Under the pieces are notes generated by a model that was given only the letters and a program-made list of their open reading frames with translations, was not told the origin of the DNA and did no database searches. This document shows, piece after piece, positions 1-64,000 of a stretch of 64,000 nucleotides of DNA. The DNA lies in the NCBI GenBank assembly GCA_913051655.1, contig CAJXHI010000007.1, positions 1-64,000 of the forward strand, written 5' to 3'. Position numbers and translations under genes: made by a program. The DNA is from an uncultured Alphaproteobacteria bacterium. GTDB taxonomy: Bacteria > Pseudomonadota > Alphaproteobacteria > Rhodobacterales > Rhodobacteraceae. Numbering within the stretch: the first letter of the stretch is position 1; the number at the start of each line of letters is the position of its first letter.

Positions 1-2222
1 AAACGCGAAACGATTATGCATTGGCTTGGGTCGATATTTCAACCGGCGAGTTATGGGTCGAGAAGATTCCTTTTATTAAGCTTGGTCCAGAATTAGCACG
101 GATCAAGCCGAGTGAAATGTTAGTTCCAGAGACATTTTACGAAGATGTCGTAGAAATAGCTGAGGATCTGTCTTGCACTCTGACGCCGCTTGGAGCAGCT
201 GCTTTTGATAGTGTATCCGGGGGCGTGCGTATAAAATCTTTGTTTCGTATCGCAACGCTGGATTCATTCGGGCATTTTGAACGTGTAGAAATATCAGCGC
301 TAGGTGCCCTAATAGATTATTTAGACATTACTCAGAAAGGTAAACTTCCCCTTCTAAAAGCTCCACAAAGGCAGTTTGCATCAAAAATCATGCAAATTGA
401 CGTTGCGACAAGACGAAATCTTGAAGTGACAAGAACTTTGAGCGGGTCAAGGCAAGGGTCGCTTTTAGGCACCATTGACAGGACGGTAACCGCGCCCGGC
501 GCGCGATTGTTGGAACAACGGTTATCAGCGCCATCTTTGGACGTAACCGAGATTAAAAATCGCTTAGACGGCATTAATGACATATGCATAGATTTATATG
601 CACGACAAGTCATCATAGAAGAATTGCGAAAAGTGCCTGATCTTGAAAGAGCTTTGTCGCGAATTTCTCTGGAACGAGGCGGTCCAAAGGATATTGGCAA
701 TATCCGATCTGGCTTAATACAAGCACAGCAGATCTACGAAGCTTTACATGGAAAAGATTGGTCAGAGCATATCCGACATTCGATTGATGCGTTGCAGGGC
801 CATGAAAACCTGATCGATTTTTTAAAACATGCACTGGTTTCTGAACCGCCTATATTGACAAGAGACGGGGGATTTGTTGCATCAGGTTTTAAAGCAGAAT
901 TAGATGAAGTGCGCCTATTGAGGGACGAAGGGCGCAGTGTAATTGTAAAAATGCAGGAAGATTATATCGCCCTATCTGGTGTCCAATCCCTCAAGATAAA
1001 ATATAATAATGTGCTTGGCTATTTTATTGAAACGCCTTCAACACATGCGGAGAAAATGCATTCGCCACCACTAAACCAAACCTTTATTCATCGACAAACC
1101 ACCGCCAATCAGGTCCGTTTTACAACGGTCGATTTGTCCGAAATAGAAACAAAAATACTCAATGCCGGGCATCGCGCGTTAGAAATTGAGAAACGCATTT
1201 TTGATGAACTTTGTAAAATAGTTCTTAAATCTTCGGAAAATATCGCTGCTACTTCGCTCGGGTTGTCAGTGTTGGATGTTTCAGCATCCCTAGCAGATCT
1301 TGCATTATCAGAGAATTGGGTCAGGCCTTTAGTAGATTCTAGCAGCGCTTTCATGATTGAAGGTGGTCGACATCCCGTCGTTGAGATGGCGGTGAAGCAA
1401 AACGGTAGTACGTTTATTCCCAATAATTGTAAGATTGATGATGGAGGAATTTGGCTTTTGACGGGGCCAAATATGGCCGGAAAATCAACCTTTTTGCGAC
1501 AAAACGCACTGATTGCAATGCTTGCACAAATGGGAAGCTTTGTTCCTGCAAATCAGGCGCACATCGGTTTGGTCACACAGCTTTTCAGTCGCGTCGGCGC
1601 TTCTGATGATCTGGCAAGAGGTCGATCAACCTTTATGGTAGAAATGATCGAAACGGCAGCCATACTAAACCAATCAGAGTCCGGCGCTTTGGTCATTTTG
1701 GATGAGATTGGCAGAGGAACAGCAACTTATGACGGGCTTTCCATTGCTTGGGCGACGTTGGAGCATTTGCATGATGTAAACCAGACACGAGCTTTGTTTG
1801 CCACTCACTACCATGAGCTTACAAATCTCTCCACAAAACTCGACAGAGTCGAAAACGCTACCGTCACCGTAAAAGAATGGGAAGGAAACGTGGTCTTTAT
1901 GCATGAAGTGAAGAGGGGCGCGGCGGATCGGTCTTATGGTGTGCAGGTTGCACAATTGGCGGGCCTACCCGCGGCAGTTGTGATGCGTGCGAGAGATGTG
2001 CTCAATGAGTTGGAAAAAAGCGAACGGGAGGGGTCTTGCCTTCAAAAAGCAATGATTGATGATCTGCCACTATTTTCCCAGCTGCAAGACAATGTTCCTA
2101 CTCCCCAATCAAAAAATAATGTCGTTCAAGAAGCATTGGAAAATGTCTACCCTGATGAGCTTAGCCCGATAGAGGCGTTGCAAAAGCTCTATGAACTAAA
2201 AGAGCTTTTGCAAAAGTCCTAA
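1..2222 (+). CDS. mutS: DNA mismatch repair protein MutS (5' partial)
   Basis: MutS recognises mismatches after replication and recruits MutL through its ATPase. The frame is open from base 3 and reads through the window edge, so about 130-140 N-terminal residues of a normal ~870-residue protein are missing, including the F-x-E mismatch-reading motif. What is visible is the connector, lever and clamp domains, then the ATPase: Walker A TGPNMAGKST (bases about 1459-1488), the S-loop region with RSTFMVEM, Walker B LVILDEIGRGT, and the FATHYHEL histidine loop. The C-terminal tail SPIEALQKLYELKELL is the usual MutS dimerisation tail. The gene converges on grpE with only 6 bp between the stops. Confidence 0.97.
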   Translation, partial: TRNDYALAWVDISTGELWVEKIPFIKLGPELARIKPSEMLVPETFYEDVVEIAEDLSCTLTPLGAAAFDSVSGGVRIKSLFRIATLDSFGHFERVEISALGALIDYLDITQKGKLPLLKAPQRQFASKIMQIDVATRRNLEVTRTLSGSRQGSLLGTIDRTVTAPGARLLEQRLSAPSLDVTEIKNRLDGINDICIDLYARQVIIEELRKVPDLERALSRISLERGGPKDIGNIRSGLIQAQQIYEALHGKDWSEHIRHSIDALQGHENLIDFLKHALVSEPPILTRDGGFVASGFKAELDEVRLLRDEGRSVIVKMQEDYIALSGVQSLKIKYNNVLGYFIETPSTHAEKMHSPPLNQTFIHRQTTANQVRFTTVDLSEIETKILNAGHRALEIEKRIFDELCKIVLKSSENIAATSLGLSVLDVSASLADLALSENWVRPLVDSSSAFMIEGGRHPVVEMAVKQNGSTFIPNNCKIDDGGIWLLTGPNMAGKSTFLRQNALIAMLAQMGSFVPANQAHIGLVTQLFSRVGASDDLARGRSTFMVEMIETAAILNQSESGALVILDEIGRGTATYDGLSIAWATLEHLHDVNQTRALFATHYHELTNLSTKLDRVENATVTVKEWEGNVVFMHEVKRGAADRSYGVQVAQLAGLPAAVVMRARDVLNELEKSEREGSCLQKAMIDDLPLFSQLQDNVPTPQSKNNVVQEALENVYPDELSPIEALQKLYELKELLQKS

Positions 2223-2228
2223 CTTTTC

Positions 2229-2801
2229 TCAAGACGCCGGCGTCGAAGAAACGCCAACTTGTGCCGGGCGCAAAAGGCGGTCGTAAAGCATAAACCCTTC
2301 GGCAGAAACTTGTATGATATCCCCTGCAGAGGTGCCGGGAAGTGGGGCTTCGAACATAGCTTGATGGATTTGTGGGTCAAAGCGATCCCCCACTTCTGGT
2401 GTAATTGCTTCGATACCATGTTTGCGGAACACGTTTACAAGTTCACGCATCGTCAATTCGACACCTTCGACAAGAGCCTTGGCATTCTCTCCCGTTTCTT
2501 CGCCAGCGGCTTCAATCGCACGCTTTAAATTATCATATATCGGCAAAAGGTCGCGAGACAATTTGGAGCCACCAAAATTTTCCGCCTCACGACGATCTTT
2601 GTCCGCCCGTTTTCGAGCATTTTCCGCGTCAGCCAAAGCACGCATGAATTTATCGCGGTAATCATCACGTTCTGCCCGAATAGCGTCAATTTCATCAAAT
2701 TGCACGACTTCTTCGTCTATGTTGATCAGCTCTTCCTGATCTTGGGCATCCTGAGAATCACTGATGCCTTCCAAAAAGTTGTCTTGTTTTGGTTCTGCCA
2801 T
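2229..2801 (-). CDS. grpE: Nucleotide exchange factor GrpE
   Basis: GrpE releases ADP from DnaK in the cytoplasmic Hsp70 cycle. The 190-residue product has an acidic N-terminus, a long charged helix rich in Ala, Asp and Arg (DYRDKFMRALADAENARKRA) that forms the dimeric coiled coil, and the C-terminal beta domain with PEVGDRFDPQIHQAMFE and the signature GFMLYDRLLRPAQVGVS. It lies 9 bp downstream of hrcA on the same strand, the common hrcA-grpE heat-shock arrangement, so it is probably co-transcribed. I saw no CIRCE element in front of the pair inside the window. Confidence 0.97.
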   Translation of the reverse strand: MAEPKQDNFLEGISDSQDAQDQEELINIDEEVVQFDEIDAIRAERDDYRDKFMRALADAENARKRADKDRREAENFGGSKLSRDLLPIYDNLKRAIEAAGEETGENAKALVEGVELTMRELVNVFRKHGIEAITPEVGDRFDPQIHQAMFEAPLPGTSAGDIIQVSAEGFMLYDRLLRPAQVGVSSTPAS

Positions 2802-2810
2802 TTTTCACCT

Positions 2811-3875
2811 CTAAGTCCTTTTGGAAATCAATTTTCCAACCAGCTGCGCTGTATAATCCACGATCGGGACAATCCGCCCATAATTCAGTCGTTTTGGTCC
2901 GATCACTCCGATTGCTCCAATAACTTTATGATCAGCGTTCATATATGAAGAAACCACCAAAGAGGAACCCGAAAGTGAAAAAAGTTTGTTCTCTGAGCCA
3001 ATAAAAATGCGCACTCCCTGACCTTCTTCGGTCAATTCGAGGAAACTGGCGATATCCTGCTTGCGTTCAAGGTCATCAAAAAGCTTTCGGATCAGTTCAA
3101 TATCATCCTGCTGCGCGTCGTTTTCTAATAGATTCGAGCGTCCACGTACGATAAGCCGCTCATTTGCCTCACCCCGGTCTTCCCAAACGGCAACACCTGA
3201 TTCGACTAATGTCTTGGCAATATCATCAACTTCTCTGCGCCGTTTTTGGATTTCGCTTCGTACAACAGTTTGTAACTGTGACAGTGTGCGCCCCTCTGCC
3301 AGAGAGTTTAAAAAATTCGCTGCTTCACGAAGCGCGCTGGGCGTCTGACCCAAAGGCGGTGTGAAAAGCCGGTTCTCGACCTCTCCATTTGCAAAAACCA
3401 AAACCACCAAAACCTGCACCGGCGAAAGGGATACAAATTCGATGTGTTTGATAGGCTCTTCTTGTTTCGGTGTAAGGACAAGAGATGCGCCTTGAGTCAA
3501 ACCAGAAAGAACCGATCCCACGCGGTCCAAAGCATCACCAACATCGCTTTCGTTGCCATCAAGACTTTGGTTGAGTTTTTCGCGATCCATACGATCAAGC
3601 GATTTCACCTCCAAAAGCCCATCAACAAACATCCTCAGCCCAAGCTCGGTTGGAATACGTCCAGCACTGATATGCGGACTATCCAAAAGACCTAAAATTT
3701 CCAAATCCTGCATAACATTGCGCACAGTTGCAGAGCTGATTTTTTCGCTCAGCGAACGGGTTAATGTGCGTGATCCCATGGGTTCGCCACTATCCAGATA
3801 ACCTTCGACAATCCTGCGAAACACCTCGCGGGTTCTGTCGTTCATATCGCTTAGAATGTTTTCATTTTGTGACAT
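2811..3875 (-). CDS. hrcA: Heat-inducible transcription repressor HrcA
   Basis: HrcA represses groESL/dnaK-type operons by binding the CIRCE inverted repeat. The 354-residue product has the N-terminal winged helix (TREVFRRIVEGYLDSGEPMGSR, then SSATVRNVMQDLE) and the GAF-like and C-terminal HrcA domain ending in GAIGVIGPKRLNYGRIVPIVDYTAQ. A longer frame begins at 3911, but I chose the ATG at 3875 because AGAGAAAG lies at ribosome-binding distance and family members start near MSQ. It is the first gene of the hrcA-grpE pair and diverges from rph across about 110 bp. No CIRCE copy was seen in that gap. Confidence 0.95.
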   Translation of the reverse strand: MSQNENILSDMNDRTREVFRRIVEGYLDSGEPMGSRTLTRSLSEKISSATVRNVMQDLEILGLLDSPHISAGRIPTELGLRMFVDGLLEVKSLDRMDREKLNQSLDGNESDVGDALDRVGSVLSGLTQGASLVLTPKQEEPIKHIEFVSLSPVQVLVVLVFANGEVENRLFTPPLGQTPSALREAANFLNSLAEGRTLSQLQTVVRSEIQKRRREVDDIAKTLVESGVAVWEDRGEANERLIVRGRSNLLENDAQQDDIELIRKLFDDLERKQDIASFLELTEEGQGVRIFIGSENKLFSLSGSSLVVSSYMNADHKVIGAIGVIGPKRLNYGRIVPIVDYTAQLVGKLISKRT

Positions 3876-3988
3876 GATGATCTTTCTCTGGACGATGACA
3901 TTAAATGTCATAAAAAGAAAAGGTCAATCGGGCTTGCGCATCTAACCTTGCTCCATGTATGTGTTGCGCAAAACAGAAAGGCAAGCTG

Positions 3989-4702
3989 ATGAGACCATCT
4001 GGTAGGGCGCTTGACCAAATGCGACCCGTTTGCATTGAAACAAATGTGACGAAACATGCTGAAGGATCCTGTTTGATTCAGGTTGGGGATACCCAAGTTA
4101 TATGCACTGCAACGCTTGAAGAACGGGTTCCCCCGTTCGTTAAGGGCACTGGCCTCGGTTGGATCACGGCGGAATATGGAATGCTTCCCCGCTCGACGGG
4201 ATCTCGGATGCGACGCGAGGCTGCGTCTGGCAAACAAGGTGGTCGTACTGTTGAAATTCAGCGCTTAATCGGAAGATCACTTCGCGCTGGCGTAGATCGT
4301 GTTGCATTAGGTGAACGCCAAATCACTTTAGATTGTGATGTTATTCAAGCGGACGGCGGAACGCGATGCGCTTCTATTACCGGTGGTTGGGTCGCTCTTC
4401 GTTTAGCTGTAAATAAATTAATGGGTGCAAACTTAATTCAAAGCGACCCACTTTTAGCACCAGTTGCAGCGGTGAGCTGTGGTATTTACGCAGGCCAACC
4501 CATTCTTGATCTTGATTATCCGGAAGACAGCGAAGCCGGGGTTGACGGAAATTTTGTAATGACAGGCGATCAACGCTTGATCGAATTACAAGTGAGCGCA
4601 GAAGGATCAACCTTTACTCGCATAGACCTCGACAAGTTGGTAGATCTCGCTAAAAAAGGCATCGCGGAGCTTATCCAAGCACAATCAGCAGCAGTTTCAT
4701 GA
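3989..4702 (+). CDS. rph: Ribonuclease PH
   Basis: RNase PH is a phosphorolytic 3'-5' exoribonuclease that trims tRNA 3' ends. The protein is 237 residues, the normal length, starting [14 protein letters not shown]. Diagnostic segments are [19 protein letters not shown], the substrate loop [20 protein letters not shown], and the phosphate site region [16 protein letters not shown]. The in-frame ATG at 3959 would add ten unrelated residues; the ATG at 3989 is preceded by AAAGGCAAG and matches the family start. The stop overlaps the start of rdgB by 4 nt (ATGA), suggesting translational coupling. Confidence 0.97.
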
Positions 4703-5310
4703 TGCGATCCATCGAGGGACAGAGCATTGTTGCAGCGACCCATAATGAAGGAAAGCTGGAAGAAATTGTAGCACTTTTAACACCTCTGAATGTAAAAATC
4801 CTCAGCGCAAAAACACTGAACCTTCCAGAGCCAGACGAAACAGAAATAACTTTTGTGGGGAATGCTCGCATCAAAGCACATGCTGCAGCAAAAGCCACTA
4901 AACTCCCCTCGTTATCAGATGATAGTGGCATAAAAATCGATGCGCTTGATGGCGCGCCGGGCGTTTACACTGCGGATTGGGCAGAAACAAGTCAGGGTCG
5001 TGATTTTGTTATGGCAATGACGAAATCTCACAATCTTTTGGAACAAAGAAACGCACCACACCCTCGAAAAGCAAGTTTCATCTGCACAATGGTTCTTGCA
5101 TGGCCAGATGGCGAGGATGTTGTGTTTGAAGGAAAGATAGACGGGACAATTGTTTGGCCCATGCGGGGGAACTTAGGACACGGATATGATCCTATTTTTC
5201 AGCCAAACGGTTTTGATATTACCTTTGGTGAAATGGATCGTTGGGAAAAAAACAAAATCAGTCATCGTGCAAATGCCCTTGAAAAGCTCTTCAAATATTT
5301 CGCCAACTGA
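4699..5310 (+). CDS. rdgB: dITP/XTP pyrophosphatase (RdgB/HAM1)
   Basis: It hydrolyses non-canonical purine nucleoside triphosphates (ITP, dITP, XTP) to monophosphates and so cleans the nucleotide pool. The 203 residues show the family signatures: [14 protein letters not shown] at the N-terminus, [34 protein letters not shown] with the metal-binding aspartates, and the C-terminal [18 protein letters not shown] followed by [10 protein letters not shown]. It is translationally coupled to rph upstream and overlaps the 5' end of hemW downstream. The rph-rdgB-hemW order is common in alphaproteobacteria. Confidence 0.97.
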
Positions 5311-6466
5311 AGATTGGCAAAATGGGGGCTTTGGAGTTTATATCCATTGGCCCTTTTGCGCTGCTAAATGTCCCTATTGTGACTTTAATAGTCACGTTTC
5401 CAAAGTAATTAACGAAAGCGATTGGCGGGATGCCTATTTAAAAGAGATCGATCGTACTGCACGATTAACCGGAATGCGCAGTGTAAAATCGATTTTCATA
5501 GGTGGCGGGACACCTAGTTTAATGAGTCCATCGCTCGTTGAAACATTGTTGGAGAAAATCACATCTGTTTGGCAGTTAGAAAGTAATTGTGAGATTACGC
5601 TTGAAGCAAACCCCACCTCTGTTGAGACAAAAAAGATGCGAGGATTTAAGGCCTCAGGTGTAAATCGTATCTCCATGGGAATACAATCATTAAATGATCA
5701 AGACCTGAAACGATTGGGTAGGCTTCATACGGCTAAAGAGGCTTTGAAATCATTTGATATGGCACAAAAAGTCTTTGAAAGAACCAGTTTTGACTTGATG
5801 TATGCAAGGCAAAGCCAGACCTTGGAAGATTGGAAAAGTGAATTAAAACAAGCACTTAATATTGGTTTGGACCATATGTCTTTGTATCAATTAACTATAG
5901 AGAAAGGCACGGCATTCGGCGATCGTTATGCTGCAGGAAAACTAAGGGGTCTTCCGGATGAAGATCTTGCCTCTGATCTGTTTGAAATGACCCGAGACCT
6001 ATGCGATGCAAATGGCCTATCAGCTTATGAGGTTTCAAACCATGCCAGGCCAGGGCATGAGTGCCGTCATAACCTTGTTTATTGGAATTATGGAGATTAC
6101 GCAGGGATTGGCCCCGGAGCCCATGGGCGGTTGACCCTTGAACAGTCTAGATATTCCACAAATACTTACAAGCAGCCTTCTAAGTGGCTATCAGAAGTTA
6201 AGAAAGGAAGCGGAGACTCATCAGTAACCAGCCTATCTCGCAAAGATCAAGGAACCGAATTGGTTCTGATGGGGATGCGCCTCGTACAAGGTATTTCAAT
6301 AAAACGTTTCCAAACTATTTTTGGTGAGCCTCCATCCGAAACTGCTTTAACGAATTTAACATCGCAAGGCCTGATTCAGCTGAAGAAAGGCCGAATTCAA
6401 GCCACAGAAAACGGAACATTGCTTTTAAATTATGTTGTTCGGCAGTTACTGGTGGATTTGTCTTAA
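5273..6466 (+). CDS. hemW: Radical SAM heme chaperone HemW
   Basis: HemW is a radical SAM protein of the coproporphyrinogen III oxidase-like family, now regarded as a heme chaperone rather than a true oxygen-independent HemN. The 4Fe-4S motif is CAAKCPYC, just after VYIHWPF, followed by FIGGGTPSLM, EANPTSV, RISMGIQS and the C-terminal HNLVYWNYGDYAGIGPGAHG. From the ATG at 5273 the protein is 397 residues, near the family norm of about 385. The frame remains open to 5186, but that part is only the overlap with rdgB. Downstream is a 200-bp gap in which I see no clear terminator. Confidence 0.93.
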   Translation: MPLKSSSNISPTEDWQNGGFGVYIHWPFCAAKCPYCDFNSHVSKVINESDWRDAYLKEIDRTARLTGMRSVKSIFIGGGTPSLMSPSLVETLLEKITSVWQLESNCEITLEANPTSVETKKMRGFKASGVNRISMGIQSLNDQDLKRLGRLHTAKEALKSFDMAQKVFERTSFDLMYARQSQTLEDWKSELKQALNIGLDHMSLYQLTIEKGTAFGDRYAAGKLRGLPDEDLASDLFEMTRDLCDANGLSAYEVSNHARPGHECRHNLVYWNYGDYAGIGPGAHGRLTLEQSRYSTNTYKQPSKWLSEVKKGSGDSSVTSLSRKDQGTELVLMGMRLVQGISIKRFQTIFGEPPSETALTNLTSQGLIQLKKGRIQATENGTLLLNYVVRQLLVDLS

Positions 6467-6666
6467 GTGTGTTTGAATAACGTTTAAATGAAAAGTGCTT
6501 AAATTAGAGATTAGAAGACGCGATTAAGAAAAAATTAACATCCTCGGTATATTTTCGATTTTTACGTATTTTAATCAGCTTTCTTGCAAGACCGAACGTT
6601 ATAATGTCTTTTTTAAAGTTATAATTTTAACGGCGGTCCTCGGTTTTATACGGACGCAGCCAAACC

Positions 6667-7572
6667 CTACACGTTAAGCATCTCACAAATATCATCCAGT
6701 TGATCCAAAGACGCGTAGGAAATTGTCACTTCTCCACTGTCTTTATCTGTATGGTGGTTAATTTGAACCGTCATTCCGAGCGCCGCTGAAAGGTCATTTT
6801 CTAAAGCTTTCGTATCTGCATCTTTATTAGTAAAATTCTTTTTGGAAGATGGGTCAGATGGCTTTTCTAGACCTTCTTTACGTGATTTTTTGACCAGTTT
6901 TTCAGTATCTCTGACAGAAAGCCCTTTGGAAATGATGATTTGTGCTAGTTCGCTAGCGTTTTCTGTTGTGACTAGTGCGCGCGCGTGTCCAATTGTAAGC
7001 TTGGACTCTTTTAGGTGCGCCTGAACATCGACTGGGAGATTTAAAAGACGAAGGAAGTTGGCGATATGGCTCCTACTTTTGCCGAGGGCCTCTGCCATTT
7101 GTTCTTGAGTGCGACCAAAACGATCCATCAATTGGCGGTAACCCGCAGCTTCTTCAACTGGGTTTAGATCTTCACGTTGGATATTTTCGATAATTGCAAC
7201 TTCAAGCACTTCATTATCAGAGAAATCCCGAACTACAGCAGGTAGTTCATGTAGCTGCGCCATTTGTGATGCGCGCCATCGACGTTCCCCTGCAACGATT
7301 TCGAATGCATCACCCTTTTCTGGATGTCGTCTTACAATCAACGGTTGTATTACACCCTTCGTGCGGATTGAATTTGCCAAATCTTCAAGATCAATAGGCG
7401 CAAAGCTCCGCCGTGGCTGGTCTGGGTTCGGAAAGATTTTTTCAATTGGTATATTCTGTTCTGCAGACGACAGAATTAACTTTGTATCGTATGAAACTGC
7501 CGTGTTAGGCTCTGCGTTTGCCATAAGAGCTGATAAGCCGCGGCCAAGACCCTTGGGTTTTGAATTTGCCAT
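6667..7572 (-). CDS. parB: Chromosome-partitioning protein ParB
   Basis: ParB is a CTP-dependent clamp that loads at parS and spreads to mark the origin region for segregation. The 301 residues contain the N-terminal KGLGRGLSALM leader, the CTPase region (PNPDQPRRSF, IQPLIVRR, and the GERRWRASQMA box), a helix-turn-helix TQEQMAEALGKSRSHIANFLRLLNLP and the C-terminal dimerisation domain. It is the last gene of the leftward block mnmE-mnmG-rsmG-parA-parB, 10 bp from parA. Its own target sites lie 1.4 and 3.3 kb upstream, inside rsmG and at the start of mnmG. Confidence 0.97.
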   Translation of the reverse strand: MANSKPKGLGRGLSALMANAEPNTAVSYDTKLILSSAEQNIPIEKIFPNPDQPRRSFAPIDLEDLANSIRTKGVIQPLIVRRHPEKGDAFEIVAGERRWRASQMAQLHELPAVVRDFSDNEVLEVAIIENIQREDLNPVEEAAGYRQLMDRFGRTQEQMAEALGKSRSHIANFLRLLNLPVDVQAHLKESKLTIGHARALVTTENASELAQIIISKGLSVRDTEKLVKKSRKEGLEKPSDPSSKKNFTNKDADTKALENDLSAALGMTVQINHHTDKDSGEVTISYASLDQLDDICEMLNV

Positions 7573-7582
7573 AATTTAACCC

Positions 7583-8401
7583 CTAAGCTGCTGATACTGA
7601 TGGATTGTTAGCAAGAAACTCTTTCGCAAGATCCCGATAAGCCTGCGCGCCCTTTGAAGTGGGATCATAAGACAAAACAGGTAGTGAATAAGATGGCGCT
7701 TCGCTGACCCGGACATTACGCGGAATAATCGACTTATAAACAAGATCGCCAAGATTTTCGCGAGCATCCTCTTCAACTAAAAGCGATAGATTGTTCCGCC
7801 GATCAAACATTGTAAGAACGATACCTTCTATCCGGAGGTGTTTATTTGCTATTGCACGCACTTCTCGTATGGATAACATCAACTGAGAAAGACCCTCGAG
7901 AGCAAAAAATTCGCTTTGCAGTGGAATTAATACGGAGTTTGCGGCCACCATTGCATTGACAGTCAAAAGATTTAGAGATGGCGGACAGTCAATTAGGACA
8001 AAATCAAAGCCAAACTTATTCAAAACGTCTTTTTTCAGCGCGTCACGCAGCATGAAAATCCGATTTTCATTGGCAAAAAGCTCTATATCGGCTGAGCTTA
8101 GATCCGTTGTTGCTGAAATGATTGAAAGGTTTTCAACATCAGTTGCCATAATTACCTCACTTACTTCCACATTTTCAACTAACAATTCAAATGTAGTAAA
8201 CTTCCGCTGATCTGGCCGAATACCCAATCCCGTTGAGGAATTGCCTTGAGGATCGAGATCAATAATCAGTACTTTCTTACCCGTTTCCGCAAGTGCAGCA
8301 GCAAGATTTATGGAAGTTGTGGTTTTCCCAACACCACCTTTTTGATTGGCGATTGCTATTATTTTAAAATCGTTTGCCTTATCAATCCCAGACACGCTCA
8401 A
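7583..8401 (-). CDS. parA: Chromosome-partitioning ATPase ParA (Soj)
   Basis: ParA is a DNA-binding ATPase whose gradient on the nucleoid moves ParB-parS complexes. It has 272 residues with the deviant Walker A KGGVGKTTTSINLA near residue 20, the A' motif LIIDLDPQGNSSTGLG and the Walker B-like FVLIDCPPSLNLLTVNAM. The gene overlaps rsmG by about 20 nt and sits 10 bp before parB, so the three are surely co-transcribed. Length and motifs are those of chromosomal rather than plasmid ParA, in line with the neighbouring mnmG and rsmG. Confidence 0.97.
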   Translation of the reverse strand: MSVSGIDKANDFKIIAIANQKGGVGKTTTSINLAAALAETGKKVLIIDLDPQGNSSTGLGIRPDQRKFTTFELLVENVEVSEVIMATDVENLSIISATTDLSSADIELFANENRIFMLRDALKKDVLNKFGFDFVLIDCPPSLNLLTVNAMVAANSVLIPLQSEFFALEGLSQLMLSIREVRAIANKHLRIEGIVLTMFDRRNNLSLLVEEDARENLGDLVYKSIIPRNVRVSEAPSYSLPVLSYDPTSKGAQAYRDLAKEFLANNPSVSAA

Positions 8402-9005
8402 TGCTCCCTAATTCAAGAATTCTTGCGTTTGGTTGAGTTTGACTATTAATTGCTTTTAGGCTGAAATTCCATTGTTTTCGTGCATCTTTGACCTCTTTTT
8501 TCCAACTAATACCCTTGGGAAAGAAGCATATTGTTTCCTTATTTATCAGCATTTCAGCCATAGAAAGAAGTTCCTTCAACGGCGCAACCGCTCGGGCAGA
8601 TAGAATACTTGCTGGTGAAAGCTTAACTTCTTGCACACGTTCACTCCAAACCGTTCCGGGTATTTTTAATTCCCTCAGCGCTGTTCTTAAAAATGCTGCC
8701 TTCCTACGATCGCTTTCGATAAGATGAATTTTCAGATCCAAATTTTCTTCATAAAGAAGTGCTGACAACACAATAGACGGAAACCCGCCTCCGCTGCCAA
8801 AGTCTGCATAAATACTTGGAGATTTTGGCAGATACGGATATATTTGAGCTGAGTCTAAAATATGTCGCTCCCAAAGCTTGGTAACATCTCCTTTTGAAAC
8901 CAGATTTACTGTCTTCGTCCATTTTCTTACGAGAGTTTCAAATATTCTTAAGCGATCCAATGTTTCACGTGAAACTTTTTTATCACCAACGATCTTACGA
9001 TCCAT
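8382..9005 (-). CDS. rsmG: 16S rRNA (guanine-N7) methyltransferase RsmG (GidB)
   Basis: RsmG methylates N7 of the 16S rRNA 530-loop guanine (G527 in E. coli) using SAM. The 207-residue product has the SAM-binding loop ADFGSGGGFPSIVL, then LIESDRRKAAFLRTALREL, and the C-terminal ETICFFPKG. The start is ATG at 9005, overlapping the mnmG stop as TGATG, so translation is coupled. Codons about 12-17 (V-S-R-E-T) are spelled by a parS site, which makes this short N-terminal stretch serve both as protein and as centromere. Confidence 0.96.
   Translation of the reverse strand: MDRKIVGDKKVSRETLDRLRIFETLVRKWTKTVNLVSKGDVTKLWERHILDSAQIYPYLPKSPSIYADFGSGGGFPSIVLSALLYEENLDLKIHLIESDRRKAAFLRTALRELKIPGTVWSERVQEVKLSPASILSARAVAPLKELLSMAEMLINKETICFFPKGISWKKEVKDARKQWNFSLKAINSQTQPNARILELGSIERVWD
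8961..8976. other. parS centromere site inside rsmG
   Basis: The 16 bases read TGTTTCACGTGAAACT, matching 15 of 16 positions of the universal bacterial parS consensus TGTTTCACGTGAAACA. It lies within the coding sequence of rsmG, 0.6 kb from parA. ParB encoded nearby is the expected binder. Confidence 0.9.
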
Positions 9006-10876
9006 CAAGCGCTCCCCGCGCGACGTTTACTCTTAATCTTGCCTAGTATCAACAAAGCTGCGGCAGGCGTCATGCCGTCAATCCGCATCGCCTGGCTTAA
9101 ATCTCTGGGACAAACGGCCTCAAGCTTAACCTTCAACTCATTAGATAACCCATCTAGAGCAGAATAATCAAATTCTTTAGGGATTATTTGATCTTCATCT
9201 TTTTTGAGGCTCTCAACGTCTTTTTGCTGACGATTCACATAATTTGAATATAGCGCGTCACGACAGATTTGTTCTGAAATTTTTGCTGGATAGCCAGCCA
9301 AATTAGCATCCAAAGCAAGCAAATCGGTAAATTCAACATTTGGAAAAGAGAGTACCTGATATAAACTCCTCTTTGTTCCATCAGAATTGACCTCAATTCC
9401 GCCCAAATTTAACTGTTTAGGAGTAAAAAGCTGTTCCTTGAGCTGTTTTTCTAATTTAGAAAGCTGAGCCTGTTTTAAGCTGAAAGCGGATTTCCGTTCT
9501 TTACCCACGCAACCAAGCTCAACACCCAAGGGCGTCAAGCGTTGATCTGCGTTGTCAGCGCGCAACGAAAGACGAAACTCAGCACGCGACGTAAACATTC
9601 TGTAAGGCTCTGCAACACCCAGCGTTGTCAGATCATCAATCATGACCCCGATATAGCTGTTTCGTCGTGAAAAATAGATTTCATCTTTTCCGAAAGTAGC
9701 ACGGGCTGCATTCAAGCCCGCCACCACACCTTGCGCTGCTGCTTCTTCGTATCCAGTAGTACCATTAATTTGCCCCGCAAGATAAAGGCCAGTCACACCA
9801 CGCACAGCTAGCGTGGTATCCAATTTTCTTGGGTCAACATAATCGTATTCGATTGCATATCCTGGCTGAAGTATTTCTGCGTTCTCGAGACCGGATATTG
9901 AATTCACATATGCCCTCTGCACATCCGCAGGTAAAGATGTTGAAATCCCATTGGGATAAACTGTAAAATCAGCCAGCCCCTCAGGTTCTAGAAAAACCTG
10001 ATGACTTAATTTGTCTGAAAAACGCACGATCTTATCTTCTATCGATGGACAATATCGTGGCCCAATCCCGTCTATACGACCACCATACATTGCAGACCGA
10101 GAGAGGTTTTTTTGTATAATTTCATGTGTCCTTTCATTTGTATGCGTAATTCCACATGAAATTTGCCTTGCAGTAGGTCCTTTAGACATAAATGAGAAAA
10201 GAGCTGGCTCTTCGTCTCCTGATTGCACTTCAAGCGCATCCCAGTTTATAGTTCTCCCATCTAATCTAGGAGGCGTCCCTGTTTTCAACCGACCAAAATC
10301 CAACCCAAAGTCATCCATTTTTGCTGCCAGCCTCACAGAGGGCTGGTCACCCATCCGACCACCAGAAATCTGCTTATCGCCTATATGGATTATGCCCCTC
10401 AAAAATGTACCGGTAGTCAAGATCGTGCTTCTCGAAATCACTTCTGAACCGTCGGCCAAAACAACGCCCGAGATTTGGTTACCTGTACCCAGAAAATCTA
10501 CGACCTCTCCAATAATGATATCTAGGTTATTTTGCTTCGCAATAAATGTTGCAATTGCGTTGGTATAAAGTTTGCGATCCGCTTGCGCTCTAGGCCCTTG
10601 AACCGCGGGACCTTTTTTTCTGTTTAGAAGACGAAACTGGATCCCGGCTTTATCAGCTGCCTTTCCCATTATTCCATCAAGTGCATCAATTTCGCGCACT
10701 AGATGTCCTTTACCTAATCCACCAATAGCTGGATTACAGGACATAACTCCAAGGTCGTGCTGCGTTAAGGTTACTAGAACCGTCTTTGCGCCCAGCCGAG
10801 CCGCTGCGGCAGCTGCTTCGCATCCCGCATGTCCTCCACCAATTACCACAACGTCAAAATGTTTCACGTGAAACAC
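9005..10876 (-). CDS. mnmG: tRNA 5-carboxymethylaminomethyluridine synthase subunit MnmG (GidA)
   Basis: MnmG is the FAD subunit that, with MnmE, makes the carboxymethylaminomethyl modification at wobble U34 of certain tRNAs. The 623-residue protein opens with the Rossmann motif [22 protein letters not shown] and carries the family signatures [15 protein letters not shown] and [17 protein letters not shown], plus the C-terminal helical domain. The start codon is GTG at 10876: the first residues M-F-H-V-K-H are dictated by a perfect parS site that begins one base after the first G. It is separated by 3 bp from mnmE upstream and overlaps rsmG downstream. Confidence 0.97.
10860..10875. other. 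parS centromere site at the mnmG start
   Basis: A perfect 16-bp palindrome TGTTTCACGTGAAACA, identical to the consensus parS. It begins within the GTG start codon of mnmG and encodes its residues 2-5. It lies about 3.3 kb from the candidate oriC and is the stronger of the two ParB sites seen here. Confidence 0.95.
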
Positions 10877-10879
10877 TCC

Positions 10880-12163
10880 TCACTTTCCAAGACAAAAACT
10901 TGAAAATATCTCGTCAAGTATATCCTCTACACCCACCGATCCAATTAACGAATCCAATGACATAACTGCAGATCTCACCCTATCAGATAAAAATTCAATT
11001 TGATCATCATCGCCCACTATTTCCATAATTACCTCAATATGACCTATTGCATCTGTTAAAGCCAATCTGTGCCTCTCATGAGATGCAACACCAACCTCAA
11101 GTGACTTATTCCTCAGTAAAGACGAAATTTTCCCAACCAATTTATCAATACCTTTACCAGATCTTACCGAAATTGCCCCGTCTTTACCAGTCACGTCGCC
11201 CTTTGTATAAACGACAATATACTCACTAACTTCTGTCAAAAATTGTGGTAAGTCATCGCCATCTGTCAAAACTAAGCTTAGGTCAGCGTTTTGGGCGCAT
11301 GCCAATGCCCGCTTAATACCTATACTTTCTATCTCATCGTCCGTATTATGAACTCCAGCTGTGTCCAATAGGGTCACAGGTATACCGTTCAGATCCATCC
11401 GCACCTCAACCACGTCACGAGTCGTTCCAGCAATTTCAGAAGTTATTGCTGCCTCTCTACCGGCTAACGCATTTAAAAGACTAGACTTTCCTACATTTGG
11501 TCGACCGAGAATAGCAACCTCGAAACCCGATCTAATACGTTCCGCAAAATGTACGCCATCCGCTTCCGATAGAAGTGCCGACTTCGTTTTAATCAGTAAA
11601 TTGATAACCTCAGCATATACATCCTCAGGTACCTCTTCATCAGCAAAGTCAATCTTTGCTTCCAGCAAAGCGGCCGCCCGTATCAAATCATTTCTCCAAG
11701 TTTGTGCTAAAACTCCAAGTTCGCCAGACAAAACTCTCTGCGCCTGTTTTCGTTGCGCCTCTGTTTCAGAATCAATAAGATCGGCGAGTCCTTCCACTTG
11801 CGATAGATCAAGTTTATTATTATCTAAGGCTCGTCGTGTAAATTCTCCAGGCTTCGCGAGACGCACACCATCAAAAGTCGACAAACACTCTGACAAAGCA
11901 CCAATAATTGATATACTACCATGGACATGCAGCTCAAGTATATCTTCTCCAGTGAAACTGGCAGGCGCTTTAAAATAAATCGCTAAGGCTGTGTCTATCA
12001 ATTCACCACATACATCGCGGATGGTGACCAACCGCGTCAAACGCGGTGAGAGATATCCACCAAGCAACTCTTTCGCTATTACAGAGGACTTCGGTCCCGA
12101 AATACGCACAACAGCAACACCAGACTTACCTGTAGCACTTGCGAGAGCGTATATCGTATCCAT
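10880..12163 (-). CDS. mnmE: tRNA modification GTPase MnmE (TrmE)
   Basis: MnmE binds GTP and a one-carbon folate and works with MnmG on tRNA wobble uridine. The 427 residues comprise the N-terminal folate-binding domain (KAPASFTGEDILELHVHGS, PGEFTRRAL), a helical domain, and an inserted G domain from about residue 210 with G1 GRPNVGKSS (about 220-228), GTTRD and DTAG. The base-specificity motif reads TKGD where NKxD is usual, a mild oddity. The C-terminus FCLGK is the family's conserved C-[IL]-G-K catalytic tail. It is the first of the mnmE-mnmG-rsmG-parAB run. Confidence 0.96.
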   Translation of the reverse strand: MDTIYALASATGKSGVAVVRISGPKSSVIAKELLGGYLSPRLTRLVTIRDVCGELIDTALAIYFKAPASFTGEDILELHVHGSISIIGALSECLSTFDGVRLAKPGEFTRRALDNNKLDLSQVEGLADLIDSETEAQRKQAQRVLSGELGVLAQTWRNDLIRAAALLEAKIDFADEEVPEDVYAEVINLLIKTKSALLSEADGVHFAERIRSGFEVAILGRPNVGKSSLLNALAGREAAITSEIAGTTRDVVEVRMDLNGIPVTLLDTAGVHNTDDEIESIGIKRALACAQNADLSLVLTDGDDLPQFLTEVSEYIVVYTKGDVTGKDGAISVRSGKGIDKLVGKISSLLRNKSLEVGVASHERHRLALTDAIGHIEVIMEIVGDDDQIEFLSDRVRSAVMSLDSLIGSVGVEDILDEIFSSFCLGK

Positions 12164-12192
12164 CGCGACTTTTCCTCGCGCCCGCTAACACG

Positions 12193-13458
12193 TCAAGTAT
12201 TCATTGAGTCAAAAAATTCTGAATTATTTTTCGTTTGTTTCAGCTTTGAGATCAAGAATTCGATTGCGTCTGTTGTGCCCATAGGATTTAATATCCGACG
12301 TAATACAAACGTTTTCTGTAGATCAACCTTATCAATCAAGAGATCTTCTTTACGTGTACCGGATTTCAAGATATCAATCGCTGGGAATACCCGCTTATCT
12401 GCTACCTTCCGGTCGAGAATTATTTCTGAATTACCTGTTCCTTTAAATTCTTCGAATATAACTTCGTCCATACGACTACCAGTATCAATCAGTGCCGTTG
12501 ATATTATGGTTAGCGAACCACCTTCCTCAATATTTCTCGCCGCCCCAAAAAATCTCTTCGGCCTTTGCAATGCATTAGCGTCTACACCACCTGTCAGAAC
12601 TTTTCCCGAAGATGGAATGACAGTATTAAATGCCCTACCAAGTCTTGTGATAGAGTCCAGTAAAATAACTACATCTCGTTTATGTTCTACGAGACGCTTC
12701 GCTTTTTCTATAACCATTTCAGAAACTGCCACGTGACGTGTTGCCGGTTCGTCAAAAGTTGAAGAAATAACTTCGCCTTTCACTGAGCGTTGCATATCGG
12801 TGACTTCTTCAGGCCGTTCATCAATTAATAAAACGATCAAAAAGCACTCTGGATGATTTTTCTCAATACTTGTAGCGATGTTTTGCAAAAGAACGGTCTT
12901 ACCTGTTCGAGGCGGAGCAGTAATCAACGACCTTTGGCCCTTTCCAATCGGCGCGACAAGATCAATAATCCGTGCAGACCGATCTTTAATTGTTGGATCA
13001 GCAATTTCCATTGTCATCCGTTCATCTGGGTATAATGGTGTTAAGTTATCAAAAGCTATTTTATGCCGCGCTTTTTCTGGATCCTCAAAATTTATCTTAT
13101 CAACGTTTGTTAAGGCGAAATATCTTTCTTGATCCTCTGGTGATTTAATCAACCCTTCGATTGTGTCCCCTGTTCTTAATGAAAAACGACGAATCATTTC
13201 AGGTGAAACATAGATATCATCGGGCCCAGAAAGATAGTTTGCTTCTGGTGATCTTAAAAATCCAAACCCATCCTGCAGGACTTCCAAGACACCGTCCCCC
13301 GATATTTCCCAACCATCATCTGCTCTTTCACGCAGAATTTGAAACATCATTTCGCCTTTACGCATTGTGGATGCGTTCTCAATTTCTAGCTCGTCAGCCA
13401 TAGCCAACAAATTTTTTGGGCTTTGAACTTTCAAATCAGAAAGCTTTAGACGTTCCAT
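12193..13458 (-). CDS. rho: Transcription termination factor Rho
   Basis: Rho is the hexameric RNA helicase that ends transcription at rut-dependent sites. The 421-residue protein has the N-terminal helical bundle ([21 protein letters not shown]), a cold-shock RNA-binding fold ([20 protein letters not shown], where E. coli also has GFGFLR), Walker [15 protein letters not shown], Walker [15 protein letters not shown], and the Q-loop and R-loop [22 protein letters not shown]-type segment. It lies 30 bp upstream of mnmE. Its place between hemJ and mnmE is the usual alphaproteobacterial origin-proximal order. Confidence 0.97.
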
Positions 13459-13565
13459 AGTAAACCAACCCTTTCATGGGCCATTAAATAAAAATCGACA
13501 GGTGAAAGTCTTCCAGAAAAGGATTGTTCACAAATATGGAAAAATCTAACAGATGTCAATAATTT

Positions 13566-14027
13566 CTAAAATTTCACAACCACTGAAACCACAATTACAA
13601 TAAGCAGGATCGTAGGTACTTCGTTCATCATTCTATACTGTCGGCCCGATAAAGCGTTTGAACCAGATTCGAAGTCCTTGCGCCTTAAACCAAGCCAATG
13701 ATGAAACCAAGTCATCCCAATTACAGAGATTGCCTTTAACCATGGCCAAACAGAAGACCAATCCACAACGCCAGGTGTCATAACGAGGATGAGACCAAAA
13801 AACCAGCTGGCAATCAAAGCTGGATTCATAATAAATCTAAAAAGTTTTAGCTCCATAATCTTAAATGTGCTGTCGAGAATATCACCACACTCAGCGCGCT
13901 CTACATGGTATACCATCACTCTTGGAAGGTAAAACAATCCAGCCATCCAAGAAATTACTGCTATAATATGGAACGCTTTTACCCACGGGTAAGCTAAAGC
14001 GAAGAAATCTGTCATCTTATGTTCCAT
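13566..14027 (-). CDS. hemJ: Protoporphyrinogen IX oxidase HemJ
   Basis: HemJ is the membrane protoporphyrinogen oxidase of many alphaproteobacteria, catalysing the penultimate step of heme synthesis. The 149-153 residue protein has four predicted membrane helices; helix 1 carries the conserved histidine in YPWVKAFHIIAVISWMAGLFYLPR, followed by the conserved VYH, and the last helix is TILLIVIVVSVVV. An in-frame ATG at 14015 (MTDFFALAYPW) resembles family starts more closely than the outer ATG at 14027; both have weak ribosome sites. Transcription runs leftward from the candidate origin region, towards rho. Confidence 0.88.
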   Translation of the reverse strand: MEHKMTDFFALAYPWVKAFHIIAVISWMAGLFYLPRVMVYHVERAECGDILDSTFKIMELKLFRFIMNPALIASWFFGLILVMTPGVVDWSSVWPWLKAISVIGMTWFHHWLGLRRKDFESGSNALSGRQYRMMNEVPTILLIVIVVSVVVKF

Positions 14028-14391
14028 GTTCTCTTAGTAACAGTCATAAAATATAAATATATATAGAAAAAGTATGATTATGAAGTAGACGTGGCAAATC
14101 CTGTGGATTAAGCGTTATTAGCTAATCTATTCACATCAAAGATTAAATAAATAGTGTAAATAAAAAATATAATCATTTATAAACAACAATTTATTATTTA
14201 ATAATTTTGTCTTTAAAAACAGTGGAGAATTACCCACAGTTTCCACAAGGGAAAAATTATGCTTTTCAACAGTGGAAAAATTCTATCCAATCAAATAATG
14301 GATTATCCGATCTTCTGTGTAATTTTAAAAAAACTCGAAATATTCAAATGTAAGCAGTGGTTGTTGGGATATTAGACATGGAGTTATCAAC
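14028..14391. other. Candidate chromosomal replication origin (oriC)
   Basis: This 364-bp gap between the divergent hemJ and maf is very AT-rich, especially about 14138-14220, which could be the unwinding element. It contains DnaA-box-like 9-mers: TGTGGATTA at 14102-14110 (reverse complement TAATCCACA, one mismatch to TTATCCACA), TTACCCACA at 14230-14238 (one mismatch), GTTTCCACA at 14239-14247, and further TCCAC-type copies near 14272 on the opposite strand. In Caulobacter and other alphaproteobacteria oriC lies beside hemE in this same gene neighbourhood (hem gene, rho on one side; maf-aroE-coaE-dnaQ on the other). Two parS sites lie within 6 kb. Position is inferred; no skew was calculated. 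Confidence 0.7.
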
Positions 14392-14997
14392 ATGACGATC
14401 CCCATAATTTTGGCATCAGCTTCTGATATTCGGTCTAAACTACTGAATAATGCTGACATCAATCATGAGGTTATTCCAGCAAACATTGACGAAGAAATGA
14501 TTAAGGCATCACTTGAATCAGAAGGTATAACACCAAGGGATATGGCTGATGTTCTTGCAGAACAGAAAGCTAAAAAGATATCACTGAAATATCCAGATGC
14601 ATTTGTAATTGGTAGCGATCAGGTTCTAGACTTTCAGGGACAATATTTCTCAAAACCTAAATCACCCGAATGTCTCGTGGAGTTTCTTGTAAAAGTCAGC
14701 GGAGAAGACCACAGGCTTTATTCTTCTGCCGTAATATACAAAGGTGGTCGTCCAGTCTGGCGCCACGTTGGGAAGGTGACTTTAGCAATTCGGGACCTCT
14801 CTAAAGAATACATCCGCGATTATGTTATAAGTGAATGGGATAATATCAGATATTGCGTGGGTGGATACAAAATAGAGGATAAAGGATTACGTCTTTTCGA
14901 TAAAATAGAAGGAGACTATTTCGTAATATTAGGATTACCTTTATTAGAACTGATTAGATTTCTAGCCGTCAATGGAGCATTAAAAAGTGACAAATGA
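14392..14997 (+). CDS. maf: Maf-family nucleotide pyrophosphatase (YceF type)
   Basis: Maf proteins hydrolyse non-canonical or modified nucleoside triphosphates and have been linked to division control. The 201 residues show IILASASDIRSKLLNNA at the N-terminus, the catalytic region FVIGSDQVLDFQGQYFSKP, and YCVGGYKIEDKGLRLFDKIEGDYFVILGLPL. The ATG follows GGAGTTATC. It is the first gene right of the candidate origin and overlaps aroE by 11 nt, making a compact maf-aroE-coaE-dnaQ operon. Substrate subtype (YceF rather than YhdE) is inferred from sequence resemblance only. Confidence 0.92.
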   Translation: MTIPIILASASDIRSKLLNNADINHEVIPANIDEEMIKASLESEGITPRDMADVLAEQKAKKISLKYPDAFVIGSDQVLDFQGQYFSKPKSPECLVEFLVKVSGEDHRLYSSAVIYKGGRPVWRHVGKVTLAIRDLSKEYIRDYVISEWDNIRYCVGGYKIEDKGLRLFDKIEGDYFVILGLPLLELIRFLAVNGALKSDK

Positions 14998-15820
14998 AAA
15001 AATACCTCTTGTTGCCGTTCTAGGGTCGCCCATTTCGCACTCTAAATCTCCTGTGTTACATAGCTATTGGCTCCGCAAGTACGGAATAAACGGCCACTAC
15101 ATTCCTATGGAAGTCGATACAGTTGATCTTGATAACGTCTTAATTTCAATGCCGAAAATGGGCTTTATTGGGGCAAATATTACCATACCCCATAAAGAGA
15201 ATGTTATGAAAATAGCTGATAAAATATCAGACCGCGCCGCTATGATTGGAGCAGCGAATACGTTGAGTTTTGGATCTAACGGTCGAATTTATGCCGACAA
15301 TACAGATGGTTACGGTTTTATTGAAAATATCCGCCAACATCAGCCAGAGTGGCATGCAACGGATGGCCCCTCTCTTATTTTGGGTGCAGGGGGTGCGTCG
15401 CGTGCTGTCGTTTCTTCTCTTTTGGAAAAATCAGCGCCGGAGATTTGGATTACAAATCGCACACGAGCACGCGCAGAAAAAATTGCTTCTGATTTTGGTG
15501 CTAGGGTCAAAGTTATAGACTGGTTTTCAGTAAATAAATTCCTGCCAGACGCTGCAACGGTAATCAACGCAACCTCCTTAGGCATGGTTGGGAAGCCAGA
15601 GCTGACAATTGACTTAAAACCACTTTCTAACAAAACACTGGTCACAGATCTCGTGTATAATCCGATCGAAACGCACTTGTTGACACAAGCTAGAGAAAGA
15701 GGATGCCGTACAGTGGATGGGGTTGGCATGTTAATACATCAGGCGGTGCCAGGTTTTTCACGCTGGTTTAATGTGCAACCCACCGTTGATACGGCTTTGC
15801 GCGATTTGCTTTTGTCATGA
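14987..15820 (+). CDS. aroE: Shikimate dehydrogenase
   Basis: AroE reduces 3-dehydroshikimate to shikimate with NADPH in the chorismate pathway. The 277 residues contain the substrate loop LGSPISHSKSPVLHSYWL, the catalytic lysine in GANITIPHKENVM, the aspartate in ADNTDGYGF, the NADP motif ILGAGGASRAVVSSLL with NRTRARAEK, and the C-terminal DGVGMLIHQAVPGFSRWF. It overlaps maf and coaE at its two ends. A later enzyme of the same pathway, aroC, is present at 43.4-44.5 kb. Confidence 0.97.
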   Translation: MTNEKIPLVAVLGSPISHSKSPVLHSYWLRKYGINGHYIPMEVDTVDLDNVLISMPKMGFIGANITIPHKENVMKIADKISDRAAMIGAANTLSFGSNGRIYADNTDGYGFIENIRQHQPEWHATDGPSLILGAGGASRAVVSSLLEKSAPEIWITNRTRARAEKIASDFGARVKVIDWFSVNKFLPDAATVINATSLGMVGKPELTIDLKPLSNKTLVTDLVYNPIETHLLTQARERGCRTVDGVGMLIHQAVPGFSRWFNVQPTVDTALRDLLLS

Positions 15821-16422
15821 CTTTTCGATTGGGACTAACTGGTTCCATTGGAACGGGAAAATCAACCACAGCGACTCTTTTTACTGAGTTCGGCTGCGAC
15901 GTCTGGGACGCTGATCAAGCGGTTCATCTTTTGTATGAAAAGGGGGGTGCAGCTGTTTATCCAATATCTAAGGTTTTTCCATCATCAATTGTGAACGATG
16001 CGGTTTGTCGAACAAGTCTAAAAGAAATACTATCGCAGGATCAGCATGCATTTTCACAGCTTGAAGCCATCGTTCACCCCCTTGTCGCAAAAAACCGGGC
16101 TAAATTCGTTGAAAATTCGAAAGCAAATATCTTAGTCTTTGATATACCTCTCCTTTTTGAAACAAATGGTGATAGACATATGGATGCTGTTGCTTGCGTT
16201 TACATAGATGAAGAAACGCAAAAAAAACGAACGCTTGACCGTGGATCTATGACAGAGGAACAATTTTCACAAATTCTTGCCAAACAAATGCCAATCTCCC
16301 AAAAATGTGCTAAGGCTGACTATATAATTATAACTGACACAGTTGAACATGCGCGCGAACAAGTTAAACATATTTTAGAACAAATCCGAGGTCAGATAGC
16401 ACATGCGCGAAATCGTTCTTGA
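15817..16422 (+). CDS. coaE: Dephospho-CoA kinase
   Basis: CoaE phosphorylates the 3'-hydroxyl of dephospho-CoA, the last step of coenzyme A synthesis. The 201-residue protein has the P-loop [14 protein letters not shown] at residues about 8-21, [13 protein letters not shown] with the substrate-binding aspartate, HPLV, and [10 protein letters not shown]. The ATG overlaps the aroE stop (ATGA) and the 3' end overlaps dnaQ by 20 nt, so it is part of one coupled unit. Confidence 0.97.
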
Positions 16423-17104
16423 CACTGAAACTACCGGATTAGATCCTTTTGATGGGCATCGAATTGTCGAAATCGGCGCCGTTGAGATTTTCAATGGACT
16501 ACCAACGGGCGATACATATCATCAGTATATCAATCCAGAGCGAGATATGCCTGCAGAGGCTTTTGCTGTGCATGGTTTAAGTGACGATTTTCTTGTGGAT
16601 AAACCGAAATTTTCCGAGATAGCTGATGATTTTCTTGCATTTATCCGCGATGCGCAGCTTGTGATCCATAATGCCTCCTTTGATATGAAGTTTATTAATG
16701 CAGAGCTTAGTTGGGTAAACAAAACCGCCATCCCTATGCAGAAAGCAGTCGATACATTACAAGTTGCGCGAAAAAGATTTCCAGGGTCGCCCGCGTCTTT
16801 GGATGCCTTGTGTCGTCGCTTCAATATCGACAATTCAGCACGCACGCTGCATGGCGCATTATTAGATTCTGAAATTTTAGCAGAAGTATATTTGGAGCTT
16901 TCAGGGGGTCGGCAGCCCGGCCTCAAATTTTCCACGCAGATTCCTACAACAAAAAGTGTCTCTTCTACTTCAGAATTGCAAGACTGCAAAATACGTGTAA
17001 GACCAAGGGAATTGCTTTCTAGAATTACAGAAGAAGAAAAGGCCGCGCATAATGTTTTTATTGATAATCTTGGAAGCGCGGCTCTTTGGAATAAAGTTAG
17101 TTGA
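16403..17104 (+). CDS. dnaQ: DNA polymerase III epsilon subunit
   Basis: The epsilon subunit is the 3'-5' proofreading exonuclease of the replicative polymerase. The 233 residues carry Exo I (LDTETTGLD), Exo II ([11 protein letters not shown]) and Exo III ([17 protein letters not shown]) with the D-E-D-H-D active-site set, and a C-terminal tail that binds the alpha subunit. It ends convergently with secB, the two stops overlapping by 8 nt. The coaE-dnaQ-secB order is typical of alphaproteobacteria. Confidence 0.96.
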
Positions 17105-17615
17105 GCTGTGTGTTTGGTTTATCTTCTTCAGAAGCACTGTTTTGCGCCTCACCCTGACGGCGAGCAACTTCACTTCGGTAAAGCTGAAGGAAATCAATGT
17201 TTTCAAGGCTTAGTGGGGGAAACCCACCGTCCCGCGTGATGTCACTAACCACTCGTCGGATGAAAGGAAACAACATTCTGGGACATTCAATAAGTAAAAA
17301 TGGATGAAGCTGTTCCTCAGGAACACCAGTCACTTGGAAAACTCCCGCATAGTCCAACTCTAACACAAAGAGAGGTTCCCCACCACTTTTGGATTTTGAA
17401 TTGACATGTAGCTTTATTGCAACTTCGTACTGATTTTCTTTACTGCGTTTTTTTGCGTCCAAATTTACTTGGACTTTCACTTCTGGCGCAACTTCTCCAA
17501 CGATTCCTTTTTTAGAAAGTTCGTTTTCAAAAGACATATCTCTGATATACTGCGCAAGAATATTCATGGCGGGTTGCGCGACGGTCTGTGTTTCTGCGGC
17601 AGTGTCTTTTGACAT
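17097..17615 (-). CDS. secB: Protein-export chaperone SecB
   Basis: SecB is the tetrameric cytoplasmic chaperone that delivers unfolded preproteins to SecA. The 172 residues include the alphaproteobacterial signature [15 protein letters not shown], a hydrophobic beta core ([21 protein letters not shown]), the conserved [28 protein letters not shown]-type segment and a charged tail. I start at the ATG at 17615 (MSKDTA) because GAGGAGC lies just upstream; the frame stays open to 17654. It is about 70 bp downstream of fxsA on the other strand's mirror layout, the genes pointing away from each other's 5' ends. Confidence 0.95.
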
Positions 17616-17683
17616 AGCTTGCTCCTCAAAAAATCTACTTCCAATTAACATCACAAAATAGGCGGCTCAAGTGCACAGATGCT

Positions 17684-18160
17684 TTATTCATCACTCGAAC
17701 GTGATTTGCGTGTTTCTTCATGATATTCGCCTTCAATTATTATCGGTCCTCCTTCCCGTTTAGTATAACGATATTTAGAGTTTTTATTATTACTTTGGAA
17801 TTTCCCGGCTTGCATACGGAGCCTATTCTTTAAATACTGAAACAGGCGCTGGCGAACACTTGGCATCAAAAGTAAAAACCCAATTATATCCGTAAAAAAT
17901 CCAGGTGTTAAAAGGAGCGCGCCCGCGAAAAGAATCATAGCACCCTCAGCCAATGGTACTGAGGGGTTGTCCAGGGCTTCAAGCCTATGACGAAGGTTGC
18001 CGAAAGTTGCGATTGCTTGAGATCGTACCAAGTATGTACCAAGCGCGGCTGTAATAATCACTATCAAAAGTGTTGGAAATAAGCCAAGCCAACCGCCAAT
18101 TTGTACAAATAGGGCAATCTCAATAATCGGTACGGTCACAAAAATGAAAAATAACCACAT
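17684..18160 (-). CDS. fxsA: FxsA family membrane protein
   Basis: FxsA is a small inner-membrane protein; in E. coli extra copies relieve phage T7 exclusion by the F plasmid. The 158-residue product starts MWLFFIFVTVPIIEIALFVQIGGWLGLFPT, has helices continuing through LLIVIITAALGTYLVRSQ, then ALDNPSVPLAEGAMILFAGALLLTPGFFTDIIGFLLLMP, the family hallmark, and a basic tail. The ATG at 18160 follows GGGAGG and is preferred over an in-frame codon at 18211. It is leftward, just upstream of secB, and diverges from the Tim44-like gene. Confidence 0.92.
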   Translation of the reverse strand: MWLFFIFVTVPIIEIALFVQIGGWLGLFPTLLIVIITAALGTYLVRSQAIATFGNLRHRLEALDNPSVPLAEGAMILFAGALLLTPGFFTDIIGFLLLMPSVRQRLFQYLKNRLRMQAGKFQSNNKNSKYRYTKREGGPIIIEGEYHEETRKSRSSDE

Positions 18161-18271
18161 AAGACTGCCTCCCGAAGTGTAGTGGAATGTGGACTTGTTG
18201 ATCGTAGTCACCTACATAATAAACTTAAGCAGCAAATTGTATAGGCTGGGCGAAAGGGTCGACGAAAATCT

Positions 18272-18916
18272 ATGAAATACGAATTATTGATATTACTGGG
18301 GATTGCGCTATTCCTCATCTTCCGATTACGCAGTGTCCTCGGCACTCGCGATGGCTTTGAAAAACCTCCAGCACCGGCACCCATTTCCAGGCAATCACCA
18401 GATTTTGAGGTGATAGAGGGCGGGCCGGACTCTGACATCGTTGACCACGTGGATGCAGACTCAGATATGGTTGAAACCCTAACATCGATAAAACGCGTCG
18501 ATCCAGAATTTAGATTGACGGAATTTCTAAACGGGGCGCGCGCTGCCTATGAAATGATTTTGATGGGTTTCGAGCGTGGCGAAATAAATGATATCCGGGC
18601 TTTTTTATCAGAAGATGTAGCGCAAACATTCGACGACGTTGTTCAGCAGCGACGGGATCAAGGCATAAAAATTGATGCGGAATTTTCTGGTATCCGCGAA
18701 ATGAAGCTTCAAGCCGTCACATTTGATTTGTCAAACAGCACAGCTGAGTTGACGGTAATGTTTATTGGTGAATTGATGTCAGTTGCCAAAAACAAAAACG
18801 GTGATGTGATTGAAGGAGATGCAAAAAAGGTTAAGCGCCAAAAAGATATCTGGACATTTTCTAAAGACATGGGACTTAGAGACCCGAACTGGAGACTTGT
18901 TGCAACAGATGAATGA
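18272..18916 (+). CDS. Tim44/TimA-like membrane-anchored protein
   Basis: The 214-residue protein has one N-terminal membrane helix (ELLILLGIALFLIF), a variable linker, and a C-terminal Tim44-like domain (FLNGARAAYEMILMGFERGEINDIRAFLSEDVAQTFDDV ending DPNWRLVATDE, abbreviated). Mitochondrial Tim44 tethers Hsp70 to the import channel; the bacterial relatives (TimA in Caulobacter) are membrane proteins of uncertain role. Its place beside fxsA and secB is conserved in alphaproteobacteria. In many Rhodobacterales the next gene would be mltA, which is missing or vestigial here. Confidence 0.88.
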   Translation: MKYELLILLGIALFLIFRLRSVLGTRDGFEKPPAPAPISRQSPDFEVIEGGPDSDIVDHVDADSDMVETLTSIKRVDPEFRLTEFLNGARAAYEMILMGFERGEINDIRAFLSEDVAQTFDDVVQQRRDQGIKIDAEFSGIREMKLQAVTFDLSNSTAELTVMFIGELMSVAKNKNGDVIEGDAKKVKRQKDIWTFSKDMGLRDPNWRLVATDE

Positions 18917-18959
18917 CGAGGTGCATAATCGCGTTTTTGAATTCAACTTGTCAGACAGG

Positions 18960-19115
18960 GAGCAATCTTACTATCAGATAACTCCGTCGCTTTGATTGGG
19001 TCTCGCAGACGGGCACCTAATGGTTACAAAGTCGCGCTTGAAACGTTTAGAGAAAAACGCCCAGACATCAGTTCACCTACTTGTACATCAGTAAAGATTA
19101 ATGAAAAAGCAAAAC
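18960..19115 (+). pseudogene. Possible vestige of mltA (lytic transglycosylase A)
   Basis: The 385 bp between tim44 and smr hold no intact gene. One frame reads GYKVALETFREKRPDIS after an L-I-G start, which resembles the N-terminal L-x-GW...ALxAFRxxCP segment of MltA proteins encoded at this spot in related Rhodobacterales. A stop ends the frame at about 19114, and nothing after it resembles the rest of the roughly 330-residue enzyme. The assignment rests on a short match plus synteny recalled from the group, so it is tentative. The remainder of the gap to 19301 shows nothing recognisable. Confidence 0.28.
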
Positions 19116-19301
19116 CGTAGGTAAAAAACTGTTGGCCGTGTAAGATTTTAAAAATTTTCTTACATGCGCGTACCAATGTAGAATAATTTTTATGTTTAAG
19201 ATGAGCCGCTGGATAAAAAGATCCAAAATCAAAGACAGAGGGTCGCTATTCTCTCTACTACTCGGTAAGAAAACCCTGTTGTTGTCCTCACAATAGTTAT
19301 C

Positions 19302-19874
19302 ATGGCCAGACGGAAACTAAGCAAAGACGATCAAGAGCTTTGGAAGAAAGTGAAGGAAAGTGTTTCGCCGCTGTCCCATTATGGAAATTTTCCTGTCTCA
19401 CTAAAAATCTTCCCTGAAAAAGAATTGAAGACTAAATCTTCGATGAATGAATTCCAAGTTCGTCCAATCTCAAGCTCACCTCAAAGAACCCTTCCATCGC
19501 CACAGGAAAAAACTGTTCTGAAAATGGACCAGAGAGCCTTTATAAGGATGACACGCGGACGGCTTGAACCCGAAGCTACGTTGGATCTTCACGGTTATAC
19601 GCTTGCTCAAGCTCACCCGCTTCTATTGCAATTTATTCAAAGAAATTTTCGGGCAAACCGCAGGCTCGTCCTAGTAATCACCGGAAAAGGGATTAAACAT
19701 AAACCGCTCGCGGATGAACGCGAAGGATACGGGGTTCTTCGTAAGCAAGTGCCTATATGGCTATCTTCGCCTCCTTGTAAGGTAAAAATCCTTCAGGTTC
19801 ACCAAGCAAACGTGAAGCATGGCGGTTCTGGTGCCCTCTATGTTTATTTATCGCGAAACAAAACCAAAGTATGA
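19302..19874 (+). CDS. Smr domain protein
   Basis: A 190-residue Smr (small MutS-related) protein, a family with endonuclease or nicking activity in some members. The N-terminal part is charged (RRKLSKDDQELWKKVKESV) and the Smr domain starts near residue 90: LDLHGYTLAQAHPLLLQFI, then RLVLVITGKGIK and the C-terminal HGGSGALYVYLSR, matching the canonical LDLHG and TGKG...HGG...V motifs. It follows the tim44 region as in other Rhodobacterales. Its cellular role is not established. Confidence 0.9.
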   Translation: MARRKLSKDDQELWKKVKESVSPLSHYGNFPVSLKIFPEKELKTKSSMNEFQVRPISSSPQRTLPSPQEKTVLKMDQRAFIRMTRGRLEPEATLDLHGYTLAQAHPLLLQFIQRNFRANRRLVLVITGKGIKHKPLADEREGYGVLRKQVPIWLSSPPCKVKILQVHQANVKHGGSGALYVYLSRNKTKV

Positions 19875-20215
19875 AAAACTGATATATATATCCACACAGT
19901 GGATTTCTGGCCTACTGTTTCGTTGGGGGACTTTAGGTACTAAAAATCCTACTGTATTTAAAAAAAACAACAAAAGTGTAAGGCACACGGTGCTTGTAGT
20001 TTGTATTAAAGTAAAACTTTAAAAGTAAATACCCTAACCAAGTTTTGAAAAATTATCTAATCAGTCGCATTGCGAAAGTTGTGCATTAGCTAATAAAATG
20101 AGAGACTGTAAAACAGTGGTGGGTAAAATCTATCCAAAGAAACATAAACATGCCGGATAATATGTTAACCTGCCATAAAGAAAACAGAATAACTTCGCAT
20201 TATTGGGAGAAAAAA
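19875..20215. other. Intergenic region upstream of coxS
   Basis: About 340 bp with no gene I can support. It probably holds the promoter of the cox operon, but no clear -35/-10 pair stands out. A short dyad ATCCAC-ACA-GTGGAT lies near 19891-19905. The ribosome-binding site GGGAG for coxS lies at its right end. Confidence 0.5.
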
Positions 20216-20701
20216 ATGACAACAATAACAATGACTGTCAACGGACAGCTTTCGTCAAGGGAAGTCGAAGGACGCACGCTGTTAGTAGATTTTCTGAGAA
20301 ATGGTCTCAATTTGACAGGAACGCATGTTGGCTGTGATACCAGTCAATGTGGTGCTTGTACAGTTCATGTGAATGGCAGAGCCGTAAAATCCTGTACAAT
20401 GTTTGCTGCAGAAGCAGACGGTTCTTGTGTTCAAACTATAGAGGGTCAATCTAATGTCGATGGATCTTTGAACGTGATTCAACAAGCGTTTCAGGATAAC
20501 CACGGTCTTCAATGTGGGTTCTGTACACCAGGTATGGTTATGGCAGCTGCAGAATTGTTGAAAAACAATCCAAAACCGTCAGAGGCTGACATCCGTCACC
20601 ATCTCGAAGGAAATATCTGCCGCTGTACTGGGTATCACAACATTGTGAAGTCCATCATGGCTGCGTCCGGTCAAAATTTCTCAGCCATCGCTGCAGAATA
20701 A
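20216..20701 (+). CDS. coxS: CO dehydrogenase-type small (2Fe-2S) subunit
   Basis: This 161-residue protein is the iron-sulfur subunit of a xanthine-oxidase-family molybdenum hydroxylase. It carries both 2Fe-2S clusters: the plant-ferredoxin type with CDTSQCGACTVHVNGRAVKSC near residues 42-62 and the helical-domain type with QCGFCTPGM and ICRCTGYHNI. The ATG at 20216 follows GGGAGAAAAA; an upstream in-frame ATG at 20150 lacks a ribosome site. It is first in a small-large-medium order, which is that of form II aerobic CO dehydrogenases. The true substrate is not shown by the sequence. Confidence 0.93.
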   Translation: MTTITMTVNGQLSSREVEGRTLLVDFLRNGLNLTGTHVGCDTSQCGACTVHVNGRAVKSCTMFAAEADGSCVQTIEGQSNVDGSLNVIQQAFQDNHGLQCGFCTPGMVMAAAELLKNNPKPSEADIRHHLEGNICRCTGYHNIVKSIMAASGQNFSAIAAE

Positions 20702-20743
20702 TAATAACAAAAAACCCAGCTTTTTCAGCAAGGAGAGTTTATT

Positions 20744-23110
20744 ATGCCTAAAGATAGTGGCATTGGCGCGTCCAGTAAGCGCCGAGAAGATGTAAGATTT
20801 CTAACTGGCGCGGGCCAGTACACAGATGACATTAATATTCATGGACAGGCCTATGTGCACTTTCTGCGTTCGTCCATAGCGCATGGGCGTCTCAATGGTG
20901 TTGACACGAGCACCGCTGAAACCATGCCTGGTGTCGTTCGCATTTTTACTGGTTCGGATTTTGAGGGTGTTGGTGGACTACCCTGTGGATGGCAAGTGAC
21001 AGATCGCCACGGTGAACCTATGCAAGAACCGGCACACCCTGTTTTGGCGCAAGGAAAAGTACGTCATGTTGGTGATCCCATTGCGGCCATTATTGCCGAT
21101 AGTCCATCACAAGCCATTGACGCAGCAGAAGCAATCGTCGTTGATCTCGAAGAACTTCCTGCAGTGGTTGATATGAAAGAAGCCGTCAAGAATGGCGCCA
21201 CTAAAGTGCATGACGATTTGACTTCCAATCTATGTTACGACTGGGGATTTGTGGAGGAAAACAAAGATGCTGTCGGCGAAGCATTTGAACAAGCAGCTCA
21301 TGTGACTACTCTTGAGCTTGTAAACCAGCGTTTAGTGGCAAATCCGATGGAGCCACGCGTCGCAATTGGTAACTATAACCGCGCCAATGACGAAAGCACG
21401 TTGTATACCACCTCACAAAATCCACATGTGATCCGCCTTCTGATGGGCGCCTTTGTTTTGGGAATCCCAGAACATAAATTGCGTGTTGTTGCTCCAGATG
21501 TTGGTGGTGGTTTTGGAACAAAAATCTTCCACTACGCGGAAGAAGCTTTCTGTACATTTGCTGCCCGTCAAATCAATCGTGCCGTGAAGTGGACCTGCTC
21601 ACGTTCAGAGGCATTTATGTCAGATGCCCATGGTCGCGATCATGTCACTAAGATTGAACTGGCCTTGGATGCGGATAACAACTTTACAGCCATTAGAACC
21701 GACACACTCGCAAATATGGGCGCCTACCTCAGCACCTTCGCGCCTTCTGTTCCGACTTGGCTTCATGGCACGCTAATGGCGGGGAACTACAAAACGCCGC
21801 TGATTTACGTGAATGTAAAAGCAGTATTTACCAACACAGTTGCGGTCGATGCTTATCGTGGTGCAGGGCGCCCTGAAGCGACTTTTCAATTGGAACGTCT
21901 GATTGACAAGACGGCACGTGAGCTGGGCGTTGATCCGATCGCATTGCGTCGTCAGAACTTTATCACAAAATTCCCTTACGCAACGCCAGTTGCTGTGGAA
22001 TATGACACAGGCGATTACGTCGCCACGATGGATAAACTTGAACAAATTGCTGATTTGTCAGGTTTTGAAGCGCGTCGAAAAAAATCTGAAGCGGATGGAC
22101 AGTTGCGCGGTTTGGGCATCAATTGTTATATTGAAGCATGTGGTATCGCGCCATCAGCGCTTGTTGGGCAGTTGGGAGCGCGCGCTGGTTTATATGATGC
22201 GGCAACTGTGCGTGTGAACGCGACCGGAACAATCAGTGTCATGGTCGGTGCACATAGCCACGGTCAGGGGCATGAAACTTCCTTCCCTCAGGTGGTAGCC
22301 GAAATGCTTGGAATTGACGAGGGCATGATTGATATTGTACATGGTGATAGTTCCAAAATTCCATTTGGGATGGGGACTTATGGTTCCCGTTCTATTGCGG
22401 TCTGTGGATCAGCGATGGTTCGGGCAACAGAAAAAATAATCACCAAAGCCAAGAAAATCGCGTCTCATCTGTTGGAAGCATCAGAGGCTGACATCGAATT
22501 GAAAGACGGTCAATTCAATGTAATAGGTACAGATAAATCTTGTGCTTGGGGCGATGTGACATTGGCGGCTTACGTTCCGCACAATTATCCTTTGGAAGAA
22601 ATTGAACCAGGATTGGAGGAGACGGCATTTTATGACCCGTCAAACTTCACCTATCCTGCCGGAGCATATGCTTGCGAAGTCGAAGTTGATCCTGCCACAG
22701 GCAAAGTCACAATCGAACGCTTTTCAGCAGCAGACGATTTTGGTAATGTTATCAATCCAATGATTGTTTCGGGCCAGGTTCATGGTGGGATTGGTCAAGG
22801 GATCGGTCAGGCACTTTTGGAGCACGGTATCTATGATGAAAACGGTCAACTTCTAAGTGGTTCATATATGGACTACGCGATGCCACGTGCATCGGATGTC
22901 CCATTCTTTGAAGTGGATCATTCCTGTCAGACACCATGTACCCATAACCCGCTTGGCGTAAAAGGTTGCGGGGAGGCTGGCGCAATTGGTACACCACCAG
23001 CCGTCGTTAACGCAGTGATTGATGCGTTGCACTCAGGCGGCCATACCCATGTTACACACATTGATATGCCAGTATCCCCATCGCGGGTATGGTCTGCAAT
23101 CAACGGTTAA
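20744..23110 (+). CDS. coxL: CO dehydrogenase-type large (molybdopterin) subunit, form II
   Basis: The 788-residue catalytic subunit binds the molybdopterin cytosine dinucleotide cofactor. N-terminal KRREDVRFLTGAGQYTDDI, the VGGGFGTK loop, and the C-terminal LGVKGCGEAGAIGTPPAVVNA with the catalytic glutamate are all present. The active-site loop reads AYRGAGRPEATF, diagnostic of form II; genuine form I CODH has AYXCSFR with the copper-binding cysteine. Form II enzymes may oxidise other substrates, and CO oxidation is unproven for many. The ATG follows AAGGAG. No coxD, coxE, coxF or coxG accessory genes are present within the window. Confidence 0.93.
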   Translation: MPKDSGIGASSKRREDVRFLTGAGQYTDDINIHGQAYVHFLRSSIAHGRLNGVDTSTAETMPGVVRIFTGSDFEGVGGLPCGWQVTDRHGEPMQEPAHPVLAQGKVRHVGDPIAAIIADSPSQAIDAAEAIVVDLEELPAVVDMKEAVKNGATKVHDDLTSNLCYDWGFVEENKDAVGEAFEQAAHVTTLELVNQRLVANPMEPRVAIGNYNRANDESTLYTTSQNPHVIRLLMGAFVLGIPEHKLRVVAPDVGGGFGTKIFHYAEEAFCTFAARQINRAVKWTCSRSEAFMSDAHGRDHVTKIELALDADNNFTAIRTDTLANMGAYLSTFAPSVPTWLHGTLMAGNYKTPLIYVNVKAVFTNTVAVDAYRGAGRPEATFQLERLIDKTARELGVDPIALRRQNFITKFPYATPVAVEYDTGDYVATMDKLEQIADLSGFEARRKKSEADGQLRGLGINCYIEACGIAPSALVGQLGARAGLYDAATVRVNATGTISVMVGAHSHGQGHETSFPQVVAEMLGIDEGMIDIVHGDSSKIPFGMGTYGSRSIAVCGSAMVRATEKIITKAKKIASHLLEASEADIELKDGQFNVIGTDKSCAWGDVTLAAYVPHNYPLEEIEPGLEETAFYDPSNFTYPAGAYACEVEVDPATGKVTIERFSAADDFGNVINPMIVSGQVHGGIGQGIGQALLEHGIYDENGQLLSGSYMDYAMPRASDVPFFEVDHSCQTPCTHNPLGVKGCGEAGAIGTPPAVVNAVIDALHSGGHTHVTHIDMPVSPSRVWSAING

Positions 23111-23124
23111 TTGGAGGACAAACC

Positions 23125-23907
23125 ATGTATAATTTTGAATTCGTAAAACCGTTGAGTGTCGCAGACGCCGTATCAGCGCTCAGTGATGATGGCGCGCAAG
23201 CTCTGGGTGGTGGTCAAACGCTGATCCCCACCATGAAACAGCGTCTTGCATCACCTGACATATTGGTGAGCTTGGCGAATATCGTGGAAATGCGGGGTGT
23301 GAAACACTTTAGCGGAAATGTGACAATCGGTGGCGCGACAACCCATGAGGCAGTGGCTGCGGCTGATGCTTTTGCGGGACTGACAACGCTTGCTGGTAAT
23401 ATTGGTGATCCGGCCGTACGCAATCGCGGGACAATTGGTGGCTCACTGGCAAATAATGATCCGGCAGCGTGCTATCCAGCGGCAGCATTGGCAACAGGTG
23501 CGACTATCACAACAAATTCTCGTGACATCGCGGCGGATGATTATTTCCAAGGTATGTTCACGACGGCTTTGGAAGAAGGCGAAATCATCACTTCTGTGAC
23601 AATGCCGATTCCGGAGGCGTCAAATTATCAAAAGTTTGACCAGCCAGCCTCGCGCTTTGCCCTTGTTGGAGTATTTGTGGCCAAATATGCAGAAGGCGTT
23701 CGTGTTGCCGTAACAGGTGCATCAGAAGATGGTGTTTTCCGCTGGAGCGAAGCGGAAGTGGCTCTGAGTGCTAATTTCTCAGCTGACGCAATCGCTAATC
23801 TTAGCCTTGATGCCTCTGGCATGATCAAAGATCTGCACGGCAGCAAAGAGTACCGAGCAAACCTTGTCAAAGTTCTGACGGGCCGCGCTGTTGGCCTTGC
23901 AAGCTGA
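23125..23907 (+). CDS. coxM: CO dehydrogenase-type medium (FAD) subunit
   Basis: The 260-residue FAD subunit passes electrons from the iron-sulfur centres to the acceptor. It starts MYNFEFVKPLSVADAVSAL, followed by the FAD-binding ALGGGQTLIPTMKQRL and TIGGSLANNDPAACYPAAALA motifs and the CO_deh_flav_C domain at the end. The ATG at 23125 lies behind TTGGAGGAC, 14 bp after the coxL stop, whereas the outer start at 23089 overlaps coxL without a ribosome site. It is the last gene of the operon and is followed by a strong terminator. Confidence 0.93.
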   Translation: MYNFEFVKPLSVADAVSALSDDGAQALGGGQTLIPTMKQRLASPDILVSLANIVEMRGVKHFSGNVTIGGATTHEAVAAADAFAGLTTLAGNIGDPAVRNRGTIGGSLANNDPAACYPAAALATGATITTNSRDIAADDYFQGMFTTALEEGEIITSVTMPIPEASNYQKFDQPASRFALVGVFVAKYAEGVRVAVTGASEDGVFRWSEAEVALSANFSADAIANLSLDASGMIKDLHGSKEYRANLVKVLTGRAVGLAS

Positions 23908-23926
23908 TCGGTCTTTTAAATCTAAG

Positions 23927-23955
23927 AAAAACCCCGCATTGGAGCGGGGTTTTTT
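23927..23955 (+). terminator. Rho-independent terminator of coxSLM
   Basis: Perfect stem AAAACCCCGC / GCGGGGTTTT with an ATTGGA-type loop and a run of Ts, 20 bp after the coxM stop. The A-rich left arm makes it potentially bidirectional. Confidence 0.93.
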
Positions 23956-24040
23956 ATGTCAAAACGGTAAGGCAAAGCATTGTAAGCCCTAAGAGCAGCG
24001 GATATATAGCGTTAGTTATAAAAATTGGGAGTACGGCGCA

Positions 24041-24868
24041 ATGTCCAACAGGCAATTAGAAATTGCGATTGAAGCCGCATGGGATGCCAGAGATGATATC
24101 AGCCCAGAAACGACCGGTGAGCAGCGCGAGGCGATCGAAGATACGCTGAATGCGTTGGATAGTGGACATTTACGGGTTGCCGAACGTCAGGAAAGTGGCC
24201 AATGGCATGTTAATGAATGGGCTAAGAAAGCGGTTCTTCTTGGATTTCGTATCAAAGACATGGAAATTCAGGACGGAGGTCCTCAAGGGTCCGGCTGGTG
24301 GGACAAAGTTGATAACAAATTTAAAGGATGGGGCAACGATCAATGGCGCGCGGCAGGATTTCGCGCAGTGCCAAATTGCGTGGTACGTAAATCAGCTTAT
24401 ATCGCGACTGGTGTGGTTTTGATGCCATCTTTTGTTAACCTTGGTGCTTTTGTAGATAAGGGCACAATGGTGGACACTTGGGCCACCGTAGGAAGCTGTG
24501 CTCAGATTGGCAAAAATGTGCATCTTTCTGGCGGTGTTGGAATCGGTGGAGTTCTTGAACCTATGCAAGCGGGTCCAACTATTATTGAAGATAACTGTTT
24601 TATCGGTGCGCGTTCTGAGGTTGTGGAAGGCTGCATCGTTCGGGAGGGATCGGTTCTCGGCATGGGTGTTTACATTGGTCAGTCCACGAAGATTGTGGAT
24701 CGCGAAACTGGTGATGTAATGTATGGCGAAGTTCCACCCTATTCGGTGGTAGTTTCAGGAAGCATGCCTTCGAAGAATGGAATTAACCTGTACTGTGCAG
24801 TCATTGTGAAACGTGTGGATGAAAAAACCCGCAGTAAAACTGAAATTAACGAGTTATTGCGCGATTAA
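24041..24868 (+). CDS. dapD: 2,3,4,5-tetrahydropyridine-2,6-dicarboxylate N-succinyltransferase
   Basis: DapD transfers succinyl from CoA to tetrahydrodipicolinate in the lysine/diaminopimelate pathway. The 275 residues have the N-terminal helical domain, [12 protein letters not shown], and a left-handed beta-helix of hexapeptide repeats ([62 protein letters not shown], shown in part). GGGAG precedes the ATG. dapE, the later step of the same succinylase branch, is 1.3 kb downstream. Confidence 0.97.
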
Positions 24869-24960
24869 TTCAGATTTTCCGCAAAACTCCAATAATTTAG
24901 CAAGGCTGATGAAAAATACATGATATCCCACAGAAAATAACGGAGAAGAAGGTCGGTAGA

Positions 24961-24992
24961 GCATAGCACATAATTTGAGAGAATTGCTATGC
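24961..24992. repeat. Inverted repeat in the dapD downstream gap
   Basis: Arms GCATAGCA (24961-24968) and TGCTATGC (24985-24992) are perfect and separated by 16 bases. There is no T-run, so it is not an obvious terminator. Function unknown; the rest of the 285-bp gap up to 25153 holds nothing I recognise. Confidence 0.6.
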
Positions 24993-25153
24993 ACACGCAG
25001 TTCTTCTGGAAAGCATAGAGTAAAGTCCTAAGATAATTATCGTCATAGTGAGTCTATCACAATGATTTATCGGCTTGGTTATGAGACTAAAAACGCCCTG
25101 TATCTTTTGAAACTTTACGCAGTTCGATGCGAAGGATCTCTTTAAGCATTACA

Positions 25154-25498
25154 ATGAAGAAAAAGTTACCAAAAAGCGAACAAGTTTTTACCCTTTTGGT
25201 GCAAGTGGGACGCACCAAAGACGACGGACTTCCATCGGGAAGTTCAGGTGCTGGAATTCTGTGCTTTACGGCGGCGCAGACCGAAGACGAAGCTGTGCAC
25301 GAAACTGTTAGGCTTTTAAAGCAAGCTGATATGAACCCTTTGGATGTGACTGGGTACGGTACGGAGGAAGAACGTGAGGCTGGCGGTGAGTTGTTGTCGG
25401 ATGAGGAAAGGGGCCTGATGGCTCAAGCAAGGAAAGAGAATTCTGTTATAGTTGCGCAAATTACTGCATTTTTTGAACATTCTCAGGAAAAAGTATGA
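25154..25498 (+). CDS. Small conserved-looking protein of unknown function
   Basis: A 114-residue protein starting MKKKLPKSEQVFTLLVQVGRT. It has a central run compatible with an alpha/beta fold (GAGILCFTAAQTEDEAVHETVRLLKQA) and an acidic, helical C-terminus with TEEEREAGGELLSDEERGL. No domain was recognised. I chose the ATG at 25154 rather than 25127 because the outer segment looks like leader sequence; both ribosome sites are weak. The stop overlaps the ATG of the next gene (ATGA), so it is translationally coupled to a HAD phosphatase between dapD and dapE, which argues that it is real. Confidence 0.75.
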   Translation: MKKKLPKSEQVFTLLVQVGRTKDDGLPSGSSGAGILCFTAAQTEDEAVHETVRLLKQADMNPLDVTGYGTEEEREAGGELLSDEERGLMAQARKENSVIVAQITAFFEHSQEKV

Positions 25499-26139
25499 AA
25501 ACCGTATTTTTGGACCTCGATGGTACGTTGACGGATGCAGGGCAGGGAATATTAAATTCTGTCTCCTATGCATTGGAAAAGATGGGATATGCACCCTTTG
25601 ACGGGGACGGGTCTTGGATGGTTGGCCCGCCTTTGTGGGATAGCTTTCGTGTTCTTGGTATTCCAGAAAGTCGTCTAGATGATGCTGTCCAGTATTATCG
25701 GGACCGGTATGCAGATATCGGTTGGTTGGAAAACAGTCTTTATTGTGGCGTATTGGCAGAGCTGAGTATTATGAAAGCCCGAGGATATCAACTTTGCATC
25801 ACAACATCTAAACACAATACTTATGCTCGTAAGATTACAAAACACTTTGGAATTTCAGATTTTATGGATCATGAATTTGGATCAGAAAGTGATGGCACAC
25901 GTGCTGATAAAACGACTCTAATAAAGTATGCACTGACCCAATCAAACGCTAATGTCGAAAAAAGTATCATGGTGGGCGATCGCCATTACGATATTGTGGG
26001 TGCGCAAAATAATGGATTGCCCTCAGTTGGTGTGGCATACGGATATGGTGGTCATCAAGAGCTTGAAAAAGCAGGGGCAACCAAGATAATTTCAAGGCCG
26101 GCCGACCTTTCTACTGCAATTTCCGCCGTTCTAGAATAA
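25495..26139 (+). CDS. HAD hydrolase, phosphoglycolate phosphatase-like
   Basis: The 214-residue protein has the HAD catalytic motif I FLDLDGTLTDAGQGI (nucleophile and acid/base aspartates), a cap domain, motif II CITTSKHNTYARKI, and motif IV MVGDRHYDIVGAQNNGLPSVGV. It resembles phosphoglycolate phosphatase (Gph), which removes 2-phosphoglycolate made in DNA repair or photorespiration, but other small phosphoesters are possible. It is coupled to the unknown gene upstream and lies 12 bp before dapE. Confidence 0.88.
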   Translation: MKTVFLDLDGTLTDAGQGILNSVSYALEKMGYAPFDGDGSWMVGPPLWDSFRVLGIPESRLDDAVQYYRDRYADIGWLENSLYCGVLAELSIMKARGYQLCITTSKHNTYARKITKHFGISDFMDHEFGSESDGTRADKTTLIKYALTQSNANVEKSIMVGDRHYDIVGAQNNGLPSVGVAYGYGGHQELEKAGATKIISRPADLSTAISAVLE

Positions 26140-26151
26140 AGGATCATACCT

Positions 26152-27312
26152 ATGCAATCCACTGATCCCATTGATCTTACAGCACAATTGATACGCTGTC
26201 CTTCAGTTACTCCAAAAGAGGCTGGCGCATTGACGCTTTTGCAGGATTTATTAGAAAAAAACGGCTTCCGATGTACACGCATTCCGCGCGGAGACGTTGA
26301 TAATCTTTTCGCTCGCTGGGGTGAAGGAAGAAATGGGGCAAGCCTTGGCTTTAACGGTCATACCGATGTTGTCCCGGTGGGAGATCTATCTACATGGAGC
26401 GTCGATCCCTTTGGGGCCGAACAAAAAGATGGATTTATGTACGGTCGAGGAGCCGTTGACATGAAATCAGGTGTCGCGGCTTTTGTCGCTGCTGCCATCG
26501 ATTTTGTGAAAGTCACGCCACCGGACGGATCTATTGTCATTGCTATAACAGGTGATGAAGAGCGCGATGCGGTTGACGGCACTACCGCTATATTGGACTG
26601 GATGACGCAAAATAACGAACAGATTGATCATTGCATTGTCGGTGAACCCACTTGTCCAGAAAAGTTTGGCGATATGATGAAAATTGGTCGACGCGGTTCG
26701 CTAAGTGCTTTTTTCACGGCAAAAGGCGTACAAGGTCATTCTGCTTATCCCCATAGTGCCAAGAACCCGATCCCAGCCTTGCTGAGCCTGATGGATACTT
26801 TTGTCAATCACCAATTGGATCAAGGAACGGACCATTTTGGACCCTCAAACCTTGCCATCACTACCATTGATACAGGCAACACTGCGAACAATGTTATCCC
26901 AGCACAGGCCAAAGCGACCATTAATATTCGATTTAATGATACGCATAGCGGTCAAAGCCTTAATGACTGGATCAAAGAACAAACCGTCCTGGTTACACGA
27001 GAAACTGGAATTGATATTGGCGTTGAAATAAAAATTTCTGGTGAAAGTTTTTTAACGCCACCAGGGCGGCTTTCTGATATTGTATCAAAGGCTGTTTTTG
27101 CAGAAACAGGAAAATGGCCAGAACTTTCTACAACTGGGGGAACCTCAGATGCTCGATTTGTCAAAAACCATTGCCCTGTTGTTGAATTTGGTCTCGTTGG
27201 TAAAACCATTCATGGCGTCGACGAATGTGTTGAAATAGTGCAAATTCGCCAATTGAAATCAGTATATATGAAAATTTTACAAGATTATTTTATGCAAAGT
27301 TCACGTGAATAA
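26152..27312 (+). CDS. dapE: Succinyl-diaminopimelate desuccinylase
   Basis: DapE hydrolyses N-succinyl-LL-2,6-diaminopimelate to LL-diaminopimelate and succinate. The 386-residue M20 metallopeptidase has the metal ligands in [12 protein letters not shown] and [15 protein letters not shown], the catalytic glutamate pair in [14 protein letters not shown], and the dimerisation-domain segment [22 protein letters not shown]. The last metal histidine sits in [17 protein letters not shown] precedes the ATG. It follows the HAD gene closely and ends the dapD-dapE neighbourhood. Confidence 0.97.
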
Positions 27313-27348
27313 CCATCTTATCGCTATGCTGAAAGGAGCGCGTGCAGG

Positions 27349-27666
27349 ATGATTCAAAACCCGTCATGGTATAGTTATCGGAATGGTGGCGCCAGCATAG
27401 TGTTTGCGTCACCAAAGTCGCCGACTTCGTCGTGTCCTGCGCGATCCACACTGGACGTCCACATTGGTGGTTTCGCCAGATAAAGCTGCTTTTGCAAAAC
27501 ATTCCTGGCCCTTTACATACGCGCGAGTACCGCGGGGATGTGGTATTCTTCGCCAACTGATGTGCAGATTACTTTCATTGAAACGCTAAGTGATATTGAT
27601 ACTGTGAGCGACTTGAAAAGGTCTGCTCACAAATCATCTATTCCCTTGGGCTATGACGTCAAATAA
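27349..27666 (+). pseudogene. Probable frameshifted small gene of unknown function
   Basis: AAAGGAG lies 11 nt before an ATG at 27349, but the frame stops at 27481. Stitching frames gives a sensible protein: MIQNPSWYSYRN in frame 1, then EWWRQHSVCVTKVADFVVSC and LLLQNIPGPLHTREYRGDVV in another frame, then DVQITFIETLSDIDTVSDLK back in frame 1 up to a TAA at 27664. The total is about 105 codons. I do not recognise the family. Either this is a pseudogene with two frameshifts or chance reading; the surrounding dapE and rnr genes are intact. Confidence 0.42.
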
Positions 27667-27686
27667 ATTTAGTGATATAGGGACCC

Positions 27687-29933
27687 ATGACAAACTTGCC
27701 GATACGTGCTGAGATTCTAGATTGGATCTCACAGAACCCAACACAAACTGCAAAAAGAGATTTGGCCAAAGCATTTGGGCTTAAAGGCGCTGCGCGTGTT
27801 GAGCTTAAAAGATTGCTCAAATCGCTCGAAGCAGAGGGCTTGTTGCAAAAAGAAAAGAAAAATTATCATAGGCCCAACTATCTTCCCTCGGTCAGTGCGT
27901 TGCGAATAGCGCGCCAGTCTTCTGCCGGCGATTTATTTGCAAGCGCCATTGAATTGAAAAGCGAGACAAAAGATCCCGAGATTCTTATGGTACTGCGTCC
28001 AAACGACCCTCCTTTAGGTGTTGGAGATCAGCTTCTCGCACGGATTCAACTTACCAACGCTGAAAATAACCAATACGAAGGGCGGCTCATTCGCAAATTT
28101 AAAAGTCCAGCAGCGCGTGTCGTTGGAATTTTTCGACGCGCACCAGAGGGTGCGCGAATTGTGCCAATTGAACGCAATGGTAAAGAGTGGAGCGTTCAGG
28201 AAGCGGATACGCATGGTGCCAAAGATGGTGAATTGGTAGAAGCGGAGCGGAAAGGTCCGTCGCGTACAATAGGATTGCCCAAAGCGCGCATTATTGCTCG
28301 TATTGACGATCCCTCTGCTCCGAAAGCAATTTCTTTGATTGCATTGCACCAACATAATATACCCGATGATTTTCCAGCCGAAGTTCTTTCAGCAGCTCAA
28401 AAAAACTGGTCAATTACCTTGGACGGGCGAGAGGATCTCCGTTCTATTCCACTTATCACGATAGATCCCCCAGATGCGCGCGATCATGATGACGCCTGTT
28501 ATGCAATGCTAGATGATGATCCGGAGAACAGAGGCGGACATATCATTTGGGTCGCGATTGCCGATGTTGCGCATTATGTAAGAACATACACCGCACTTGA
28601 TAAAGAGGCTCTAAATCGAGGAAATTCGACATATTTCCCTGACCGCGTATCCCCAATGTTGCCCGAAAACCTTTCTGCCAATCTTTGTAGCTTGCATGAA
28701 GGCGTTGATCGATACTGCATTGCCGTTCAAATGAAAATCAATGCTGACGGTAAAAAACTATCGCACAGTTTTCATCGCGGGCTGATGCGTTCGGCGGCGT
28801 CTCTTTCATATGAACAGGTTCAATCGGCTTATGATGAAAAATCTCACGATGTGCCAGAAGATATGGTGCAAAATGTTGTAAAACCGATTTATGCGGCCTA
28901 TCGCGCACTATCCTCTGCACGGGATAAACGACAACCTCTAGACCTTGATCTTCCTGAACGTCAGATTGAATTGGATGCCGCTGGTAAAGTTTCATCCGTA
29001 AAATACAAAAACCGAATAGATTCTAACCGTTTGATTGAAGAATTCATGGTTCTGGCTAATGTTGCTGCTGCGGAAACGCTGCTTGCAAAGAAAACATCGC
29101 TTTTGTTTCGCGTTCACGAAGAACCGGCAAAAGAAAAACTCGACGCTTTGCGGGAAACCGCGCTATCGTCTGGCTTAACGCTGACAAAGCGCCGGTTATT
29201 GAAAACGGCGCATATCAATGCGCTACTGAACGAAGCGCGCGATAGTGATCATTCTGAATTGATTAATATGTCTACTCTGCGGGCGATGACGCAGGCTTAT
29301 TATAGCCCCGACAACATTGGACACTTTGGTTTGGCGTTGCGGTCTTATGCACATTTCACCTCTCCGATTAGGCGATATGCTGATCTCATCGTGCACCGTG
29401 CGCTTATCACGGCGCATGGATGGGGGGATGATGGTCTTAAAGATGACGAACTAGAACGGTTAAACAAAACGGCGGAGCATATTTCCAATACAGAACGTCG
29501 GTCTATGGCAGCGGAACGGGATACAGTGGATCGCTACCTTGCGGCCTACCTTTCGGAACGCAAGGGAATAGAGTTTACAGGGCGCATTAGCGGTGTCGTA
29601 AAATTTGGTGTTTTTATTCGCTTGGATGAAACGGGTGCCGAGGGGCTTGTCCCAGTGCGGACAATAGCGCGTGAATTTTTTCATTACGACAAATCGGCTA
29701 ATACGCTCATTGGATCAGAGACTGGACTTTTGTTAACGCTTGGACAGCGTGTTCTTGTCCGCCTTGCCGAAATAGCCGCAGAGTCAGGCGGCATCACCTT
29801 TGATCTATTGGAGGTAGAGGGCGATGCGCTTCCTTCTATGGTTAGATCGCGCCGATTTTCACGAAAAGCCAAACGTGGAAAATCAAATACAAGGCGATTA
29901 AAGGTAAGCAGAAATCGAAAGAAAAGAAACTGA
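27687..29933 (+). CDS. rnr: Ribonuclease R
   Basis: RNase R is a processive 3'-5' exoribonuclease able to degrade structured RNA. The 748 residues run: an N-terminal helix-turn-helix (RDLAKAFGLKGAARVELKRLLKSLE), cold-shock domains, the RNB catalytic domain with ITIDPPDARDHDDACYAM carrying the metal aspartates, AHFTSPIRRYADLIVHR, a C-terminal S1 domain (GRISGVVKFGVFIRLDETGAEGLVPV) and a very basic tail rich in K and R (KAKRGKSNTRRLK). It sits 20 bp after the broken small gene and one base before the transglycosylase gene. Confidence 0.96.
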   Translation: MTNLPIRAEILDWISQNPTQTAKRDLAKAFGLKGAARVELKRLLKSLEAEGLLQKEKKNYHRPNYLPSVSALRIARQSSAGDLFASAIELKSETKDPEILMVLRPNDPPLGVGDQLLARIQLTNAENNQYEGRLIRKFKSPAARVVGIFRRAPEGARIVPIERNGKEWSVQEADTHGAKDGELVEAERKGPSRTIGLPKARIIARIDDPSAPKAISLIALHQHNIPDDFPAEVLSAAQKNWSITLDGREDLRSIPLITIDPPDARDHDDACYAMLDDDPENRGGHIIWVAIADVAHYVRTYTALDKEALNRGNSTYFPDRVSPMLPENLSANLCSLHEGVDRYCIAVQMKINADGKKLSHSFHRGLMRSAASLSYEQVQSAYDEKSHDVPEDMVQNVVKPIYAAYRALSSARDKRQPLDLDLPERQIELDAAGKVSSVKYKNRIDSNRLIEEFMVLANVAAAETLLAKKTSLLFRVHEEPAKEKLDALRETALSSGLTLTKRRLLKTAHINALLNEARDSDHSELINMSTLRAMTQAYYSPDNIGHFGLALRSYAHFTSPIRRYADLIVHRALITAHGWGDDGLKDDELERLNKTAEHISNTERRSMAAERDTVDRYLAAYLSERKGIEFTGRISGVVKFGVFIRLDETGAEGLVPVRTIAREFFHYDKSANTLIGSETGLLLTLGQRVLVRLAEIAAESGGITFDLLEVEGDALPSMVRSRRFSRKAKRGKSNTRRLKVSRNRKKRN

Positions 29934-29934
29934 T

Positions 29935-31062
29935 ATGAAGAAAGATCTAAAATTCAGCACATGGTTGATGAATTTTCGGAAAACGCAATTGTGGCGATAT
30001 AATGATACTTTTTTAGACTCGATTTTCTCAGATATTAATGTTCTTCCCTGTGTACTAGATAGGGATCGAAAGCAAAGTGAAATTACCCTGAGCGTTGCAG
30101 ATTATACGAACCGACTTTGTTCAGAGGACAGCTTTGTCAAAGGGAAGGCATCACATGCCAAATGGTCCAAGGTTTTGGATCAAATCGAAGAAAATTTCGG
30201 AGTGCCTGCAACGGTTTTACTGGCGCTCTGGGGTGTTGAAACATCATATGGGTCAATACGCGGTGATATTCCAACGCTTTCAGCATTGGCAACTTTGGCT
30301 TTCGATGGTCGGCGCCAACAGTTTTTTGAACAGGAACTTTGTGCTGCCGTAGAGATCCTTCATAATTTCCAAAATCCTGCACAAGTTTTGATTGGAAGCT
30401 GGGCAGGCGCGATGGGGCATACACAGTTTATGCCTTCGACATACTTGAAATATGCAATTGATTTTTATGGCAAAGGATGGGTCGATATTTGGTCCGATAA
30501 CCCAATTGACGCATTAGCCTCTTCTGCTTCCTATCTATCAAGTCATGGATGGAACTTATCTTTGCCTTGGGGGCGTGTCGTGACACTGCCGCACCATTTC
30601 GATTTCGCGCTAACGGCGCCAAATGTGGTGCGAACAATATCCGAATTTTTGGATATGGGGCTCGACGGTTTACCTAGAGAACCGGGGGTCTTGGGCTCTG
30701 TTTTCCTGCCTATGGGTGCATCCGGCCCCGCTTTTTGGATCAGTAACAATTTCAGTGTGCTCAAACAGTATAATAAATCAGCTTCTTATGCGTTATCGAT
30801 CGGGCTTTTGAGTGACGGGTTCAATACCGGGGCGATGCGTCATCTGAACTGGCCAAGCATTACTAAAGCTTTGTCTAGGGGCGACATGAAAAAACTGCAG
30901 AGCCGTTTGACAGATCAAGGGTTTGACACGAAAGGATGTGACGGAGTTTTTGGCCCTAATACGGAAATCGCCATTCGGGGTTTTCAGAGCAAAAATGCTC
31001 TGGTTGAGGACGGATATCCAAGTCATGATCTTTTAAATCTGGTATGTCACAAACTAACTTGA
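29935..31062 (+). CDS. Lytic murein transglycosylase (MltB/SLT_2 type) with peptidoglycan-binding domain
   Basis: The 375-residue protein contains an SLT_2 domain with the catalytic glutamate in LLALWGVETSYGSIRGDIPTL, then GSWAGAMGHTQFMPSTYLKYA and SSASYLSSHGW, and a C-terminal peptidoglycan-binding domain (LQSRLTDQGFDTKGCDGVFG..AIRGFQ). Such enzymes cleave the MurNAc-GlcNAc bond to form 1,6-anhydroMurNAc in the periplasm. Oddly the N-terminus (MKKDLKFSTWLMNFRKTQLW) is not a recognisable signal peptide, and rnr ends one base upstream, leaving no room for a longer start. It converges on the aldehyde dehydrogenase gene. Confidence 0.9.
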   Translation: MKKDLKFSTWLMNFRKTQLWRYNDTFLDSIFSDINVLPCVLDRDRKQSEITLSVADYTNRLCSEDSFVKGKASHAKWSKVLDQIEENFGVPATVLLALWGVETSYGSIRGDIPTLSALATLAFDGRRQQFFEQELCAAVEILHNFQNPAQVLIGSWAGAMGHTQFMPSTYLKYAIDFYGKGWVDIWSDNPIDALASSASYLSSHGWNLSLPWGRVVTLPHHFDFALTAPNVVRTISEFLDMGLDGLPREPGVLGSVFLPMGASGPAFWISNNFSVLKQYNKSASYALSIGLLSDGFNTGAMRHLNWPSITKALSRGDMKKLQSRLTDQGFDTKGCDGVFGPNTEIAIRGFQSKNALVEDGYPSHDLLNLVCHKLT

Positions 31063-31066
31063 AAAG

Positions 31067-33418
31067 TCACCCTTCTCCAAATGGGATCCAGACTGTTTTG
31101 ATCTCTGTTGCGGCATTTAGAAATTCATTGCCCTCGCCAGAATCGCCCATCCAATCACGGTCAAAGCCATAATTGACCCAGCTACGCTTCAGGTTCAATG
31201 CAGATCCGTGTTCAATCGTTTCTGATAAATCTTTTGAAGAAAAGCTCCAGATGGCATCAAGGTTCATGTGACGTGCGAGTGTTGTGCATAATTCACTATG
31301 GAATCCTGTTAAAATGCTGACCACGCCCTTTGGAACATCAGATGTATCCAAAATCTGATAGAATTCAGTTGCAACAAGGGGATAGGGCTCTGAGGCTATC
31401 ATAATCATGCGATTGCCCATGCTCATCCCTGCTGCCATCGTGGATATCAAACCAAGAAGTGGCCAATCGTCGGAGCAAATTACACCGATCTTTCCAACGG
31501 GTTCGTTAAGCTTTAATGCAAGCCCACGCATCGGAACATTACGAACATCGCCGTCAAATTTATCTGCCCAAGCGGCATAAGTGAATAAACGGGCTATGCT
31601 GGCCTTAACCTCTTTTTGCCCATTTTTGCGACCAGTCATTTTATTGATTAATTTTGCAAATTCCTCAGAGCGTGTAGACAGATTTTCGGCAATATAATAA
31701 AGGATTTGTGCTCGGATGTGACCATGTGTTTCTGACCATTGGTCGGCCGAATCTGCTGCTTCAAGCGCATTTCGAATGTCTTTACGGTTGGCCCGTGGTG
31801 CATGTCCCATAAACTGGGATTTGGCACCAAAGATTGAATACGAATATCCGCTGTCAGGGCGGGACTGTTTGCCGCCGATATAAAGCTTTGCGGTGCGATC
31901 CAAACGAGATATCCCTTCGTTTTCACCGTTTTGTCTCAGAATGGGTTCTAATTTTTTGTCTGCTCCTATGTTTGGTTTAGTATAGGCTTCCAAGCCTTCC
32001 CATCCCCCTTCTCGTCCAAAGCCACTTTCGCGCATCCCTCCAAAACCTGCAGATGCATCAAACATATTTGTTCCGTTTACCCAAACGACACCGGCTTTTA
32101 TTTTTGGCGCAAGGCCAAGACAAAGATTTACATTCTCACTCCAGATTGATGCAGCAAGACCATAGCGCGTGTCATTTGCAAGTTTTGCTGCTTCGTCAGG
32201 CGTGCGAAAGGTCGTTGAAACAAGAACGGGGCCAAAAATTTCTTCTTGCATAAGCGTATCAGCTGTCCCCAACCCGGATATAAGTGTTGGTGGAAAATAA
32301 CATCCCGTTTCCGGTATACCTTCTGTGATTTGATATATTTCACCATTTGGGTTGTCATACAGTAATTGAGAAATTCTGGCTTTTTGCACTGGATCTACGA
32401 TGGCGCCGATATCAATGGATTTATCCATTGGATTGCCCAAACGCAAAGTTTTCATACGGCTTTTTATTTTGTTCAAAAATTTCTTGGCAACCCCCTCTTG
32501 AACCAAAAGCCGCGATCCTGCGCAGCAAACTTGCCCTTGATTAAGCCATATGCCGTCCACCACTCCTTCAACCGCGCTATCAAGATCAGCATCATCAAAT
32601 ACAATAAACGGGGATTTGCCCCCAAGTTCCAAAGTGAGAGATTTGCTGGTCCCCGCGGTGGCTTCTCTGATCTTACGGCCTACCGTTGTGGATCCTGTGA
32701 AGGCGATTTTATCAATATTGGGATCTGAAACGATCAATTCACCTGTGCGTCCATCGCCTGTTACAATGTTGACCACACCTTTTGGAACACCGGCCTGCTG
32801 ACAGATTTCCCCAAAAAGAAGAGCGGTTAAGGATGTATATTCTGCCGGCTTCAAAACGACAGTATTGCCCATTGCAAGTGCCGGTGCAATTTTCCATGCC
32901 AACATTAAAAGAGGGAAGTTCCAAGGAATGATTTGTCCGCAAACGCCTAGCGCCTTTCGACCTGGTAGGGACTTTTCCATCAATTGGGCCATGCCGGCAT
33001 GATAATAAAAATGCCTTTGGGCCAGAGGAATATCTATATCACGACTTTCACGAATGGGTTTTCCATTGTCTAGCGTTTCAAGCGTTGCGAACAGGCGACT
33101 TTGTTTTTGCAAAAGGCGTGCAATGGAATAAAGCACTCTAGACCGCCCGTGTCCGCCGAGTGAAGCCCAGGCGGGTTGCGCTTCACGCGCAGCTTTGACG
33201 GCTGCGGAAACTGTTTTTTTGGATGCATGACTGATTTTTGCCAATTCTTGGGTTGTTGCAGGGTTGATTGAAGGAAATAATCCCTCGGGTTTTGTAAAAG
33301 CACCGTTGATGAAGTGACCAAACTGTCCTTTGAAAGAGGCGATCCATTTCATCGCCTCATCACTTGCCTCGGGGGCTTTTCCGTAATCCATCATTTCAAA
33401 AATCTGATTGACATTCAT
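31067..33418 (-). CDS. Aldehyde dehydrogenase with a second, truncated ALDH domain
   Basis: A 783-residue NAD(P)-dependent aldehyde dehydrogenase. The first domain (about residues 40-500) is complete: IIPWNFPLLMLAWK, FTGSTTVGRKI, the general base in LTLELGGKSPFIVF, and the catalytic cysteine in GQVCCAGSRLLVQ. A second segment (about 515-770) repeats the cofactor-binding half (YIGGKQSRPDSG.. VGKIGVICSDDWPLLGL..) but ends before any GQxC, so it should be non-catalytic. The start at 33418 follows GGAGAACCCTC. It lies 20 bp after deoC, suggesting it oxidises acetaldehyde, or another aldehyde, from deoxyribose breakdown. Confidence 0.9.
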   Translation of the reverse strand: MNVNQIFEMMDYGKAPEASDEAMKWIASFKGQFGHFINGAFTKPEGLFPSINPATTQELAKISHASKKTVSAAVKAAREAQPAWASLGGHGRSRVLYSIARLLQKQSRLFATLETLDNGKPIRESRDIDIPLAQRHFYYHAGMAQLMEKSLPGRKALGVCGQIIPWNFPLLMLAWKIAPALAMGNTVVLKPAEYTSLTALLFGEICQQAGVPKGVVNIVTGDGRTGELIVSDPNIDKIAFTGSTTVGRKIREATAGTSKSLTLELGGKSPFIVFDDADLDSAVEGVVDGIWLNQGQVCCAGSRLLVQEGVAKKFLNKIKSRMKTLRLGNPMDKSIDIGAIVDPVQKARISQLLYDNPNGEIYQITEGIPETGCYFPPTLISGLGTADTLMQEEIFGPVLVSTTFRTPDEAAKLANDTRYGLAASIWSENVNLCLGLAPKIKAGVVWVNGTNMFDASAGFGGMRESGFGREGGWEGLEAYTKPNIGADKKLEPILRQNGENEGISRLDRTAKLYIGGKQSRPDSGYSYSIFGAKSQFMGHAPRANRKDIRNALEAADSADQWSETHGHIRAQILYYIAENLSTRSEEFAKLINKMTGRKNGQKEVKASIARLFTYAAWADKFDGDVRNVPMRGLALKLNEPVGKIGVICSDDWPLLGLISTMAAGMSMGNRMIMIASEPYPLVATEFYQILDTSDVPKGVVSILTGFHSELCTTLARHMNLDAIWSFSSKDLSETIEHGSALNLKRSWVNYGFDRDWMGDSGEGNEFLNAATEIKTVWIPFGEG

Positions 33419-33438
33419 GAGGGTTCTCCAAAATGGGA

Positions 33439-34428
33439 TCACGCTATTGGGTGACGGTGCGAAGCAGAATAGGCTCCAGTGACGAAGTGTTCGAGTTGGC
33501 GTTCAATATCCCCTAACAGGGATGACGCGCCAAAACGGAATAGGTCAGAGCGCAGCCAAGTGTGCCCGAGTTCTTCTTTTATCAGTGATAGATAGGTCAG
33601 TGCGTCTTTGGCTTTTGAAATACCTCCCGCGGGTTTGTACCCGACACAAAATCCTGTTTGTTCGTAATATTCCCTGATAGTTCGAACCATAACCAAAGAG
33701 ACAGGGAGGGTCGAGTTAACGGTTTCTTTGCCTGTTGAGGTTTTGATAAAATCGGCGCCCGCCATCATGCATATCAGCGACGCGCGGGCGACATTTCGCA
33801 GGCTTCCCAATTCACCTGTGGCCAAAATAGTTTTCAGATGCGCATCACCGCAAGCATTGCGAAACTGTCTGACTTCGTCATACAGTGCAGCCCAATTTTG
33901 GGTTAGTACGTGACGCCGTGAAATTACGATATCAATTTCATTTGCACCAGCTGCAACACTTTCCTTGATCTCTGCAATACGCAGGTTTAGTGGAGATAGC
34001 CCAGCGGGAAACCCAGTTGACACTGCTGCGATGGGAATACCAGTTTCACCCAAGCGCTCTAGCGCAGATGCAATCATATCATGATAGACACAGACAGCGC
34101 CAACTTTGATCTGCGGCATTTTAAGTTTCTCTAGAATGTCTAGGCGTATCGGATTTTTCGCCTTATCGCATAGTCGATAGACCCGACCTTCTGTATCATC
34201 TCCAGATAAGCTGGTGAGGTCGATGCAGGATACTGCCCGCAGCAACCAAGCTGCCTGATGTGTCTTTTTTATTGAGCGGCGTGTGCTCAGTGTGGCCGCT
34301 CGTCTTTCGATTGCGGAGGTATTGGCCTGGGCCGACAGGACCCAATCAAGGTTCAAAGCCTGACCTGGATTGCGTTTTGGATGATCTGACACAGAACGCA
34401 GTGTGGTCTTTAAAGATTGTTTTTCCAT
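33439..34428 (-). CDS. deoC: Deoxyribose-phosphate aldolase
   Basis: DeoC cleaves 2-deoxyribose 5-phosphate to glyceraldehyde 3-phosphate and acetaldehyde. The 329-residue protein is the longer (DERA type II-like) form: LTSLSGDDTEGRV, GAVCVYHDMI, STGFPAGLSPLNLRIAEI, the ANEIDIVISRR segment, the Schiff-base lysine in ADFIKTSTGKE, and the second lysine in CVGYKPAGGISKAKDAL. I start at the ATG at 34428 (MEKQSLK), which has AAGG upstream; the frame stays open to 34464. It is the first gene of a two-gene leftward unit with the aldehyde dehydrogenase and diverges from the metal transporter. Confidence 0.94.
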   Translation of the reverse strand: MEKQSLKTTLRSVSDHPKRNPGQALNLDWVLSAQANTSAIERRAATLSTRRSIKKTHQAAWLLRAVSCIDLTSLSGDDTEGRVYRLCDKAKNPIRLDILEKLKMPQIKVGAVCVYHDMIASALERLGETGIPIAAVSTGFPAGLSPLNLRIAEIKESVAAGANEIDIVISRRHVLTQNWAALYDEVRQFRNACGDAHLKTILATGELGSLRNVARASLICMMAGADFIKTSTGKETVNSTLPVSLVMVRTIREYYEQTGFCVGYKPAGGISKAKDALTYLSLIKEELGHTWLRSDLFRFGASSLLGDIERQLEHFVTGAYSASHRHPIA

Positions 34429-34504
34429 ACAATTACCAGCCTTTTGGTACTTAAACCGTGACATGCGTATCTATGAATGACAAGAATTTGTTCAAAAAAT
34501 AAAC

Positions 34505-34519
34505 TGCGAATAATTCGCA
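34505..34519. promoter_or_regulatory. Palindromic operator 1 of the metal ABC transporter
   Basis: TGCGAATAATTCGCA is a perfect 15-bp palindrome around a central A, 70 bp before the substrate-binding gene. A second copy lies exactly 30 bp (about three helix turns) downstream. The form fits Fur-family (Mur, manganese) operators, but that assignment is inferred. Confidence 0.8.
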
Positions 34520-34533
34520 TTTGCATTGACTTT

Positions 34534-34550
34534 ATGCGAATAATTCGCAT
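34534..34550. promoter_or_regulatory. Palindromic operator 2 of the metal ABC transporter
   Basis: ATGCGAATAATTCGCAT is a perfect 17-bp palindrome sharing its core with the first copy. A possible -35 TTGACT (34526-34531) falls between the copies, so a bound regulator would cover the promoter. The ribosome site GGAGG follows at about 34561. Confidence 0.82.
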
Positions 34551-34574
34551 CTTTAGTAAGGGAGGTTGTGTTTA

Positions 34575-35537
34575 ATGATGAACCGCAGAGAAAATATTTT
34601 GGCTTTAAGCGCTGGACTATTGATGAACCCTGCGTGTGGGCTGGCTTTGTCTTTACCGTTAAATGTTGTTGCGACTACGGGGATGATTGCAGATTTGATA
34701 CAGAATGTTGGTGGTTCTGCTGTGAATGTGAATAGCATTATGGGTCCCGGTGTTGATCCGCATTCCTATCGTCATACGCGCGCCGATATTTTATCTATGA
34801 CCAAAGCTGATGCGATTTTCTATCACGGTTTAAATCTTGAAGTTCAGATGTTTGATTTTTTTGACCAGCTTTCTGCTAAACGTAAAGTCACGGCCATAAC
34901 AGAGGGCATAAATACATCCAAATTTTTGGCATACGAGGATTATGAAAACGCATATGATCCGCATATTTGGATGGACCCAATGATCTGGGCAGAGACGATC
35001 GGTCCTCTTGTTGATACGCTTTGCCTAATTGTTCCGGAACAAAGCGACATTCTTATAGAAAATGCCGCAGCTTATATGGCCCAATTGAATGCACTAGACG
35101 CATATTCAAGAGAAGTGCTTTCAAGCGTTCCATCTGAAAGTGCGATTTTAGTAACGGCGCATGATGCTTTTGCCTACTTTGGGGCTGCCTATGGTTTTGA
35201 GGTGAATGGTGTTCAGGGCATATCAACAAATTCTGAGGCAGGATTATATCGTATCGGGGAGTTGGTTGATTTGCTCGTAGATCGTAATATTTCAGCTGTT
35301 TTCATCGAAAGCTCTGTATCAGACCGTAACATACGTGCGCTTATTGAAGGCGCAGCCGCTAAAGGCCATACAGTTTCATTGGGTGGTGAATTGTTTTCTG
35401 ATGCGATGGGGCTAGCGGGAAGTTATGAGGGGACTTATATCGGTATGATTGATCATAACGTTACAACAATCGCGAAAGCGCTGGGTGGAATAGTGCCGGA
35501 ACGTGGATGGCAAAATAAACTTGGATTGGAAACATGA
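34575..35537 (+). CDS. Manganese/zinc ABC transporter substrate-binding protein
   Basis: A cluster A-I (TroA/SitA/ZnuA) periplasmic metal-binding lipoprotein-like protein of 320 residues. A signal peptide (MNRRENILALSAGLLMNPACGLALS) is followed by NVVATTGMIADLIQNVGG, the metal histidines in GVDPHSYRHTRADI, and DPHIWMDPMIWAET, TAHDAFAYFGAAYG, VFIESSVSDR and SLGGELFSDAMG. There is no His-rich loop, which favours manganese over zinc (inference). The ATG at 34575 lies behind GGGAGG. It is the first gene of an operon preceded by the two operators and overlaps the ATPase gene by ATGA. Confidence 0.92.
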   Translation: MMNRRENILALSAGLLMNPACGLALSLPLNVVATTGMIADLIQNVGGSAVNVNSIMGPGVDPHSYRHTRADILSMTKADAIFYHGLNLEVQMFDFFDQLSAKRKVTAITEGINTSKFLAYEDYENAYDPHIWMDPMIWAETIGPLVDTLCLIVPEQSDILIENAAAYMAQLNALDAYSREVLSSVPSESAILVTAHDAFAYFGAAYGFEVNGVQGISTNSEAGLYRIGELVDLLVDRNISAVFIESSVSDRNIRALIEGAAAKGHTVSLGGELFSDAMGLAGSYEGTYIGMIDHNVTTIAKALGGIVPERGWQNKLGLET

Positions 35538-36340
35538 TGTCGGGAATTGCGCTTGTTTCAGATAAAGGTGTTCTACTGAATGCGGCTGCTGATGACAGAA
35601 ATGCACCGTTTACTATTCGCGGTCTAACTGTGTCTTATGGTCAAGTTCCAGCCGTCTATTCTATCGATTTTACTGCACCGGCGGGATCTTTGATAGGGAT
35701 ATTGGGACCAAATGGCGCTGGAAAATCGACCCTGTTAAAGGCCGCGATGGGGATCGTACCCGTTGTTTCGGGACAGGTTTCATTTTTTGGAAAACCTCTG
35801 AAGGAAGCTCGTTATCAGGTCGCCTATGTTCCTCAACGCGCCAGTGTAGATTGGGATTTTCCAGCGACAGTCTATGATGTTGTATTGATGGGTCTCTATC
35901 CAATTCTTGGCCTTTTGCGACGAGTTTCAAAAGCGGATAAGGCGAAAGTTGCCGAAAGCCTTGCCAAGGTTGGGATGCAGGATTTTGCAGATCGCCAGAT
36001 TGGTCAATTGTCAGGCGGACAACAGCAACGCGTGTTTTTGGCGCGCGCTTTGACTCAACGAGCAGATGTATTTCTTTTGGATGAACCCTTTTCTGGTGTT
36101 GACGCAGCGACAGAAACCGCAATTATTTCTGTGCTGAAAATCCTTCAATTAGAGGGAAAAACAGTTATAGCTGTCCATCATGATTTAAGCACAGTAAGTA
36201 CCTATTTTGATCACCTGTTTCTGCTCAATCGGAAGGCAGTGGCTTACGGCTCTGTTACTAAGGTTTTTACCAAAGACAATCTAGTCACTGCCTACGGCGG
36301 TAAGCTGGGCGCAGCGCAGTTGGATGCGATAGGGCTTTGA
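35534..36340 (+). CDS. Manganese/zinc ABC transporter ATPase
   Basis: The 268-residue ATPase has Walker A GPNGAGKSTLLKAAMG, the signature LSGGQQQRVFLARAL, Walker B VFLLDEPFSGVD and the switch histidine in VIAVHHDLSTV. Y-loop region VAYVPQRASVDWDFPATVYDVV is typical of MntB/SitB/TroB ATPases. The start codon is within ATGATG at 35534-35539, overlapping the preceding stop. The 3' end overlaps the first permease gene as TGATG, so all four subunits are translationally coupled. Confidence 0.94.
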   Translation: MMSGIALVSDKGVLLNAAADDRNAPFTIRGLTVSYGQVPAVYSIDFTAPAGSLIGILGPNGAGKSTLLKAAMGIVPVVSGQVSFFGKPLKEARYQVAYVPQRASVDWDFPATVYDVVLMGLYPILGLLRRVSKADKAKVAESLAKVGMQDFADRQIGQLSGGQQQRVFLARALTQRADVFLLDEPFSGVDAATETAIISVLKILQLEGKTVIAVHHDLSTVSTYFDHLFLLNRKAVAYGSVTKVFTKDNLVTAYGGKLGAAQLDAIGL

Positions 36341-37551
36341 TGTTAGGCGACGCGCTTTCCCTGTCCTTGGGGTACAATGCAACGCTTGTGACATTGGGGG
36401 CGACACTTCTGGGTGCTGCTGCAGGGATGGCGGGGACCTTTCTTTATTTACGAAAAAATGCATTGATTAGTGATGCTATATCCCATGCGACACTGCCCGG
36501 ATTGGGCATCGCTTTTTTGATCGCTGTTGCTTTTGGCTGGGACGGGCGGCAGCTTGCAATCCTTCTTGGAGGATCGGCGTTGAGTGCGGCCTTAGGTCTA
36601 TATTTTGTAAATTGGCTCACGCGCGAAACAAGGCTGACCCAAGACACGGCTATTGGCTGTATACTTTCTGTATCTTTTGCTTTCGGCGTCGTTCTTTTCA
36701 CGATAATTCAGGTGCTCCCTGCGGGAAGAAAAGCAGGGCTTGAAAGCTTTCTCTTGGGCTCGACAGCAGGCATGCTTTACTCAGATGCTCTTTTGATCCT
36801 TGTCCTAAGCATAATCACCGCGCTTGTGCTCGTTGTGTTTTTACGACCGATTAAGCTTGTCACCTTTGACGCTAGCTACAGCGAAACATTAGGTATTTCT
36901 GTGCGACGCGTTGATTTCATTATTCTGACGCTCACATTGGCGGTGACCGTTTTGGGAATGAAGATTGTGGGTCTTATCCTTATTGTGGCGCTTTTGATCA
37001 TTCCGGCTGTCAGTGCACGGTTCTGGAGTGAAAAGACAGATATCATTTTAATTACTTCAACAGCATTTGGCGCATTGTCAGGGTACATCGGCTCTGCAAT
37101 TTCTGCGGTTTCTGCAGGCTTGCCCACAGGTCCAATCATCGTTCTCTGTGCATTTGGGTTTTTCCTGATCTCATTCCTTTTTGCGCCAAAGCGGGGTGTC
37201 TTGGCAGTCGCCCTTAAGCATTACCAGTTTCAAAAAACGGTGCATTTGACTCAGGGACTTTTGTCATTGGCATTGCGACAATCTATTTATGAGCCAAAAA
37301 CACGCCGGCTTCTACAACGCTTCGGATATATTCGGGCTGATGGAGTGGTCACAGAGGTCGGAAAATCACTTGCTGCAAAAACGCTTTTGAATGAAAAGCG
37401 TTGGTCGTATTGGCAGGAAACCCTCAGGGAAAGTGATCAGTTTGATGGTCAGGTTGTGTTTAGCTTGATGGACATAGAGACCAAACTTACACAAGATCAA
37501 ATTCTTTTGATTGATCAAGGATTGGCGGCTCGAAAAGGGAAAAAACTTTGA
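36340..37551 (+). CDS. Manganese/zinc ABC transporter permease with C-terminal extension
   Basis: An ABC-3 family permease of 403 residues. The first 275 form the usual eight or so membrane helices (LGATLLGAAAGMAGTFLYLRKNALISDAISHATLPGLG; SGYIGSAISAVSAGLPTGPIIVL, in part). The last ~130 residues, after FLFAPKRGVL, are soluble and helical (LKHYQFQKTVHLTQGLLSLALRQSIYEPKTRRLLQRFGYI, in part), with the look of a winged-helix or DtxR-like domain as known in some MntC-type permeases. It is coupled by TGATG to the ATPase gene and to the next permease gene. Confidence 0.9.
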   Translation: MLGDALSLSLGYNATLVTLGATLLGAAAGMAGTFLYLRKNALISDAISHATLPGLGIAFLIAVAFGWDGRQLAILLGGSALSAALGLYFVNWLTRETRLTQDTAIGCILSVSFAFGVVLFTIIQVLPAGRKAGLESFLLGSTAGMLYSDALLILVLSIITALVLVVFLRPIKLVTFDASYSETLGISVRRVDFIILTLTLAVTVLGMKIVGLILIVALLIIPAVSARFWSEKTDIILITSTAFGALSGYIGSAISAVSAGLPTGPIIVLCAFGFFLISFLFAPKRGVLAVALKHYQFQKTVHLTQGLLSLALRQSIYEPKTRRLLQRFGYIRADGVVTEVGKSLAAKTLLNEKRWSYWQETLRESDQFDGQVVFSLMDIETKLTQDQILLIDQGLAARKGKKL

Positions 37552-38462
37552 TGGGAAGCGAATTTGTAGCGCTTGGCTTGACCCCCATTTTGATTGCGGC
37601 CTTTGCATCTATGGCCTGCGCATTGCCAGGAAATTTTTTGGTTCTGCGAAAACAGGCGCTCATAGGGGATGCAATTAGTCATGTGGTATTGCCGGGGATT
37701 GTGGTGGCGTATCTTCTCACTGGGAAATTATCCACATGGCCAATGATGATCGGTGCTGCGGGGGCGGCTGTAACATCGGTTATACTGATTGAAATGATAA
37801 AGCGTTTGGGTCAGATAGAATATGGTGCGGCAATGGGTGTTGTTTTTACCGCAATGTTTGCAGCGGGCGTTTTGCTTTTGGAACAATCCGATACGAGCCG
37901 CGTGCATTTGGACGTGGAACATGCTCTCTTTGGCAATTTAGAGACTCTTATTTGGCTTCAATCGGATGGGTGGGCTTCCTTTTTGCGGTTTGAGGATCTG
38001 GCGCAATTGCCACCACAATTCGTTAGAATGTTCATGGTATTGCTGATCACTTCAGCATTTACTTATGTGTTTTGGCGCCCTTTGGTGTTGATCAGTTTTG
38101 ACGAAGCATATGCACGTACAATAGGAGCGCGGGCAACAATAATTGGTTTTCTTTTGGTAGTTCTTGCTACAATGGCGGCTGTTGCGGCGTTTGATGCAGT
38201 TGGTTCGATAATCGTCATCGCGATGATCCTATGCCCGCCAGCTACTGCGAGATTGTTGACCAATGATATAAAAACCCAAGTCTTGTTGAGCCTGTTTTTG
38301 GCACTCAGTGCAACGCTGGTTGGCTATATTACGGCTGGCTATTTACCGCTGTGGCTTGGCTTTTCGAACACGCTGAGTGCGGCTGGTATGATTGCCACGG
38401 TAAGTGGCTTGCTTCTCGCAATTTCTGCGATATACGGGCGTCACCGAAATCGGATTACTTAA
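37551..38462 (+). CDS. Manganese/zinc ABC transporter permease (second subunit)
   Basis: A 303-residue ABC-3 permease made almost only of membrane helices: LTPILIAAFASMACALPGNFLVLRKQALIGDAISHVVLPGI at the N-terminus, AAFDAVGSIIVIAMILCPPATARLLTND, and a final helix LSAAGMIATVSGLLLAISAIYG. It lacks the C-terminal extension of its partner, so the two probably form a heterodimer. The ATG at 37551 overlaps the previous stop. The stop is 12 bp before the SnoaL-like gene. Confidence 0.92.
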   Translation: MGSEFVALGLTPILIAAFASMACALPGNFLVLRKQALIGDAISHVVLPGIVVAYLLTGKLSTWPMMIGAAGAAVTSVILIEMIKRLGQIEYGAAMGVVFTAMFAAGVLLLEQSDTSRVHLDVEHALFGNLETLIWLQSDGWASFLRFEDLAQLPPQFVRMFMVLLITSAFTYVFWRPLVLISFDEAYARTIGARATIIGFLLVVLATMAAVAAFDAVGSIIVIAMILCPPATARLLTNDIKTQVLLSLFLALSATLVGYITAGYLPLWLGFSNTLSAAGMIATVSGLLLAISAIYGRHRNRIT

Positions 38463-38474
38463 AGGGAGCGGGAC

Positions 38475-38993
38475 ATGGCAGGCGCAAGACCGGAACAGGC
38501 GATATTGACCCGGGACACAGATATGGTCAGGACGGCCGAAACGCGGCGTGTTATAGAAAACATGGTGGATGGTTTAAACGACCATCGCATTTCAGACATT
38601 GGTGAATTTTTTTCAGATAGCTTTCGCTGGATTGGGAATCAAGGGTGCGGTACAAAAAACGGTCTTCGCGCCTTTCAGGCAAATTGGCAAAAACCTTTCC
38701 AAGCTGCCTTTTCAGATAAGGTCTGTGTTGATGAGGGACGTCTTTTTATGGGCGAATGGGCCGCTGCCTTCGGTCGACAAGAGGCTGTTCATGCAGGTGA
38801 ATTTATGGGCATTGCCCCAACAGGTAAGAAAGTCGAAATTCGCTACATGGACTTTTGGAAAGTTGTAGACGGAAAAATCGTTGATAATTATGTGATGGTT
38901 GATTTCCCCTATATTATGGCCCAGCTCGGTAAAGATGCGTTTGATGGCCACGGTTGGGAGAAATATGATGATCGTGACTTAGATCAGGAATAG
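38475..38993 (+). CDS. SnoaL-like / NTF2-fold protein
   Basis: The 172-residue protein belongs to the SnoaL-like (ester cyclase) group of the NTF2 fold: ENMVDGLNDHRISDIGEFFSDSFRWIG, VHAGEFMGIAPTGKKVEIRYMDFWKVVDGKIVDNYVMVD (in part). Family members include polyketide cyclases and many of unknown function. The ATG follows GGGAGCGGGAC, and it is 12 bp from the last transporter gene, so it is likely the fifth gene of the operator-controlled operon. Why such a protein should be co-regulated with metal uptake is not evident. Confidence 0.82.
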   Translation: MAGARPEQAILTRDTDMVRTAETRRVIENMVDGLNDHRISDIGEFFSDSFRWIGNQGCGTKNGLRAFQANWQKPFQAAFSDKVCVDEGRLFMGEWAAAFGRQEAVHAGEFMGIAPTGKKVEIRYMDFWKVVDGKIVDNYVMVDFPYIMAQLGKDAFDGHGWEKYDDRDLDQE

Positions 38994-39031
38994 AGCACGT
39001 ACTTAATGGTTCATAAATGTAAAGGTCGTTA

Positions 39032-39787
39032 TTATTGGCTATAATTGCTGCCTTCGTCATCTAGGATCGCTTTCAATTCTTCAAAATGCTTCTGTTCTTG
39101 TTCGGGATATGCTTCAAGCTGATCTGCTACCTTTGTAGCAACTTCATGTGAAAGGACCCGCAAGGGCTTGCCAGTTTGTAAGGCCCTAATAAAGGTTTCT
39201 GCCGCGCGCTCAAAGTAATAGAGTCTGTTGAATGTATCCGCGACAGTTTCCCCAATCACTAAAATACCGTGATTTCCCATGATCATAATCTTTTTCTTTG
39301 GGTCCTGAAACATTTTGGCACAACGCTCGCCTTCGTCTTCAAATGCCAGTCCACCGTAGTTATCATCAATCACATAGCGATTATAAAAAGCTGCGCAGTT
39401 TTGATCAATCGGAAGAAGTCTGCTGTCTTTGAGTGATGCCAGAACAGTAGAATGGACGGAATGCACATGCATAGCACACCGCGCATGAGGGCAGCGGCGA
39501 TGGAGCGATCCATGTAATCCCCAAGCCGTTGGGTCCGGTGCATTTGGTCCAGATAATGTATCAGTATTATTTGCGTCAATTTCCAAAATGTCGCTCGCCT
39601 TGATGCGCGCAAAGTGACTCTGATTAGGATTCATGAGGAACTTTGTACCATCATCATTGATTGCGAGTGAAAAATGGTTGGCCACCGCTTCGTGATAATT
39701 AAGCCGTGCTGTCCATCGAAATGCAGCAGCAAGATCGACACGTTCTTGCCAAAAATCTATATTTGGCCTGATTTGGGTTACGGACAT
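39032..39787 (-). CDS. Class II aldolase/adducin family protein
   Basis: A 251-residue member of the family of L-fuculose-phosphate and L-ribulose-phosphate 4-epimerase-like zinc enzymes. It has AFRWTARLNYHEAVANHFSLA at the N-terminus, the zinc-binding CAMHVHSVHSTVLAS, and the third ligand region IMIMGNHGILVIGETVADTFNRLYYFE. Many homologues are annotated only by fold, and the substrate is unknown. The ATG at 39787 has GGAGAA at 8 nt; an ATG at 39799 has worse spacing. It converges on the SnoaL-like gene. Confidence 0.88.
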   Translation of the reverse strand: MSVTQIRPNIDFWQERVDLAAAFRWTARLNYHEAVANHFSLAINDDGTKFLMNPNQSHFARIKASDILEIDANNTDTLSGPNAPDPTAWGLHGSLHRRCPHARCAMHVHSVHSTVLASLKDSRLLPIDQNCAAFYNRYVIDDNYGGLAFEDEGERCAKMFQDPKKKIMIMGNHGILVIGETVADTFNRLYYFERAAETFIRALQTGKPLRVLSHEVATKVADQLEAYPEQEQKHFEELKAILDDEGSNYSQ

Positions 39788-39989
39788 TTTTTTCTCCATT
39801 CTCCCGTTCAGATAGAAATAGCCGTTGGTTGAAACAAAAGCATCTAAGACAGCTGACGACGGAACTAAATTTCATATTACAAGGGGTTCTTTTAGTCTGC
39901 AAGTGGTCTCTATGGGATCCAGAAATAGCCATCATGGGAGAGGATTTTGCATAATCTTAGCCTAGGAGGTTTGCTCACGGAGGTGTGAG

Positions 39990-40322
39990 TTATTTTTTCA
40001 ACCTGATCGTTAAATTGTCTGGGTCAGAGGCATAAAGTCAGAATTCCGCACCTTCGCTTCGGGCTGAATTTTCCTGTAATCACCTTAAAAGTGGAAGACT
40101 AAGGTATGTGAGATCGGCATGAAATTGAAATATGTGATCTCAATACTTAAATTTCGCAAAAATACGTGTTTCCTGATAAACTAACGCGTCATATAATTCA
40201 TTCAAAAAATCGATATGAAGCTCGACGTCCTTTAAAACGAGATTTAGCTCAAGTTCTTTAAGTACTTTGCCGAACGCGTTAGCACTGACAGCTTCTAGCT
40301 CGTTCAAAACCTTTTCAATCAC
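39990..40322 (-). pseudogene. VOC (glyoxalase/bleomycin-resistance) family pseudogene with three in-frame TGA stops
   Basis: One reading frame runs from a GTG at 40322, behind a strong AAGGTGAT ribosome site, to a TAA at 39990. It is interrupted by TGA after KFKY (60 codons), after PLLR and after GAEF, with no frameshift. The segments fit a VOC half-fold: KDVELHIDFLNELYDALVYQ (partner of the usual DxxxSxxFY), DHIFQFHADL (the metal-histidine strand) and LYASDPDNLTIRLKK (the usual DPDGNxxEL). The total is 110 codons, a typical VOC length. The remaining parts of the 700-bp gap (39788-39989 and 40323-40488) show nothing I recognise. Confidence 0.6.
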
Positions 40323-40488
40323 TTTTGTGGATCACCTTGTATTTTAGTGGACGTAATGACATAAATTTCCATGTTGGATATGTTATCGCCTACACCGCAA
40401 TTTTACATATTCTATCGATGCTACTCACAGTTGTAGCGGCGCAATTTATAAATAAAATCAGTGTACTCCATCGTCAAATTTTTAAAAT

Positions 40489-41964
40489 ATGGAAAATAAA
40501 GTGAATATAGAGCAACCTGAATACAGCCCAGCCAAAACATATACTGACCCAAAAGAGGCGGTAGCGCAGGTAGATTTGATATATCGCCAAAGTGTCGATT
40601 TTCTGTGCAAAGCATTTTCAAAAGCCTCGCAGGTTACAGAAAGCAGAAAGAGATATCGCGCCTTTTATCCGGAAATTCGAATTCAGATTGACCGCTTTGC
40701 ACAAATTGATTCTCGGTTAAGCTTTGGTCACCTAACACAACCGGGGCTCTACGGAACCACCCTCACGCATCCGGATCTCTTTGAAAACTACCTTGAGCAG
40801 CAGATCGGGCTTTTGATCCGCAATCATAATGTTCCCGTTACGATAGGAGTTTCTGATACGCCAATCCCCCTTCATTTTGCGATGCCTCAAGGGATGGATG
40901 GAAATATCACTCAGGATACTGTGAGCCGGGTTTCTTTCCGTGATGTGTTTGATGTGCCCGAGCTATCAAACGTGAATGATAATATTGTAGATGGCCAATA
41001 TGATCGCGATGGAGAAAAGACCTTTCCCCTTGCGCCCTTCACAGCGCAACGGGTTGATTATTCATTGGCGCGTTTGGCGCATTATACTGCGACCCAGCCC
41101 AAGCATTTTCAAAATTATGTTTTGTTTACGAACTACCAGCTTTATGTCTCTGCCTTCGAAAGCTATGCACGTGAGCAATTGGCAAATTCAGAAAGCAGTT
41201 ACACCAGTTTTGTCGCACCGGGTGATATTGAGATTTTTAAGCCAGATGCCGTGATTGCGCAGTCCGCAAAAATACCGCAAATGCCAAGCTATCATTTAAA
41301 GCGTGCAGATGGGAATGGAATTACTTTAGTCAACATTGGTGTTGGGCCATCAAATGCAAAAACCGCTACCGATCATATTGCGGTTTTGCGTCCTCATGCT
41401 TGGTTGATGGTGGGCCATTGTGCTGGACTGCGGAGTGGTCAGAATTTGGGTGATTTTGTGCTGGCCCACGCCTATATGCGTGAAGATAAGGTTCTTGATG
41501 ATGACCTTCCAGTGTGGGTTCCAATTCCCGCCTTGGCGGAAGTTCAGGTTGCTTTGGAACAGGCGGTAGCCTCTGTAACAAAACTTGAAGGATTTGAGCT
41601 TAAGAAAATCATGCGCACTGGAACTGTCGCGACGCTGGATAACCGCAATTGGGAGCTGCGTGATAATTCGGGGCCAGTGCGCAGGCTTAGCCAGTCTCGG
41701 GCGGTTGCCTTGGATATGGAAAGTGCGACAGTTGCCGCCAACGGATTTCGGTTTCGGGTGCCTTATGGGACGTTACTTTGTGTCTCTGACAAGCCTCTTC
41801 ATGGTGAACTAAAGCTTCCAGGAATGGCGACAAAATTCTATAAATCACAGGTTTCACGCCATTTAATGATTGGGTTGAAAGCGATGGAGAGCCTTCAAAA
41901 TATGCCTCTTGAGCGGCTTCACAGTCGCAAATTACGCAGTTTTGACCAATCAGCCTTCCTGTAA
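40489..41964 (+). CDS. amn: AMP nucleosidase
   Basis: AMP nucleosidase splits AMP into adenine and ribose 5-phosphate and so controls adenylate levels. The 491-residue protein has the N-terminal Amn domain (AKTYTDPKEAVAQVDLIYRQSVDFL; FYPEIRIQIDRFAQIDSRLSFGH, in part) and the C-terminal phosphorylase-like domain: NIGVGPSNAKTATDHIAVLRPHAWLMVGHCAGLR and VALDMESATVAANGFRFRVPYGTLLCVSDKPLHGE. Both are cut short here for brevity of motif. It stands alone, followed by the HU gene across a 129-bp gap. Confidence 0.93.
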   Translation: MENKVNIEQPEYSPAKTYTDPKEAVAQVDLIYRQSVDFLCKAFSKASQVTESRKRYRAFYPEIRIQIDRFAQIDSRLSFGHLTQPGLYGTTLTHPDLFENYLEQQIGLLIRNHNVPVTIGVSDTPIPLHFAMPQGMDGNITQDTVSRVSFRDVFDVPELSNVNDNIVDGQYDRDGEKTFPLAPFTAQRVDYSLARLAHYTATQPKHFQNYVLFTNYQLYVSAFESYAREQLANSESSYTSFVAPGDIEIFKPDAVIAQSAKIPQMPSYHLKRADGNGITLVNIGVGPSNAKTATDHIAVLRPHAWLMVGHCAGLRSGQNLGDFVLAHAYMREDKVLDDDLPVWVPIPALAEVQVALEQAVASVTKLEGFELKKIMRTGTVATLDNRNWELRDNSGPVRRLSQSRAVALDMESATVAANGFRFRVPYGTLLCVSDKPLHGELKLPGMATKFYKSQVSRHLMIGLKAMESLQNMPLERLHSRKLRSFDQSAFL

Positions 41965-42017
41965 TTGGTCTAAAGGTGGGGAAAAAGGATGTATTTTAAG
42001 GATTTTCTGCCACTATT

Positions 42018-42037
42018 TGTTGTATAAACATACAACA
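42018..42037. promoter_or_regulatory. Inverted repeat overlapping the likely HU promoter
   Basis: TGTTGTAT-AAAC-ATACAACA has perfect 8-bp arms around a 4-bp centre. A plausible -35 TTGTAT (42020-42025) lies inside it and a -10 TATGAT at 42044-42049, 18 bp apart. It is therefore well placed as an operator for the HU gene that starts at 42094. The binding protein is unknown. Confidence 0.6.
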
Positions 42038-42093
42038 TACCGTTATGATCCCCCAATGAGCATACAAGTATTGGGCAGCTAAGGAGAATATAA

Positions 42094-42381
42094 ATGTCTA
42101 AGCCAATGACAAAAACACAGCTGATAGCAACACTCGCTGATGAAATGGGATCTGATAAGAAATCTGCTGGCGCAGCGTTGGATGCCATCTGCAATATCAT
42201 TACAAAAGAAGTTTCAGTTGGCGGGGCGGTCACCCTTCCCGGAATTGGAAAGATTTCCTGCCGCGCTCGTCCGGAGCGTATGGTGCGTAACCCTGCTACA
42301 GGCGAACAATTCAAGAAAGAAGCAGACAAAGTTGTGAAAATGACAATTGCCAAAGCATTGAAGGACAGCGTCAACGGCTAG
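42094..42381 (+). CDS. HU-family DNA-binding protein
   Basis: The 95-residue nucleoid protein bends and compacts DNA as a dimer. It has the N-terminal helical dimerisation part (TKTQLIATLADEMGSDKKSAGAALDAI) and the beta-arm with the intercalating proline in RMVRNPATGEQF, ending VVKMTIAKALKD. AAGGAG precedes the ATG. The match is to HU rather than IHF, as the flanks of the arm lack IHF-specific residues; this is a judgement from memory. It has its own promoter candidate and terminator. Confidence 0.94.
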   Translation: MSKPMTKTQLIATLADEMGSDKKSAGAALDAICNIITKEVSVGGAVTLPGIGKISCRARPERMVRNPATGEQFKKEADKVVKMTIAKALKDSVNG

Positions 42382-42404
42382 GCTAGATTTTCAAATTATT
42401 TTTT

Positions 42405-42434
42405 GAAGGGGTCGCATATGCGACCCTTTTCTTT
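42405..42434 (+). terminator. Rho-independent terminator after the HU gene
   Basis: Stem GGGTCGCATATGCGACCC (42409-42426), a perfect palindrome, followed by TTTTCTTTTT. It lies 27 bp after the stop codon. Confidence 0.92.
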
Positions 42435-42484
42435 TTCAAGAAGACATGTAACCACTCACGACTGATACAGTGTAGGGAGCAGTC

Positions 42485-43372
42485 ATGGATATTAGGGCAA
42501 TATTACTGGGTGTGGTCTTTGCGTTGATGTGGTCATCTGCTTTTAGCTCCGCACGTATTATCGTTGCAGCGGCGCCACCCTTGACCACTTTGTCGATTCG
42601 TTTCTTTATCGCTGGAGTAATCGGCGTTGTCATAGCAAAATTTCTTGGTCAAACTTTTAGGCTAACCAAAGGACAACGCAAATCTACGATCATTTTTGGT
42701 ATTTTTCAGAATGGTCTTTATCTTGGTTTAAACTTTGTGGCGATGCAAACAGTCGAAGCATCTCTTGCCGCTATTATTGCATCTTCGATGCCATTGATGG
42801 TCGCATTTGCAGGTTGGGCTATCTTTCGTGAAAAATTGTCTGTTTTGGCTGCGATTGGTTTGCTCCTCGGTTTTGTTGGTGTTGGCCTGATCATGGGTCT
42901 TCGTATGACTAGCGGTGCCGATGGTTTTGGAATTTTGCTTTGCATCATTGGTGCTGCGGCTCTGGCGGTTGCCACACTTGTGGTGCGCGGCGCTAGTGTT
43001 GGTGGCAACCTGATGATGGTTGTCGGACTTCAGATGATTGTGGGCGGTATTTGTCTTGGGATCGCGGGTGTGTTAACTGAAGAGCTTGTTGTGGACTGGA
43101 GTTGGATGTTCTTGGTTGCCTTTTCCTACACGACGCTGATCCCTGGGCTCGCTGCGACGCTCATTTGGTTTCTGCTAGTCAATCGTATTGGAACAGTAAA
43201 GGCGGCAACATTTCATTTTCTCAACCCGTTTTTTGGGGTTCTTCTCGCTGCCTTGATTGTTGGCGAAGCCATGAGCGTGTTTGACTTCGCAGGCGTTTTT
43301 GTCATCACAATCGGCATTTTGGCTGTTCAGCTGTCTAAGCAGATTGATCGGACAATGGACGACGGCTGTTGA
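42485..43372 (+). CDS. EamA/DMT-family transporter
   Basis: A 295-residue membrane protein with about ten helices and two EamA repeats: WSSAFSSARIIVAAAPPLTTLSIRFFIAGV in the first half, and ATFHFLNPFFGVLLAALIVGEA at the end of the second, the classic RhaT/EamA signature. Drug/metabolite transporters export amino acids, metabolites or drugs, and the substrate cannot be told from sequence. AGGGAG precedes the ATG. It converges on aroC with a 5-bp gap. Confidence 0.9.
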   Translation: MDIRAILLGVVFALMWSSAFSSARIIVAAAPPLTTLSIRFFIAGVIGVVIAKFLGQTFRLTKGQRKSTIIFGIFQNGLYLGLNFVAMQTVEASLAAIIASSMPLMVAFAGWAIFREKLSVLAAIGLLLGFVGVGLIMGLRMTSGADGFGILLCIIGAAALAVATLVVRGASVGGNLMMVVGLQMIVGGICLGIAGVLTEELVVDWSWMFLVAFSYTTLIPGLAATLIWFLLVNRIGTVKAATFHFLNPFFGVLLAALIVGEAMSVFDFAGVFVITIGILAVQLSKQIDRTMDDGC

Positions 43373-43377
43373 TACGA

Positions 43378-44484
43378 TTAGCCGATCTGCCCGCTTTTGC
43401 CCTCACCTATTTGTCCGCGATGCAGCAGGAGATGGTCCAATAGAACGCAAGCCATCATTGCCTCACCTACAGGAACAGCGCGAATTCCGACGCAGGGATC
43501 ATGTCGACCCTTTGTGACGACCTCAATCGCATTACCCGACTTTGTGATGGATTTTCTGGGTGTAAGAATGGAAGAGGTTGGTTTTACCGCAAATCTTACC
43601 ACAACATCTTGACCTGTCGAAATACCCCCCAAAATGCCACCAGCGTGGTTCGAGGAGTAGACAGGCTTATTATCATTGCCCATGAAGATTTCATCTGCGT
43701 TGGCAGACCCTTTAAGACTGGCAGAGGCCATTCCTTCGCCAATTTCTACACCTTTCACGGCATTTATCGACATCATCGCAGCGGCCAGATCGGAGTCGAG
43801 TTTTCCATAAATCGGTGCGCCAAGTCCGACAGGAACCCCGTTGGCAACAATTTCGATCACTGCGCCAACAGAGTCATGTGATTTGCGAATATGGTCTAGA
43901 TAATCAGCCCAATCTTTGGCGGCTTTTGCATCTGGCACCCAAAAAGGATTTTGTTCAATTTCTGCCAAATCGAAATTCGCCCGATCAATCTGGTGTTTCC
44001 CCATTTGCACCATATATCCCGTAATCTTTAGTGCTGGTGCTAGTGTTTTCAGCGCTGCACGGGCGATGCCGCTGGCAGCTACACGAGCAGCAGTTTCTCG
44101 CGCAGAAGACCGACCACCGCCGCGATAATCGCGTATTCCGTATTTCTGCCAATATGTGATGTCTGCATGCCCTGGACGAAAGGTTTCAGAGATGTCGCTA
44201 TAATCCTTTGACCGTTGGTCGGTATTACGGATCATTAGCTGTATCGGTGTTCCGGTTGTTTTGCCATCAAAAACGCCTGAAAGAATTTCGACTTCGTCAG
44301 CTTCACGGCGCTGGGTTGTGAATTTACTTTGTCCCGGTTTGCGTTTGTTAAGCCAAAGTTGGATCATTTCTTTGTCAACACTTATCCCTACAGGACAGCC
44401 ATCTATTGTCGCCCCAAGCGCGGGCCCGTGGCTTTCGCCCCAAGTTGTGACACGGAATAAATGTCCGAAACTGTTCAGGCTCAT
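43378..44484 (-). CDS. aroC: Chorismate synthase
   Basis: AroC makes chorismate from 5-enolpyruvylshikimate 3-phosphate, needing reduced FMN. The 368 residues hold the three family signatures: [18 protein letters not shown] near the N-terminus, [20 protein letters not shown]-like (reads [19 protein letters not shown]) in the middle, and [19 protein letters not shown] near the C-terminus. AGGAG precedes the ATG by 8 nt. It stands apart from aroE, 28 kb away. Upstream is a 136-bp gap with a long dyad. Confidence 0.97.
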
Positions 44485-44531
44485 CTCAGCACTCCTTTGA
44501 TCATGGGCAATATAAGCCGATGTTCAATGTG

Positions 44532-44601
44532 ACAAGATTAATCATAACATGTAATTCATACACTTGGGGGTATAGTATGTATTACAATTAATCGATCTTG
44601 T
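44532..44601. repeat. Long interrupted dyad between betA-like gene and aroC
   Basis: Arms pair in blocks: ACAAGAT/ATCTTGT, TGTAAT/ATTACA and CATAC/GTATG, enclosing a short loop with GGGGG. The whole spans 70 bp in the gap between two leftward genes. It lacks a T-run on the leftward strand, so it is not a standard terminator; it could be a transcript-end structure or regulator site for aroC. Confidence 0.5.
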
Positions 44602-44620
44602 TAAAAGGTCGTAAAATTCA

Positions 44621-46276
44621 CTATCTCTGTTCTACTTCAAATTTTGAATTTTTCCAGACCTCCGCCTCTATGCGGGGCAAGGTGGGTATTCCCAAAATTT
44701 GATCACTTATCTTTTCAGCGATCATAATCGTTGGACTATTAGTGTTTCCGTTCGTCACCATTGGCATAACCGATGCATCAACAATGCGCAATTTAGAGAT
44801 TCCATGTACTCGCCCCTCGTTATCAACTACCGCCCCTTTGTCCGTTGCTGCTCCCATCCGTGCGGTACAGGAAAGGTGCCACTGCGTCGCAATATGGTCA
44901 CGTAAGCATGCATCTAGACTATCGGCGTCCTGAGCACCGTTCCCTGGAAAAATCTCGTCTCCAGTAAACGGGGCCATAGAGGGTTGCCTGACAAGTTCGC
45001 GCACGAGCTCAATTCCTTTTAGAAAAGTGTCTCTATCCTGCGGATTGTCCAAATAATTGACGAATATTTTTGGTGGATCTGCTGGGTTGCTCGACCGTAA
45101 TTCGATGCGGCCCCTGCTTTGCGCACGCATCAAACCAATGTGGATTTGAAAGGCGTGTTCCTGAAGCGGTGCCCATGTTTGATCATCGACTGCGATTGGC
45201 GAGAGAGTGAGTTGAAGATCGGGATATTCCACACCTTTATCGGACCTGATGCATGCTACGACCTCAAAATGATTGGAGGCACAAACCCCAGTTTTTTTAA
45301 AAAACCATTCCATGCCGATCAACGCCCTGTTCCAGATCCTTGTTTTGGGCCAAAGGGTTACGGGCTCTTTGCACTTATATTTCAAAACAAAATCTGGATG
45401 TTCATTCAGGTTTTGACCAACACCAGACAGCTCAGCGATTATATTTATTCCATGTTGATCCAGGTGCTTACGAGGCCCTATGCCTGACAGCATCAATAGA
45501 TGAGGCGTTCCAACCGCTCCTGCACAGAGAATGATTTCCTTATTGGCAGCAACTGATTTACTTTGGCCGAATTGGTCCAAAAAAGATACTGATTTCGCTG
45601 TTTTTCCTTCGAAATGCATTTTCTGAACAAGAGCTTTGGTCACAATCTGCAAGTTTTCATTATTGCGTACAGGATCAAGATAAGCGCGTGCCGCACTCCA
45701 TCTTTCGCCTTTGTGAACGGTGCTATCCAAAACGCCAAAGCCTTCTTGTCGATAACCGCACAAGTCGTCGCTCAATGGGTAACCTGCTTCCCCTCCCGCC
45801 GTGATGAATGCCTTTAAAAGAGGATTATCAAACGAAGCTCTTTGCACATTCAGCGGTCCACCCGATCCGCGAAATGCATCCCCGCCCGCATCATAATTTT
45901 CCATGCGTTTAAAATATGGTAAAACGTCTTCATATCCCCAACCCTCACACCCTGCCTGACGCCAGCCGTCAAAATCCATTGCATGACCACGAATAAATAG
46001 CATACCGTTGATGGAAGATGACCCGCCGAGGGTTTTGCCACGATCATGTTGAAGACTGCGGCCATTCAAATATGGCTCTGGTTCGCCTTGAAACGCCCAA
46101 TTATGTTTCGTGCTTTTCAAATTTGACAGAACTGCAGCTGGCATTTTAAGGCTGAGTGCTTTGTTATCCGGCCCAGCCTCAAGTAATACGACGGAATTCT
46201 TCCCATCAACGATCAGTTTATTTGCAACCACACATCCGGCTGAACCGGCACCAATGATGACATAATCGGCTTGCAT
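44621..46276 (-). CDS. betA: GMC oxidoreductase, choline dehydrogenase type
   Basis: A 551-residue FAD flavoprotein that most resembles choline dehydrogenase, which oxidises choline to betaine aldehyde. It has the Rossmann start YVIIGAGSAGCVVANKL, the GMC signatures GKTLGGSSSINGMLFIRGH and GAVGTPHLLMLSGIG, the active-site HLSCTARMG and the C-terminal NGNTNSPTIMIAEKI. GGAAGG lies before the ATG at 46276; the open frame extends to 46315. It is divergent from a quaternary-amine transporter, which supports a role with choline or a related alcohol. No betB or betI is present, so other alcohols remain possible. Confidence 0.85.
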   Translation of the reverse strand: MQADYVIIGAGSAGCVVANKLIVDGKNSVVLLEAGPDNKALSLKMPAAVLSNLKSTKHNWAFQGEPEPYLNGRSLQHDRGKTLGGSSSINGMLFIRGHAMDFDGWRQAGCEGWGYEDVLPYFKRMENYDAGGDAFRGSGGPLNVQRASFDNPLLKAFITAGGEAGYPLSDDLCGYRQEGFGVLDSTVHKGERWSAARAYLDPVRNNENLQIVTKALVQKMHFEGKTAKSVSFLDQFGQSKSVAANKEIILCAGAVGTPHLLMLSGIGPRKHLDQHGINIIAELSGVGQNLNEHPDFVLKYKCKEPVTLWPKTRIWNRALIGMEWFFKKTGVCASNHFEVVACIRSDKGVEYPDLQLTLSPIAVDDQTWAPLQEHAFQIHIGLMRAQSRGRIELRSSNPADPPKIFVNYLDNPQDRDTFLKGIELVRELVRQPSMAPFTGDEIFPGNGAQDADSLDACLRDHIATQWHLSCTARMGAATDKGAVVDNEGRVHGISKLRIVDASVMPMVTNGNTNSPTIMIAEKISDQILGIPTLPRIEAEVWKNSKFEVEQR

Positions 46277-46321
46277 TGCCTTGCCTTCCTTTGCATTAAA
46301 TATAAACGTTGACACAAAATT

Positions 46322-46336
46322 TTTACTATGAGTAAA
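46322..46336. promoter_or_regulatory. Dyad in the divergent betA / amine-transporter promoter region
   Basis: TTTACT-ATG-AGTAAA has perfect 6-bp arms. It overlaps a rightward promoter candidate with -35 TTGACA (46309-46314) and a -10-like TAAACT (46333-46338) at 18-bp spacing. It is a likely operator shared by the two divergent units, but the regulator is not in the window. Confidence 0.55.
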
Positions 46337-46404
46337 CTTTTAGAGAAAATAATAAAGAGGACTGTGAATTTAAATTTCAAAAGTTCTGTAATTTGGAGAA
46401 AAAA

Positions 46405-47334
46405 ATGTCTAAGCTTTTAAGCATTACCGCAGCGGCGGTTATGGTGTCCTGTCAAGCTCTTTTTGCGGGAAATGTTCCCGAAAGTAGCGATCCGATTAAG
46501 GTAACCATTCAAGATTGGACGGGTCAGCACTTCTCGACACATGTAGCGGCAGGCCTTTTAAAGCAAATGGGTTATGGTGTTGAAATAGTTGTTTCTGATG
46601 CTATCACGCAGCACCCTGCCCTTGCTTCTGGAAATATTAACTTATCAACCGAAGTTTGGACAAATAATGTCGGCGATCTTTATGATGGTCTGGTCGACAA
46701 AGGTGACATCGTGGTCGTTGGAGAATTGGGGCTATCCCCAAAAGAGGGTTGGATTTATCCGCCTTACATGGAAGAGAGATGCCCAGGATTACCAAATTAT
46801 AAAGCTCTATATGAATGTGCTCAAGCTTTTGGTTCTGCCGAAACTTTTCCGAAGGGAAGATTGATAACATATCCTGCGAGCTGGGGGACGCGTTCAAGGG
46901 ATATGGTCGCTAGCATAGAGATGCCTTTTGAGCCGATCCCAGGTGGAAGTGAAGGGGCTATGGTAGCGGAATTAAAGTCAGCGTTGTCTGCTGAGGAACC
47001 AGTAATTATGATGTTTTGGCAACCTCATTGGATATTCGCGTCATATGACTTTAATTGGGTAGAATGGAATCCAACTGATGAAAGATGTGTCGAAGAATCT
47101 CAACAAAAAGAAACCGCCTGTGGTTTTGAACAAGCTAAAGTCCAAAAAGTGGTGTCAAAAGGCTTTGAAGAGAAATGGCCAGCTGCCTATAAAATGTTTA
47201 AAGCCATGCAGCTAACAAATGCGGATGAAAACGCTGCCATCTTAGAAGTGGATGAAAAAGGTAGAAAAGTAGAAGTGGTGGCTGCGGAATGGATCGCAGA
47301 AAATAAAAGTATTTGGCAAAACTGGATGAATTAA
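46405..47334 (+). CDS. Quaternary-amine (betaine/TMAO type) ABC transporter substrate-binding protein
   Basis: A 309-residue OpuAC-family periplasmic protein with a signal peptide (MSKLLSITAAAVMVSCQALFA). Substrate-cage tryptophans appear in VTIQDWTGQHFSTHVAAGLL, STEVWTNNVGDLYDGL, EGWIYPPYMEE and YPASWGTRSRDMV, and the C-lobe has MMFWQPHWIFASYDFNWVEW. The pattern fits glycine betaine/ProX-type proteins and also resembles roseobacter TmoX, the trimethylamine N-oxide binder; sequence alone does not decide. GGAGAA precedes the ATG at 46405. Base composition becomes more AT-rich from here to 50.5 kb. Confidence 0.85.
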   Translation: MSKLLSITAAAVMVSCQALFAGNVPESSDPIKVTIQDWTGQHFSTHVAAGLLKQMGYGVEIVVSDAITQHPALASGNINLSTEVWTNNVGDLYDGLVDKGDIVVVGELGLSPKEGWIYPPYMEERCPGLPNYKALYECAQAFGSAETFPKGRLITYPASWGTRSRDMVASIEMPFEPIPGGSEGAMVAELKSALSAEEPVIMMFWQPHWIFASYDFNWVEWNPTDERCVEESQQKETACGFEQAKVQKVVSKGFEEKWPAAYKMFKAMQLTNADENAAILEVDEKGRKVEVVAAEWIAENKSIWQNWMN

Positions 47335-47362
47335 GCTTCGTCTGCCATCATTAAATTTTTTT

Positions 47363-47393
47363 GAGGGACCTAAGTGTCCCTCTCAATTTTTTT
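47363..47393 (+). terminator. Intercistronic terminator-like hairpin
   Basis: Stem GAGGGAC / GTCCCTC with a CTAAGT loop, followed by TCAA and eight Ts. It lies between the binding-protein gene and the ATPase gene of the same transporter and probably stops part of the transcription, giving more binding protein than membrane subunits. Confidence 0.8.
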
Positions 47394-47403
47394 AGGTAGT
47401 TAA

Positions 47404-48462
47404 ATGAAGAGTGATCAACAAATATCAAAAAAGGTAAAGTTGTCCTGCAGGAACGTATGGAAAGTTTATGGTGATAACCCATGTCAATTTTTTTCAAAAG
47501 GCTCTCACTTAGACGGAGAGACATCAGTCTTAAGTAAAGATATTTCGGATAATGGTCATATAGTGGCGAATGCAAATGTGAGCTTCGACGTTCATATTGG
47601 TGAAATTTTTGTAATAATGGGATTATCTGGTTCTGGTAAATCAACTATTGTTCGCTGTCTGTCGCGTCTAGTTAAACCTACTGCAGGTGAAATTTTTTTG
47701 GATGACGAAAACCTCCTTGAAAAAAGTGATAAGGAATTAATTGATATAAGAAGGCATAAAATGGGGATGGTTTTTCAAAATTTTGGGTTGTTACCACACC
47801 TAAATGTTATTGAGAACATTGCATTTCCCTTAAAATTGCAAGGCTTGAAAGAAAAAGAACGAATTAAAAAAGCTGAGAGAGTAATCGAATTAGTAGGCTT
47901 AACTGGCAGAGAAAATAATTTCATCACGGAATTATCAGGTGGCCAGCAACAAAGAGTTGGAATAGCACGATCACTTGCCGTAGAACCCGACGTCTGGTTT
48001 TTGGATGAGCCGTTCTCAGCCTTGGATCCTTTAATCAGGAAGCAAATGCAAGATGAATTTTTGCGTATACAATCAATTCAAAAAAAGTCGGTAGTTTTTA
48101 TAACTCACGACTTTCAAGAAGCATTAAAAATTGCTGACAGAATGGCAATAATGCGAGATGGTCAAATCGTCCAAATTGGTGAGCCGGTAGATCTGATCTT
48201 AAGTCCAAAAGATCATTTCGTCAGAGAGTTCACCAAAGACGTACCATGGGAAAGTGTTTTACAGGCTACTGATATTATAGACGAGAGCAAGAAAATCTCA
48301 GAAACAGCTGAACAAGTACCGTTTGATATGCCTGTGGCAAAGATGCTCCATTTACTTTCAAAAAAATCACTTGGTGTAGCAGTCATTGACAGTGGTGGAA
48401 AAAAGATTGGGATGGCTACGGCCCAGAGTTTCGTTGCTGCTTTAGCAACAGCGGAAACTTAA
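47404..48462 (+). CDS. Quaternary-amine ABC transporter ATPase (OpuAA/ProV type)
   Basis: The 352-residue ATPase has Walker A GLSGSGKSTIVRCL, the signature LSGGQQQRVGIARSLA, Walker B VWFLDEPFSALDP and switch HDFQEA, plus the C-terminal extension with CBS-like length typical of betaine ATPases (MPVAKMLHLLSKKSLGVAVIDSGGKK, in part). The N-terminus includes an unusual spacer (FFSKGSHLDGETSVLSKDIS) between the first strand and Walker A; this spacer, with a substrate name-tag KVYGDNP, is common in ProV-type proteins. Next comes the permease, 17 bp away. Confidence 0.9.
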   Translation: MKSDQQISKKVKLSCRNVWKVYGDNPCQFFSKGSHLDGETSVLSKDISDNGHIVANANVSFDVHIGEIFVIMGLSGSGKSTIVRCLSRLVKPTAGEIFLDDENLLEKSDKELIDIRRHKMGMVFQNFGLLPHLNVIENIAFPLKLQGLKEKERIKKAERVIELVGLTGRENNFITELSGGQQQRVGIARSLAVEPDVWFLDEPFSALDPLIRKQMQDEFLRIQSIQKKSVVFITHDFQEALKIADRMAIMRDGQIVQIGEPVDLILSPKDHFVREFTKDVPWESVLQATDIIDESKKISETAEQVPFDMPVAKMLHLLSKKSLGVAVIDSGGKKIGMATAQSFVAALATAET

Positions 48463-48479
48463 ACAGAAAAGAAAATCTT

Positions 48480-50561
48480 ATGAGATCTGCAATTCTTGAA
48501 AAGAAAACTTTAATTTGGATAGGGATAATTCTCATAACAATAACATTTTTAATTTTTAAGGAAGAATTGGATTGGTTAACTCAATATCCAAAAGAGCTTA
48601 TTATCCCTTTTTCTGACTGGATAAATTTTTTGATGGATAAATTCATTTATAAATTTGGATGGCTCTTCTTGAATGTATCTTGGTTTTTGAGTTGGCCAAT
48701 AAACGCTGCACAATGGTTTTTACACAGCTTGCCTTGGGTTGTCGTCATTTTTTTAGTGACCATCGTAGCCTATTTATCCGTGGGCCTCAGATTGGCGTTG
48801 TTTACCTTATGCGCTACCTTTTACATGGTGCTTATAGGGTACTGGGAAGAAAGCATGAATACTCTTTCGTTAGTGATCATATCTGTTCCAATGGCAGTAC
48901 TAATTGGCTTTGGACTGGGTGTTTGGGGATATTTCTCAAAACGCGCAGAAAAAATAATAATGCCAATACTTGATATATTCCAAACAGTTCCCACCTTCGC
49001 CTATCTTCTGCCAATTCTGCTTTTATTCGGCTTTGGAACGGTAGTCGGTTTAATTGCAAGTATCCTGTATTCGTTTCCTCCGATGGTGCGAAATACGATA
49101 TTAGGTCTAAGAAGGGTCCCAGAAAATATTATTGAGTCCGCAATAATGTCTGGAGCGGATGCCAAACAACTTTTTTGGCAAGCAATGCTGCCCTCCTGTA
49201 AAAAACAAATACTCTTAGGAGTTAATCAATCAACTATGGCAGCCTTCAGCATGGTCATTATCGCAGCAATTATTGGGGGTACAGCGGATATTGGTTGGGA
49301 GGTCTTATATTACATAAGAAAAGCTGAGGTCGGACAAAGCTTGGTTGTAGGGTTGGTTATTGCTTTAATGGCTATAATTATAGACAGAATAACGTCAGGT
49401 TTTGCTATTAAGTCCGATCAAGCAAAAAGGGGCCGTGGGCTTCAAAAAAATACGAAGATTAATTATTTAAATTTTGCAGTCCTTGGGTGTGTGATATTAT
49501 TTATACTTTCGAGGTTTTTTGCGCTCTTAGATGATTGGCCATATAATTTAAGTGCTTGGTTGGCAGTTCATATAAACGATTTATTTGATGCTTTCGTGGA
49601 ATCCTTTCGGTCGGAAATTAAGCTAATAAAAAACTTTACGTTATTCTTTATCATGTTACCAACCAAGATCGGCTTCCAACAAGCCGTGAGCCCTTTTACT
49701 TGGGGCTTCCAACTTGAGACAATTCACAAGATATTATATTTCGCTTGCTTTTTAATAACCTCACTTTTGTTTTTGAAAAATAAAAAAAGTGAATTTTTTG
49801 TTTTCACACTTTTATTGATGATTTTTATGTACGTTGGCTTAACGGAGATGCCATGGCCGGCACTTCTTATTATTTATAGTTTTTTTTCATGGCAGATAGG
49901 CGGATATAAGTTAGCACTAGGCACATTTTTCGGTCTGACTTTTATTGTTGTTGTTGGTATGTGGCCAGAAGCTATGATTTCAGTTTATATCTGTGGGATT
50001 GCTGTGGTATTTTGTTTCATCATAGGCACATCTCTAGGTGTTTGGGCAGCACATAATACCATTGTCTCAGTTATACTTAGGCCGATAAATGATACCTTGC
50101 AGACTATTCCTTTATTTGTAATCTTAATTCCGTTCGTTATGCTATTTAAGATTGGTGATTTTACGGCACTTTTGGCAATTATCATTTATGCAATAGTACC
50201 TTCTATTCGTTATGCCGAACATGGCATTAGAAATTTGCCTAGTGAAGTCATTGAAGCTTCAAAAATGATGGGCGCGACAACAATGCAGATAGTTTTTCTC
50301 GTAAAAGTACCACTTGCAATGCCTATTATTATGCTGGGGTTAAATCAAACAATTATGTACGGGATCGCAATGTTAGTTATTGCGGCATTGATAGGCACAA
50401 ACGGTTTGGAGCAGATCGTATTTATCGGTTTAACTGATGGTAATATGGGTAAGGGTTTTGTTGCCGGGATATCTATGGCGATAATCGCGATGATTGTTGA
50501 CCGAATTACTAAGACAATAAGTGAAAAAAGAAGCGAAGCCTTAGGTTTTAAGATAAAATAA
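48480..50561 (+). CDS. Quaternary-amine ABC transporter permease, two tandem permease domains
   Basis: A 693-residue protein with two complete ProW-type permease modules. The EAA loops are ESAIMSGADAKQLFWQAMLP in the first and EVIEASKMMGATTMQIVFL in the second, each followed by NQS/NQT-IM and a helix AALIGT-like. Each module has about six to eight helices, joined by a hydrophobic linker. Most ProW/OpuAB are single-module homodimers of 280-350 residues; this fused form would make an asymmetric pair by itself. Fused permeases are known in roseobacter amine transporters (recalled, unchecked). Confidence 0.88.
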   Translation: MRSAILEKKTLIWIGIILITITFLIFKEELDWLTQYPKELIIPFSDWINFLMDKFIYKFGWLFLNVSWFLSWPINAAQWFLHSLPWVVVIFLVTIVAYLSVGLRLALFTLCATFYMVLIGYWEESMNTLSLVIISVPMAVLIGFGLGVWGYFSKRAEKIIMPILDIFQTVPTFAYLLPILLLFGFGTVVGLIASILYSFPPMVRNTILGLRRVPENIIESAIMSGADAKQLFWQAMLPSCKKQILLGVNQSTMAAFSMVIIAAIIGGTADIGWEVLYYIRKAEVGQSLVVGLVIALMAIIIDRITSGFAIKSDQAKRGRGLQKNTKINYLNFAVLGCVILFILSRFFALLDDWPYNLSAWLAVHINDLFDAFVESFRSEIKLIKNFTLFFIMLPTKIGFQQAVSPFTWGFQLETIHKILYFACFLITSLLFLKNKKSEFFVFTLLLMIFMYVGLTEMPWPALLIIYSFFSWQIGGYKLALGTFFGLTFIVVVGMWPEAMISVYICGIAVVFCFIIGTSLGVWAAHNTIVSVILRPINDTLQTIPLFVILIPFVMLFKIGDFTALLAIIIYAIVPSIRYAEHGIRNLPSEVIEASKMMGATTMQIVFLVKVPLAMPIIMLGLNQTIMYGIAMLVIAALIGTNGLEQIVFIGLTDGNMGKGFVAGISMAIIAMIVDRITKTISEKRSEALGFKIK

Positions 50562-50584
50562 TTGCGATGGTTTTGGCTATAGTG

Positions 50585-51720
50585 CAATGAATTACATCGG
50601 TAGTGACTTCAACGGTTTGCCATATTCTGTTTTTTCAAAAGGGTAAAATCCTATCAATGATTTTATCCCCGTCACACGGATCACTGATCTTTTTAAGCCG
50701 TCTGGGAGAGACCGTCGACTTTGATGTACAGACGCTGCCCTATCCAGAGATTAAAATCATGTATTGGGCGGGTGGAAATCCGTTTCATCATCATAAAGAT
50801 CTAGGTCATTTGGTGGCGCCTGGTGAAAACCAGATACAGTGGCTATCCATGAATGGAGTTGGAATTCGCTAGCCAAACGAGGCGATATCGTCTTAACTTG
50901 TACAATACCGTTGGAACGTCAAGAGATCGCTATGGCATCGTTGGATCCATATATTGTTTTGATGTCGCAAATTACGGAGCCCTATGCTCAGAGCAGAAAC
51001 GATTACGAGATATTTTAAGGTATAGCGGGTGAGCTTGGTATTTTGGATGCTTTTACAGGTAGGCGCCGTGATGCCGAATGGTTACGTTCAATCTATTTAG
51101 AAACGCGACAGACTGTTGCAAACATCTGTCACGATTTACCTCAGTATGAGCGACTTTTGGAGAAGGGTTGTTAAAAGATAGATGATCTGATTGAGCCAAC
51201 AGCTATGTTCAAAGAGTATCGACACGATCCTATAAAGGACGCTTTAGTAACGCCCAGTGGAAATACTGAAATTTTTTCCAAAACAATCTCAGATTTTGGG
51301 TATCATGACTGTCCTGTACACATAGTTTTGCGCGAACCCTACTAATGGCTTGGCGGTGATGACCAATCCCATCTATTTCATTTGATATTTAATCAGCAGT
51401 CGACAAAACTGCATTCGCAGATCGGCTATAGTAGTGTAAGCCGTGCCTCAAAAGTGAATGACCGCGAGGCATTGCACATCCATCCTTTGGGCGCTGCTAC
51501 CCTAGTTTTAAACGAGAGGCCCTTGTGCGGATCTATTATGACCGTGGTGGCTGTTTAGGCGCGGTTATCCGAGCCTTTTGGCTCGAGACAAGGGAACGTC
51601 AAAGCTTGGACAGGTAGCATTTGCTCATACTTTTATGGTCAGTATAGAAGTATTTTCTGGCAGGTCACCAGAGGAGACAGCGCACGAACCACGAGAAATC
51701 ATAAGAAAATGAAAACAAAA
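50585..51720 (+). pseudogene. Decayed C-terminal half of a molybdopterin oxidoreductase (TMAO/biotin sulfoxide reductase type)
   Basis: No intact frame spans this 1.3-kb gap, yet the frames together give the C-terminal half of a BisC/TorA-type enzyme. In order: NPINDFIPVTRITDLFKPSG, YPEIKIMYWAGGNPFHHHKD (50743-50802), PDTVAIHEWSWNSLAKRGDI after a frameshift near 50825, a TAA, then DAFTGRRRDAEWLRSIY, another TAA, FKEYRHDPIKDALVTPSGNTE (shortened), a TAA in place of the usual Glu of EPxEWLG, LHSQIGYSSVSRASKVNDRE, and YYDRGGCLGAVIR in a shifted frame. The first half of the gene is absent. It abuts the amine transporter. From 51720 to 51858 I see nothing. Confidence 0.85.
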
Positions 51721-51858
51721 TGTTGCGCGAATTAACGTCAATTTAATACACTAGCTTCAAACACCCGTCTTAGAATAGTATCTCGGGGCCGTGTTGCGTA
51801 AGTCACTTTCATACAAATAATAGTTTAGTGTTAGACGCCCAATTCATATTCTGTCGAG

Positions 51859-53373
51859 TTAATGTACTGGTTCATCACCGATCTCTGCCATTTTTGCTGT
51901 AAGTTTACGCAACATCTCTTCCTTTATTCTGAGATAGGCAGGATCATCAAAGACATTAAAAAGTTCAAGAGGGTCTTTTTCGCAATCAAACAGTTCCCAT
52001 TCTTTATCTTGTCCACCAGTGTTGGTACCAGGCAGATCAAACCCATCATTGTACCAGTAAATCAGCTTGTAGCGCTGATCACGAATCCCGTAATGAGAAT
52101 ATGCATTGTGATCAGGATCACGATGCATCCAATATCGGTGATAAGCGATCTGTGGCCAATTTTTGGGCGTTTTGCCTTCTAGGACATTTCGTGCCGATAG
52201 ACCTTGCATATAAGTGGGAATAGGCAATTCAGCGTAATCAAGAAGGGTTGGAGCAAAATCAACATTACAAAGCATATCGTCACAGATGGTTCCTGCGGTA
52301 ATATTTTTAGGATACCGCATAAGAAACGGCATCTGAAAGGACTCCTCATACATGAACCGCTTATCAAACCATCCATGCTCGCCCAAAAAGAATCCTTGAT
52401 CTGACGTGTAGATGACAATTGTATTGTCACACTGCCCCGTTTCATCTAGCCAATCTAAAAGTCGTCCAACGCCTTCATCAATTGAATGGATTGTACGTAG
52501 GTACCGTTTCAGATAACGCTGATACTTAAAAAAACTTAATTCGTTTCGTGTATTAAAGGTGAAAATCTCGCCAGTATCACGGTCTATGAGGCGAAGGCTT
52601 CTTACATCTTCAGGGTTTGGAATGCGCCTATCCGTTGCTCCTGGCCTTGTACGCTCTCCTATTTCAGCGCCGCCTTCAGGTTGTACCAAGCCCAGATCGA
52701 CGTATTTCATATCTTCTTTAATACGCATACGTGCCGCGGACGCCGCTTTAGCGCGGTTTTTGTAATCATCATCAAACGTATCAGGCAAAGAAATATCATC
52801 TTGATATAAATGCCGATTTTTTGGATGTGGTTCCCATTCACGATGAGGAGCCTTGTGATGGCACATCAAGAAGAACGGTTTTTCAAGATCACATCGGTTC
52901 AGCCACTCGAGACTTTTATCCGTGATAACGTCCGTGGCATACCCTAGTGCTTCAATCTCTTTACCCATTTCAATCATGTAGGGGTCAAAATACTCGCCCT
53001 GACCAGGAAGAACTGACCAGAAATCAAAACCCGTTGGTTCATGGGCTTTGCCTTCACCAAGATGCCACTTGCCAATAAGTGCTGTTTGGTAACCCCCGGT
53101 GCGCAGATGCTTGGCCACGTTTGGCCCGCGGTTATCAATCGGCGTTTCAAGTGTAGTTACATTGTTCACGTGATTATAAGTACCAGTTAAAATCGCCGCG
53201 CGGCTAGGAGTGCAAATTGAATTTGTGACATAGCAATGATTCAATCGCACCCCACCGGTTGCAATACGATCAAGGTTGGGTGTGTTGTTTATACCAGAGC
53301 CATAACAGCTTATCGCTTTTGATGCATGGTCGTCAGCCATAATAAAAAGGATATTGGGGCGTTCTTTTGTCAT
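51859..53373 (-). CDS. Type I (formylglycine) sulfatase, cytoplasmic
   Basis: The 504 residues form an arylsulfatase-family enzyme that removes sulfate esters. Active-site features are all present: metal aspartates in NILFIMADDHASKAISCYG, the formylglycine motif CTPSR at Cys54, GKWHLGEG, the substrate-facing HHKAPHREWEPHPKNRH, and TSDQGFFLGEHGWFDKR. No signal peptide is visible, so the enzyme should act in the cytoplasm on an imported sulfated small molecule or sugar. It differs from choline sulfatase BetC, which has CAPAR-type and other features. The neighbouring alpha-glucoside operon may supply related sugars, which is conjecture. Confidence 0.9.
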   Translation of the reverse strand: MTKERPNILFIMADDHASKAISCYGSGINNTPNLDRIATGGVRLNHCYVTNSICTPSRAAILTGTYNHVNNVTTLETPIDNRGPNVAKHLRTGGYQTALIGKWHLGEGKAHEPTGFDFWSVLPGQGEYFDPYMIEMGKEIEALGYATDVITDKSLEWLNRCDLEKPFFLMCHHKAPHREWEPHPKNRHLYQDDISLPDTFDDDYKNRAKAASAARMRIKEDMKYVDLGLVQPEGGAEIGERTRPGATDRRIPNPEDVRSLRLIDRDTGEIFTFNTRNELSFFKYQRYLKRYLRTIHSIDEGVGRLLDWLDETGQCDNTIVIYTSDQGFFLGEHGWFDKRFMYEESFQMPFLMRYPKNITAGTICDDMLCNVDFAPTLLDYAELPIPTYMQGLSARNVLEGKTPKNWPQIAYHRYWMHRDPDHNAYSHYGIRDQRYKLIYWYNDGFDLPGTNTGGQDKEWELFDCEKDPLELFNVFDDPAYLRIKEEMLRKLTAKMAEIGDEPVH

Positions 53374-53595
53374 TTGATTACATGCCTAAAGGTTTGTATT
53401 GGAAAAGCAAGACTGACCAGTGGAACAGAAACGAAAACCCACTTTAGAAAATAACACACCGGTATTTTCAATCAAACGGAGCGGCAAACCCATCATAAGT
53501 CTTGGTGCGAGCGAATCAAAATTACAAAGAATCACTTTTTAAAGTCAATTACGCGATACCAAAAAGAAGATCCACGTCATACCTGCTACGATTTT

Positions 53596-54654
53596 TCAAA
53601 AAATATGCGCCTTTCTTACATCAAAACTAAAGTTGGCATCCTGTCCAACAATTAGATTTATTTGTTCAGAGGTGGCATATCGGAACAAAACATTTTCTGG
53701 AGACATAAGCTCAATTATCGTTTCTGTTCCGAGCTGCTCTACCAATGTAACTTTGCCCTTGAGTGCCCCTTTAGGGTCCAAATTCAAATGCTGTGGACGA
53801 ATACCCAGACGCACGGTTGTGCCGCGTGTCTTCTCCGTCGACACCAAGCGTACATCGCTCAATTCTATTCCTTCGCCCAAGAACTCTGCAAGATTAACAT
53901 CCTTTTTAACATTTCCAAGAACACCATTAATAAAGTTCATCGTTGGGGAGCCTAAAAAATTGGCCACAAATTCATTTTCTGGATTATTAAAAAGGTCCAT
54001 TGGCTTTCCAATTTGCATAACCTCACCATCCCGCAGAACGACAATCTTGTCAGCCAAGGTCATCGCTTCAACTTGGTCATGGGTTACGTATATGGTTGTT
54101 GCTTCAAGCTGCGAATGTAGCCGTGCAATTTCGACCCTCGTACCATGGCGTAAGGCTGCATCTAAATTTGACAACGGTTCGTCAAATAAAAACACCTTAG
54201 GATTTCTAACGATAGCCCGCCCAATGGCAACTCTTTGGCGTTGTCCACCAGATAATTCCGCTGGTCTACGATCAAGAAGACGTTCCATTTGAAGAATTTT
54301 AGCAGCCGCTTCAACACGTTCTCTGATTTCAGTTTTAGAAAATTTTTGTAGGCTTAACGAAAAGGCCATGTTCTGAAAAACAGACATGTGCGGGTATAGG
54401 GCGTATGATTGAAAAACCATAGCAATACCTCTTTCTGAAGGTGGTAAATCCATAACAGGTCGCTCTGCTATTATAATCTCACCGTCACTTAGGCTCTCTA
54501 ATCCCGCGATGAGCCTAAGCAATGTCGATTTTCCACAACCTGAAGGCCCTACAAAGACGACAAACTCGCCTTTTTCTATCGATAATTGAACATCTTTTAT
54601 GACTTTCGTTTGACCAAAGGATTTGCTGACATTCTTAAGTTCAACTTGCGCCAT
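53596..54654 (-). CDS. aglK: Alpha-glucoside ABC transporter ATPase
   Basis: A 352-residue MalK/UgpC-type ATPase: Walker [18 protein letters not shown], the signature [16 protein letters not shown], Walker [27 protein letters not shown], and the C-terminal TOBE domain ([13 protein letters not shown]). It is the last gene of a five-gene leftward run in the same order as Sinorhizobium aglEFGAK. GAGGTAAC precedes the ATG, which overlaps the end of the alpha-glucosidase gene by 14 nt. Upstream of the stop, 222 bp separate it from the sulfatase start, with nothing notable. Confidence 0.9.
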
Positions 54655-56209
54655 AAGTTACCTCACTAAAGGTGGATTTAACCAATTCAAAATCAAATTT
54701 ACATCTTAATATTTGAGTTTCGCTTATTCTATCAAAAATGATTTCTTTTGGACCACCGGATACATGTGACATAATATTAGCTGTCACCATAGCAGGCTGC
54801 TTCTTGCGCCATTTTAGGAAGTTAGAGAATTTTTGATAAACTGAATTTTCACATCTTGCCATGTCTAAACCAGCTTTTTCCAGATGAGATGTCGCTATTG
54901 GCAGCCAGGACTCATTTGCTGCTGTGAAGCCTCCCATTGGCTTGCTTTTTTCCCAAACCATGGGGGTTCGGCATGTATCTCTGCCCCGAAATTCGGGATA
55001 AAAATTTAATCCCCACGGGTCTTTCATTTTGTCAAATTGAATATCTGAAACGTCTGGAAGTCCTAATTCCTCACCCTGATACACGCAGGAGGAGCCAATC
55101 AGTGATGTTTGGAGCTGAAGAAGCAATAATTGCAAATTATCTTGCTTTTCTGAAGTTAATTCGAGTGGGCTTAACTGTCGAGTAGCTGAGCGGGGGACGT
55201 CATGGTTTGAGAAAGCAAAGCAGAGTCTTCCTGTACCATTGAAAGCCTCTCTTGCATTTGAAATCGCATTTTTGAGTTCAGAGACGTTTAGGCCTGTCCA
55301 CTTTAAAAGGTCAAAGTTGTAAGTAGCATGAAGCCTGCCCGGTTCGGAAAATATTTTGCTAATATTCGTGGCATTACCATTATCGCCATCAACCTCTCCC
55401 ATAAGAAAGCGATCACCATCATATTTGTTGGCAATTTTTCTGAACGTTTTGGTGAATTCCTGGATTACAGGTTGATTAAGTTGAGCAATATCGTGAAGTT
55501 GCCTAAAAAAAGGTTGTCTGTCTTGCGGCAGGTTTCCGAGGTTAAAGTTTGGGTTAGGCAAATTATCCTTATAAGGTTCGCAGTCTCCATTAATCGTATG
55601 CACAGCATCCAGTCTAAAACCATCAACACCCCTGTCGAACCAAAATCTAGCAACTTTATTCAATGCGTCTTGTACTTCGTGATTTGCATAGTTCAAATTG
55701 GGTTGCTGTGGCAAAAAGTTGTGTAAATAGTATTGTTGTCGCCTGGGCTCCCATGACCAGGCAGGTCCACCAAAAAAAGATAGCCAATTATTTGGTGGAC
55801 AGCCATCAGGTTTTGGATCGACCCAGTGGAACCAATTAGATTTTGGGTTATCTTTCGATTTACGACTTTCTTCAAACCACGGATGTAGGAAAGAGCAATG
55901 AGCTGGCACAATATCTATCAAAAGGCGTAAATTAAGATTGTGAGTTTCTTCAATTAAACGATCGAAATCACTCAAACTTCCATACTCAGGATTTACATCA
56001 CAATAATTAGATACATCATACCCAAAGTCATATTGGGGAGACATGAAAAATGGGCTTATCCAAATGGCATCCACCCCCAAATTTGCAATATAGTCCAGCC
56101 TGGATGTGATACCATTTAGATCACCAATACCATCAGAGTTTGAGTCTTGGAATGATCTGGGATAAATTTGATAGATGACAGCATTTTCCCACCATTTCAA
56201 AGAAGACAT
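54641..56209 (-). CDS. aglA: Alpha-glucosidase (GH13)
   Basis: A 522-residue intracellular GH13 enzyme that hydrolyses imported alpha-glucosides such as sucrose, trehalose or maltose-type sugars to glucose. The N-terminus [19 protein letters not shown] is classic. The nucleophile lies in [15 protein letters not shown], the acid/base in FLMGEVDGD, and the transition-state aspartate in FSNHDVPRS. No signal peptide is present, so it works in the cytoplasm after uptake by the linked transporter. AGGGAG precedes the ATG, and it is 4 bp after the aglG stop. Confidence 0.93.
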
Positions 56210-56212
56210 TTG

Positions 56213-57439
56213 CTAAACTCCCTTGACGGATCCGGCGAGCAAGCCCCTGATAAAATATTTTTGCATAGCGAGAAAAACTATAACTGGGACTACCATGGAG
56301 ATTACAGCTGAAGCGTTGAGGAGATGAAGTTGGTCTCCAAAAGTTCCCAGCTGTCTTTCCAATAAAATAGGGAAAACTATATTGTCCGTTTCGCTAGGGC
56401 CAATGAACATGGCTACCAACAAATCATTCCAGATCCAAAGAAACTGAAATATACTAAAAGAAGCAAGCGCTGGCACAGAAAGCGGAACGACTACTTTTAC
56501 GAAAATTTGCATATGATTAGCCCCGTCAATTTTGGCGCTTTCGAGCAATTCCCTAGGCAATCCCACGATATAATTTCGTAAAAGAAATATAGCTAGAGGA
56601 AGGCCAAAGCCTGTATGCGTGAGCCACAAACCTGCAAATGATTTCGTGGGGAATTTACATGAATTTGTCAATTCACAATCTGTTGTCCACTGCTTCAAAG
56701 CCGTTGCCCAAGTTGCAATTCCATTAAAGCCTTGAAGGATTGGTAAAAACGCCAATTGGGTTGGGACGACCATCAACGAGACCACAACTATAAATAACCA
56801 ATCCCTGCCTGGAAACTGCATCCATGAAAAGGCATAAGCAGCAAAAGCAGCGACTGTAATGGGTATGATAGTTGCCGGAACAACTACTATAAAGGAAGAG
56901 ATGAGAGCGTTGGGCACGTCTTTGTTATCTAATAAAACCTCAAAATATGCCTCGGCGCCAAATACTGGGTCTTGATTAATAAAAACATCAAGATTCTTTG
57001 GTCTTGGCGCAATTTCCTCTGGAAAAGACCAAACGAAATCACCGTTAGCTTGGAAAACAAATTTGCCTCCTCGGACGTCCATAACTTCGCCGGCAGGCAC
57101 AAGTTTTCGAATAAGCTTAGTTTTGCCTGGTTTGCTGGGGTCTGCCACCCGACCTTTAAACATGATCGAGCTAATTTCTCCCGATATTTGAAACCATTCT
57201 TCATCTTTGTTTATCCGTTGGAAAATATTACCTGACATTTTGACTATTTTGGCCTGCTCACCTTTATCATGTGTGCTGAAACGATGCCCAAGTTCCGTTG
57301 GTGTGAATGCTGTCCAAAAGCCTGAGGTCTTAGAGGCAATTTCTGATCTGAATGAAGTTGTGATTAGGGCTACAAAAGGCACTATCCATATTACTAGAAT
57401 TATGGCGAGGGTTATATGAGCAAACGATCGATTATACAT
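56213..57439 (-). CDS. aglG: Alpha-glucoside ABC transporter permease (AglG)
   Basis: A 408-residue MalG-type inner-membrane permease. It has an N-terminal helix (HITLAIILVIWIVPFVALI), a large periplasmic insert of about 150 residues, and the transmembrane domain ending with the EAA-like loop GLPRELLESAKIDGANHMQIFVKVVVPL. The large insert is typical of AglG and separates it from ordinary ~280-residue MalG proteins. It is followed closely by aglA and preceded by aglF, a gap of 14 bp. Confidence 0.9.
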   Translation of the reverse strand: MYNRSFAHITLAIILVIWIVPFVALITTSFRSEIASKTSGFWTAFTPTELGHRFSTHDKGEQAKIVKMSGNIFQRINKDEEWFQISGEISSIMFKGRVADPSKPGKTKLIRKLVPAGEVMDVRGGKFVFQANGDFVWSFPEEIAPRPKNLDVFINQDPVFGAEAYFEVLLDNKDVPNALISSFIVVVPATIIPITVAAFAAYAFSWMQFPGRDWLFIVVVSLMVVPTQLAFLPILQGFNGIATWATALKQWTTDCELTNSCKFPTKSFAGLWLTHTGFGLPLAIFLLRNYIVGLPRELLESAKIDGANHMQIFVKVVVPLSVPALASFSIFQFLWIWNDLLVAMFIGPSETDNIVFPILLERQLGTFGDQLHLLNASAVISMVVPVIVFLAMQKYFIRGLLAGSVKGV

Positions 57440-57453
57440 GAGCAGTCACGTCC

Positions 57454-58707
57454 TTAGTGTCCTAGCTGCTTTTGTTCGCGTCGAATACGCCAACCAAGAA
57501 AAATCATATGAGGTATAACTGTTATCATCAGCATAACGGCTATAGCGGCAAATAAATTATCAACATTGTTACCACCAATAGACCATGTGTTCATTGCAGC
57601 CTCCATCATAGTTGCAAGCAGAAGCTTGTCATCATCGTTAGCAGACAATGCGTAGGGTATATCAAAAACCTTCAGTACATCTGTTACTAGGTAGGTCCAT
57701 ACAACAACCACGGCTGAGAAAATTTGAGGTAATTTTACTCTAAAGAAAAGTTGTCTAGGGTTCGCTCCATCGATAATGGCGGCCTCTACTGTTTCTTGCG
57801 GCACACCTCTTAATGCAGCAGAAAAAATAACCATTGCGAAACCGGTTTTTATCCAAACCATAATCCACATAAGGTAGAAGTTGCCCCAAAACTTGAGATT
57901 ATATAGGGGCTCATTATACTTAGGCGTATGTCCCAGAAGTGCTTTTAAAAGGCCTATTTGATAGGAAGGTGTAACACCATTTACCGCTTCTTGAGGTTCA
58001 ATACCGCCGCCTGCAAAAATATTCCGCCAGATTACGGCCGCTCCAACAAAAGAAATAGCTAATGGAACAAATATAAAAGTCTTTGCAACTATACCCCATC
58101 GCACTGAGTCTGCCAAAACCGCAATCAATAATCCAAAAATTATGCACAGAGAAGGTACTAAAATCAGCCACATTAAACTGTTTCTCATGGCAAGTCTAAA
58201 TTGAAGATACCCCAAAGCGGCAGGATCCCAAAGAAACGCGTAGTTGCTAACTGATGCTGTCCCATCGGGTTTTGTGAAAGATATTTTTAAAGTCACAAGA
58301 GCTGGGATAAACAAAAACAGAAGTAGCAAAACAAGTGCAGGTCCTACGAATATCCAAGGCTGAATTGTTTCAGCGATAATGGATCTTCTTCCAATAAACT
58401 TGCTGGATCTGAAATTTGCCAACCCAAAGTTGAGCCAGTTTGTGATCCAGTAATACAAGAATGAGATAAATAAAGCTATCATAACTGAACGTAGAGCAAA
58501 GCCAACCTTCGCAAACCTCAGTTCTGTTACAAAAGGTGCTACAGACCATTCATACTTACGTTGAAGCCAAAGGCCAAAATTTGCAAAAGCGTCATCAATC
58601 GGTGCCGTTAACGAAAATACAAAGACAGCGGTAAGTGGTAACACACAAACGATCGTTAGAACGATGGCCAAACTATTACTGAAAATTATAGATTGAATAG
58701 AACGCAT
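57454..58707 (-). CDS. aglF: Alpha-glucoside ABC transporter permease (AglF)
   Basis: A 417-residue MalF-type permease with about eight membrane helices. IQPWIFVGPALVLLLLFLFIPALVTLKIS opens the main transmembrane block, and the EAA loop is GVPQETVEAAIIDGANPRQLFFRVKLPQ. Extra N-terminal helices (LAIVLTIVCVLPLTAVFVFS) extend it beyond a typical MalF core of 300, matching AglF. The ATG at 58707 has no strong ribosome site; it follows a hairpin that separates it from aglE. Confidence 0.9.
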   Translation of the reverse strand: MRSIQSIIFSNSLAIVLTIVCVLPLTAVFVFSLTAPIDDAFANFGLWLQRKYEWSVAPFVTELRFAKVGFALRSVMIALFISFLYYWITNWLNFGLANFRSSKFIGRRSIIAETIQPWIFVGPALVLLLLFLFIPALVTLKISFTKPDGTASVSNYAFLWDPAALGYLQFRLAMRNSLMWLILVPSLCIIFGLLIAVLADSVRWGIVAKTFIFVPLAISFVGAAVIWRNIFAGGGIEPQEAVNGVTPSYQIGLLKALLGHTPKYNEPLYNLKFWGNFYLMWIMVWIKTGFAMVIFSAALRGVPQETVEAAIIDGANPRQLFFRVKLPQIFSAVVVVWTYLVTDVLKVFDIPYALSANDDDKLLLATMMEAAMNTWSIGGNNVDNLFAAIAVMLMITVIPHMIFLGWRIRREQKQLGH

Positions 58708-58733
58708 TTAGAATTTTGCCTCAAACTTATTTA

Positions 58734-58765
58734 ATAAGAGCACAGGGGTTTACCCGTGCTCTTAT
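58734..58765 (-). terminator. Hairpin between aglE and aglF
   Basis: Stem ATAAGAGCAC / GTGCTCTTAT, extended by GGG/CCC around a short loop, with a single bulged A. No U-run follows. Placed after the binding-protein gene, it likely stabilises the aglE transcript or attenuates the downstream genes rather than ending all transcription. Confidence 0.75.
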
Positions 58766-58783
58766 CATAATTGTATTTAAATA

Positions 58784-60118
58784 TTATTTTATAGCGTCCC
58801 AAGCTGCTTGAATGTTGTCAGCAGTGGTCTTTGCGTCTTGGCCGTTTGCAAACGCTGTCATCTCACTCCAGAAAGCGCCAGCGCCGATAGCTCCAGGCAT
58901 TAAGTCTGATGCATCAAAGCGGAAAGTCGTTGCATTTGCGAGGATCTCACCTTGCTTTCTAAGAAGTGGTGTCGCATAGGCACTCAGCTCTGCTCCTTTA
59001 TGAGCAGTTAGGAATACACCCTGCTGCATCCATGCCTCATGTGCCGAGGCTTCTTGTAAATATTTAAAGAAGGCACGTGTAGCAGGCGAGTCCTTCGCCA
59101 TGGTGTACAATGTTCCAGCACCAAGAACTGGATTTCCCAAGTTCCCAGATGCAAAGGGTGGGAAATAAAATGCATCTGCTTCACCGCGTGCAACCTCCTC
59201 ACCTTTATCCGGAAAAAATCCGGTAATGAATGAAGCTTGACGGTGCATCATGCAACTCGGGGGTGATGTGAATAAACCTTTTGGCGCATCACCAAACGAA
59301 GTAGTCGCTACAGAAGCTGCACCTCCCGCAACATAATCATCATTTCGAGAAAATTGGCCATAAAGCTCCATGGCTTTTATTACTTCCGGGCTATTGAAAG
59401 CTAAATCGTTTGACACCCAACGATCGTAGTTTGCAGCCGAAGTGGTGCGTAGCATGATGTCTTCCATCCAGTCGGTTGCAGTCCAACCTGTAGCATTTCC
59501 AGACTCAACGCCAATACACCAAGGTGTATTACCATCAGCTACCATTTGATCTGACAAAGCGATTAGTTCTTCCATAGTGGACGGAATTTCATATCCATTG
59601 TCTTCAAATTGCTCCGGCGAATACCAAACCAAAGATTTTAAATCCATTTTGAAGGCAAAGCCATAGAATTGATCATTGCCATCAGGATCTGCATAAGTGC
59701 CAAGATCTACCCAAGATGAACCTGCACCGTAATTGTCTTTCATCCACGTGGCTGCATCGTTACCAATAGGTACTAAGTGGCCTTCTGCTGCCATATCAGC
59801 GGCCAGGCCAGGCTGAGGGAAGATAGCAATGTTAGGCGGGTTATTTGAACGCATGTCAGCAACGACCAAGGCTGCAAAATCGCGCGAACCTGAATATTGA
59901 ATTTTTGCGCCCGTTGCATTTTCAAAGCAGCTTACTGTGTTCAGGAACATTTCTTGGTCTGTGCCCAAAAGTGAGCCCTGAACGGTTATAACTTGATCAG
60001 GGAAACTTCCCATATCGCCAAGTTTTGAGGGTGTGTCGCAGACATTAGCATGGGCAACATTGCCAATGCCCAACGTCAAAGCCGCTGCTGCGCTTAAGGT
60101 TTTAATGTTGAGTTTCAT
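58784..60118 (-). CDS. aglE: Alpha-glucoside ABC transporter substrate-binding protein (AglE)
   Basis: A 444-residue periplasmic sugar-binding protein. A signal peptide (MKLNIKTLSAAAALTLGIGNVAHA) precedes the mature region, with ITVQGSLLGTDQEMFLNTVSCFENATGAKIQYSGS, DLKSLVWYSPEQFEDNGYEIP and PGAIGAGAFWSEMTAFANG (some shortened). Cluster and length match AglE of Sinorhizobium. GGGAGGAATAG lies before the ATG. It is the first gene of the agl operon and has a dyad just upstream that may be the operator. A LacI-type aglR gene is not found in the window. Confidence 0.92.
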   Translation of the reverse strand: MKLNIKTLSAAAALTLGIGNVAHANVCDTPSKLGDMGSFPDQVITVQGSLLGTDQEMFLNTVSCFENATGAKIQYSGSRDFAALVVADMRSNNPPNIAIFPQPGLAADMAAEGHLVPIGNDAATWMKDNYGAGSSWVDLGTYADPDGNDQFYGFAFKMDLKSLVWYSPEQFEDNGYEIPSTMEELIALSDQMVADGNTPWCIGVESGNATGWTATDWMEDIMLRTTSAANYDRWVSNDLAFNSPEVIKAMELYGQFSRNDDYVAGGAASVATTSFGDAPKGLFTSPPSCMMHRQASFITGFFPDKGEEVARGEADAFYFPPFASGNLGNPVLGAGTLYTMAKDSPATRAFFKYLQEASAHEAWMQQGVFLTAHKGAELSAYATPLLRKQGEILANATTFRFDASDLMPGAIGAGAFWSEMTAFANGQDAKTTADNIQAAWDAIK

Positions 60119-60147
60119 TCTATTCCTCCCATCAGACGAAACTTAGA

Positions 60148-60165
60148 TACTATGAACCGATAGTA
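60148..60165. promoter_or_regulatory. Candidate operator upstream of aglE
   Basis: TACTAT-GAACCG-ATAGTA is an 18-bp dyad with perfect 6-bp arms, 30 bp before the aglE start. The position and length suit a repressor such as a LacI- or GntR-type regulator of the sugar operon. The binder is unknown. Confidence 0.5.
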
Positions 60166-60338
60166 AGTCTTATGATAAAGTAAATGTCTAGTCTCATACT
60201 GGGTCAATTCTTTTTAATCCCTTAAAACTATTATCCGGACTAAGTAACATGCCCTCGGCATCCAATCAGATGATTAAAGCGCTCAATCTGCTTTGAAGGA
60301 ATAATAAGCGGGTTCCTGTGCTTAGCTCTCTGAACTTA

Positions 60339-60806
60339 TCAGAAAAAAAATGAAAGAAAGTTACCCTCCAGCATCTGCACGTTCTTTACTTCAGCAACGG
60401 CGATGACATTATCGCCTCCACGGTAAGTGGCGAGGTTTTTACATTCGGACCGCGCGAGGCAGTTTTCAATTGATGAAACATTCTCAGTGTTAACAAATAT
60501 GTCTGTATTATCAAAAATAAAAAAGGATTTTGCAAAATCGTGCCAGAGATATTTTTGATCATATAACAGAATGCGAGTTGCAAAATACTGTGCAATTTCG
60601 AAAAAAGGAAAGCGGCGTGAACCTTTATATGGTTACCGAAGAACAAGTAGAGGGTCTAATGATAGGGAAGAAAAGCTATTTTCTGTAATGCCAGCCGGAC
60701 CTTTGTCATAAGCCACTGTCACTAGGGTCACACCTCGAACAAATTGGCTTCATGCACCGTATTAGATGCGTATATCGCTCTCATATGGCTTGAATTCAGT
60801 CACCAT
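60339..60806 (-). pseudogene. Decayed flavin reductase (DIM6/HpaC-like) pseudogene
   Basis: Read leftward from an ATG at 60806, the frames give a flavin reductase of about 156 codons: [20 protein letters not shown] and [15 protein letters not shown] (family GVTxVTT...NSFxSVSLDPPLV), then in another frame NHIKVHAAFLFSKLHSI, then in a third DQKYLWHDFAKS, ENCLARSECKNLATYRGGDN and VIAVAEVKNVQMLEG (family ALAxLEC...GGDHxIxxGEV). At least two stops occur in the first 20 codons (TAA, TGA) and there are two or more frameshifts. It starts 20 bp after the aldo/keto reductase stop, as the third gene of the LLM operon. Such reductases feed FMNH2 to LLM monooxygenases. Confidence 0.8.
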
Positions 60807-60826
60807 ATTCCACCAACATCGGCCAT

Positions 60827-61717
60827 CTATGCCACTTCCTGACCCAACGCTGCCTCGTAAAGCTCAAACCAATCTTGCCGATCTAGTTTTAACGTCATTG
60901 CATCAGAAATTGTTGAAATGCGTGAGAGCGTGTTGGTGCCAAGGACCGGCAAAATACCGGCAGGATGCATTAGCAAAAAGGCCACAGCCACCGCAGCACG
61001 ATCCACATCGTTTTCAGTGGCGAGCCGGTCTATTACCCTTGCGACGCCGGAATTCCCACCCATCAAATCACCACCACCAAGGGGCGACCAAGCCATAAGG
61101 CGATGACCGTGACGCTGATGAAAAGCTAGATCGCCGTTTGTGAAGGGCGCGATTTTTTTGAGACTGATTTCAATCTGATTTGTTACCAGTTGGTTCTTCA
61201 TGGCAGATTGCAAAAGTTCCCAGTCCCATGGTCGAAAATTGGACCCTCCAATAGATCCGACTTTGCCAGAGGAAACCAATGCGTCAAGTGCGGCACCAGT
61301 GACATGATGGTCCATAAACGGATCGGGGCGATGGATCAGTAAAAGGTCAATATGGTCTATCCCCATTTCCTTAAGGGATGCATCCACGCTTGCATGAATG
61401 TGATCGCGTGATGTGTTATAATGTTTGACCCGGGTTCCACTATGCCGACCCGCATCCACTAAAATATCGCATTTTGTGATGATTTCCATCTGTTTTACCA
61501 AAGATGGATTCGCCTTTAATGCCGCGCCCATTAAAGCCTCTGCTGAATAGCCGCCGTAAATATCTGCTTGATCAAATGTGGTGATTCCTTGATCCAGACA
61601 GCTTTGAATTTTGGCCTCCACGTGTTTTACTGAGGTGTCGTGGTCCTCAGCCAAACGCCACATCCCATAAATTAAACGACTGAACTCTAATTTACCTGTT
61701 AACGCTACGCGTTCCAT
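60827..61717 (-). CDS. Aldo/keto reductase
   Basis: A 296-residue NADPH-dependent aldo/keto reductase of the YdhF-like group: FSRLIYGMWRLAEDHDTS, the active site GITTFDQADIYGGYSAE with the Asp-Tyr pair, a lysine in IITKCDI, IDHIDLLLIHRPDPFMDHH, IGGSNFRPWDWELL and MAWSPLGGG with the NADPH-binding part RISTISDAMTLKLD. AGGAG precedes the ATG, which overlaps the LLM gene stop as TAATG. It is likely translated with the monooxygenase and sits between it and the dead flavin reductase. Confidence 0.9.
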   Translation of the reverse strand: MERVALTGKLEFSRLIYGMWRLAEDHDTSVKHVEAKIQSCLDQGITTFDQADIYGGYSAEALMGAALKANPSLVKQMEIITKCDILVDAGRHSGTRVKHYNTSRDHIHASVDASLKEMGIDHIDLLLIHRPDPFMDHHVTGAALDALVSSGKVGSIGGSNFRPWDWELLQSAMKNQLVTNQIEISLKKIAPFTNGDLAFHQRHGHRLMAWSPLGGGDLMGGNSGVARVIDRLATENDVDRAAVAVAFLLMHPAGILPVLGTNTLSRISTISDAMTLKLDRQDWFELYEAALGQEVA

Positions 61718-62871
61718 TATTTGCGTTCTCCTACGCCTAAGGGGGTTTTTGGTGTTTCATTGGGTACGCGCCCATATTGGTGAGGTAATGAACATGTTTG
61801 CAACTCTGGCATGACCAGTTTACCAAAATATTCTGCCTCTTCTATGTGTGGATAGCCGGAAAAAATGAACGCACGCATGCCCATTTTTCGATAAGCTTCA
61901 ATTTTGCTAAGGATTTGATCGGCTGAGCCTACGAGTGCTGCTCCGCACCCTGACCGCGCTCGCCCTATACCTGTCCATAAATGCGGCTCTATATAGCCAA
62001 ATTTATCTGCCAATTCGCGATTTTTTGCTTGATGTGACACGCCGAGAGAGGACGAATCAAGTGCACGTTCGCGGATCATCCGACCATATTCATCATCCAG
62101 TTTTGAAGCAATATAATCTGCATATTCGCGTGCCTCTGCCTCTGTTTCACGTGCGATCATATGAACGCGCAGCCCATAATCGAGAGTTCGATCGTATCTT
62201 TCAGCAACGGAATTGATCTTCCTCATTCTGCCTTCAAGCTCTTCAATTTTTTCAGGCCACATCAAGTAGACGTCACAATGTTGAGCGCAAAGCTCTTGGG
62301 CATCTGGCGAATACCCTCCGAAATACAGAAGCGGCCCACCGGTTTGGTACGGTTTTGTCGGATCTGTGCTGAGCATTTTGAAATTATAAACTTCACCCGA
62401 ATAATTTATTTCATCCTGCGTCCACGCTTGTTTGAGAATTTCAACAACTTCACGTGACCGTTGGTAGCGATGGCGGCTTGGTTCCTTTTGGCCGGGGAAA
62501 TCTGAACTTATAATGTTAATGGTCAAGCGGCCCTCAAGCATATGATCAAGCGTTGCTAGGGTGCGCGCCAACATAATAGGTTGCATTTCTCCACATCGTA
62601 CGGCCGCCAAAAGATTGATTTTGTCTGTGATTGGTGCGCAACCTGCAACAAAGGCAAGAGTGTCTTGACCAACTTGATATGAAGAGGGGCATAGAATATT
62701 GCGAAATCCTTGCTCCTCAGCCGTTTTTACAATTTGGGAACAATGCGCCCAGCTAGAGCGCAGATCGCCGTCCGGCACGCCCAAAAATTGATAATCATCT
62801 GAACAAAGCGCTGAAAACCAAGATACTTCGGATGTTTCCAGATCACTGGAGGTGATAGGCACAATGCTCAT
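61717..62871 (-). CDS. LLM-class flavin-dependent monooxygenase (SsuD-like)
   Basis: A 384-residue luciferase-like enzyme of the alkanesulfonate monooxygenase group, which uses FMNH2 and O2 to break C-S or similar bonds. Recognisable segments are YQFLGVPDGDLRSSWAHCSQI, LLAAVRCGEMQPIMLARTLATLDHMLEGRLTINI (part), GGPLLYFGGYSPDAQELC, CDVYLMWPE and ALVGSADQILSKIEAYRKMG. The ATG at 62871 (MSIVPIT) follows AAGGGTCG; the frame is open to 62901. It needs a flavin reductase partner, and the one in this operon is broken. It diverges from a GntR regulator. Confidence 0.9.
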   Translation of the reverse strand: MSIVPITSSDLETSEVSWFSALCSDDYQFLGVPDGDLRSSWAHCSQIVKTAEEQGFRNILCPSSYQVGQDTLAFVAGCAPITDKINLLAAVRCGEMQPIMLARTLATLDHMLEGRLTINIISSDFPGQKEPSRHRYQRSREVVEILKQAWTQDEINYSGEVYNFKMLSTDPTKPYQTGGPLLYFGGYSPDAQELCAQHCDVYLMWPEKIEELEGRMRKINSVAERYDRTLDYGLRVHMIARETEAEAREYADYIASKLDDEYGRMIRERALDSSSLGVSHQAKNRELADKFGYIEPHLWTGIGRARSGCGAALVGSADQILSKIEAYRKMGMRAFIFSGYPHIEEAEYFGKLVMPELQTCSLPHQYGRVPNETPKTPLGVGERK

Positions 62872-62920
62872 TTCGACCCTTGTGAAAATCAAAGTTGTCA
62901 AACGGTAGCATTGTAATTAG

Positions 62921-62932
62921 TATAGATCAATA
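62921..62932. promoter_or_regulatory. Weak dyad in the LLM / GntR divergent gap
   Basis: TATAGATCAATA matches its reverse complement at 10 of 12 positions, in the 103-bp gap between the divergent LLM and regulator genes. It is a candidate GntR operator by position only; flanking ATTGT and ACAAT (62910-62914, 62938-62942) extend the symmetry. Confidence 0.3.
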
Positions 62933-62974
62933 GTGTAACAATATCGTGAGTAAGATCGAGGAATTGGAATAACT

Positions 62975-63691
62975 TTGACCCTAGTCGGCCTCTCCAAAAA
63001 ACCTAATGCACTTCCAAGATTTATTCAGATTAGTGAATATTTGGGCCGTGAAATTGCTGCGGGCCGTTTGATTGCAGGGCAAAGGTTGGCGCCCGAACGC
63101 CAGATGGCAAAAGACTTGGATGTCGCGGTGGGAACGTTGAGGAAGGCGCTAAAGAGGTTGGAAAATCTTGGCCTATTAGAGCCTGTTCAAGGTTCTGGAA
63201 ACTACATTAAACAGAACAATGTTGCAGGCAGTGTCTATGCGATGTTCCGTCTCGAACTGTTGCAAGGTGGCGGTTTACCTCGAGCAGACGTTTTGAGCGT
63301 TTCTTTGGAAAGGAAACCAACGGATCTTCCAAAATTTGGATATTCTGAGATGGGATCACGAACCCGACGATTGCGTTATTTGAATGATACAATCATAGCG
63401 GTTGAAGAAATCTGGCTTGATAAGGCGGCGGGTGTTGTTGAACGCTCTGCACTGTCTGATTCGCTGTATCAATATTACCAGACGCGGCTCAATATTTGGG
63501 TTTCCCGTGCTGAAGATTATGTGACGATCGGGGAGGTTCCATCATGGGCACCAGACAAATTCCCGCTGGATCGCGGCTCAATTACTGGATTTATTGAGCG
63601 ATTCAGCTGGACAGATACGAAAGAGCCTGTGGAATATTCTAGAACTTGGTTCGATACGTCCCAAGCGCGATACGTGCAACGATTGACATAA
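62975..63691 (+). CDS. GntR-family regulator (HutC type)
   Basis: A 238-residue transcription factor with an N-terminal winged helix (IQISEYLGREIAAGRLIAGQRLAPERQMAKDLDVAVGTLRKALKRLENLGLLEPVQGSG, in part) and a C-terminal UTRA effector domain (ERKPTDLPKFGYSEMGSRTRRLRYLNDTIIAVEEIWLD, in part). HutC-type regulators sense sugars, amino acids or their metabolites. The start is TTG at 62975 behind GAGGAAT. It probably controls the divergent LLM-aldo/keto reductase operon and the dehydrogenase 13 bp downstream. Confidence 0.9.
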   Translation: MTLVGLSKKPNALPRFIQISEYLGREIAAGRLIAGQRLAPERQMAKDLDVAVGTLRKALKRLENLGLLEPVQGSGNYIKQNNVAGSVYAMFRLELLQGGGLPRADVLSVSLERKPTDLPKFGYSEMGSRTRRLRYLNDTIIAVEEIWLDKAAGVVERSALSDSLYQYYQTRLNIWVSRAEDYVTIGEVPSWAPDKFPLDRGSITGFIERFSWTDTKEPVEYSRTWFDTSQARYVQRLT

Positions 63692-63704
63692 AGGTGAATG
63701 CACC

Positions 63705-64000
63705 ATGACGAATTATGGAATTATTGGCTGCGGGATGATGGGGCATGAACACCTAAGTAACATTGCACATTTGAAAGGAACAAATATTGCCGCGGTCTAT
63801 GAGCCTGATCGTGGGATGGCGGCTTCTGCGTTCAGAGTTGCTCCTAATGCAATTATGGCAAAATCAATTGGAGATCTTTTGGCTGTGCCAAATCTGGATT
63901 GTTTGGTAATTGCCAGCCCAAATCACTGTCACGTGGCGCATATGCAGCAGATTGCAGCATCACGGCCTCTGCCGCTATTGGTTGAAAAGCCCCTTTTTAC
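63705..64000 (+). CDS. Gfo/Idh/MocA-family oxidoreductase (3' partial)
   Basis: The ATG at 63705 follows AAGGTGA, and the frame runs off the window after about 98 codons. Seen are the NAD(P)-binding start YGIIGCGMMGHEHLSNI, AAVYEPDRGMAASA, and the signature LDCLVIASPNHCHVAHMQQI followed by LLVEKPLF. Gfo/Idh/MocA enzymes oxidise or reduce sugars, inositols and similar polyols. It is downstream of the GntR gene in the same direction, so it probably belongs to the same catabolic locus. Confidence 0.9.
   Translation, partial: MTNYGIIGCGMMGHEHLSNIAHLKGTNIAAVYEPDRGMAASAFRVAPNAIMAKSIGDLLAVPNLDCLVIASPNHCHVAHMQQIAASRPLPLLVEKPLF

Follow-up and report, generated by a model that had tools for sequence, protein, structure and literature searches.

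The hemJ-maf gap as the very probable chromosomal origin of a Rhodobacteraceae bacterium, with a candidate strand-opening repeat of unusual form

Introduction

The chromosomal origin of Caulobacter crescentus, Cori, has been mapped experimentally and sits between hemE and a DUF299 gene (PMC1914354). It resembles the locus described here in its gap of ~400 bp with an AT-rich part, its weak DnaA boxes and, broadly, the same surrounding genes. The two differ in that our gap is not flanked by hemE and DUF299 and carries neither the CtrA motif TTAA-N7-TTAA nor GANTC.

Within the Rhodobacteraceae, origins have been predicted for 101 strains (Ori-Finder/DoriC; PMC6699656). In the part of that survey considered here, they share with our gap a GC minimum, weak DnaA boxes and a position near parAB and the skew minimum. 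These features were at the same time the criteria of prediction. That part gives no anatomy of the gap, and the genome analyzed here differs in being an unclosed assembly.

A third point of comparison is the basal unwinding system (BUS) with DnaA-trios, known from Bacillus subtilis and the majority of bacteria (PMC6669920, PMC8287927): a DnaA box, a spacer of most commonly 13 bp (PMC8287927), triplets that end box-proximally in 5′-TAG-3′ (3′-GAT-5′), and then an AT-rich tract. The hemJ side of our gap shows this layout, whereas its distal triplets read 5′-ATG/GAT instead of 5′-TAG, and only two triplets of the TAG register, both box-proximal, have a middle A.

Here, we analyze the gap between hemJ and maf within a stretch of 64 kb (hereafter, the window). 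The window belongs to an 85-kb contig (C7) of a 2.72-Mb assembly, which comprises 71 contigs and is 84% complete; the closest named relatives of its HemJ are from Rhodobacteraceae. Based on composition, a cluster of DnaA boxes, conserved box offsets, the skew minimum of relatives, the nearby parABS system and a module of the unwinding type, we predict with high confidence that the host chromosome has its single, DnaA-dependent origin (oriC) in this gap.

Composition and gene neighborhood of the gap

The gap (positions 14028–14391) places 364 bp between hemJ (UPF0093; 13566–14027, minus strand; PF03653, E 6e-58) and maf (14392–14997, plus strand; PF02545, E 2e-41). With 26.6% GC, it is the most AT-rich stretch in the window. 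An earlier note on this DNA had described the middle of the gap, at ~14138–14220, as strongly AT-rich, which is borne out: the lowest-GC 80-mer of the whole 64 kb, with 8 G+C of 80, begins at position 14138. We rejected a structured RNA as an explanation, because an Rfam search of the gap gave no match and its strand folds no better than shuffled sequences.

The flanking genes are those that had been named before, with hemJ, rho, mnmE, mnmG, rsmG, parA and parB on the left and maf, aroE, coaE and dnaQ on the right. ParA (7583–8401, minus strand; PF13614 AAA_31, E 5e-63) and ParB (6667–7572, minus strand; ParB_N, HTH_ParB and ParB_C) are accompanied by a perfect parS site, TGTTTCACGTGAAACA (10860–10875, plus strand), and a second one with a single mismatch (8961–8976, plus strand). 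All four elements are located no more than 8 kb from the gap, with the perfect parS and the ParA/ParB genes at a distance of 3–8 kb.

The absence of hemE and the DUF299 gene from this position, also claimed in the earlier note, was found as well: hemE is encoded on a different contig (C9:79207–80223), and the 84%-complete assembly of the host yielded no DUF299 gene. The conclusion that the neighborhood is therefore unusually bare did not hold, since hemE has moved and DUF299 was lost in nearly all genomes of the family. Only three of the 37 sampled family genomes (G007, G010 and G021) have kept DUF299, and hemE adjoins hemJ in G010 and G023 only. The bare neighborhood is hence a family trait and not a peculiarity of this genome. 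In the three exceptions, the DUF299 gene is still located at the gap (loci L037, L190 and L022 of G007, G010 and G021, respectively), in G010 together with hemE, which points to a loss in place in the other members. More distant alphaproteobacteria (G037, G045, G048, G050, G051 and G052) show the order hemJ-hemE-gap-DUF299, in agreement with the arrangement mapped in Caulobacter.

All except nine of the 110 HemJ loci examined gave an adjoining hemJ-maf pair, and in nearly all of these pairs the gap is 350–440 bp long. In five Rhodobacteraceae genomes (G008, G015, G017, G026 and G031), the sole HemJ is a distant one (E 1e-5 to 1e-8), and their origin neighborhood may differ from that of other members. 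At the hemJ locus of G029 (L026), maf was not found beside hemJ and seems to have been lost or moved; here, an element of the origin type lies between hemJ and aroE.

DnaA boxes

Three sites with a single mismatch to the DnaA box are present in the gap. Two of them had been listed in the earlier note and were confirmed: TAATCCACA on the minus strand (14102–14110) and TTACCCACA on the plus strand (14230–14238), the latter matched in the alignment by TTATCCACC (G006) and TTATTCACA (G004). That list had missed the third, TTATCAACA (14384–14392, plus strand), which overlaps the start of maf; a plus-strand box 10–30 bp before maf is recurrent in gaps of the family. The exact sequence TTATCCACA does not occur in the hemJ-maf gap of the window.

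Weaker sites fill much of the remaining gap. Two mismatches are found in CTATTCACA (14127–14135, plus strand; opposite TTATACACA of G006 and CTATCCACA of G004 in the alignment), in TTCTCCACT (14221–14229, minus strand) and in GTTTCCACA (14239–14247, plus strand), which directly abuts the box at 14230 and aligns with TTATCCACA in G006. A weak pair, TTTTCAACA (plus strand) and TTTTCCACT (minus strand), spans positions 14263–14279 in a region kept in G006. Read straight from the sequence, CGTGGCAAA (14090–14098, minus strand; three mismatches) is a possible weak tandem box, and relatives often have a better box than the window at this position (e.g., L059 and L084).

This clustering in an AT-rich intergenic region clearly exceeds chance: the gap holds three boxes with at most one mismatch (0.15 expected) and ten with at most two (1.8 expected), and none of 500 dinucleotide shuffles reached either number. 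At the level of the genome, 753 one-mismatch sites occur in 2.72 Mb, from which we estimate that chance alone would give about one cluster of three such boxes per genome. Since two further clusters were indeed seen in the sampled contigs (C7 at 57.5 kb and C1 at 35 kb), box clusters alone would not settle the position of the origin. The cluster on C7 consists of four one-mismatch boxes at 57557–58148 of the window and is probably due to chance or a DnaA-titrating region; we rejected it as an origin because of its GC content of 41% and the lack of a comparable skew switch.

The earlier note had proposed conservation of the boxes in relatives as a check, and such conservation was observed. Orthologous gaps (96 in total) contain on average 2.7 one-mismatch boxes, compared with 0.10 in shuffles, and boxes recur at offsets of about 70 (minus strand), 97 (plus), 115 (minus), 205 (minus) and 237 (plus). 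In the three genomes of the same genus for which the gap could be aligned, conservation falls mainly on the boxes and on the tract at the hemJ side.

The hemJ-side tract and the site of strand opening

The relatives share two GC valleys, the first on the hemJ side and the second at ~40–45% of the gap. At the hemJ side, where mean GC across relatives drops to 0.19 in the second bin (of 20 per gap), the window has an AT-rich tract (about 14045–14069, plus strand) that is a likely DNA unwinding element (DUE); an AT/purine tract is kept here in the gaps of the family. It is followed by a DnaA-trio-like triplet tract, AAG TAT GAT TAT GAA GTAG (14070–14088, plus strand), with TAG as its end. The family consensus of this triplet tract is AARGATGATGATTATGTAGGG, from which the copy of the window diverges. 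For the hemJ-side element, we obtained the family consensus AARGATGATGAT[G/T]ATGTAGGG, preceded by A-rich sequence over ~25 bp; a score of at least 14 of 21 is reached by 78 of 95 gaps, while shuffles reach a maximum of 13. The spacer between TAG and the nearest box has its mode at 13 bp in the family (28 of 49 cases). The same distance separates TAG from the box at 14102 in the window, within the 16 bp allowed for a BUS, and this spacer holds the possible weak box mentioned above.

The triplets themselves fit less well. In the TAG register, moving away from the box, the window reads TAG, AAG, ATG, ATT, ATG, that is, two consecutive box-proximal NAN triplets followed by ATG, where the criterion calls for at least three. 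An alternative register provides seven triplets with a middle A and a spacer of 17 bp, which exceeds the limit in PMC8287927 by one. In the phase of TAG, the family triplets are ATG, ATG, ATG, ATG, with a middle T in 74–95%. By layout, the hemJ-side module therefore appears BUS-like, and it may be a BUS in the strict sense as well.

The hemE side of the gap in other alphaproteobacteria has the same layout, with triplets of the TGG/TAG/TTG type and then a single box or a pair of boxes. A tally of triplets is dominated by GAT/ATG in Rhodobacteraceae and by TGG/TAG/TTG in the rest of the class. Because the class-wide sample is small (22–30 loci) and the tracts were chosen by a score that favors triplets and G, we consider this contrast a lead and not a proof. 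We tentatively suggest, as a possibility that we would not yet favor, that Rhodobacteraceae origins use a deviant DnaA-trio with a box-proximal 5′-TAG and conserved distal 5′-ATG (middle T, not A) in place of the 5′-TAG/TGG/TTG found elsewhere in the class.

Within the gap, unwinding is likely to take place in the hemJ-side tract at ~14045–14088, with DUE, triplets, spacer and the 14102 box. The earlier note implied that unwinding begins instead in the AT-rich middle (14138–14220). This valley is real, contains the lowest-GC stretch and is kept at the same relative position in relatives. We nevertheless regard it as an improbable opening site, since the middle harbors IHF-like sites and no conserved module of triplets plus box was found in it; the hemJ side, by contrast, combines AT tract, triplets and box at a fixed spacing in the family and across the class. 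The IHF-like site of the window, AAACAACAATTTA (14181–14193, plus strand), has one mismatch to WATCAANNNNTTR; no exact site is present in its gap. Across the family, such sites gather at gap offsets 160–199, with an exact site in 13 gaps compared with 1.8 in shuffles.

Two regulatory motifs of the Cori type were also searched for. The gap of the window contains neither a CtrA site (TTAA-N7-TTAA, up to one mismatch) nor a GANTC (CcrM) site; an exact CtrA site is present in 12 of 98 family gaps.

GC skew and alternative readings of the gap

For GC skew, we used two relatives with near-closed chromosomes: G009, in a single contig of 3.56 Mb, and G019, in two contigs of which the main one has 4.33 Mb. 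In 20-kb samples, both skew and the strand bias of KOPS flip near the orthologous gap and again roughly opposite to it. At 5-kb resolution, the local cumulative skew minimum is located at ~3.475 Mb in G009 (gap at 3.4775 Mb) and at ~1.180 Mb in G019 (gap at 1.1813 Mb), in both cases at a bin edge 1–3 kb from the gap. Slightly lower values one bin off in G019, at 1.165 Mb, are within noise. The switch in strand composition hence coincides with the orthologous gap in both genomes.

In the host itself, skew was sampled over ~460 kb from five contigs. The cumulative minimum of the window lies near 14 kb, and C7 shows the strongest V of the five, only narrowly ahead of the next (925 vs. 829). Part of the local V is due to gene orientation, since the genes diverge from the gap, and GC3 skew on its right-hand side is close to zero. 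The within-genome signal is weak and only suggestive at this sampling.

The same divergence of hemJ and maf could mean that the gap is merely a long promoter region, in which the boxes mark DnaA-regulated transcription and the AT-richness stems from two promoters and their regulatory sites. Promoter-like sites are indeed found on both strands, and the hemJ-side tract is always located upstream of the first gene of the operon, be it hemE or hemJ, and could double as its promoter. But the promoter-like sites are not above shuffles (4 vs. 3.4), and a promoter does not account for the skew minimum at the G009 and G019 gaps, the box array throughout the gap or the parABS neighborhood, so that we consider this reading very unlikely. 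A hemJ promoter as the sole cause of the hemJ-side element is weakened by its position upstream of hemE where hemE intervenes, and only weakened, since an operon promoter would shift likewise. Promoter and origin might also overlap, which would be compatible with oriC.

That the origin lies elsewhere, for instance beside dnaA, with the hemJ-maf cluster as a relic or DnaA-titrating site, is hardly credible: dnaA is located on another contig (C9) and other clusters of three weak boxes do exist, but within 1.5 kb the dnaA locus has just two one-mismatch boxes, both isolated, on which grounds we rejected it, the skew V of C9 is weaker than that of C7, and in the relatives it is the orthologous gap that marks the skew minimum.

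Discussion

The origin candidate placed between hemJ and maf by the earlier note is supported by both the box cluster (three against 0.15) and the location of the orthologous gap at the skew minimum of two relatives. Very probably, the gap is an ordinary origin in the usual place of the family, in which the strand-opening repeat departs from the textbook form.

By analogy to known origins, DnaA would bind the maf-side and central boxes of the gap, and IHF would bend the AT-rich middle. From the 14102 box, together with the weak tandem site at 14090, DnaA could then extend onto the triplet tract (14070–14088) and open the AT-rich tract at ~14045–14069, at which DnaB helicases would be loaded. 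Forks would then move off bidirectionally, and the new origins would be segregated by ParB bound to the parS sites at 10860 and 8961.

These results predict the start of replication for an uncultured-type lineage of the Rhodobacteraceae, which makes estimates of growth rate from read depth possible. They also indicate that, in one family, hemE and DUF299 disappeared from the vicinity of oriC and the origin itself stayed in place. The part most worth following is the putative variant of the strand-opening triplets shared by the family, which would be testable with existing in vitro unwinding assays.
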